A stretch of DNA of 39,733 nt from Acidobacteriota bacterium (GTDB taxonomy: Bacteria > Acidobacteriota > Blastocatellia > HR10 > JACQTD01): the NCBI GenBank assembly GCA_016210985.1, contig JACQTD010000081.1, positions 1 through 39,733 of the forward strand, in the 5' to 3' direction. The notes beneath the pieces were generated by a model that was given only the letters and a program-made list of their open reading frames with translations, had not been told where the DNA came from and ran no database searches. The translations under genes were made by a program, and so were the position numbers. Every line of letters begins with the position of its first letter. The first letter of the stretch is position 1. This document shows, piece by piece, positions 1 to 39,733 of the stretch.

Positions 1-60
1 ATCATGATCATCGAAATACATCTTGATCACGATTCCGTAGAATCGGCTGAGTTCAGGCAT
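1..60 (-). CDS. DUF4160-family protein, N-terminal part (runs off window)
   Basis: Reverse complement of 1-60 reads MPELSRFYGIVIKMYFDDHD, typical DUF4160 start; overlaps the 3' end of the DUF2442 ORF. Confidence 0.65.
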   Translation of the reverse strand, partial: MPELSRFYGIVIKMYFDDHD

Positions 61-334
61 CGACCGGGGTCTTCAGCGCCGGGAACGAATCCTCAGGCGT
101 TTTTCCCGTCAACCGCATATACAATGCATCCGGGCAGAGCTCAAGCTCCTGATTCCATGCGATCGCGCCACTCGCATCGACATGCACGCTCTCGAAGACC
201 TTGCGATCAGCCCAGGCCGTGAACACGCCTCGGCCTGCCAAGTGGCTGAGGTCGACCTCGCCTTCGACTCCGTCGGCGAACCGGATCCAGATTCGATTGC
301 CATTGAGTGCCTTTACTTCGACTGCTTTCTTCAT
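53..334 (-). CDS. DUF2442-family protein
   Basis: ORF MKKAVEVKALNGNRIWIRFADGVEGEVDLSHLAGRGVF..., DUF2442-like; paired with DUF4160. Confidence 0.75.
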   Translation of the reverse strand: MKKAVEVKALNGNRIWIRFADGVEGEVDLSHLAGRGVFTAWADRKVFESVHVDASGAIAWNQELELCPDALYMRLTGKTPEDSFPALKTPVDA

Positions 335-410
335 CCTTTGAATCTCCGGAATCGATTGTAACGCTGACGCCGCAATCTTGGGGAGTGCGCATAATGTTGT
401 TATCCGGCGC

Positions 411-740
411 TTATGCCGCTATCCCAAACCAGAGGGCCAGGGCTCGGCTCACACGGAGCATGACGTCGTCCTCCAAGCGGCCGATGGTCTGCCCCAGTCG
501 TTGCCGCCGTACGGTTGTGACTTTGTCGACCATGATCTGCGAGACCAACCGCAAACCGTTTCGCCGGGATGGCTCCACCGTCACGCGGGACAGCGGCGTG
601 TCCACGATCGTGCTGGTCACCGGTGCCACCGTGATGCTCGCGTGCGTATCGTTGAACAGGTCCGATTGCACGACGAGACCTGGTCGCGGCTTGCCGTAGT
701 CGCCCTGCATGGTAACCACGACGAGATCACCACGTTTCAC
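411..740 (-). CDS. MazF/PemK-family toxin
   Basis: MKRGDLVVVTMQGDYGKPRPGLVVQSDLF... PemK/MazF N-terminal motif; 4-bp overlap with upstream antitoxin. Confidence 0.85.
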   Translation of the reverse strand: MKRGDLVVVTMQGDYGKPRPGLVVQSDLFNDTHASITVAPVTSTIVDTPLSRVTVEPSRRNGLRLVSQIMVDKVTTVRRQRLGQTIGRLEDDVMLRVSRALALWFGIAA

Positions 741-961
741 GACGTCCAGCCCTCAGCGTCCTCGTTGGCCTCGATCCACGTCATCACCTCATTCTCAGCG
801 CGCTTGTTCCTGGCCGCAGCGCGGCTCTGCCGCCGGCATTCCTCGGCGAACCCGTGGGCGCGGGTGTCCGGCACCCAAAGCTGGACCAACCGGAAACCCG
901 CGCGCCGCATCCGCTCCCGATAGCGCTGGACGTTCTTGCGAACCGCGGTAGTCTTTTCCAT
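737..961 (-). CDS. MazE-like antitoxin (DUF3018-like)
   Basis: MEKTTAVRKNVQRYRERMRRAGFRLVQLWVPDTR...; immediately upstream of mazF-like gene. Confidence 0.75.
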   Translation of the reverse strand: MEKTTAVRKNVQRYRERMRRAGFRLVQLWVPDTRAHGFAEECRRQSRAAARNKRAENEVMTWIEANEDAEGWTS

Positions 962-1076
962 GACATGTAATATAGCATGAATCCCCAGGTCCGGCTAAGG
1001 CTTTTCACGCTCTGCCGAAGCCAGGGTCGGCGTCACGCGGTCAGCGCTGGGGGAAACTCAGGCTCTCACCCTGTCC

Positions 1077-1137
1077 GGATAACGCTCAGCATCAGCGGCG
1101 GGCCGCGCAGCGGACCGTCCGCTGCAACCGGTTATGC
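1077..1137 (-). other. attC-like site A
   Basis: ggataac...gttatgc bounding inverted-repeat arms (cagcggcgg.../...ccgtccgctg); lies just 3' of a minus-strand ORF. Confidence 0.7.
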
Positions 1138-1148
1138 GCCTGCTCCCG

Positions 1149-1313
1149 TTAGAGATCTTCCGGACGCAACCCAGTCTTCTTGGCGATTTTTGCGAGCATC
1201 TTCGGACCGATCTCCTCGCGGTCGTGAAACGCGAAAAGGGCGCCGGGAATATCAACCACTTCAGCAATCCAGCGGCCGTCTTCTTCCTGGTCGAGTTCAA
1301 TCCTAAGAACCAT
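1149..1313 (-). pseudogene. Fused hicB N-terminus / hicA C-terminus remnant (54 aa)
   Basis: MVLRIELDQEEDGRWIAEVVDIPGAL (HicB-like start) joined to FAFHDREEIGPKMLAKIAKKTGLRPEDL (HicA-like end). Confidence 0.6.
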
Positions 1314-1407
1314 GAGAACCTCTGTGCGGCAATTCTACCTTTCCGGCATCGCGAGTCCAACAAGCTTGCGGTCCTGTCGTTCGGGTGTGTGCATAACGGA
1401 CTGGCGC

Positions 1408-1995
1408 TCAGCCGTCACTGATGCCCCTGATCGTTACTTCATCAATCCAGAAGGTACCAGGTCGCAAGATGTTGAGTTCAAATCGAATCCTATCGAACTC
1501 CGGGGGCATCCTGTATTTGTGTTCATAGTACCGCCAGGTGGCGATCGTGTCTGCTGACTGGACGATCGTCTCGTATCGACCTTCCGTGGCACTGACTCCC
1601 CCAATCCTTACCCGAAACTCTGCACCATCATTCTTGACCCAGAAACCTACTGTGTACGTCACGCCCGCAGTCGCCTCGTACTCCTTGCTAAAGCCCGGGG
1701 AGCGCCATCCGCCGTCGGGAGAGCATTCACGCACTACGAATTTGAGCGACTGCTTGCCAGCCCGGTATTCGCCCGTATCGATGATGAGGTCGTAGTCTCC
1801 GGTCGGGATCGTCTCCGGTGTATAGACGAGCCAATTCACCGGAAGGCCGGATTGTGTAATCTCGAATCCGCCATTTATGCCAGCCGATTCAACGAGGACG
1901 GACTCGCTCATTTTGTTGCAGCCAGAAAGCACGCTACTTGCAATCACGGTCAGTACAGTGACGACGCTGCAAGTTCCGAAGATGGTCGTCTGCAT
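1408..1995 (-). CDS. Lipoprotein with carbohydrate-binding-module-like beta-sandwich domain
   Basis: Signal peptide and lipobox LSGC; body resembles CBM-type domain (FEITQSGLPVNWLVY...FWIDEVTIRG); cassette-borne. Confidence 0.6.
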   Translation of the reverse strand: MQTTIFGTCSVVTVLTVIASSVLSGCNKMSESVLVESAGINGGFEITQSGLPVNWLVYTPETIPTGDYDLIIDTGEYRAGKQSLKFVVRECSPDGGWRSPGFSKEYEATAGVTYTVGFWVKNDGAEFRVRIGGVSATEGRYETIVQSADTIATWRYYEHKYRMPPEFDRIRFELNILRPGTFWIDEVTIRGISDG

Positions 1996-2067
1996 GGCAC
2001 CCTCCTCCCCTTCTTCTCCGAAGGTAGAATCTTCCCGCTGTGTTGATTCTCGGCCAAACGGTTGTCC

Positions 2068-2196
2068 GCATAACGGCTCTGCCGCTCAGCCGCGTTGCGG
2101 AGCGTAGCGGAGCAATGTCGGCTGCAACCCGTTCGCAATGAGCGGCTGGCCTGAAGCGCAGCGAAAGGCCAGTCCGACTCGATTGCGTTGTTATGT
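2068..2196 (-). other. attC-like site C (long)
   Basis: gcataac (2068-2074) ... gttatgt (2190-2196) with nested complementary arms. Confidence 0.65.
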
Positions 2197-2204
2197 GCTC
2201 CATG

Positions 2205-2411
2205 TCACAACTCACTTTCATCAATTCCCGCAACCTTCATGAGGTGCCTCAACAAGCCGATTTTGAGGGGGTTATTCCCATGTATGGGCACCGAGATTCG
2301 AGCCGGGTTCCCCGCTTTGGCGTAAATATAATGACTTCCCTTCGTTCTTCGCAATTCCCAGCCTTTTTCCTCAAGCAGCTTTGTGAAGTCTCTCCCTGAA
2401 ATAGCCTTCAC
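2205..2411 (-). CDS. hicA: HicA-family toxin
   Basis: MKAISGRDFTKLLEEKGWELRRTKGSHYIYAKAGNPARISVPIHGNNPLKIGLLRHLMKVAGI; HicA motif with GSH. Confidence 0.9.
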   Translation of the reverse strand: MKAISGRDFTKLLEEKGWELRRTKGSHYIYAKAGNPARISVPIHGNNPLKIGLLRHLMKVAGIDESEL

Positions 2412-2611
2412 ACGGCGATCTCCAGGACTTTATCCTTTTCTGTTACTGTGACGTCCTTTATGTCCACAGATAAGCAACCTTCGACAGCCTCGTAGATGTT
2501 CCCGAGGAGCTCGTCAAATGTCTCGCCCTGAGTGGCACAGCCCGGAATGGCGGGAACTTCTGCCCAATAGCCACCTTCTTCCGCTTCATGAACAATTACT
2601 TTGAGTTTCAT
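2408..2611 (-). CDS. hicB: HicB-family antitoxin
   Basis: MKLKVIVHEAEEGGYWAEVPAIPGCATQGETFDELLGNIYEAVEGCL; 4-bp overlap with hicA. Confidence 0.9.
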   Translation of the reverse strand: MKLKVIVHEAEEGGYWAEVPAIPGCATQGETFDELLGNIYEAVEGCLSVDIKDVTVTEKDKVLEIAV

Positions 2612-2639
2612 AAAATCACCTCACTCGGTTTTTGAGGGC

Positions 2640-2699
2640 GCATAACGCCGCAAATAAGCGGCGACGCTTTTTGCTGTCCGCTTGATTTGCTTGTTATGC
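2640..2699 (-). other. attC-like site D (classic, 60 bp)
   Basis: gcataac...gttatgc with complementary arms aagcggcg/tgtccgctt; directly 3' of the DUF4258-pair ORF. Confidence 0.8.
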
Positions 2700-2701
2700 C
2701 A

Positions 2702-2920
2702 TTATTGATGCGCTACCGGGCGAAGCTCGTAGATTCGTCCATATTTGGCCGCCGACTCCAGGTCCCCCTGGCGAAGGGCATCCCTCACGTCGTCCAGCCT
2801 ATAAGCATCTTCAACACTGAGATAAGGTGACCAGCCAGTGTCGTCTTCCACCAGGGCGACATCCACTTCAGCCACATATTGACCTTCATGAACATACTTC
2901 GACTTCTTTCGCTGTTTCAT
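2702..2920 (-). CDS. Small hypothetical protein, partner of DUF4258 gene
   Basis: MKQRKKSKYVHEGQYVAEVDVALVEDDTGWSPYLSVEDAYRLDDVRDALRQGD...; ATGA overlap with upstream ORF; TA-like arrangement. Confidence 0.7.
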   Translation of the reverse strand: MKQRKKSKYVHEGQYVAEVDVALVEDDTGWSPYLSVEDAYRLDDVRDALRQGDLESAAKYGRIYELRPVAHQ

Positions 2921-3243
2921 CGTTGCCACCTCCGCGTGAATGTTTGATCCCATCGCCCCGGATCCGGGCGATAGGCAGTGACCAGAACCGCAGGTTTATC
3001 ATGACCTTTTGGGATACCCCATACAACATGAATGGCCGCGCCCGTTCGATCCTTCTGTAAGAATAGGGCACATGCTCCCTTTGGATAGGTCAAGTATTCC
3101 TCGACACTCACTGCCTCCTCAATACCATTGAGCACCTCTCTTGCGGTCAGCCCGTCCTCGGCCAACTCATCGTATCCGTGTTCAGATATCCGAGCATCGC
3201 CAGTGCGTACCAACGCACGTACTTTCTCAATGAACTTGCTCAA
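2917..3243 (-). CDS. DUF4258-family protein
   Basis: ARISEHGYDELAEDGLTAREVLNGIEEAVSVEEY...VVWGIPKGHDKPAVLVTAYRPDPGRW, DUF4258 signature. Confidence 0.8.
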   Translation of the reverse strand: MSKFIEKVRALVRTGDARISEHGYDELAEDGLTAREVLNGIEEAVSVEEYLTYPKGACALFLQKDRTGAAIHVVWGIPKGHDKPAVLVTAYRPDPGRWDQTFTRRWQR

Positions 3244-3279
3244 ACCTCATTCTCCGTTTCGGCCAGCATGTTTTTCATG

Positions 3280-3375
3280 GCATAACGGCCAACGTTCAGT
3301 TGCAAGCGAATCAGATAAGAGCGAGCGAAGCGAGCACACCTTGAATCGCTTGTTAATTGCAACGTTTTGTTAGGC
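3280..3375 (-). other. attC-like site E
   Basis: gcataac (3280-3286) ... gttaggc (3369-3375) with stem caacgttcagttgcaagcga / tcgcttgttaattgcaacgtt. Confidence 0.8.
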
Positions 3376-3672
3376 TGTGGACCGGCGATGCCGCACGGTC
3401 TTCACCGGCACCGAAGCGGTTGACGCCGGCCCGATACCGAAGCTACGACCAACCGGCCACGCGTGCAAGCGTTCGCGGCGATCCGACGGCCACCCCCAGG
3501 GCGTGGCGCTGCTCCAATTCGCCCACGGTCGGCGCGCCCCCACCGGACCGTCACCTCCAAAGCTCCAATCCGTCCACCCGCGCCCAGCGCGGTGGCCAGT
3601 GCGCGCCGCCCGGCCTCTGCTCCATCGCTCCCACAAAGCGTCTCGCGTTTAGCGCGTCGGGACGTCCAATCA

Positions 3673-3760
3673 GCCTAACGAACAGGTTCAGCGGGCGCGT
3701 GCAACGGCACTGGATGTCAGGCGGACCTCTGTTGCGCGCGCTCCGCTGCAACCGCTAGCT
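3673..3760 (-). other. attC-like site F
   Basis: gcctaac (3673-3679) with inner arms ggttcagcgggcgcgtgcaac / gttgcgcgcgctccgctgcaacc; opposite core degenerate (gctagct). Confidence 0.65.
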
Positions 3761-3769
3761 GGGCTGCGC

Positions 3770-4099
3770 TCACAGACCCAATTGGACCTTGATTACCCGT
3801 TCGACTTCGTGCAGGTCCGCCGGAGGCAGCGCCCCGATGCGCCGCCCCACGCGCCGCTTGCTTACTGTGGTCAGTTGGTCTGCGAGTGCCTTGCTCTGCT
3901 TCCCGTTCACCGTCACATAGGCCTCGCTCGGGTACAGTTGGTCTACCTGGCTCGTTAACGGCACCACCTGAACCCGATTAAGGTGCCGATTGGACGCGTC
4001 ATTGCTGACGATCACAGCCGGTCGCCGCTTCTTGATCTCGCCGCCCACGCTCGGGTCGAAGTTCACCCACCAAACCTCACCGCGCGTCATCGGCGACAT
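3770..4099 (-). CDS. MazF/PemK-family toxin
   Basis: MSPMTRGEVWWVNFDPSVGGEIKKRRPAVIVSNDASNRHLNRVQVVPLTS; canonical MazF motif. Confidence 0.9.
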   Translation of the reverse strand: MSPMTRGEVWWVNFDPSVGGEIKKRRPAVIVSNDASNRHLNRVQVVPLTSQVDQLYPSEAYVTVNGKQSKALADQLTTVSKRRVGRRIGALPPADLHEVERVIKVQLGL

Positions 4100-4307
4100 C
4101 CCCGATGGTTGCCTCGGCCCATTCCAACGCCTCCGCTTCGCGAGAGTCGTCGCGTGCCATTTCGGCGTAAGCCGTGTCGAGGTCCTCAGGCGTCACGTGC
4201 GGTCGGACCAACGATTCAATGAAATGGCTGATGCGGCGCCGCCCGATGCGCTGATGCAGTCCCTCGTAGACGTCTTTATTAATGGTGATCGTGAGCTTCT
4301 TCTGCAT
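4077..4307 (-). CDS. Ribbon-helix-helix-type antitoxin partner of MazF
   Basis: MQKKLTITINKDVYEGLHQRIGRRRISHFIESLVRP...; overlaps mazF start. Confidence 0.8.
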   Translation of the reverse strand: MQKKLTITINKDVYEGLHQRIGRRRISHFIESLVRPHVTPEDLDTAYAEMARDDSREAEALEWAEATIGDVADDAR

Positions 4308-4321
4308 ACGGCTTCTCGCTC

Positions 4322-4341
4322 CTACACGTATACTACACGTA
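4322..4341 (-). promoter_or_regulatory. Candidate antitoxin operator: 9-bp direct repeat, 11-bp period
   Basis: ctacacgta-ta-ctacacgta, about 15 bp upstream of the antitoxin start. Confidence 0.45.
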
Positions 4342-4395
4342 ATGCCCGTGCAGCGAAAGAGCGTGGCGCCGTTGAGCAGATCGCCACTGCAACCG

Positions 4396-4455
4396 GCCCA
4401 ACGCCCAGCATCAGCGGCGGCGCGCAGCGCCGTCCGCTGCATGCTGTTGTTGTGG
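4396..4455 (-). other. attC-like site G (array boundary)
   Basis: gcccaac ... gttgttgtgg with arms gcccagcatcagcggcgg / ccgtccgctgcatgc; arms resemble site A. Confidence 0.7.
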
Positions 4456-4539
4456 AAAACAGATCAGCCGCACTTCCACATCACCATCGCTGGCGAACTC
4501 TACAAGCCATCGGGAACGGGCGATCGGCGTGTCGGTCAT
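4411..4539 (-). pseudogene. Truncated type II thioesterase N-terminus
   Basis: MTDTPIARSRWLVEFASDGDVEVRLICFPQQ resembles TE-II start (RxxLVCFP...); TAATG overlap with PPTase stop; runs into attC site G. Confidence 0.5.
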
Positions 4540-5363
4540 TACTCTAACGGCAGACCAGATTCGATCGGCACGATGTGCGTTGCGCGCAGCGACAGCGCGG
4601 CACCGCCGGTGTTCGCGCCGACGGCGATGATGTGGCACGGGGACGCGTCGATCAGCGCGAAGCGCCAGCGCGTCTCATCTTCGGCCGTTGGCGGATCAAA
4701 AGCGACGCTGATGACGGGGCCGGCGATCGTGAAGGAGAACTGGTCGAGCGGCAGCGCCAGACCCATGCCGCGCGCCTTCACGTAGCTTTCCTTCAGCGTC
4801 CAGTACGCGAAGAAGCGCCGCGGAACTTCACGTGAGGGTAGGGCCCGAAGCGTGCAGGCTTCCGACGCTGAAAAGTATCGATCCGCGAGGCCGATGAAAT
4901 CGACCTCCCGATCGATTCGCTCCGCATCGACGCCGATCGGCTCGTGCGCCACGCTTACGACGCACACAACCAAGCCGGCCGTATTCGCCAGATTGAAATG
5001 AAGCGCCGGAGTGATCGCCGGATGTCCGATGCGCGGCTTACCGGACTTGTCGGACGCAAACCTCCAATCCCCCGGCACCACGTTGGCGTACCGGGACAGC
5101 ACCGTACGAACGAGCGCCCGCGTTGCAAGAAAAAGGCACCGGTCGCGCTCGAACCGGAATCGCTTGAATCGATCGCGCTCGTCGGGGGTGATGAGGGGGT
5201 CACAGCTCTCCACGAGCGCCGATTCGGTTGCCGACTCACAGCGCCAGTACCAGAGGTCGACGATTCCCGCGGTGCCCGCGAGGGTCTCCGCAACGGATAC
5301 GGGAGGGGAATGTTCGGTGGAAGCAAGCACTCGGAGCCGTCCTGGCGTGAGGGATTCTACCAC
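4539..5363 (-). CDS. 4'-phosphopantetheinyl transferase (Sfp type)
   Basis: RDRCLFLATRALVRTVLSRYA, HFNLANTAGLVVCVVS, IGVDAERIDR, FFAYWTLKESYVKARGMGLALPL motifs. Confidence 0.92.
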   Translation of the reverse strand: MVESLTPGRLRVLASTEHSPPVSVAETLAGTAGIVDLWYWRCESATESALVESCDPLITPDERDRFKRFRFERDRCLFLATRALVRTVLSRYANVVPGDWRFASDKSGKPRIGHPAITPALHFNLANTAGLVVCVVSVAHEPIGVDAERIDREVDFIGLADRYFSASEACTLRALPSREVPRRFFAYWTLKESYVKARGMGLALPLDQFSFTIAGPVISVAFDPPTAEDETRWRFALIDASPCHIIAVGANTGGAALSLRATHIVPIESGLPLE

Positions 5364-5386
5364 GCTCGTGGGGCACGTCCCGAATC

Positions 5387-6060
5387 CTACTCATACTCGA
5401 GCGCCTTGACGAGCGATCCCCGCACCGCCAATTCGGCAGGCCAGAGGGCGGCGACAAATGCCGTGATGAACATCACCGGCACGACACCCAACGCAACGCA
5501 AAGGCGTAGATGTCCGTGATCGCCAGGTTCCCGCCAAACGCGCTCATCAGCCCACCCGTTTTCATAATGCCGCGAACGGTCAACTGCCGGTGGCCCCGGA
5601 TGGTCCCGAGTGCGACCTGGTTTCCAGTGCGCAATCCGTTCTGCTCCGCGAAGGATCCGGAGACGATGATCGAATCGGGCTGCGCGAGAAAGATCAGCGG
5701 GTCCTCGATCACCGCGTCCTCGTCGCTCTCCAGTTCGTACTCACGCAGGCTGCGATCGCCGGTCAGATCGACGCCGAGAATCAAGAGGCGCCCTTCGCCC
5801 CGAATGTTTGTATCGGCAACCGCCTCGATCACCGGTACCGCGACACCCACGGTCGGTGACGCCTGGACGGTGTCGAGTACCTCTTCCGGGAAGCCGGTTT
5901 CGCCGGCCGACACCTGAAGCTCCGTTTTTCCGGCGATGCGGTCGATGGTCAGTGAGAACGCCGACAAGACGCTTCGGTTCGTCGGCCAGAATAACGGGGG
6001 GATAGATGGATAGCGCGCGGGCAATCGCAACGCGCTGCCGCTCGCCGCCCGAGGGTCTTG
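5387..6060 (-). pseudogene. Degraded MacB/DevC-like ABC exporter: ATPase fragment fused to FtsX-type permease fragments
   Basis: [27 protein letters not shown] (5975-6055) abuts [18 protein letters not shown]...NLAITDIYA (approx 5493-5979), then out-of-frame FtsX C-terminus ALGVVPVMFITAFVAALWPAELAVRGSLVKALEYE. Confidence 0.75.
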
Positions 6061-6141
6061 ACGAGAGAAGAAGAACCGCGGACGCTCGGAGCGCTAAACA
6101 CGGCAGATCAAGCCGGGCGAGGACTCGTATGGAGGATCCGC

Positions 6142-6900
6142 ATGCCTGCCAAGACGACGAAGAAACGGCCGGGGAAGCGAGTGAGGAAGTCCGCGGGGAA
6201 ACCTGCGCCGAAGCCAGCGCGCGGGAGTGCTATAAAGCATACGTCCGCCCAGCGGCCCCCGGAGGGACCAGGGCGGTCCCTGAAGGTAGAGGTTCAGGCG
6301 ACGCTTTCGAGTCTCATGCAGATGAGCACCCAACGCGACCGCGAAAACCTGGCGCGGTTCGGCATCACCGCGAACAAGTCCTTCGGTGTGTCGATGTCCA
6401 ACATGCAGGCGCTGGCGAATCGTCTCGGGAGAAATCACGAGCTCGCCGTCGCCTTATGGGATACCGGCTGGAACGAGGCCCGAATGCTGGCATCCTTGAT
6501 CGACGAGCCGGGGCGGGTTACACCAGCGCAGATGGACCGTTGGTGCCGCGACTTCGACAACTGGGCCATCTGCGACACCGTCTGCTTTTTCCTGTTTGAC
6601 CGGACACCGCACGCCTGGTCAATGGTCGCGAAGTGGAGCCTCAAGCGCGACGAGTTCGTCAAGCGCGGCACTTTTGCGCTGATGGCCAGCCTCGCCCTCC
6701 ACGACAAGCGCGGCGCCGACGAACGGTTTGTCGGGGGCCTGGACTTGATTGAACGCGCCGCCTCCGACGAGCGAAACTTCGTCAAGAAGGGCGTGAGCTG
6801 GGCCCTGCGCGGGATCGGCAGGCGCAACGCCGCGCTCCATGCCGCCGCGGTGGCCGTGGCCCGAAATCTGACGGCCTCCCCGGAGGCCGCGGCGCGCTAG
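6142..6900 (+). CDS. DNA alkylation repair family protein (AlkD-like)
   Basis: [51 protein letters not shown]...-type motifs; ggagg RBS upstream of ATG 6142. Confidence 0.85.
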
Positions 6901-7320
6901 GTGGGGAGGGGTGCGCTCAAGGAGCTCAGGTAATATTCTTCGCCCGAAAAAGTAAAGTGATAAGTGGCGTTAAGGCCTTCTGACCGATGTCGTTGGAACG
7001 TAATCGATAATCCTCTAAGAAATCCCGAAATGCTCCGGGGGCGAAGGCTTTGCCCGACTCGCTTCGGTTTCTTGTGAGGAAACCTACGGGCAACGTGGCC
7101 TTCAGCATCCGAGCCGGCAATCACGTATACCGTTTCTTGCTTCTTCTGCAAAGGCTTGTCCACTTCTCGCAAGAATGCTTTCCGATTCTCGAGGAACGGA
7201 CTGATAACCTCTTCGCCGGCGGGACAAACGGCCATGCAGTAAACGGAGCGGGCTACACTACGCACATTTTCGCGGTTCATGCGACACACAATACTCAAGA
7301 GCGTCTTAGCGGCTCGAGTC
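6897..7320 (-). pseudogene. 3' remnant of a 4Fe-4S / SCP2-type protein
   Basis: VCRMNRENVRSVARSVYCMAVCPAGEEVISPFLENRKAFLREVDKPLQKKQETVYVIAGSDAEGHVARRFPHKK...SEGLNATYHFTFSGEE; N-terminal part absent. Confidence 0.5.
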
Positions 7321-7785
7321 AGCGACGCAATCTCTCTCGGGCTAGAAGCGCCGTCGCCTGGTGTTGGGCTTGTTGCCAGGCGGGAATGGCATTGCGCAAT
7401 ACCTGCCGGCCATTCGACGTCAATCGAAGCAAGCTCGTCCGTCCATCTTCGCCGGGCCGCGTGACCAACCATCCTTGAGCCCGCATTCTCTCGCCATCCC
7501 TGCTAAGCGTCGATTTATCCAGCTGTAAGGCGTGGCAGACCGCCTGAGGTTTGGCTTCCCCAAAACAGGAGACCGCAACAAGATTAGTGTTTGAGGTGCC
7601 GTCCAACAGGGTGTTCCAGCCGGCGGGGGCAGCCTCCGCTTCACGCTGTCGCGGGGGCCGTTGCTCCGTGATCAGTCTGACCTGCATGAACCAGCATTGA
7701 GTTCTGCATCGAAGAGTGTGAAGATGGCCGGGCACTTGTGGCAATCCCGATCGAGGTATGGATGCGTCTTGTAATCGCTCATCCA
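7319..7785 (-). pseudogene. MarR-family regulator, probably degraded in its N-terminal half
   Basis: CHALQLDKSTLSRDGERMRAQGWLVTRPGEDGRTSLLRLTSNGRQVLRNAIPAWQQAQ is MarR-like; N-terminal segment poorly conserved. Confidence 0.5.
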
Positions 7786-7859
7786 TCGTCGTGTGTCTTG
7801 TTCGGTTTGCTTGAACTTGAGTGGACGCCTTGTGGCCGGATTCGGAGAGGAGGAAACCT

Positions 7860-9479
7860 ATGAGATCCACACCTTGGAGTATCTGGACGATCGTCCTGGT
7901 AATCCTTTCAGTCTTGTCTCCGTGGGGGAACGCCCGGGCTGTAGACGAGAGCGCCGACAGTTCTCTGCCGCGAGCCGCAACAAGCACGGCCGCAACCGCC
8001 CCGCCAAAGCGTACTCCGGTCCAACTTCCCGAACGGCCGAATATCCTGATCCTCATGACCGATCAGGAGCGTTTCCCGCAGCACTGGCCGGAAGGTTGGG
8101 CGGATGCCAACCTTCCAAATCGGAAACGACTGGCGGACACCGGATTGAGCTTCAGGCGGGCAATCTGTAACTCGGCCATGTGCTCTCCGAGCCGCAGCAC
8201 GTTGTTTACCGGCCTCTACCCGGCACAGCACGGCGTTAAGTCTACGCTGTCTTTCGGGGGAAGCATCTCGAATACGGAACCCACGCTGCCGCTGAACATG
8301 CAGAACCTGGCGCGGATCCTGGCGTCCGCCGGTTATGAGATTGTTTATAAGGGCAAATGGCACATGAGCAAGGACCCCAACGGGCAGAAGCCAAGGCCCC
8401 AGGACGTGGATGCCTATGGTTTCAGTCAATGGGACGGATACGAGTACGGCGGTAGCACGGATCCCGATGAGTTCGGAGGCGGGGAATCCGATTTCGATCA
8501 GCGCGTAGTGGATGATGCCATAGCTTATCTTAAGTCCCTGCCGCCTTCATCCGGCACGACCAGACCCTTCGCCCTGGTTGTTTCGCTGGCCAACCCGCAT
8601 GACGTGCTGGCCTACCCCCGGACTTGGGACAATGACGCGGTTTATCGCGCCACCGCTGACTTCAACCAGGGCATTGAACTGCCTCCCACCCTCGACCTGG
8701 ACAATCTCGCTTCCAAGCCCACGGCCCAACAGCAGGCGCTGATGCTGCTGAATGCCGGATTGGGCATCCTCCCCACTGAACTGCAACGGCGGCGGTATGT
8801 CAACTTCTACGGCTTTGTTCACAAGGTCGTCGACCGCCAGATCGGCCAGGTGATCGATGCGCTGGAACAGCGGGGCCTCCGAGAATCCACGGTCGTGATT
8901 CGCACGGCCGACCACGGCGAATTGGGGCTGTCGCACGGGGGACTCCGGCAGAAAATCTTCAACGCCTATGAAGAATGCCTCCGGGTACCGCTGGTCTTTT
9001 CCAATCCCATTCTGTTTCCAACCGCCAAAGTAACCGATTCGCTGGCCTCACTCATCGACCTGCTTCCCACCCTGGCCTCTCTGGCCCAGGTTCCCGATCG
9101 AGACCGCTGGGTGTTTCGCGGGTTCGATCTTTCGCCCGTATTGAAGAATCCGGCCGCTTCGGTTCAGAATGCGCTGCTATTCACTTTCGATGACCAGAAT
9201 GTAGGTCAGGGCGATGGGCAAACCACCGTGAAACAGCCGAATCACCTTCGCTGTATCCGCGAGACGAACTGGAAGTACGCCAGGTACTTCGATCCGGGCG
9301 GGGTCGAGCCCGAGCAGTACGAAATGTACGACCTGCTGAACGATCCGCTTGAAGTCAACAACCTGGTCGATAATCCAGCCTTCGCCGCGAAACGGGCGGA
9401 ATTGGCGCAGAAGTTGGCGATGCTGGAGACCGATCGACTAGCCCCTTTGCCTGGACCACACGCGAATCCTGCGAGATAG
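7860..9479 (+). CDS. Secreted sulfatase (Cys-type, CSPSR motif)
   Basis: Signal peptide; RPNILILMTDQERFPQHWP; CSPSRSTLFTGLYPAQHGV; RTADHGELGLSHGG. Confidence 0.93.
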   Translation: MRSTPWSIWTIVLVILSVLSPWGNARAVDESADSSLPRAATSTAATAPPKRTPVQLPERPNILILMTDQERFPQHWPEGWADANLPNRKRLADTGLSFRRAICNSAMCSPSRSTLFTGLYPAQHGVKSTLSFGGSISNTEPTLPLNMQNLARILASAGYEIVYKGKWHMSKDPNGQKPRPQDVDAYGFSQWDGYEYGGSTDPDEFGGGESDFDQRVVDDAIAYLKSLPPSSGTTRPFALVVSLANPHDVLAYPRTWDNDAVYRATADFNQGIELPPTLDLDNLASKPTAQQQALMLLNAGLGILPTELQRRRYVNFYGFVHKVVDRQIGQVIDALEQRGLRESTVVIRTADHGELGLSHGGLRQKIFNAYEECLRVPLVFSNPILFPTAKVTDSLASLIDLLPTLASLAQVPDRDRWVFRGFDLSPVLKNPAASVQNALLFTFDDQNVGQGDGQTTVKQPNHLRCIRETNWKYARYFDPGGVEPEQYEMYDLLNDPLEVNNLVDNPAFAAKRAELAQKLAMLETDRLAPLPGPHANPAR

Positions 9480-9503
9480 CGTCCTAGCTTAACGCACCGG
9501 AGT

Positions 9504-11636
9504 TTGATCATGATCCATATTACGAGCATAGCCGTGGGAGTCGTCCTGCTGACTCAGCTGGTTTTCGTGGGGGAGGTTTCCACCGAGGCCAGGAAACGCC
9601 AGGCGGTACCGCCCAACATACTGTTCATCATCCTGGACGACGTGGGAAAAGACCAATTGGCTTCCTTCAACTCCGCCTCGCTCCTCACCCCTCGGACACC
9701 CGACATCGATGCCATCGCTGCCGCAGGCGTGAAGTTTACAAACCTGTATACAATGCCGGAGTGCTCGCCGAGCCGGGCCTGCTTTTTTACCGGGCGCTAC
9801 CCGCTTCGCACTGGCGTCGATGAGGCCATCCTATTCAACGATCTGCCCGCGGCCCAGATCTCACCCTTTGAGGTGACCACTCCCCGGGTGCTGGCCACGG
9901 CCGGATACGCGAGCGCCATGGTCGGGAAGTACCACCTCGGCGGACCGGAGAATAATCCGGACGGGAATCGCACGCCGATCGTCCTTGGTTGGGACTACTT
10001 CGAAGGCAATATGCGCGGAGGGCCTCCCTTCATTGATACCACGCTCGGTGGACAGTACACGGCCGACAAGGAGAAATACTCGTGTGGCTTTCCCGTCGGA
10101 ACTCAGAAGGGCGCCTGCTGGTTTCAGGATTCGAACAACCCGGCCCGGTGCGATGATATCCGGGGAGCCGGGTACACCGGGCAACAGTGCGTCTCGCTCG
10201 GGGGAATTCCAGCGCTCGACCTGCAAGGGAATTTTGCGTCGTCGTGTAAGGACGCTTCGAGCAAAGCGCCTGATTTCACGACCTTGAATGGCTATTATGT
10301 GTGGCCGAAGGTGATCGCCGACTCGGGTAAGCTCGAAACCCTCACCTCACGGAAATACATGACGATCGATCAGACTGACGCGGCGGTCGAGTGGGTACAG
10401 AAGCAGACCGCCGGCGGTCGTCCATGGATGTGCACGGTGAGCTACAACTCCGACCACACCCCTTACCAACTGCCGCCTGAAGACCTCTATGCCCCTCGCC
10501 CGCCGTTTCTCACTCCCGGCGATTGCAGCGGCACGGAGGCGCAGCGGATCGTCAGCGACCTGATGATCGAGGCCATGGATAAGGAGATCGGGCGGCTGCT
10601 GGTCGGCATCGGGCTCGCCAACCGTGGCATGGCCGGCGAGTTGGTGTACAAGCCTGAAGCAACCAATACGATGGTGATCGTTGTGGGCGACAACGGCAGC
10701 TACCTGACCAGCGTGAAGCTTCCCTACGATCCGCTCAGAGCCAAGGGTACCCCTTACGAAACCGGCGTATTGACACCATTGATCGTGGCCGGCCCGCTCG
10801 TGGCCAACCCGGGCCGCAGTGTCCATCATATGGTCAATGCGGTGGACCTTTTTGCGGTCTTCGGTGAGATCGCCGGGGTGGATGTTCGTGCCGTAGTACC
10901 CCGTTCGCACATCCTCGACAGCCAACCCATGCTGGCCTATCTGACCAATCCGAATCAGGCAAGCATACGCCAGTACAACTTTACGCAGCTCGGTAATGGA
11001 GCGAAGGCGGCTTCGATCAAACTGTGGCCGTGTGTCGTCCAGGCCGGGCCGGCGTCCGTCTGTACGGATATTCTCATTGACAAAGAAGGTATCTGCGAAG
11101 AATTGGGCGGGACCTGGTTCGGCCCGACCGAGGGCCGGCCCGATCCCCCCAACCCAACCTGCTGCGCACTGAGAGAGACCGGCCAGTTTCGTAATCTGGC
11201 TATCATACCTACGCGGGTCTGGGCCATTCGCGATTCCCGGTATAAGCTGGTGATGCTGGAGCGGGCCGAGTGCGACAGTGGTCTTGGGTCATACGAGTTC
11301 TATGACCTGACGCCTCGTCCCGTAGTCAATGCTCTTGGCCTCGATCTCGCCCCTTTCGATCTGCTGACAAATGGTCAGCCGGTGGGATTGACCGGCGAGC
11401 AGATGGCGGGCCTTCAGGAACTGAAGGCAGAGTTGAACAGACTCCTGAGTTCAGAGGCCGCCTGTCCGGGCGATGGGAACCTCGACAAGCGGGTCGATAG
11501 CGGGGACCTTTTCGGCGTTGAACGGTACCGGGGCCAGCCGAGCGTCTTCGATTTCAACCGGGATGGAACAACCGATGACCTGGATCGGCAGGTTGTCCTG
11601 GACCATTTTGGAACCGACTGTCGCCCCCTGCGGTGA
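9504..11636 (+). CDS. Secreted sulfatase (CSPSR motif) with C-terminal dockerin-like domain
   Basis: PPNILFIILDDVGKDQLASFN; ECSPSRACFFTGRYPLRTG; C-terminal CPGDGNLDKRVDSGDLFGVERYRG...DFNRDGTTDDLDRQVVLDHFG. Confidence 0.9.
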   Translation: MIMIHITSIAVGVVLLTQLVFVGEVSTEARKRQAVPPNILFIILDDVGKDQLASFNSASLLTPRTPDIDAIAAAGVKFTNLYTMPECSPSRACFFTGRYPLRTGVDEAILFNDLPAAQISPFEVTTPRVLATAGYASAMVGKYHLGGPENNPDGNRTPIVLGWDYFEGNMRGGPPFIDTTLGGQYTADKEKYSCGFPVGTQKGACWFQDSNNPARCDDIRGAGYTGQQCVSLGGIPALDLQGNFASSCKDASSKAPDFTTLNGYYVWPKVIADSGKLETLTSRKYMTIDQTDAAVEWVQKQTAGGRPWMCTVSYNSDHTPYQLPPEDLYAPRPPFLTPGDCSGTEAQRIVSDLMIEAMDKEIGRLLVGIGLANRGMAGELVYKPEATNTMVIVVGDNGSYLTSVKLPYDPLRAKGTPYETGVLTPLIVAGPLVANPGRSVHHMVNAVDLFAVFGEIAGVDVRAVVPRSHILDSQPMLAYLTNPNQASIRQYNFTQLGNGAKAASIKLWPCVVQAGPASVCTDILIDKEGICEELGGTWFGPTEGRPDPPNPTCCALRETGQFRNLAIIPTRVWAIRDSRYKLVMLERAECDSGLGSYEFYDLTPRPVVNALGLDLAPFDLLTNGQPVGLTGEQMAGLQELKAELNRLLSSEAACPGDGNLDKRVDSGDLFGVERYRGQPSVFDFNRDGTTDDLDRQVVLDHFGTDCRPLR

Positions 11637-12646
11637 CTCCAGCCGCCGGAGTCACAAAATTGCGCAGCCATTTCTTAATTGTCGCAACCTTGGTAGCTTT
11701 GCTGCCAGGCTTGGTTCTCCAAGGTTGCGGGAAACGATCGGTCCAGGGCGAAGGTCCGGCTCCGCGTGCGGCGACGGCCACCGCACCTTCGGAAGCCGGA
11801 CATGACAAGCGCGCCATCCAGGGTATGGTCCTGATTAATGCCGGTTCGTTCGTCATGGGAGCGGACGACAACAAGCCCCATGAGGGACCGACCCACCGCG
11901 TCACCTTAAACTCCTTCTGGATCGATACCCATGAGGTAACCGTCTCCCAGTTCGCCGGGTTTGTGAAGGCGACGGGATATCGAACCGAAGCCGAAGATTT
12001 CGGTTGGTCGGGAGTTTTCGACATGAAGTCCGGCGCCTGGAGAAAGGCTGACGGCGCCGACTGGCGGCATCCGGATGGACCGGCATCACAGGCAGGCACG
12101 AATGAGCCCGTATGCCAGGTTTCCTGGAAGGACGCCATGACCTATTCGACATGGGCCGGTAAACGGCTCCCCACTGAGGCCGAATGGGAGTACGCCGCGC
12201 GCGGGGGACTCATCAGGAAGACTTTTGCCTGGGGTGATGAGTTGCGTCCCGGTGGCAAGCCGGTCGCCAACTGGTGGCAAGGCGTTTTCCCCGAGCATGA
12301 CACCGGTGAAGACGGGTTTGTGGGGCGCTCGCCCATCGGCCGGTTCCCGCCCAACGGGTATGGACTCTACGACATGACCGGAAACGTCTGGGAGTGGTGC
12401 GCGGATTGGTATGACGACAGTTACTATGCCCGCAGCCCCAGCCTCAATCCGGAGGGTCCGGCCGCCGGGAAGGAGCGCTCGATGCGCGGCGGATCATGGA
12501 TGTGCAGCGAGAATTTCTGCTCGAACTATCGCCCGGCCGGCCGTGGGAGCGCCACGCCCGACACCGGCCTGAACAATCTCGGATTCCGCTGTGCGCGCGA
12601 CGCCGAATCTTCCTCCGCGCCGGCCGCCGACGGGACGCGACCTTAA
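11633..12646 (+). CDS. Formylglycine-generating enzyme family protein (lipoprotein)
   Basis: Lipobox LQGC; GMVLINAGSFVMGADD; LPTEAEWEYAARGG; RGGSWMCSENFCSNYRPAGR catalytic Cys pair; GTGA overlap with upstream sulfatase. Confidence 0.92.
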   Translation: MTPAAGVTKLRSHFLIVATLVALLPGLVLQGCGKRSVQGEGPAPRAATATAPSEAGHDKRAIQGMVLINAGSFVMGADDNKPHEGPTHRVTLNSFWIDTHEVTVSQFAGFVKATGYRTEAEDFGWSGVFDMKSGAWRKADGADWRHPDGPASQAGTNEPVCQVSWKDAMTYSTWAGKRLPTEAEWEYAARGGLIRKTFAWGDELRPGGKPVANWWQGVFPEHDTGEDGFVGRSPIGRFPPNGYGLYDMTGNVWEWCADWYDDSYYARSPSLNPEGPAAGKERSMRGGSWMCSENFCSNYRPAGRGSATPDTGLNNLGFRCARDAESSSAPAADGTRP

Positions 12647-12665
12647 ACCGAAGTAACCAGGATCA

Positions 12666-13229
12666 TCACAACCGATTCGCTCGTTCAATCAGCCTGTTGG
12701 ATTGTTCCCGGGAGGGATCCAGCACCTTGCGGGAAGCCTCGGCCCCGGTTACGGGAAGTCTATTCGTATCGAGCAAGCCTATTTGAGCGAGTACGGAGGC
12801 CTGGTCCCAGTAAATGCGCTCGCCGTCGATCTTTCCGTCCTTAAATTGCACGACCACGATAACTGGAACTTCGACCCGTTTGCCCGTGGGCGGAATGCCG
12901 GGGAGCATCCACGGCATCTCGATCGTGTGGGTAAACTTGTGAATCAGTTCGTCCACGATCCGGTCCTCTCCGACCGTGCGGGCGACCGGCACGGTTTCGG
13001 TGTCGGGCGGATGACCGGGCAGGAAATAAGTGCCATAGAAATGGCGAACGGCGCTCGATCCGACGCCACCCGTCATAACAGGAACGTGATTGACCGATGG
13101 ATCCGACGTCATGGTTGCCATCGTCGCATCGATACTCTTTTCCTGAAACTCCGCGGCCATGTGGCGCTCCCACATCCCGACCATCGCCTCCTGCTCGGGT
13201 GTAAGCTTCCGGCTATGCATCGATTTCAA
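12666..13229 (-). CDS. SnoaL/NTF2-like protein
   Basis: MVGMWERHMAAEFQEKSIDATMATMTSDPSVNHVPVMTGGVGSSAVRHFYGTYFLPG... SnoaL-like motif. Confidence 0.75.
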   Translation of the reverse strand: MKSMHSRKLTPEQEAMVGMWERHMAAEFQEKSIDATMATMTSDPSVNHVPVMTGGVGSSAVRHFYGTYFLPGHPPDTETVPVARTVGEDRIVDELIHKFTHTIEMPWMLPGIPPTGKRVEVPVIVVVQFKDGKIDGERIYWDQASVLAQIGLLDTNRLPVTGAEASRKVLDPSREQSNRLIERANRL

Positions 13230-13277
13230 CCCTCCTTTCCATCGTGAGTACCCAGGCGAGCAATCGGTGTATCGCCT

Positions 13278-13900
13278 TCAGGCACGAGTTTTGATCCCCG
13301 GCAAGGGAGCATCATGATCCATGCGCGGCTTGTCCACAGTCAAGCGCATGCTGGGCGTTGGCATGGTGAATCTCCTGAGATTGGCGCGGGGCAGCCAAGC
13401 CTTCGGGCCGGCGGTTCGAACGTGAGCCGCGGGGCCTCCCTCCGGCTGCGAGATAGGCGCTCCATCCCTGATCGTAAGTCGCACAGCCGAAAACGCACGA
13501 ACGTCCCTTGAGGGATCGCCATGCAAGACGACCAGATCCGCGACAAATCCCGGAACAATTCGCCCAAGCCGGTCCGATCATCCAAATCGCTCCGCCGGCA
13601 CCGTGGTGAGCGAAGCGAGGATCTGGCGAAACGTCATTCCCGCCTCGGCCATCAACGTGTATTCGTCGCTGGGATCGTAATCGTCAACTCCGGCTCCGAC
13701 GCCCGTGCCGAACAAGATCACCCCCCGAGTCGAGCCATGCCCGCAATTGGTCGGAACTGGTCCGAACCCACAGATCGTTCAACGAGGCGCGGTCGTGATG
13801 GAGTTGATATTTGCACAGTTTCAGCGTCGGGATGAGGTCGACTTTGGCTTGCCGCATCGCCCGAAGTACGACTTGCCGATATCTTACGCCCGCCCGCGGG
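13278..13900 (-). pseudogene. Degraded amidohydrolase
   Basis: Consecutive fragments in different frames: AMRQAKVDLIPTLKLCKYQLHHDRASLNDLW; DDYDPSDEYTLMAEAGMTFRQILASLTTVPAERFG; GFVADLVVLHGDPSRDVRAFSAVRLTIRDG. Confidence 0.65.
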
Positions 13901-14008
13901 GATGTCAATTGAGATAATAATCGAGTCCATAATTGACAATTGTGAATACCGCAGTAAGACTCGCGAGCCGTTGTGGATGGTTCGGAGCCTATTCCACAGG
14001 CGAACCTG

Positions 14009-14284
14009 ATGACGATCATGATCCATGTTCCAGCAGTGCTGCGCGACTGCTGCGAGGGTGCCTCCGAACTTTCCCTGACGGTACCTGACGTGCGCGCCGC
14101 GCTCGCCCAGCTCGAGCGCGACCACCCATTGCTTTACCACAGCATTTGTGACGAGACGGGTATGGTGCGCCGCTACATAAACCTGTTTGTGAACGCGTCC
14201 CATGTGCGCGACCTGGATGAACTCGATACCGCACTCATGGCGGGAGACGTGATCACGATTCTGCCCGCTGTATCAGGAGGATGA
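14009..14284 (+). CDS. MoaD/ThiS-family beta-grasp protein
   Basis: Small protein with INLFVNASHVRDLDELDTALMAGDVITILPAVSGG; C-terminal GG. Confidence 0.88.
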   Translation: MTIMIHVPAVLRDCCEGASELSLTVPDVRAALAQLERDHPLLYHSICDETGMVRRYINLFVNASHVRDLDELDTALMAGDVITILPAVSGG

Positions 14285-15378
14285 ACATGCCGGAACGCGT
14301 ATTGCTCTCGATCGGAACCAAAAAGGGACTCTTCGTGGCCGAGGCGAATAAGGCCCGCCGTAGCTTCACGCTACGGGGATCGTTCGGGACCGGGGTGGCC
14401 GTCTACTCGGCGCTGATTGATACACGCGGCCGGCCGCGCATCTATGCATCGAGCTGCAACACCTGGTTCGGCATGAAGGTCCTGGTTTCGACAGACCTCG
14501 GCAAGAGATTCAAAGAGACGAAGTCGGCTCCGGCCTTCCCCAAGGACGATGGACGAGCGCTCGCCAATATCTGGTCGCTCGAAGCGGGCGACAGGAGGAA
14601 CGAATTATGGTGCGGCGTCGAACCGGCGTCGCTCTTCAGGAGCCGCAATGGCGGTGATTCCTGGGAGATGGTTACCGGCATAAACAACCACCCCCATGCC
14701 CGCATGTGGCAACCCGGGAATGGCGGACTCTGCCTGCACACGCTCCTGCGCGATGGACACCGGGTGCACCTCGGGATCTCGACCGGCGGCCATTACCTGA
14801 GCGAGGACGGTGGCGACAGCTTCACGGCATCCAACCAGGGCGTCGGTGCCGGTTTCGTGCCCGAGCCGTTTCCCGAGTTCGGCCAGTGCGTGCACAAGAT
14901 TTCGGGTCACAAGGACGCGCCCGGCCGGCTCTATATGCAAAATCACGGCGGCTTTCCCGAGCATCCGGATTTTGGCGTGTTGCGCAGCGACGATCACGGC
15001 CGCACGTGGAGATCGATCAGCAAGGGGCTGCCGTCCGATTTCGGTTTTCCGATCGTCGTGCATCCACACGACGCGGACACGGTCTACGTGCTGCCGCTCG
15101 AACCCATGACGCGTGCCTGTCCGGGCGGCGCTCCGGCGGTCTGGCGCAGCGAGAATGGTGGCGGCTCATGGCGGCGGCTCGCCCGCGGGTTTCCGAAGAA
15201 GGAGAGCTTCTTCACGGTCCACCGCGACGCGATGGACATTGATGAACTCAAGTCGCCCGCGCTCTACTTCGGGACCACGACCGGACAGCTCTGGATGGGT
15301 CGGGACGGCGGCGAGGACTGGACCTGCGTTTTCGACTCGCTTCCGCCGATACACGTCGTGAAGGTCGCCGTGGTTTAG
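14281..15378 (+). CDS. BNR/sialidase-like beta-propeller (exo-alpha-sialidase-like) protein
   Basis: Repeated FRSRNGGDSWE, LSEDGGDSF, LRSDDHGRTW, WRSENGGGSWRRLA; start overlaps the MoaD stop. Confidence 0.88.
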   Translation: MNMPERVLLSIGTKKGLFVAEANKARRSFTLRGSFGTGVAVYSALIDTRGRPRIYASSCNTWFGMKVLVSTDLGKRFKETKSAPAFPKDDGRALANIWSLEAGDRRNELWCGVEPASLFRSRNGGDSWEMVTGINNHPHARMWQPGNGGLCLHTLLRDGHRVHLGISTGGHYLSEDGGDSFTASNQGVGAGFVPEPFPEFGQCVHKISGHKDAPGRLYMQNHGGFPEHPDFGVLRSDDHGRTWRSISKGLPSDFGFPIVVHPHDADTVYVLPLEPMTRACPGGAPAVWRSENGGGSWRRLARGFPKKESFFTVHRDAMDIDELKSPALYFGTTTGQLWMGRDGGEDWTCVFDSLPPIHVVKVAVV

Positions 15379-15958
15379 GGCTTGAGCCAGCGCCGGCTAC
15401 TCGTTCATTTGGAAGGCCCCGCACTTCTGGAGTCTGTGATTCGGTCTCCGAAGGCCAGGAGGGCTTCGGCTTGCCGGACCACACCCAGGCGATAAAATCC
15501 GTAAGCGGCGGTTTGACGCCGAGCTCCCGAATCCGCGTGTTGACCTGACCACGGTGATACCTGCTGTGTGCGGAAACCTGCATGAGGGTTTCTCCCAGCT
15601 TCGGATCCGTGAGTTCAGTGCCGAGGCTTTGCATGATTCGGGACGCCCAGGGCAGATGTACCGGGCTGTCGAGCCTTGATTCCTTAATTGTACCGAGAAA
15701 TCGGGATACGTCGGAGTGATAGTCGCGGCCCCAACCGGCAAGCTCCTCCCCGCGAAGTGTGTTGGTGCCGTCGAAATGCATCTCCTCGCCACGCCAGATG
15801 TGAAGGAAGGCGCGTTGGACGAGATGAGTGTGATACAGGCGCTCGCGAAGGAGCGTGTCGTTGACAAGCGCGGGGTGCTTGAGCACCGAAGCCCAGACGA
15901 GCGCGTCCGCCCAGGCCATGTGAAGAAACAGGTCCTGAAGAAGTCCGGTAGTGTTCAT
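15248..15958 (-). CDS. DinB-family protein
   Basis: LLQDLFLHMAWADALVWASVL...LMQVSAHSRYHRGQVNTRIRELGVKPPLTDFIAWVW; C-terminal extension overlaps the convergent gene and may be non-native. Confidence 0.8.
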   Translation of the reverse strand: MNTTGLLQDLFLHMAWADALVWASVLKHPALVNDTLLRERLYHTHLVQRAFLHIWRGEEMHFDGTNTLRGEELAGWGRDYHSDVSRFLGTIKESRLDSPVHLPWASRIMQSLGTELTDPKLGETLMQVSAHSRYHRGQVNTRIRELGVKPPLTDFIAWVWSGKPKPSWPSETESQTPEVRGLPNERVAGAGSSPKPRRPSRRVSAEASRKRRSSPRRRPDPSRAVRSWSRSRARAT

Positions 15959-16172
15959 CTCGCCACCTTAGTTGGGATGCACTTGCTGTAACAGATTCGG
16001 ATAGCAGGAAGGGCCCAGGCGATCTGGATGCCCGGGTCCAGAACGTCCGTCAGTACTAGGCCGAAGTTCCCTTCAATAACAGCAGGGTTTTAGCAGGTAA
16101 GTCTACTGGGATCTATCTTGGAGGGGGGATTATGTTCGGTAATATGTACCCATGTATGGAGCAATGATATAC

Positions 16173-16200
16173 TTGACATAGTGGATTAATTATGTATAAT
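16173..16200 (+). promoter_or_regulatory. Consensus sigma70-like promoter of transposase
   Basis: TTGACA (16173-16178), 16-nt spacer, TATAAT (16195-16200). Confidence 0.8.
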
Positions 16201-16207
16201 AGTTACC

Positions 16208-17932
16208 ATGTATGTGGATCGTGTCCCCAATCGCAACTCCCCGCCTGCCATTCTGCTGCGCGAGGCTTGGCGTGAGGGGGGCCGCATCCGTAAGCGTACC
16301 ATCGCCAACCTTTCACACTGGCCGGCTCACAAAGTGGAAGCCCTTCGCCGTGTACTGCGGGATGAGCCGGTGGTCAGCCCGCAGGAGATTTTCCGCATCC
16401 AGCAGTCTCTCCCCCACGGCCACGTGGAGGCCATACTCGGCACCATCGGCAAACTTGGGCTGGACGGGTTGATCGCCAGCAAACGTTCTCGATCACGTGA
16501 CTTGGTCTTGGCCATGATCGTTGAGCGGCTGATTCACCCGTGCTCGAAGTTGGCTACGACGCGATTGTGGGACTCGACGACGCTGGGTGAAGAACTGGCG
16601 GTTTCGGATGCCGATGAGGACGAGTTGTATCAGGCGCTGGATTGGCTCTTGGAGCATCAGGAGCGGATCGAGAAGAAGCTGGCCGGCCGGCACCTGTCGG
16701 AGGGGTCGAGGGTGCTCTACGACGTCAGCAGCAGTTATTACGAGGGACGCACCTGCCCGCTGGCATGTTTCGGCTACGACCGGGACGGGAAGAAGGGATT
16801 GCCCATCATCGTCTACGGCGTGCTGGCCGATCCGGCCGGGCGGCCGGTGGCGGTGGATGCGGTACGCACGTTCCGTGTCTATCCGGGGAACACCGGAGAT
16901 CCGACGACGGTTCCTGACCAAGTGAAGAAGCTGCGCGATCAGTTTGGTCTATCGCGGGTGGTCTTGGTGGGTGATCGGGGGATGCTGACCGAGACGCAGA
17001 TCGAGAAGCTCAAGGCCTACCCGGGACTGGGCTGGATCTCAGCCTTGCGCAGCCGCTCGATCCGGGAGTTGGTCGATAGCGGATGTCTGCAAATGTCGTT
17101 GTTTGACCAGCAGAATCTGGCTGAGATCAGTTCACCCGATTATCCGGGCGAGCGACTGATCGCCTGTTTCAATCCGCTGTTGGCTGAAGAGCGCAAGCGG
17201 CAACGCCAGGCGCTGTTGGAGGAGACCGAGAAGCAACTTAAAAAGATCGCTCGCGAGGTGACCCGGCGGACCAAGACACCGATGGGCAAGGCGGAGATTG
17301 CCCTGAAGGTGGGTCGCGTGATTGATCGGTTCAAGATGGCCAAGCACTTGGAGTTGACGATCCAGGACGGCCGCTTGCAATGGGCCCGTTGCGAGGCGGC
17401 CATTGAGCGCGAAGCGCAACTGGATGGCATCTATGTCATCCGGACCAGTGAAGAGCGAGAACAGCTATCGGCCGACGAGACCGTGCGCCAGTATAAGAGC
17501 CTGGCTCAGGTGGAGCGGGCGTTCCGATGCCTGAAGGGGATTGACCTGCGCGTCCGGCCGATTCATCACCGTACGGTGGATCACGTCCGGGCGCACATCT
17601 TCCTCTGCATGCTGGCCTACTACGTCCAGTGGCACATGCGAGAGGCGCTCTCGCCTATTCTCTTCCAGGACGAAGAGCTGCAGCAGGATCGCCAAACGCG
17701 GGATGCGGTTTCTCCGGCTCAATCCTCTGCCTCCGTGAAGAGAAAAAAGGCTACTCACCTCACGCCCGATGGCCTGCCGGTCCACAGCTTCGACACGCTC
17801 TTGCTGGCCTTGGCGACCCGTACCCGAAATACCTGCACGATCAAGTCCGACCCGTCTTCCAAATCGACCTTCCGTCAAATCACCGACCCCAGCCCGCTGC
17901 AGAGCCGCGCCTTCGAATTGCTCGGATTGTAG
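16208..17932 (+). CDS. IS1634-family-like transposase
   Basis: VLYDVSSSYYEGRTCPLACFGYDRDGKKGLPIIVYGVL; VLVGDRGMLTETQIEKL; VERAFRCLKGIDLRVRPIHHRTVDHVRAHIFLCMLAYYVQWHM. Confidence 0.93.
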   Translation: MYVDRVPNRNSPPAILLREAWREGGRIRKRTIANLSHWPAHKVEALRRVLRDEPVVSPQEIFRIQQSLPHGHVEAILGTIGKLGLDGLIASKRSRSRDLVLAMIVERLIHPCSKLATTRLWDSTTLGEELAVSDADEDELYQALDWLLEHQERIEKKLAGRHLSEGSRVLYDVSSSYYEGRTCPLACFGYDRDGKKGLPIIVYGVLADPAGRPVAVDAVRTFRVYPGNTGDPTTVPDQVKKLRDQFGLSRVVLVGDRGMLTETQIEKLKAYPGLGWISALRSRSIRELVDSGCLQMSLFDQQNLAEISSPDYPGERLIACFNPLLAEERKRQRQALLEETEKQLKKIAREVTRRTKTPMGKAEIALKVGRVIDRFKMAKHLELTIQDGRLQWARCEAAIEREAQLDGIYVIRTSEEREQLSADETVRQYKSLAQVERAFRCLKGIDLRVRPIHHRTVDHVRAHIFLCMLAYYVQWHMREALSPILFQDEELQQDRQTRDAVSPAQSSASVKRKKATHLTPDGLPVHSFDTLLLALATRTRNTCTIKSDPSSKSTFRQITDPSPLQSRAFELLGL

Positions 17933-18100
17933 CCAGTAGCCGGAACTCCATCCTCGCCCTATCCCCTACTGGATCAGTGAGGTACTCTCTTTTGTGCCAA
18001 GGAACTTCGGTCTAGGGGGCCACGCTTGACGCGATGGCGCAATGACTCCCCCTCAATTTACTCGGTCGCAGTGCAGTGCACGCCCCGATGCCCACCGATT

Positions 18101-19417
18101 TCATAGGCCGTCAGCCTGAAGTAAGTAATCAATTTTCAGCAGCGCATGGAGAAGCACGTTTGCGCCGTTGGTAATGTCTTCAGTCTTCGAAAACTCCATC
18201 GGACTGTGGCTGATGCCGTCCCGGCTCGGCACGAAGATCATCCCAACCGGACCGAGGTTTGCGATCTCCTGTGCGTCGTGGCCGGCGCCGCTCGGCATGA
18301 CCTTGGTTGTCAGGCCCAGCGCCCTGGCCGAATCGTCGATCATGCGCCGGATACGCGTGTCGGTCGGAGCGGGCGAGGATGCGTTGATCTGTTTGAATTC
18401 AAACTTCGTGCCGGTCGCGGCTTCGATCCCGCGCACCCCGGTTTTAATCTCTTCAAACATCCTATGCACTCTCGCTGCGTCCAGATCACGCAGGTCCAGA
18501 CTGGTCGTGACGCTGCCGGGGACGACATTCGGGGCGCCGGGGAAAGCCTGAATCCGGCCGACGGTTCCAACCTGACGGCCCGGGGTCGAATTGACCACGC
18601 GGTTTACGGTTTCGACGTATCTCGCCGCGGCCAGGAGCGCATCGCGACGCTGGTCCATCGGTGTGGTTCCTGCGTGATTCGCAAAACCCGTCACCGTGAC
18701 ATTCCACCAGTAGACGCCGACGATGCCTTCGACGACGCCGATGTCGACCCTCTCGCGGTGCAGCGTGCCGCCCTGTTCTATGTGTAGTTCGATGTAGCCC
18801 GCGATGTCACCCTTTTTGCGAACCGCGCCGGCGAGCCGGTCCGGGTCACCTCCGATAAACTTGATCCCTTCGCGAATCGACTTGCGGCTCTGGGTGACCA
18901 GGTTCAGCTCCGCTTCCGTCAGGCCCCTGGCGATGGCAAGGCTCCCGACGGTGCCGCCCTCCTCGTTTTGAAAGATCACTACTTCCAGCGGGTGCCGCAG
19001 TCGCGAGTCGCTTTCATCCAGCGTCTGAGCCACTTCGATTGTGCCCATGGAACCGATCTGGCCGTCGTAGCTACCTCCTTCGGGCACGGAGTCAATGTGC
19101 GATCCTATCATCAAGGGCTTCAACGCGGGATCGCTCCCTGGTCGGCGTCCGAGTATGTTGCCTGCGGCATCAATGCTGACCTGTAGTCTGGCCTCGCCCA
19201 TCAACTTCATGGCGTACTGGCGGGCTTGCTGGTCGGCGTCAGAATAAGCGACGCGGTGTGTGCCGCCCCGCGGGGTACTGCCAAACGCCGCGAGTTCCAT
19301 CAGGTGACGATTGAGGCGCTGGCCGTTGATTCGAAGTTCCGACCTCGATGACTGCACCGGCCACCCCAAGGCGGGAGCGGCCATCAGCAAATTCCCATTG
19401 AATTCCCGGCGGTTCAT
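18101..19417 (-). CDS. M20-family Zn-dependent hydrolase (N-carbamoyl-L-amino-acid hydrolase/allantoate amidohydrolase-like)
   Basis: IGSHIDSVPEGGSYDGQIG; FQNEEGGTVGS; YIELHIEQGG; GFANHAGTTPMDQRRDAL; MPSGAGHDAQ. Confidence 0.9.
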   Translation of the reverse strand: MNRREFNGNLLMAAPALGWPVQSSRSELRINGQRLNRHLMELAAFGSTPRGGTHRVAYSDADQQARQYAMKLMGEARLQVSIDAAGNILGRRPGSDPALKPLMIGSHIDSVPEGGSYDGQIGSMGTIEVAQTLDESDSRLRHPLEVVIFQNEEGGTVGSLAIARGLTEAELNLVTQSRKSIREGIKFIGGDPDRLAGAVRKKGDIAGYIELHIEQGGTLHRERVDIGVVEGIVGVYWWNVTVTGFANHAGTTPMDQRRDALLAAARYVETVNRVVNSTPGRQVGTVGRIQAFPGAPNVVPGSVTTSLDLRDLDAARVHRMFEEIKTGVRGIEAATGTKFEFKQINASSPAPTDTRIRRMIDDSARALGLTTKVMPSGAGHDAQEIANLGPVGMIFVPSRDGISHSPMEFSKTEDITNGANVLLHALLKIDYLLQADGL

Positions 19418-19620
19418 CGGCAGGTACTCTCCTTCAGCATTCGTCCTGGCCGCTCGATCATTCCTTCATGCCCTTCTGATTCTCGGCGATGCGCGCCTTC
19501 ACGAGCCTTTTCACGAGCGCGGCCGGGAGCGGCTCGTACGTCAGGCGGCAACCCCGCCAGGTAATCGTCGACGCTCTGCGCCGTCGGGCTCTTCTTCACG
19601 ACGGGTTTAGTCTTTTTCAT
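19414..19620 (-). pseudogene. DUF1801-like gene with internal deletion
   Basis: N-terminus SAQSVDDYLAGLPPDVRA-like followed in another frame by PLPAALVKRLVKARIAENQKGMKE (typical C-terminus). Confidence 0.55.
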
Positions 19621-19662
19621 GTTCTGATTTGTTCCTGCCCGGTTTTCGTGCGTTACTGAATA

Positions 19663-20316
19663 TCACGACCCCAGCAGCTTATCCATCATGATCGGGCCTC
19701 CGTGTTCGGCGATCGAGGCAAAGACCGCCTGGCCCTGGAACCGATACTCCCCGTAGGACCGCCCCACGCGTTCGACAAAACTCAGCTTTCGGAAGATGTG
19801 CTGCGAGGTCTTATTCGTGGCCTCGGTGACGGCCACCCGATACCCGCGGCGCGCGCCGTTCTCAAGACAAGCCTCCACGAGATGTCGCCCCACCCCCTGA
19901 CCGGCGAAATCCCTGGCCACGCCCAGGAGAAAGAGATGCAGGCACTCGCCCGAAGGCAGGGCTACGCCGCCTCGATACTCGGCCTCCAACTGGCTGAGCA
20001 TGGCAAAGATCGGGTCGAACTTCCTGCTCAACCCCTCCATTCCCTCGGGTGGAGCTGACGCCAAATCTTCGGCGAGCAGCACTCCCATCATCTGCCCGGT
20101 GGCAGCGGATCGGGCGACGATGGTGAGGCCCTCGACTTCCGCCTTGCGGCAGAACAGCATGACGAACGCCTCGAACTCAGCGGCGGTCAAGCCCACCGCC
20201 ACGGCCGGTGGATCGCGCTCGGTAAACAATACGGCAAGGAGGCGCGCCATCTCCTCCGCGTCGGACGGTGCATAGACCCCGTAATCGACCCCCATTCGCT
20301 CAGGCGTGCGAGCCAT
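19663..20316 (-). CDS. GNAT-family N-acetyltransferase
   Basis: LFLLGVARDFAGQGVGRHLVEACLENGARRGYRVAVTEATNKTSQHIFRKLSF. Confidence 0.85.
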   Translation of the reverse strand: MARTPERMGVDYGVYAPSDAEEMARLLAVLFTERDPPAVAVGLTAAEFEAFVMLFCRKAEVEGLTIVARSAATGQMMGVLLAEDLASAPPEGMEGLSRKFDPIFAMLSQLEAEYRGGVALPSGECLHLFLLGVARDFAGQGVGRHLVEACLENGARRGYRVAVTEATNKTSQHIFRKLSFVERVGRSYGEYRFQGQAVFASIAEHGGPIMMDKLLGS

Positions 20317-20378
20317 TCTCCCGTTTCTCCCGATCAGGTTCTCCCTTCACCGGACCCCCGACTGGTATCCGGTCTGAG

Positions 20379-21182
20379 CTATCCCAACTGAATTTCGGGT
20401 GGTACCTCCGGATTCATCAACGAAGCGCCTCCGTCCGCATAAATGATCTGGCCCGTGATCCATTGGGCCTTTTCCGAGCAGAAAAGCGTGACCACGTTTC
20501 CTACGTCTTCCGGCGTTCCCAGCCTGCCCATGGGCGTCCAACCGCGGCCATGCCAATTGCGGATGAGTTGCTGGGCCTGGTCGGGCAAGGTGTTAAGGAC
20601 GCTGTCTTCAGTCCATCCAGGGCTGATCGCGTTCACCGTGATACCACGACTCGCGACCGTGACGGCGAAGTAACGGACGAGGGATTCGAGCGCCGCCTTG
20701 GCTGATCCCATACCGACCCAGGGCTGGACGCCGCCGGTTCGGCTGCCTTGGGCGTAGGTAATGGCCAGAATCCTGCCACCATGGTCCATTAATGGAAGCG
20801 CCTCCCGGACGCCGACCAGGAACGCCTTCGCCTGCGAATCTAGCGCCGCATCCCATTGTTCCAACGTGATATCCAACGGCGGCTGGAAAAATGCGGGCAC
20901 TTCGGGGCGTGCGTTGCTCACAAAAATGTCAAGCTTTCCGAACGCCGCCTTCACGCTGCGGAACATCTCGGTGATCGCGTTTGGACGCGTGCAATCGGCC
21001 TGCACCAGTACTCCATCAGATCCATGATCGCGGACTTGCCCAAGCGTCGCTTTCGCGGCGGTCTCGTTCTGATAGTAATGAATCGCGACCTTAACGCCCT
21101 CCTGTGCCAGTGCCAGCGCGATTCCTCGCCCGATACCGCGCGAACTGCCCGTGATCAGCGCGAACTTTTCATCAAGCGCCAT
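20379..21182 (-). CDS. SDR-family oxidoreductase
   Basis: ALITGSSRGIGRGIALALAQEG; VSNARPE; GMGSAKAALESLVRYFAV; NAISPGWTEDS. Confidence 0.92.
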   Translation of the reverse strand: MALDEKFALITGSSRGIGRGIALALAQEGVKVAIHYYQNETAAKATLGQVRDHGSDGVLVQADCTRPNAITEMFRSVKAAFGKLDIFVSNARPEVPAFFQPPLDITLEQWDAALDSQAKAFLVGVREALPLMDHGGRILAITYAQGSRTGGVQPWVGMGSAKAALESLVRYFAVTVASRGITVNAISPGWTEDSVLNTLPDQAQQLIRNWHGRGWTPMGRLGTPEDVGNVVTLFCSEKAQWITGQIIYADGGASLMNPEVPPEIQLG

Positions 21183-21321
21183 AGCGACCTCCTCGGTCAG
21201 CCGGTGTGACGCCCTGTCTTTCAGCCGCAGGCGTCACCGGCGGCTGCCGGCTTCATCAATCCCTGATGGGCATACTACATCCGGTTCAATTCCCCGTTCA
21301 GGACACCGGAGTGCCGACCGG

Positions 21322-21830
21322 TCACTCGCCGTCGGATTCATCCCGTCCCTCGGCCGTCATTCTTTCATTGCGCTCGCGCAGGATCCAATAAACTGCGCCG
21401 AGCGCAGGCGTTGCGCCCGCCAGCGCCGCAATTGTGGCCGGGCTTGTGGATTTGGTATCAAGAATGACGAACTTTAGAGCCAGGGCGATCAGCGCAATGA
21501 GCACCACGGTCTTGACCTGGACGATGCTTTCCCGACGCAAGGCAACCCGAATAATGGATTGCTTGAACTCCATGGCGACGAGGAGCGTCATCACCACGCC
21601 GAAAAGCATCTGGAAGGCTTCGTGTCCAGCGGATCGATCGCACCCGTCGGCCGGCGCAGTACCAGGCGGATGAGCAGCTGCATCAACGCAAGCGCGATGA
21701 CCACCGCAATCACCAGACTCAGCACGATGGTCACGACATGCTCGAAGCGCTCGTACAACCCCATGGGTGACCATTCGTCGCGCAATCCTGTCGGAAGCTT
21801 GTGCGAGGTTTCTTGCCACTGAGCGGAGGC
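21322..21830 (-). pseudogene. PsiE-like membrane protein with single frameshift
   Basis: MGLYERFEHVVTIVLSLVIAVVIALALMQLLIRLVLRRPTGAIDPLD in one frame continues as HEAFQMLFGVVMTLLVAMEFKQSIIRVALRRESIVQVKTVVLIALIALALKFVIL in the other. Confidence 0.7.
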
Positions 21831-22500
21831 GGGTTGTTCGGCCGCCGACCTTCGCGTGCATGTGGTCACGATCCCAAGTGTATGAATTAGAACCACATTT
21901 GCCCAGGGGTGCAACCAGCACCCTTTCGTTCATTGTTCGCTGGAGGTTGGTCGCGTGGCTTTCGGTGGATGGCAAGCGCTGGCTAGGGTTGTATAGGTTG
22001 GTTGTCAGGAAGGTAATTACTTTCATTTCTTAGCCTCTTGCCGCTCGGTGAATGAAGGCCGAAAGGGCTGTCGTTCCGCGCACCAGGCTCAGGAGATGAA
22101 ATAGACCAGCCACGGTACGAGTCCCAGCACTCGCATACGCACGCTGACGCAGCTGCGATAAGCTGTGCCGTGTGAGGGGATTCACATCCGGATCTCCTAC
22201 AACCTCGGATTCGTCATCGCATTGCGTTCCATGATCCTTCGAGCCCGTATCAAGTGCACGTCACGATTGAATCGCGAGTCTACACTTGGGCTGAGGAACG
22301 GGGCTATCTCTGCCTAAACAGTCCGCTCCTCATCTGTCGAGGATTTCACCATGCATGGCGAGACCAAGGTACCGAACTTCGGAGTCCATTCTTTGCGAAT
22401 GAGCATCGGCGCTTCCTCGAAGTGCCGCCAAGGGTTGTAGGAATTTGACCAAGGCTCCTCGACAGAGATGTCTATCCCTCTGACGGTTTGCATGGCCGAA

Positions 22501-23331
22501 TCAGTAATTCATTAGCACGAGTTCATCGACGTTCCTGCGGCTATGCCCATTGCACGAGATTAGAGACTTGGAGCGCACCAGGATTGTTCGGAACGTTGCT
22601 GGGTACAATTCTCGCAGATGTTCTGCATTTGCGATGGTCACCATTACTCTTACGTTGCGCGAAGTGAGTTCCCTAATTAAGATGGCGAGATCTTCGTGAT
22701 CTTTGGGCGTGAATGTCTCTGGCGCATACCTATTGAAACCAATGCCGTCCGTGGCACCTCTGGGATACGGCGGGTCAAAGAACACGAAGTCCCCTTCTCT
22801 TGCGCGCGCAGTGGCTATTCGAAAGTCTTCAGCCCTAAGTCTCGCGGTCATTAAAGCCTCTGACGCACTCTCAAGGTGTTTCATACTCCACATGCGATCA
22901 GGAAGTCGGTCGCCTATTGGGACGTTGAATGTCCCTAGGCGGTTCACGCGATAGAGTCCATTCCATGAGAGACGGTTCAAATAGGCGAATCGTACCGCTC
23001 GCTGTATGAGGCCGCGGGGCGACGAAGCTCGGAAGGTGTAATACGCATCTACAGATGCAGATAGCCCTTGGAGTCGACGCTTAAGTTGCGGGAATCGATC
23101 TCGCAGGACTCGGTAGAAGTTTACGAGATCGTGGTTGGTATCTGATAGAACAGCTCTACGGGGGCGAATACAAAAGAAAAGAGCCCCTGCACCTACCATT
23201 GGCTCATAATACGTCCCCCAGGTCGGAGGAAGGAGCGACTTCAGAGTTGGCGCCAGACCCTGTTTCGCACCAGCCCAGCGAAGCACGGGGCGGGACGTGC
23301 CATCCAGTTGATTTCTGACGTGTTCTGTCAT
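22501..23331 (-). CDS. DNA adenine methylase (Dam family)
   Basis: PVLRWAGAKQGLAPTLKSLLP; YYEPMVGAGALFF; SDTNHDLVNFYRVLRD; FVFFDPPYPRGATDGIGFNRY (DPPY). Confidence 0.93.
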   Translation of the reverse strand: MTEHVRNQLDGTSRPVLRWAGAKQGLAPTLKSLLPPTWGTYYEPMVGAGALFFCIRPRRAVLSDTNHDLVNFYRVLRDRFPQLKRRLQGLSASVDAYYTFRASSPRGLIQRAVRFAYLNRLSWNGLYRVNRLGTFNVPIGDRLPDRMWSMKHLESASEALMTARLRAEDFRIATARAREGDFVFFDPPYPRGATDGIGFNRYAPETFTPKDHEDLAILIRELTSRNVRVMVTIANAEHLRELYPATFRTILVRSKSLISCNGHSRRNVDELVLMNY

Positions 23332-23447
23332 CTACCTCTCTTGACAACTCGATAGATTCATAACGATCTGGCACTCAGCCGCTGCCCGCATGAATCCTGA
23401 CAAGGTCCAGCGGCCATCTGTTCAAGCATCTTGGTTGACGGCACAGC

Positions 23448-25745
23448 TTATTCTATCGAGATCTCGGTCGACTCGGGCTCTGATATCTGGATGTTAAGCC
23501 ACCCCAAAGTCTCCTCCAGAAAGGACAGCTGCTCCTCCGTAATTGGCAAGCTGACGCCTTTGGAGGCGTGCATAACTGGTTTCCTCAGATCATTCACTTG
23601 CACTATCCACTTCGTCCTAGCGTCCTTCGAGCCCTTCCCCCTGGCGAAGATCGGCTCAAAGGTTGTCCAGTTGGCTAGCATGATCTCGCGATAATCTATG
23701 AGATCAAAATTCTCTTCTCTACCTCCCTTCTTACCACCTTCTTCATTAATTCGGTCGTCCACCTTTTTTCGGACCCCTTTGGGCACGCCAGTGAAATACC
23801 ACCCTTGCTCTTCCGAACCGAACTCCTGCTTCAATTCTTCCAAAACCGTTACCTGCAGTGCTTGCTCTATTCTTTGGATAACCTGGAACGCTCGCGTGGT
23901 AGTTTGCGCCTTCTCTCGTTCCAAGAACTCGGAGAGTCCTGGAGGATCGAATGACGGATCGGCGCCTCTAATGAACTCTTCGACTCGCCGAGTTCCCGTG
24001 GTTTGGCCCTGAGTGCCGCGGAGCGATCGGAATTGACCAATCTGTGTGCCCGACATCCCCCCGAAGTATCTGCCTACCACGATGGCGAACGGCGTGACCA
24101 CCTTGAGCAGTTCATCGTTCGTTAAGTCGCGTAGTTTGTACCCCCTAACCTTTTCGAGATGATGAACGATGCTCTTTAAAACGTTTACGCAAACTGTAAC
24201 GCCGTCATTCATTGCCAGTCCGCCACCTTCTCCCGCACCTTTGTCCCATAAACTCGAAGCCTCTGTATGTAACACCTCAAAATAGCCGGTCAACAGTCTG
24301 CTGGTTCGTGCCATCGTGCCTGAATTATCCACGTCCCACAGAGGGCCGTATTCGATTACCTGCCCCTTCTTGACTTTTGCGATGAAAAACCCCGTCCGTT
24401 CCAAGGCACGAAACACGCTGGTAAGCGAGATGCAGCGGAGCTCAGTCCGGGTATCATCAGCCTTTAGAATGCGACCCTGAAAAGGCGACCCCAACTGAGT
24501 ATCAACTGCCTGAATCACCTTGGACAGAATCGCTTGAAGCCGGATCTCAGGATCGTCAGCATCCCAGTGCAGCTCTGCATACAGTTCTTGGAGAAGACTC
24601 TGCTTCACCTTCCTCTGCTCGGCGTTGATATCCACGAATAAGCGGGCCTGCTCACTAGCTGGGAGACCTACGAAGGCCATTACAGAGACAACACTCCTCG
24701 TGGCAAGAGGGTGACCGGCATATGCAAATAATCGATGCTGACCGTCGATGATCCATGCTACACGGTACGCGGGGCGAATATGTAACCACCCAAACGTTGA
24801 CACCCCGTCCGTCTCTTTTTGCTTTCCCCGGTCGAATGAGACCCACTTCGAATCTGCAATATTCACGACGATGTTCGTCGGGAACATCCCACCTTCCGTT
24901 ATGTACTCTCGAATGTTTCGCAGTCGAGATTTCTTTAACATTCGCTGATAGGCATCGATATCCGAAGGTTTACCTCGCGCTCGATGGGACACGAAGGCTA
25001 TCTTCAACAGATACTCTGGCGAAACGCTGAATGAATAGGCCGTGACCCCTGCCAGTTTTGTCCGAATAGCTGCTACGGTTAATTCCAAGCCTGGCACAGG
25101 TCGTCCGCGAAGGATGTCGGCCAAAAATTGATATCTGGCCGCCTCTCCAATCTGGCTGACGAGACCTTCGTAGTAAGCCAGATCGCTCTCTTCAAGCACG
25201 GGCACCCCTGCAACTGTAGCACGCGTCCGGTCATTTTCAGTGTAAATGAACCCTGTACTCCAAAACGTGAAGATGCTCGGACGCCTATGCGGGACCGGGT
25301 AAAGCACTTTAAGCGCCTTCGCAAAATTCTCTCTTAGGACAGTGTGCTTCGCGAGTTCCTTTGAAAAGTCGGCGAACTTGCGGGGCCTTGCACTCGACTT
25401 GCACTCTATCGCAAGACCGATCTCGTTATCGATAGCTACTGCGTCGATTTGGTTAGCGGGTGTCTTAGCGTCATTAGGATTCAGTAGCTGGTATGCTCCA
25501 CCGACACCGCTCAGAAATTGAAAACCCAGTCGGTACAACAAGGTCCATACACGGTCTTCGAACAGTTTATCAGGGGGTTTCGGCCTCTGAAGACGGGTCG
25601 TCGTCTTGTTCTTCTTGATCGTCTCCCAGCCTTCCGCTACCTCCTCGTCGACGAGCGGATTCCGGACACTCTTAAAATCGAATGACTTTGCTCGCCGTGA
25701 CGCTAGAGCACGGAGCTCCTTTGCAGCGAACATGTTCTCCAGCAT
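23448..25745 (-). CDS. Multidomain protein: PD-(D/E)XK-like N-terminus, DGQHR domain, HEPN-like C-terminus
   Basis: QIDAVAIDNEIGLAIECKSS; AWIIDGQHRLFAYAGHPLATRSVVSVMAFVGLPASEQARLFVDINAEQRKV; C-terminal NDLRKPVMHAS (Rx4H). Confidence 0.85.
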   Translation of the reverse strand: MLENMFAAKELRALASRRAKSFDFKSVRNPLVDEEVAEGWETIKKNKTTTRLQRPKPPDKLFEDRVWTLLYRLGFQFLSGVGGAYQLLNPNDAKTPANQIDAVAIDNEIGLAIECKSSARPRKFADFSKELAKHTVLRENFAKALKVLYPVPHRRPSIFTFWSTGFIYTENDRTRATVAGVPVLEESDLAYYEGLVSQIGEAARYQFLADILRGRPVPGLELTVAAIRTKLAGVTAYSFSVSPEYLLKIAFVSHRARGKPSDIDAYQRMLKKSRLRNIREYITEGGMFPTNIVVNIADSKWVSFDRGKQKETDGVSTFGWLHIRPAYRVAWIIDGQHRLFAYAGHPLATRSVVSVMAFVGLPASEQARLFVDINAEQRKVKQSLLQELYAELHWDADDPEIRLQAILSKVIQAVDTQLGSPFQGRILKADDTRTELRCISLTSVFRALERTGFFIAKVKKGQVIEYGPLWDVDNSGTMARTSRLLTGYFEVLHTEASSLWDKGAGEGGGLAMNDGVTVCVNVLKSIVHHLEKVRGYKLRDLTNDELLKVVTPFAIVVGRYFGGMSGTQIGQFRSLRGTQGQTTGTRRVEEFIRGADPSFDPPGLSEFLEREKAQTTTRAFQVIQRIEQALQVTVLEELKQEFGSEEQGWYFTGVPKGVRKKVDDRINEEGGKKGGREENFDLIDYREIMLANWTTFEPIFARGKGSKDARTKWIVQVNDLRKPVMHASKGVSLPITEEQLSFLEETLGWLNIQISEPESTEISIE

Positions 25746-26705
25746 TGGACTATTAATGCACCGCCGATGAAGCTACACATCGCATGGCGGCAGTCGTTGG
25801 CTCTTACCTGGTCATAGCGGGCTCGCCGACCTAACGTGCGTAAATCCTGCAACTGCCATAGCGCATCACGGAGATCTGAGTATGGACACTAGCCCCAAAT
25901 GTGTGGTGAGTAAACCCTGAATGGTATGGTTGGCGACACCCTCACTCAGTCCCTCATTGACAGGGGGAACTTCCATGGATCTCTGGGGCTGTGAGTCGTA
26001 CATGTGATCGCAGCCTTGCTTCATGGTCCGTGAGCTAATCCGTTGATTCTCCCGCTGGACGACCCATCGCCAGCGCCATTAGGCGAGCGCGTTGGAATGG
26101 TCGCAGCCGGCTGCCATAGACATTTCTGTGTGAGCTCAGATGGACCGACTGCGGTTCTGGAATCGGGTACGATTCTCTTGATTCTGTGAGTAACACAATT
26201 CCCTCAACCAACCACTCCGGCCAGACGCCCCCCAGGGGACGGTAGCGAGAGTTGCGGATGACGACTCCAAGTTCTTTCCCGCTCCAGGTCTCCTGGTTAG
26301 AGAATTCGATTGGACTCCTCTCGCTCGACGAACAACAGCGCCTCCGGGACGCTGCCCTCCCGCTCTCAGCTGATACAGACTTCGCAATATGTTACGCCCG
26401 CCTGTGTAATTGTCAACGGTGTAATCACATTATGGTCCTGGCTCCTCTCCAGTATGTGTGAAGAGACTCGGCATCTCTGGATGATGACGACGTATCACTA
26501 GCTTGCCCGCGGGAGTCGGCGGAGTCAGGTCTTGGCTATGGTTAGAGACAGTGCCGGTCAGGCTTGCACTGTGACCGGGTAACGGGCCCCTCTCAGCCTC
26601 CTCCTGAGATTCTGCTGACCTATTCGCCGATGCCGATTGACTGCACGCAGAGGAGCAGCTGGGGCCGGAGTTCATTGGCGAATTCAGGTTACAGGATGAG
26701 ACTAG

Positions 26706-28379
26706 TCAACTTGTGACCGCAAGCTCCTGCAGGTACTCGGCGAACGAGTGAGCCGCGCCGTCCAAGCCCTGGATCTTCGGATTGCTCGATTCGATCACGT
26801 AGTACTCGTCCGGCGCGTGGGCGCCACCTCCGTGGCCAAGGCCGAAATGGCCGGCCGCCAAACGCAACGGCTGCCCTGTAAACACATAGCCCGGCCATGA
26901 GCCGGCACTCCGAGGCCAGAGGATGGGGTCGATCCCTGCCCGGCGGTAAACGGCGGTTTGGGCTCGGATGAGTGCGGCGTCGGCTGGGGTACTGTTAGGA
27001 TCGTATCCGCCGGTCATCACAACCTCGATGTCTCCGAAACCACGCTTCGTGAGGTGCGTCTTGAGCGCAGCGTGTGCCTCGGCCGCCGTCATGTCGGGTA
27101 CGAGCCGCAAGTCAAGCTTAGCCACGGCCCGATGGGGAAGGACGGTCTTTCCACCGACCCCGGTGTAGCCACCCACCAGACCCTCGATGTTGACCGTCGG
27201 GTGCGACGCGAGCAATTCCAGCGCCTCGCGCCAACTCGCATCGTTGACCCAACGCTGGACGCCGAGTTGCTTCTTCGTGATTTTTTCATCAAGGCGACGC
27301 GCGCCTTCGGCGATCATGGCCCTCTCGCTCTCCGAGGTCGGCCGGGCCTTATCGGCGAAGCCGTCGATGGCGGGGGTGTTGCCGTCCGCGGCCACGAGTG
27401 TCGAAAGTGCCTGGACGAGGTGCCATGCCGGACTGTCGAGCCGCGCCTTATTGCTCGAGTGAACATCGCGACTCGGGCCGCGGCCCCAACGCTCCCCGCT
27501 CGAAATCAACTCGACTTCGATGACGCCCTTAGCGCCAAGCGTGATCATGACCTGACCATCGAGGCCCTGCGTCGCGGAGGGCATGAATATCCCGGTACAT
27601 TTTCCTAGGGCGGCCAGCACTTCCGGCCGGCGGACGATCTGCGGGAAATGAGGAGAACCGATCTCCTCCTCCCCTTCAGCCACCAGTACCAGGTTCACGG
27701 GGAGCTTCTGGCCCGCGCCCCTGAAGGCATAAAGCGCGGCAAGGACAGCCATCTCCGGGCCTTTCTGATTCACGGCGCCGCGTCCCATGAGGATTTTCCC
27801 CAGGCCAGGCCGATCGACAAGCGCCGCCTCCCAGGGAGGTGACGACCACTCCGCCGGATCGACTTGTTTCACGTCGTACATGAAGTAGAGGCCGACCGTG
27901 CGGCTGGCGCCGGCATCGAGAGTAGCAAAAATGCCGGGCTGGCCGTCGGTGGGTATCTTCACGACCTGCTCGAATCCAGCCTCTCGGAGGAATCGCATCG
28001 TCAGATCACAGCCCTCGTTCACCCCCCTGTTTTCAGCGGCAATCGACGGCTGTCGTATCCACTCCTGCAGGCGCGCGACGGTCTCTTCGTGACGCTTCTC
28101 AATTTGTGAAAGCACGGGTCCGAGATCGCCGGCATCCGCGCGCGCCCGGCGGCCCCATGCGAGGGTCGCCGCCCCGGCGACAGCGCCGCGGAGGAAAGAT
28201 CTTCGGTTCAGGGAATGGTGCAACACCGAGCGCGACACGCCCTCCACCGCTTCGCGCTCTTCACTTCCCGTATCGACGGGCGCTAATGCCGCGCCGCCTC
28301 GGGCCTCGGCCTGGGTGCTGCCCGCGGGAATCCAATTCATATCCGACACTCGTCGTCGAGTCATAGATTCTCCATACAC
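26706..28379 (-). CDS. M20-family peptidase (dipeptidase-like), probable Tat-type signal
   Basis: NRRSFLRGAVAGAATLAWG; VGLYFMYDVKQVDPAEWSSPPWEAAL; GRGAVNQKGPEMAVLAALYA; AEGEEEIGSPHFPQIV. Confidence 0.9.
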   Translation of the reverse strand: MYGESMTRRRVSDMNWIPAGSTQAEARGGAALAPVDTGSEEREAVEGVSRSVLHHSLNRRSFLRGAVAGAATLAWGRRARADAGDLGPVLSQIEKRHEETVARLQEWIRQPSIAAENRGVNEGCDLTMRFLREAGFEQVVKIPTDGQPGIFATLDAGASRTVGLYFMYDVKQVDPAEWSSPPWEAALVDRPGLGKILMGRGAVNQKGPEMAVLAALYAFRGAGQKLPVNLVLVAEGEEEIGSPHFPQIVRRPEVLAALGKCTGIFMPSATQGLDGQVMITLGAKGVIEVELISSGERWGRGPSRDVHSSNKARLDSPAWHLVQALSTLVAADGNTPAIDGFADKARPTSESERAMIAEGARRLDEKITKKQLGVQRWVNDASWREALELLASHPTVNIEGLVGGYTGVGGKTVLPHRAVAKLDLRLVPDMTAAEAHAALKTHLTKRGFGDIEVVMTGGYDPNSTPADAALIRAQTAVYRRAGIDPILWPRSAGSWPGYVFTGQPLRLAAGHFGLGHGGGAHAPDEYYVIESSNPKIQGLDGAAHSFAEYLQELAVTS

Positions 28380-28489
28380 ATCAGGGATTCAAGAAGCTTA
28401 TTCGAGCCTCGGTCCCATTACGAGGCCTTCGATTGCACAAAGACACCCTCACGCGGAGCCGCTGAGACGCGGAGCACAAAGGGAAGTAC

Positions 28490-28873
28490 TCAGGCGTGAC
28501 TCGGCCCGCGAAGCCGCTCCTCGCTCACCGATATCGCCAGTCCGTCGGGATCCAGATACTGGGCGATCTTTACGCCAAAAGTCTCCGTCGGCTCCTGTAT
28601 GCAGGGCGTGTTGTACTCCACCATTCGTTTGTGAAACTCGTCAAGATCCGGAACGCTCAGGCCGGGACGGCACCGCCCGGCAGGAAGCGGCCGCGGGTTT
28701 TCCAATTCCGGATTGGATTCTCGGGCGGCGTGGAGCGCCAGCGTGGCGCCCTCGGTCGCAAATTCGGTCCAACCGGGAGACTCGAATTTCAGCGGCAGTC
28801 CAAGCACGTCCCGATAAAACAATACCGCCCGCTCCATGTCGCTCACATGGACGATCGCATAATTCAGTCGCAC
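28490..28873 (-). CDS. VOC-family (glyoxalase/bleomycin-resistance-like) protein
   Basis: MRLNYAIVHVSDMERAVLFYRDVLGLPLKFESPGWTEFATEGATLALHA...FGVKIAQYLDPDGLAISVSE. Confidence 0.9.
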   Translation of the reverse strand: MRLNYAIVHVSDMERAVLFYRDVLGLPLKFESPGWTEFATEGATLALHAARESNPELENPRPLPAGRCRPGLSVPDLDEFHKRMVEYNTPCIQEPTETFGVKIAQYLDPDGLAISVSEERLRGPSHA

Positions 28874-28991
28874 TCGAAACCTCCTTCCCTTGGTTCGTCT
28901 TACTCAGTCTACCATCAACCCGCGGACGTCGCTTCCCTTCACTGGAGTCCCTATATAGGATTGCTGCCCCACACCCGTACCGAACGGAGCC

Positions 28992-30090
28992 ATGCCATAT
29001 TTCCTTGCTGCCGGTGGAGTACCACCCTTCCTGACTGAAATTGTCGCCCTGATCGGCGCCGGCGCCATCATAGCCTACCTCTGTTTTCGCTTGAACCTGG
29101 TGCCGATTGTCGGTTTCCTGCTGGCGGGCGTATTAATCGGCCCGCACGCCCTCGGCCTGGTGCGCGATCACGAACTCGTGGATGCGGCGGCAGAAATCGG
29201 CGTCATCCTGTTGCTCTTCACGATCGGCATTGAATTCAGCCTCGAGAAACTTGCGCGGATTAAGCGGCTGATCTTTTTCGGCGGAGGGCTTCAAGTCACC
29301 CTCGCCAGCCTGGCTACGATGGGGTTGCTCGCCGCCTTCGGAGTCGATTGGAGGGCAGGACTCTTCACCGGATTCCTCGTTGCCCTCAGTTCGACCACGA
29401 TCGTACTCAAACTGGTGGGCGACCGGGGTGAGCGGGACAGCCTGCACGGCCAGGCCGGTCTGGGCCTGCTCATCTTCCAGGATCTGGCGATCATCGTCAT
29501 GGTCCTGCTCGTGCCCATGCTCAGCGGTTCCGGCGGCTCGGCCGCCGGAATTATCTGGGCGCTCTGGAAAGCGCTCGCCATCATCGCCGTCGTGCTGCTG
29601 TTCGCCCGCAAGTTAATGCCCGGAGTGTTGGAGAAGGTTGCGCTCACCTGCTCTCCGGAACTGTTCCTTCTCACCGTTATCGCGATCTGTTTCGGGACCG
29701 CTTACCTCACCAGCCTTGCGGGTGTGAGCCTCTCGCTCGGCGCCTTTCTGGTGGGCTTACTGGTCAGCGAAAGCCGGTTCAGTGAGCACGCGCTCGGCGA
29801 GAGGATGCCGCTCCAGATTCTCTTTAGCGCGACGTTCTTCGTATCCGTAGGAATGCTGCTTGATCTTCGTTTTCTTCTGCAACACCTCCCGCTCGAGGCC
29901 GGAGTCATCGCGTCCGTGCTGTTCATCAAGGTCTTGACCACCGGCGTGAGCGTCCTCGTGCTCGGCTACAAGCTGCCGATCTCCGCGGCATGCGCACTAC
30001 TGCTGGCCCAGCTCGGAGAGTTTTCGTTTGTGCTCGAGCGCGCCGGGCGCGAAGTCGGTTTATACCCCGCAGGAAGCGCCGGGGCGGGTA
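28992..30090 (+). pseudogene. KefB/CPA2-type cation:proton antiporter membrane domain, disrupted before the RCK region
   Basis: IGAGAIIAYLCFRLNLVPIVGFLLAGVLIGPHALGLV...ISAACALLLAQLGEFSFVLERAGREVGLYPAG; then frame is lost. Confidence 0.8.
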
Positions 30091-30754
30091 TCGCGCCCTA
30101 CTCAATGAACCCGCCGAGGGTGAGAAGCCGGTGGTGGAATGCGATGTGCCCGAGGAGTGCCTCGACACCCGGACGGTCACGGTCCGCTCGGGAGCGCCCG
30201 TCACGACGCGAATCGTTTCCGAATGGGAAGGCGAGTCAGGGTACGGCATCACCCTGAACTCGGCGCTTCGCGAGGGCAAACCCCTGGAACCGCCCTACGA
30301 CGAGATCAAGCTGCGTCCCGGCGACGAACTGGTGCTTTCGGGTACTGCCGCCGCATTCGCCCGAAGCGCTTGTCGTTTTCGCGCAGGCGGTGTTGAACTG
30401 GACGAAGCCTTCGATGGTGAAGGTTCGTCCGCTCTCGCCGATCCGGAAAGCACCATTGACACCGAACAGGTGATCGAGCTGACTGCCGAGATGGCCGCTT
30501 CGACCGCCTGCTCGCACCTGGATCAGGTTCATCCGGTGATGCCGAGCGCGCGCGGCTGCGAGGAGTGCCTGCGGATGGGCGATCGGTGGGTACACTTGCG
30601 AATCTGCATGACCTGCGGGCACGTCGGGTGCTGCGATTCCTCCAAGAACAAGCATGCCTCGAAACATGTCTCCGAAACCGATCACCCGATCGTGAAATCC
30701 CTTCAGCCCGCGGAGCACTGGGCCTGGTGCTATGCCGATGAGAGTTATCTGTAG
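30075..30754 (+). pseudogene. TrkA-C-like domain plus UBP-type zinc finger, C-terminal part of the disrupted antiporter
   Basis: Frame from YRALLNEPAEGEKP...RTVTVRSGAPVTTRIVSEWEG...LRPGDELVLSG; CSHLDQVHPVMPSARGCEECLRMGDRWVHLRICMTCGHVGCCDSSKNKHASKHVSETDHPIV. Confidence 0.8.
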
Positions 30755-30878
30755 CCGGGCAGGCGGTGGTGAATTGCAGACTCGTCATTCTCATCTCACT
30801 CGGATGAGCGAGAGAAGGGCTTGGCAACGAGGCCCAACCGGACATGTCTCAAGGTGATGGAGGCGTCGGGATTCCTGT

Positions 30879-31030
30879 CGGCTCTTCGAGCCTCGTGAAT
30901 TCTCGGAGGGCATTACCCCGACCTGACGGTCGAGGCTATTGTCTGTCGGCTCTTCGAGCCTGGCGATGGGCTTGTTTCCGCTCGGCTCTTCGAGCCTGAC
31001 GATGGCCCAGTTCTTTTGGCTCTTCGAGCC
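30879..31030 (+). repeat. Four copies of (c)ggctcttcgagcc mini-hairpin plus a structurally similar fifth hairpin
   Basis: Copies at 30879-30892, 30947-30960, 30983-30996, 31017-31030; cgacctgacggtcg at approx 30919-30932. Confidence 0.8.
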
Positions 31031-31073
31031 GGGTAAAACAGGTCCGAAGGACCGCCAGGTAATAGCCCCGCGC

Positions 31074-31106
31074 GTGGCCCCGCGCGTGAGCGCGGGGAAC
31101 GAATCG
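31074..31106 (+). other. Solitary GC-rich hairpin resembling a type I-E CRISPR repeat
   Basis: gtggccccgcgcgtgagcgcggggaacgaatcg: 8-bp stem ccccgcgc/gcgcgggg with gtga loop. Confidence 0.5.
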
Positions 31107-31163
31107 CTAAAAGAACTTTACGCTGTCTCCTGGTTACATCCTTTTTTCTCAAAAGGTGGCCGT

Positions 31164-33482
31164 CTAAGGACGATGCGCGCTTCTCCTTCCCGCTGATCTC
31201 GTTTCGCGAACCTTGTGATCCGCATCCTTAACGGAAGGAAGAAGCGCCCCGCCGGCGGGAGGTTCGGAGATCTTCGCTACAAAGACATCGGCCGGACCGC
31301 CGCCATACATGGCCTGCAAGGGGTTAACGGTCGGATAGTCAGCCGAACTGGTCTGGCCTGAGATGTAGACGTTGTCGGCAGGGTCCAGGCCAAGATAAAC
31401 GATCTCTTCTTCGCCGCTGCCTCCGAAGTAGGTTGAGTAGATCAGCGCCGAGCCATCGCTTTTCAGCTTCGCTACCCAACCATCGCCTCCAATCATGCCG
31501 CCGCCTGGAGGACCGCCGTATGTTGCCTGGATGGGATTGACGATCGGGAAATTGGCAGAGGCGGTGAATCCCGCAACGTAAACATTGCCGTCACCGTCCA
31601 GAGCCAGTCCTTCGCCCGCGTCCTGCGCGTTGCCTCCGAGAAAGGTCGAGTAGATCAGCGCCGTGCCGTCTGCGTTGAGCTTGGCTACAAACGCGTCGAA
31701 CGGGCCCCCGCCGTATGTCTGCAGCGAGTTCCGAGTCGGGAAGTCAGCTGAGCCGGCGAATCCGGTTATACAGACATTCCCGCCCAAGTCCACCGCGATC
31801 CCTCGGGCAATGTCACGTCCGGAACCACCCAGATAGGTGGAGTAGAGGAGGGATGTGCCGGAAGCACTCAACTTGGCTACGAACAGGTCGAACATGCCTC
31901 CTCGGTTGTTAGGCTGCAAGGGATTGACGGTCGGCAAGTTCATCGAAGTAGTTTGACCATGGAGGTACGCGTTGCCGACGGCGTCCAGCGCGATGCCGAT
32001 GACAAACTCGTTTCCTGCGCCACCGAGGAAGGTTGAATAAACCAGCGCCGAACCCGTGGAGTTCAGCTTCGCGACAAAGGCGTCGGCACCTCCGCCAAAC
32101 ACGGGCTGAAGCGCGTTGACGATCGGAAAATTATTTGGACTTCCCGGCATCGCTCCGCTACCTCCCGTCACGTAGGCATTGCCGTCAGCATCCACCTTAA
32201 TGTCGCTGCTGCTCTCAGACGCGCTGCCGCCCAGGTAGGTAGAGTAAACCAAGGCTGAGCCGTCCGGGGCAAGCTTGGTTACGAAGACGTCGAAAAAGCC
32301 TCCCGGACTCGACTGGTACGAGCTCATCGTTGGAAAGTTATTCGAGTTGGTACGCCCAAGTACGTAAGCGTTGCCGGCGCTGTCCACAGCGATGCTGCCA
32401 ATCGTGTCATCCCCGCTGCCACCGAGGTAGGTGGAGTAAACCAAGGCCGTCCCCGACGCATTCAGCTTAGCCACGAACACGTCGAATGGCCCGCCCCGAT
32501 ACGTCGGCGGGATCGGAGCCGGCGAGGGAAAGTTGGCTGAGTTCGTATTGCCGGCCACGTAAGCCTGGCCCTCCGCGTCCACGGCGATGATGGGGATACG
32601 GTCGTTCCCGCTGCCGCCGAGGTAGGTCGAGTAGGACAGAACCGGATCGATGATCAGCGGCTTGGAGACGTCATAGGCGGCCACCTGGAACCCGACCGCC
32701 ATACCCGCGGTCCAAGAGTCCCCGTCCGCCATCCGGGGTGCGGACCCGTTCCGGGTTCCAGAGAGGGCGTATCCACCTTCAACCGTCTGCCGTTTACCGT
32801 CGACTTCCTGGTAAATTACCGGGGCGCGCTGGATGACTTCTCGGCCGTCCAGTTGCAGGATCAAATTGCCCTCCCTGTCGAGCTCGAGTTCGTCGGCACC
32901 TTCGAAGCGGAGGCTGATGAGGTTTGGATCCGCACCGGGCGCCAGGACAAAATCGTACTCCAACTGCTGGCGGCGGCCGTAATAAATCATGTCCACGCCC
33001 GGGTAGACGTCAGGATATTTCACCTTGGCAAAGGTAGGGATGTCTGCGCACCACGCTGCCGGGTCATTCCCGATAAATTGGTTCAACCTACCGGGCAGTT
33101 CGTCGAGCCCGACCAATTCTGGCGAAGGATTCGCGTCCGCGAGCTTCTTCCGCATTACCGCCACAGATGACTCGGAACTGCCGAGTTCGCCATCCGGCGA
33201 TACCATCGTAAGCACCATCTCGGATGGAGTGAAAAACAGCGTGTGGCTTGCGCCACGTGACAGGAACTTCACCTGGTGATCGGTTTGGCCCCGGTTCGCT
33301 TCAAACACGAACGGCAGTCCGCCCAGAGCATCCTCGACACGTACTTCAAGTTGTGAATCAAGTTGAGCGTTACCGCTTTCCGACCGCGGACTTTGAACCA
33401 TGCTGAACGGCAGAAGAGTCCACGTGAGGAAGATCTGTAGAACAAGCAAGCGCACTGGCAAACGGGCAGTAACCATATCCAT
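31164..33482 (-). CDS. SBBP-repeat beta-propeller secreted protein
   Basis: N-terminal FVFEANRGQTDHQVKFLSRG; multiple repeats of LVYSTYLGGSGDD...IAVDSAGNAYVLGRTNSNNFPT. Confidence 0.93.
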   Translation of the reverse strand: MDMVTARLPVRLLVLQIFLTWTLLPFSMVQSPRSESGNAQLDSQLEVRVEDALGGLPFVFEANRGQTDHQVKFLSRGASHTLFFTPSEMVLTMVSPDGELGSSESSVAVMRKKLADANPSPELVGLDELPGRLNQFIGNDPAAWCADIPTFAKVKYPDVYPGVDMIYYGRRQQLEYDFVLAPGADPNLISLRFEGADELELDREGNLILQLDGREVIQRAPVIYQEVDGKRQTVEGGYALSGTRNGSAPRMADGDSWTAGMAVGFQVAAYDVSKPLIIDPVLSYSTYLGGSGNDRIPIIAVDAEGQAYVAGNTNSANFPSPAPIPPTYRGGPFDVFVAKLNASGTALVYSTYLGGSGDDTIGSIAVDSAGNAYVLGRTNSNNFPTMSSYQSSPGGFFDVFVTKLAPDGSALVYSTYLGGSASESSSDIKVDADGNAYVTGGSGAMPGSPNNFPIVNALQPVFGGGADAFVAKLNSTGSALVYSTFLGGAGNEFVIGIALDAVGNAYLHGQTTSMNLPTVNPLQPNNRGGMFDLFVAKLSASGTSLLYSTYLGGSGRDIARGIAVDLGGNVCITGFAGSADFPTRNSLQTYGGGPFDAFVAKLNADGTALIYSTFLGGNAQDAGEGLALDGDGNVYVAGFTASANFPIVNPIQATYGGPPGGGMIGGDGWVAKLKSDGSALIYSTYFGGSGEEEIVYLGLDPADNVYISGQTSSADYPTVNPLQAMYGGGPADVFVAKISEPPAGGALLPSVKDADHKVRETRSAGRRSAHRP

Positions 33483-33719
33483 CCCTCCAGGATCGATGAC
33501 TTCGGTGGACTGCGTCGGCGAATTCCCGGCAGAACCCTTCGATTTTCAATTTCCGTAGTGTGGGGACGTGAGGAGACTACCCGCCATTGCCGAAAAGGAG
33601 AAGAATCGGTCCCTTCTTCTCCCTAGAAGTGTCGGAACCACCGAACCTGAACTCGCCCTTGACCGCGACCAACCGCGCTGCGGACTGCCTAAGGCCTGCT
33701 CGCGATGGCATCGGGGAAT

Positions 33720-34622
33720 TCAGCCCGGTAAATTATTGATCCTATCACTTCGTGTGCCGCAACGCAAAACCATGAGCGAGGTGTCATCCGCCAGCGGACG
33801 AGAGCAGGCGAAATCCTGGACCGCGCCCAGCACGGAAAACATCACGGTCTCGGCGGATCCGGTTTGCGAGCGGCGCAGTTCCGCCTCGAGACGTTCATAA
33901 CCGAACTCCTCTTCGACGTCATTCTGCGATTCGAGGATGCCGTCGGAGCAAGCCAGCAGAATATCGCCTTCACCGATGCGTACATCCCCTCCGGTGAAGG
34001 CGGACGTACAGAACGCGCCCAACAACGGTCCGCCCTCAGCCAGCCATTCCAACCGACCATGCGCGCGCAGGAGCAACGCCGGGGGATGTCCGGCACTGGA
34101 GTAATCCAGCCTTCCCGTGTCCGGATCCAACCGCGCCAGAAACAAGCTGGTCAACGGCGCCGACGGCGACATCCGGCAGAGGTCGCGATTCACCCCGGCC
34201 AGGATCGCCTCCGGTTCGGGGTTCGCCGCGGTGTGCGTTCCAACGAGTCCTGCCAACAGCGTGGTCCACATCCCCGCGGCCAGACCTTTGCCACAGATAT
34301 CTCCTAGGGCCAGAACGAGCCCCGCGTTCGTCTCCGCAACCGTGAAGAAGTCACCGGGCAGATGGCGGACGGCGAAAATCTCACTGGCGATTTCAACGTC
34401 GCCGTGACGGACGAGTCGCGGCGCACACAGCCTACGGTACCCTTGTGCGGCTTCGAAGAGCGCGGTGTGCAGTTCCGCGTAGTCCTTCTGAAGCGCCGAA
34501 AGTTTTAGTTCCAGGTCCCGGTTGCGAGCCCGGGAGTCCGCGCTCGAGCGAGGTGGAGAATCATCTTGGATCTCGACCGCTCCACGTGCGGGCCAACGGC
34601 CATCAAATTCCGGCTGACTCAC
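33720..34622 (-). CDS. SpoIIE/PP2C-type serine phosphatase
   Basis: DFFTVAETNAGLVLALGDICGKGLAAGMWTTLLAGLV; LDYSSAGHPPALLL; LLACSDGILES; LADDTSLMVLR. Confidence 0.9.
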   Translation of the reverse strand: MSQPEFDGRWPARGAVEIQDDSPPRSSADSRARNRDLELKLSALQKDYAELHTALFEAAQGYRRLCAPRLVRHGDVEIASEIFAVRHLPGDFFTVAETNAGLVLALGDICGKGLAAGMWTTLLAGLVGTHTAANPEPEAILAGVNRDLCRMSPSAPLTSLFLARLDPDTGRLDYSSAGHPPALLLRAHGRLEWLAEGGPLLGAFCTSAFTGGDVRIGEGDILLACSDGILESQNDVEEEFGYERLEAELRRSQTGSAETVMFSVLGAVQDFACSRPLADDTSLMVLRCGTRSDRINNLPG

Positions 34623-34634
34623 GAAGTCCTCTCC

Positions 34635-35420
34635 TCATCCGACGAACTTATAGCCGCTGCCGTGGACGGTAAGAATGATCCGCGGTTCCTCGGGATTCAC
34701 TTCCAGCTTCTGCCGGAGGTGAACGATATGGGTGTCAACCGTCCGCGTGTTGGGATAGTTCTCGAAGCCCCACACCGCGTCCAGCAGGCGGTCGCGGCTG
34801 AGCGTTTCCCCGGGATGGGAGATGAAGTAGGCCAGCAGGGCAAACTCCTTCGATGAGAACTCGATGATCTTACCCGCGCGACGCACTTCATGGTTGTGGG
34901 TATTGACCTCAAAATCGTTGAACCGGTAAACCACCGGAGCTCGGGATGGCGGTGAGACCCGTCGCAACACCGCTTTGACCCGGGCCATCAGTTCACGCAC
35001 CGAGAATGGCTTGGTCACGTAGTCGTCGGCTCCCAACTCCAGGCCCACCACCTTGTCAATCTCCTGTCCGCGGGCGGTCAGCATGATGACGGGTAACGAA
35101 GGCCGCTTGGCCTTTAATTGCTTGCATACGTCGAGACCGCTCATCCGCGGCATCATCACGTCGAGTACCACCAGGTCGGGGTAGTCCGTCAGCGCCCGCT
35201 CGAGCCCCGCGGTTCCGTCGTGCGCGCTGATCACTTCGTAGCCTTCGTACTCAAAATTATCGCGCAGTCCAGCCACCATGGCGGGCTCGTCCTCTACGAT
35301 CAGGATGCGCGTCCGCTTGATAGCGCTCATCGCGGTTTCGGATCCGTGCCCGCCGGCAGCCCTCGAGCCATCCGCCGCGGGATCCCGGGGTCGTCCGGGG
35401 ACTTCCTGCTTTCGGTTCAT
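34635..35420 (-). CDS. OmpR-family response regulator
   Basis: RILIVEDEPAMVAGLRDNFEYEGYEV; LVVLDVMMPRMSGLDVCKQL; winged-helix C-terminus ENYPNTRTVDTHIVHLRQKLE. Confidence 0.95.
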   Translation of the reverse strand: MNRKQEVPGRPRDPAADGSRAAGGHGSETAMSAIKRTRILIVEDEPAMVAGLRDNFEYEGYEVISAHDGTAGLERALTDYPDLVVLDVMMPRMSGLDVCKQLKAKRPSLPVIMLTARGQEIDKVVGLELGADDYVTKPFSVRELMARVKAVLRRVSPPSRAPVVYRFNDFEVNTHNHEVRRAGKIIEFSSKEFALLAYFISHPGETLSRDRLLDAVWGFENYPNTRTVDTHIVHLRQKLEVNPEEPRIILTVHGSGYKFVG

Positions 35421-37132
35421 GACATCGCCACCTCCGAGGGGGCGGCGCTGGCCAGCCCCGGCGAGGCCCCCGGCAACGGGAGCAGCAGCGTGAATTTACT
35501 TCCCTTCCCGGGCGTACTCTCGACTTCAACTTCACCCCCGTGCGCGTGCGCGATGTGCCGGACCAGTGAAAGGCCCAGGCCGCTTCCCCGCGTGTTGTGC
35601 ACCAGCGGGTCGCCGGTTCGATAGAATTTCTCGAAGATTTTCGAGTGCTCGCCGCGAGCGATGCCGATCCCGCGATCGACCACCTCAAGCCTCAACTTGT
35701 CGTCAACACGGTACAATCTCACGCACAGAAACTTCTCGTCGGCCGAGTACTTCAACGCATTGTTGACCAGATTGACTAGCGAGCGTGCGATCGCCTCCCG
35801 GTCCACCCGCATGGCCGGAAGGTTCGAGTCGATCCGCTGCTCGAAAGTGAATCCTTGCTGTTCGATCTGGTACCGATAAGCGTCGAGCGTGTTGCGCACC
35901 AGTTCCGCTAGGTCGGTCTCACGGAAGTCGTACTCCTTGCGTCCGGCTTCAATGCGGGAGAAATCGAGGATGTTGTTGATCAACGCGGTCAGCCGCTCGC
36001 TCTCCTTGCGGATGATGCGGTAGTACTCCTCCGCTTTTTCCTGGGTCCGGATGCGTCCAAGCTCGAGCGTTTCCGCATAGAGCCGGATGAGCGACAGCGG
36101 GGTGCGCAACTCGTGAGATACGTTGGAGACGAAGTCGGACTTCAGCCGGGCCAGCGCCATCTCCTTGTTCACGCTGCGGTAGGTCAACATGAGGCCGCCG
36201 ACCAGCAATACGGTCAGCACTCCGAGGATGAGATAGCTCCCCTGCACCCAACTCTGACCGAGCGCTTCGACTGTTGTGTCCTGGTACTTAATGCCCAGAG
36301 CCAGTCCGCTGAAGACCTCGCTTAAGTTGCGTGATACTTCGGGCTTTCCCTCTTTCCATCCCGCCGACGTGGCAAGAGTTCTGTTGCCGGGACCGCTTCC
36401 ACCCTCTATGGGATACACGATCATGGCAAGCCGGTTGCCGCCCTCATCGTTCAGCTTCTGGCTAACCAGTTCCTCCAGCAGCTCGGGGAAAAAAGATTGC
36501 TTCAGGTAATCCGGATTGAAGATCGCGCCGCCCATGGCGCCTCGATGCTCCGGCAGTTGGGGGAAACAGAAGAAAGCCGTAGCGGTATAGGTCTTGCCGC
36601 CGGCCCGGTCTACCTCATGACCATAGCAACTGATGGGCCGGTTCTCCTCGTGCATTTTCTTAACCATCCCTTTGCCTTCCAGACCAAGCCAACCTCCATA
36701 CATCTTTGCCTGGCGCGCGCCCTCTTCGCGCAATTCCGGGTCACGCAACTGCTGCGGCTGTGAATGGAACACAAATCTCCGCTGATCGTCGTAGAGGAAG
36801 ACGTGTGACAGCCACGGATTCGCCGCCAGGATAAGACCGAGCTTTTTCTCCTTGTCCGCTTCCGAATCGGTGTCGGGGCATGGGAACTGAGCAATGACCT
36901 CCTTCGTGATCGCGTATGCCCGCTGGTTGATCTTCTTCTCCGAAATGGCCAGCATCTGCTGGAAGTCCCGGTGGATGGCGGCCTCGAGCACCTTGTCCCG
37001 CTCGATCGACTTCAGGTGGTGGTAATTGACATAGACCAATGCGGCCGCCGGCAGCATCACCGCCAATTCCAGCGTCAGCATCAGCCGGAACCGCCTGTTG
37101 CCGCTCCAAAACCATTTTCGCCTTGATCTCAT
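35417..37132 (-). CDS. Sensor histidine kinase
   Basis: DFVSNVSHELRTPLSLIRLYAETLELGRI; LVNNALKYSADEKF; DRGIGIARGEHSKIFEKFYR; GSGLGLSLVRHIAHAHGG. Confidence 0.95.
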   Translation of the reverse strand: MRSRRKWFWSGNRRFRLMLTLELAVMLPAAALVYVNYHHLKSIERDKVLEAAIHRDFQQMLAISEKKINQRAYAITKEVIAQFPCPDTDSEADKEKKLGLILAANPWLSHVFLYDDQRRFVFHSQPQQLRDPELREEGARQAKMYGGWLGLEGKGMVKKMHEENRPISCYGHEVDRAGGKTYTATAFFCFPQLPEHRGAMGGAIFNPDYLKQSFFPELLEELVSQKLNDEGGNRLAMIVYPIEGGSGPGNRTLATSAGWKEGKPEVSRNLSEVFSGLALGIKYQDTTVEALGQSWVQGSYLILGVLTVLLVGGLMLTYRSVNKEMALARLKSDFVSNVSHELRTPLSLIRLYAETLELGRIRTQEKAEEYYRIIRKESERLTALINNILDFSRIEAGRKEYDFRETDLAELVRNTLDAYRYQIEQQGFTFEQRIDSNLPAMRVDREAIARSLVNLVNNALKYSADEKFLCVRLYRVDDKLRLEVVDRGIGIARGEHSKIFEKFYRTGDPLVHNTRGSGLGLSLVRHIAHAHGGEVEVESTPGKGSKFTLLLPLPGASPGLASAAPSEVAMS

Positions 37133-37457
37133 CCTCTCCTTCACACGTGTCTCAGGTGTCCAGGGAAGAGCATAACCCAAGAGATATTAAATTTTGTCAA
37201 GCGAATGTAAAAGATTGTCAAAATAGTTCTACTTCCACCCTACCCCAGGCCTGGCGTAGCACGGCGACGGATGACGAGCAATGGGTTTCACGCTTTCAAT
37301 TGAAAGTCTTCGTCCGTATACTGTGTAAAAAGCGGACCATCTACGGGCTTTTGCCAGGAACAGCCGCGGCAGTCGTCGCGATGATGAAACTAGAGGTGTG
37401 CAAATCACGATCCACACTGGAACAGGCGAGTTTAGAAGTTTTGGAGAATAGAAAATA

Positions 37458-38501
37458 ATGAAAATATTCAAGCAATGCGTGCTTCTGAGCGTCCTCGTAG
37501 GCACATCACCCGTCCTATCCACAGCCCAGGAGCCATCCCCGGGACCCTACTACTTCGTTTCGGATAATGTCCCTGGACCTGGACAGTTCTATTGGGGAGG
37601 AGCTGACTCCTATGGAGGTATTAGGGTTATTGAGAATCTAAACCTGCTTGCTGCCGTGCTTGCTGACGATCCGGCAACACGGACTCAGGCTTTCTGGTTT
37701 CTTGTTGATCAAGAGTCTTTCGATTTCGGCTCAGACTCGGTCTTACTCCAGCCATTTGCTTACAGGGTTTTCGGATTCGGAAAGAAGCAAAACCTGTCTA
37801 TCGGTCCCAATCTGAGAGCTTTCTTGACCTTTCCGCTTGGCGGCGCGGCTTTCGATCTCACGCTGCCATTCTGCGATCCTCGGGTTGCCCTTTCGGACGC
37901 GAGTGCGCTGCTGAGAGTTCTGAGCGGACCACGCACCTGGCACACGGCGGTAGACCTGGATGTTACCGGAGGCACCTCTTATACCGGAGGCACCTCTCAA
38001 GGATTCGATGTGCTGGCCCCCTCCGATGGTATCGTCTTCGGGAATACCGGTACCGATACGTTGTGCCTTAGGCACATCGCGTCGAACGGAAGGGAGTTCT
38101 TGACTGTTTATTCCCATATTGTACCTGCCTCAAAGAGCCATCTGCCGGTCGGCACTCAGGTTGCGAGGGGACAAGTGATCGGATCCGTGCAGGAGCCGGG
38201 AGGGGCCTACACCCACCTACATTTCGGCGTCGCCGTAAAGGGTCCTTCCCGGACCATCAACAGCATGTTGGTTCCTGAATTATGGTACCTGATCGATCCA
38301 TTTGGCGTGTACGATTACAGGAGAAACAGGTTCAGCCAAACCGATTACAACTACGTTCCCAACAACACGATGGCAATGACAGCCAGAGGTGTTCGCCATG
38401 CGTACGTATGGAGGACGAATCCGCCGCTCGGCTCATTGCCCCCCTGTACCGCTGTTCCCGTCGTTTCGACTGAGATGGAAAACCAATCCACTGGCAGATG
38501 A
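37458..38501 (+). CDS. M23-family peptidase (LytM/peptidase_M23)
   Basis: Signal peptide; HTAVDLDV; GREFLTVYSHIVPASKSHLPVGTQVARGQVIGSVQEPGGAYTHLHFGV. Confidence 0.85.
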   Translation: MKIFKQCVLLSVLVGTSPVLSTAQEPSPGPYYFVSDNVPGPGQFYWGGADSYGGIRVIENLNLLAAVLADDPATRTQAFWFLVDQESFDFGSDSVLLQPFAYRVFGFGKKQNLSIGPNLRAFLTFPLGGAAFDLTLPFCDPRVALSDASALLRVLSGPRTWHTAVDLDVTGGTSYTGGTSQGFDVLAPSDGIVFGNTGTDTLCLRHIASNGREFLTVYSHIVPASKSHLPVGTQVARGQVIGSVQEPGGAYTHLHFGVAVKGPSRTINSMLVPELWYLIDPFGVYDYRRNRFSQTDYNYVPNNTMAMTARGVRHAYVWRTNPPLGSLPPCTAVPVVSTEMENQSTGR

Positions 38502-38539
38502 CTTCACGCCGTAGTCGCAGGGTGGCTTGATAGCGATGC

Positions 38540-39560
38540 TCAATACTCCGCCGGGTTGTCGTGCGGGTAGCAATACAGCCAGCGCTCTCCAGGTTCTGCC
38601 GATGCGATGACCGGATGTCCGCTGGATCGCGCGTACCGGCTGGCATGGCGGTTAGGCGAGCTGTCGCAACAGAGCGTGGCCGCGCATTCCTGACAGGTAC
38701 GCAGATGGACCCAGGTTGCGCCGATCGTCATGCAGGCATCGAATCAGATATCGCGACATGCTTTCGGCCAGCCCGCTCGACCGGATCAGCAAATAGACAC
38801 GCTGGGCCGACTGTGCGAGAAACACGGCCGCCTGCCCGGCTGAGTTTCCTCCACCCACCACCACTTCTTCACCGCGGCAGACCAGCGCTTCGATCACGGT
38901 GGCGCCGTAATAAACTCCCGCGCCTTCGAACTGCGCCAGATTCTTGATCGAAAGTCTTCGATACACGGCGCCGGTGGCAATGATGATCGTACGCGCCGGC
39001 ACGCGAGCGCATCATTGAAACCAAGGCAGTCCGCGATTTGTTGATTGGTCGGATTGCGAAGCACCCGCTCGCCGCGGCAGATCAGCACCGGCACGTCGGC
39101 CTCGGTGAGATGAAACCCATCCAGCAGATCCTGAACCCCTTCATCCCGATCGAGATCGATGAAGGAGTACGGATGGCCGTTGCGGGTCAGGAATTCCTGG
39201 ATCCGCAAGGTTCCCGCGCAATGTCGCGACCCGACGAGCACCACATCGCCGATCCCCCGGGCAATGAGCTCAACCCGGCGAAGGATGAAGGCCCGCATGA
39301 GGATATCGCTCAGTTCACTGTCCGTCTGCACCAGCGCGAGAAGCCGCTCTCGATCGACTTCGATCACTTCTCCCGACTCGCCGACCCATATGCGGGCCAA
39401 TCCGGGTCAACCCGAGAGCAGGGTCACTTCGCCGGTGAACATGCCCGGCCCGAACGTGGCCACCAGTTCTTCGGATGCGGGCAAGGGCCGGACGACGTCG
39501 ATTCGACCTTCGGTGACGAGGAAGAACCGGGTCGATCGCCGATCCGGTGGGGCAGGTGAA
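38540..39560 (-). pseudogene. Degraded cNMP-binding / glutaredoxin-like / thioredoxin-reductase-like / UBP zinc-finger composite gene
   Basis: Fragments: RFFLVTEGRIDVVRPLPASEELVATFGPGMFTGEVTLLSG*PGLARIWVGESGEVIEVDRERLLAL (in-frame TGA); FLTRNGHPYSFIDLDRDEGVQDLL; PARTIIIATGAVYRRLSIKNL...VVGGGNSAGQAAVFLAQSAQRVYLLIR; degenerate UBP tail. Confidence 0.75.
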
Positions 39561-39733
39561 GCACAGGATGAGGAGCACGGAACCCAGCCGGCTATTTCGC
39601 TTCACATCCCGAGTCTTCATCGACGCCGTCATTGAAAGTGGCTCCAGGGAGCGTCCTGGCAACTGCCGGATTGTATGGCGCCCGACCGACCCCCTACAAT
39701 CGCAGGCGGGTTCAGGGCTGAAAGCTTCATTAC

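Follow-up and report, generated by a model that had tools for sequence, protein, structure and literature searches.

The two genes at positions 22501–25745 encode a Dam-type adenine methylase and a 765-residue protein that joins a predicted PD-(D/E)XK nuclease, a DGQHR/ParB-fold domain and a Swt1-like HEPN domain. We consider, with moderate confidence, that they form a two-gene, restriction-modification-like, methylation-guarded defence module. Sequence comparison establishes which domains are predicted and which catalytic residues they carry, that an adenine methylase is tightly linked, and that this methylase has been exchanged; the reading of the mark, the gating, the cleavages and the anti-phage role are what we infer. 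An earlier note had proposed an unusual compact defence system. Its three-domain fusion and its co-occurrence with an adenine methylase were borne out by profiles and by a neighbourhood survey, but its uniqueness was weakened by a table published in 2013 (PMC3710099).

The locus and its methylase

The window, meaning the whole stretch of 39,733 nucleotides analysed here, comes from an acidobacterium and is contig 12 of a 3.85-Mb assembly that is 79% complete. As first described, the two genes lie on the same strand and in a block of lower GC content (approximately 52–53% for the unit, against approximately 59–63% in the flanks). Their features are as follows.

22501–23331, minus strand: Dam-type (D12 class) N6-adenine DNA methyltransferase, 276 aa (PF02086, TIGR00571, motifs)
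23332–23447, no strand: intergenic gap between the methylase and fusion genes, 116 bp, with no start/stop overlap
23448–25745, minus strand: fusion protein, predicted PD-(D/E)XK nuclease, DGQHR/ParB-fold and Swt1-like HEPN, 765 aa (open reading frame, homologues, alignment)
25101–25745, minus strand: N-terminal PD-(D/E)XK (Card1/Hjc-like) domain, approximately residues 1–215 (Pfam, PADLOC and Foldseek on homologues or model)
24126–25082, minus strand: central DGQHR/DndB (ParB/Srx fold) domain, approximately residues 222–540 (TIGR03187, PF14072, motif invariance)
23481–23939, minus strand: C-terminal Swt1-like HEPN domain, approximately residues 603–755 (PF18731, PDC-M34B, hhalign, AlphaFold2 helices)

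The methylase gene lies downstream of the fusion gene, contrary to most homologous loci, in which it lies upstream. Several of those loci also have overlapping genes or short gaps, unlike the pair in the window.

The methylase scored 120.5 bits with PF02086 and 189 bits with TIGR00571 (dam). It carries EPMVGAG as motif I and an intact catalytic DPPY at residues 186–189 (approximately 22765–22776), and the model score above cut-off together with the DPPY places it among the Dam-type N6-adenine methyltransferases. It is the sole D12 methylase in its genome assembly. Its nearest solved structure was DpnM (2dpm, E = 2.8e-37), followed by DNA adenine methylase chains such as 4gbe. Because of the resemblance to DpnM, a GATC-like target site is the best first guess. 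The window shows no avoidance of GATC (294 occurrences against 252.5 expected), and we treated this count as neutral for the defence reading.

Two further features of the surroundings were recorded. An open reading frame at 16208–17932, approximately 4.6 kb from the unit, encodes a transposase that we take by eye to be IS1634/IS4-like, and it may have a bearing on the mobility of the low-GC block. Beside the unit, a putatively PsiE-like membrane protein gene appears to be split over two frames (21322–22026 and 21591–21914) by a frameshift or an assembly error.

Domains of the fusion protein

When Pfam was run on the window fusion alone, neither terminal domain was evident; both surfaced on scanning 14 homologues. 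At the N terminus, Hjc matched 8 of the 14 members and Card1_endonuc 6 (best E = 4.9e-5), while the PADLOC profile CARF_PDDEXK matched 5 of 14 (best E = 4.9e-8). The predicted nuclease-site residues are E63, D101, E114 and K116, and the D...ExK motif reported from the first reading is present as Q99-I-D101...E114-C-K116 (D101–K116 at 25398–25445). D101, E114 and K116, as D-(E/Q)xK, are kept in 13 of 16 homologues, the motif being lost in L010 (ECR), L011 (ECT) and L087 (KCR). Together with the Hjc and Card1 matches, this conservation assigns the segment to the PD-(D/E)XK superfamily, as had been claimed. Foldseek with a model of the full-length fusion ranked Cdn1 and Card1 at the top, both weakly (E = 5.8e-3 and 0.2), and sequence searches of the PDB with the fusion protein returned no credible relative.

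The central domain exceeded the curated cut-offs of TIGR03187 (137.4 bits against 58.85) and PF14072 (48.8 against 29.1) and contains the motifs YQR, FPTN, DGQHR and LFxDIN. The DGQHR motif noticed originally lies at D334GQHR338 (24732–24746) and is intact in 15 of 15 homologues; with the profile scores, it identifies a DGQHR/DndB domain. The protein was too distant to be called DpdB or DndB, scoring 89.5 bits against the NF041060 cut-off of 300 for the former and 14.2 against 328 for the latter. Annotated phages gave only partial matches to the DGQHR region.

At the C terminus, the proposed Rx4H motif (R721-x4-H726, at 23568–23585) is kept in 14 of 14 homologues. PF18731 (HEPN_Swt1) matched 3 of the 14 members, and the PADLOC profile PDC-M34B matched the window fusion with E = 1.2e-7 and 9 of 14 members overall. 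The full PDC-M34B protein of L031 is itself a Swt1-HEPN protein (PF18731, 47.6 bits; cut-off 27.5), and hhalign matched the C-terminal alignment to it with E = 5.4e-9, R721 and H726 lining up with its own Rx4H. In two AlphaFold models (four sequences each, mean pLDDT 70 and 82), Rx4H falls where a helix ends and the following loop begins, as has been described for HEPN Rx4-6H motifs (PMC3710099). Foldseek of the C-terminal model against the PDB found no HEPN structure and returned only poor all-helical matches. The position of Rx4H at a helix end and the PF18731 similarity agree with the HEPN assignment of the earlier note, and an RNase role is predicted.

With identities between homologues down to 27%, the retention of D-(E/Q)xK, DGQHR and Rx4H at these frequencies is beyond chance. 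The reader and RNase motifs (15/15 and 14/14) are nevertheless kept more strictly than the DNase motif (13/16). In L087 (8570–10873), a Dam-linked fusion, the equivalents of E63, E114 and K116 are replaced while the D is kept and DGQHR and Rx4H are intact; from its residues it is probably a natural DNase-dead variant. The site is thus lost in three of 16 homologues, one of them Dam-linked, so DNA cutting is not essential everywhere. We had entertained the idea that loss of the DNase site is confined to loci without a methylase (L010 and L011), and this idea was dropped because Dam-linked L087 is degenerate too.

It is mainly because the reader and RNase motifs outlast the DNase motif that we gave weight to a methylation-guarded abortive module resembling a toxin-antitoxin system, which we regard as rather unlikely but deserving of attention. 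The HEPN RNase would then be the effector, restrained while the DGQHR domain senses host methylation, and the PD-(D/E)XK domain would serve mainly in DNA binding, its nuclease activity being dispensable. The motif pattern of L087 fits such a module, and HEPN proteins in restriction-modification operons have been proposed to be suicidal RNases (PMC3710099). On the other hand, most homologues across the sampled phyla retain the DNase site, so selection usually maintains it.

Methylase linkage and partner exchange

Protein, profile and plasmid searches yielded 16 distinct loci with the fusion protein, in Acidobacteriota, in Pseudomonadota (chromosomes and plasmids) and in the phylum sample around a Dormibacterota genome. 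Contig ends truncate L027 and L081, leaving 14 loci that could be resolved for neighbours; L028 carries the other half of the fusion gene of L004. A D12 gene is directly adjacent in 10 of the 14 (the window, L002, L003, L025, L026, L028, L036, L037, L082 and L087), and an MT-A70 adenine methylase lies directly upstream of the fusion in two others (L038 and L039). The remaining two, plasmid types pNL1 (L010) and Rhizobium/Agrobacterium (L011/L012), have no adjacent methylase. Methylase and nuclease genes are therefore linked, as in type II restriction-modification systems, in 12 of 14 resolvable loci. The earlier note had looked to both Dam-type methylases and defence islands as companions of the homologues. 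The first association was found, whereas the flanks of the window unit, on inspection, are not a defence island.

The eight Dam-linked genomes that were searched each have the linked Dam as their sole D12 methylase. No D12 methylase was found in the two MT-A70 genomes or in G104, in which the fusion gene runs to the contig end. Among 149 genomes sampled from the window's phylum, a similar Dam occurs anywhere in the genome in 27 (18%). The adenine methylase may be upstream of the fusion gene, downstream on the same strand, or convergent with it, so that the linkage is not one frozen arrangement and the pairing has survived rearrangement. It is hardly plausible that the two genes adjoin by chance or make up a selfish pair lacking a shared function. 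The 116-bp gap and absence of overlap in the window could be read that way, but an adjacent adenine methylase in 12 of 14 loci, in several gene orders and in distant hosts, cannot easily be, and chance adjacency was rejected on the neighbourhood survey.

Linked Dams cluster in a phylogenetic tree, to which L082 and L087 were added, with two label changes compared to 8.8 for shuffled labels (0 of 500 shuffles as low). Eight of the 10 linked Dams form one exclusive group (support 84/95); outside it are the Dam of the window, on a long branch, and that of L028, also unplaced. As the background Dams all came from the window's phylum, the clustering is indicative and is no proof of a single origin.

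The tree of fusion proteins divides by partner type. The fusions of the window and G294 (the genome of L028) share 65% identity over 372 residues, and 57% for the N-terminal piece, whereas identity between their Dams is only 34%. In the window the Dam gene is downstream, and in L028 it overlaps the fusion gene from upstream. Close fusions with Dams of 34% identity, differing gene order, and the MT-A70 and radical-SAM partners together suggest, at the sequence level, a constant fusion combined with an exchangeable modification module. Fast divergence of the window Dam is the alternative to partner exchange. If partners are exchanged, a nuclease bound to a single co-evolved site becomes less likely and a reader of the mark or of a common site more likely; with methylases swapped, strict matching of nuclease and methylase sites is uncertain.

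The same exchange bears on a DndB-like regulator, in which the fusion would limit or repress its partner methylase and have no direct anti-phage role. DndB is described as repressing the dnd operon in an ATP-dependent manner (PMC4507180; PMC12704722), and the domain is homologous. We nonetheless judge such a regulator decidedly unlikely, as a repressor would hardly be expected to carry two additional domains whose active-site residues are conserved, and the partner is replaced by the unrelated MT-A70 methylase family and by a different cassette.

That cassette, in pNL1 (L010, 10224–18136) and the Rhizobium/Agrobacterium plasmids (L011/L012, 4314–14702), encodes conserved DGQHR, radical-SAM, two GHKL (HSP90-like) ATPase and PIN_8 proteins. 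It adjoins a fusion homologue that has lost the DNase lysine. It is possibly a modification or defence cassette with a new kind of mark.

Proposed mechanism and comparison with known systems

In the methylation-guarded defence module that we favour, the Dam-type enzyme would methylate adenine at its target site throughout host DNA. The DndB/DGQHR ParB-fold domain would bind DNA and NTP and report the presence of the mark. On marked self DNA the fusion would hydrolyse NTP and release the DNA, as DndI does with phosphorothioate. On unmarked invader DNA it would stay engaged and the PD-(D/E)XK domain would cut, with the HEPN domain cleaving RNA as a co-effector or a suicide back-up. Precedents for a ParB-fold domain that reads a DNA mark and thereby controls a nuclease are SspE and DndI. 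The latter, a ParB-fold protein with DGQQR and an HNH nuclease, releases self DNA when phosphorothioate stimulates its ATPase (PMC11662687). Both ATP and GTP are bound by a DndB-like protein (PMC12704722). Besides these precedents, the module is favoured by the profiles for all three domains, by the methylase linkage in several gene orders, by the clustering of the linked Dams and by the division of the fusion tree according to partner. Counting against it are the loss of the DNase site in three homologues, the two plasmid types that have no methylase alongside, the lack of a defence island around the unit and the failure of Foldseek to match the C-terminal model to a HEPN structure.

If correct, the pair would be a very compact self/non-self system, in which one methylase and one protein supply the reader, the DNA cutter and the RNA cutter. 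ParB-fold domains would then read a methylated base as well as phosphorothioate (DndI, SspE), and the pair would offer a simple two-gene test bed for the coupling of a restriction-modification-like nuclease to a suicide RNase. Our broader, tentative suggestion for the family is one reader with DNase and RNase served by interchangeable modules (Dam, MT-A70, or radical-SAM/DGQHR/GHKL/PIN), the ParB-fold domain perhaps reading a base modification such as m6A as self. Such swapping of the modification module would also make the radical-SAM cassette of pNL1 and Rhizobium a possible place to look for a DNA modification of a new kind.

GmrSD type IV enzymes combine DUF262 (DGQQR) with a DUF1524 HNH nuclease. 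The window fusion had no Pfam match to GmrSD_N or HNH at E up to 1, and its motif is DGQHR. We judge it very improbable that the fusion is a type IV-like nuclease directed at m6A or otherwise modified DNA, with Dam adjacent for another reason. The DGQHR domain is related to the N-terminal domain of GmrSD (PMC4619093), and one member of the fusion family matches PF03235. However, a nuclease dependent on m6A would turn on the Dam-marked chromosome of its own host, and the methylase is consistently retained.

The domain combination is partly known. Anantharaman et al. (2013) list in their Table 1 a Swt1-like HEPN fused to ParB, exemplified by Saro_3948 (PMC3710099), so the fusion is less singular than first thought. 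No description of the methylase pairing or the three-domain system was found, and the open-licence papers searched described neither that pairing, nor the N-terminal nuclease, nor any experiment. Saro_3948 is probably the pNL1 homologue, the sole full-length N. aromaticivorans match in the plasmid collection. The entry shares ParB/DGQHR and Swt1-HEPN with the window fusion but names neither a partner methylase nor an N-terminal PD-(D/E)XK, and pNL1 belongs to the methylase-free branch.

Other systems resemble the pair in part. DndB and DpdB share the homologous DGQHR domain but each has a single domain and belongs to a multi-gene operon for sulfur or 7-deazapurine modification, whereas the window fusion has three domains. 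No open reading frame near the unit was recognised by eye as dpdA or another dpd gene. IscS-DndBCDE-DndI and SspABCD-SspE likewise use a ParB-fold DGQxR NTPase, fused to a DNase, to read the mark of a separate modification module, but their mark is phosphorothioate and their nuclease HNH, and they lack HEPN (PMC11662687); the window has a single adenine methylase. A Dnd phosphorothioation system was considered and set aside, with no TIGR03183 (dndC) match in the 79%-complete assembly and no dnd gene recognised in the window. DUF499-centred, BREX-related (Hma) systems also bring an adenine methylase, PD-(D/E)XK and HEPN into restriction machinery, but with an AAA+ ATPase and a helicase where the window has a ParB-fold domain and only two genes (PMC12839542). 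Type II systems of the DpnII type share a methylase for which DpnM is the closest solved structure, but the partner here is a 765-residue multi-domain NTPase-like protein with an RNase-like domain and no simple restriction enzyme.

The PADLOC candidate PDC-M34 (DUF5343 plus Swt1-HEPN), for which the open-licence papers searched yielded nothing, occurs at L031 (8409–9624) in a relative of the window's genome. The C-terminal domain of the fusion is related to its M34B, a Swt1-HEPN protein, but M34A is a DUF5343 protein, and PDC-M34 has neither DGQHR nor a PD-(D/E)XK fusion.

DGQHR proteins adjoin other modification operons (L089, L090, L088 and L014), which we counted in favour of the defence reading. 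In L089 and L090 the neighbouring genes are, as we take them by eye, DndC/DndD-like. The L088 operon (5993–10632) encodes a pair of D12 methylases together with one PD-(D/E)XK-like, one membrane and one DndB/DGQHR protein, and is a DpnII-like restriction-modification system with a DGQHR partner. On Acinetobacter plasmid pTR3_4 (L014, 427–4303), a methylase, a NotI-family endonuclease, a DGQHR protein and a 325-residue protein with no family matches are encoded in a tight row. Mrr-type restriction enzymes (Mrr_N plus Mrr_cat) lie near the Dam-fusion pair in two unrelated genomes (L002, 12446–13402; L028, 2003–3001); in other species, Mrr attacks methylated DNA.
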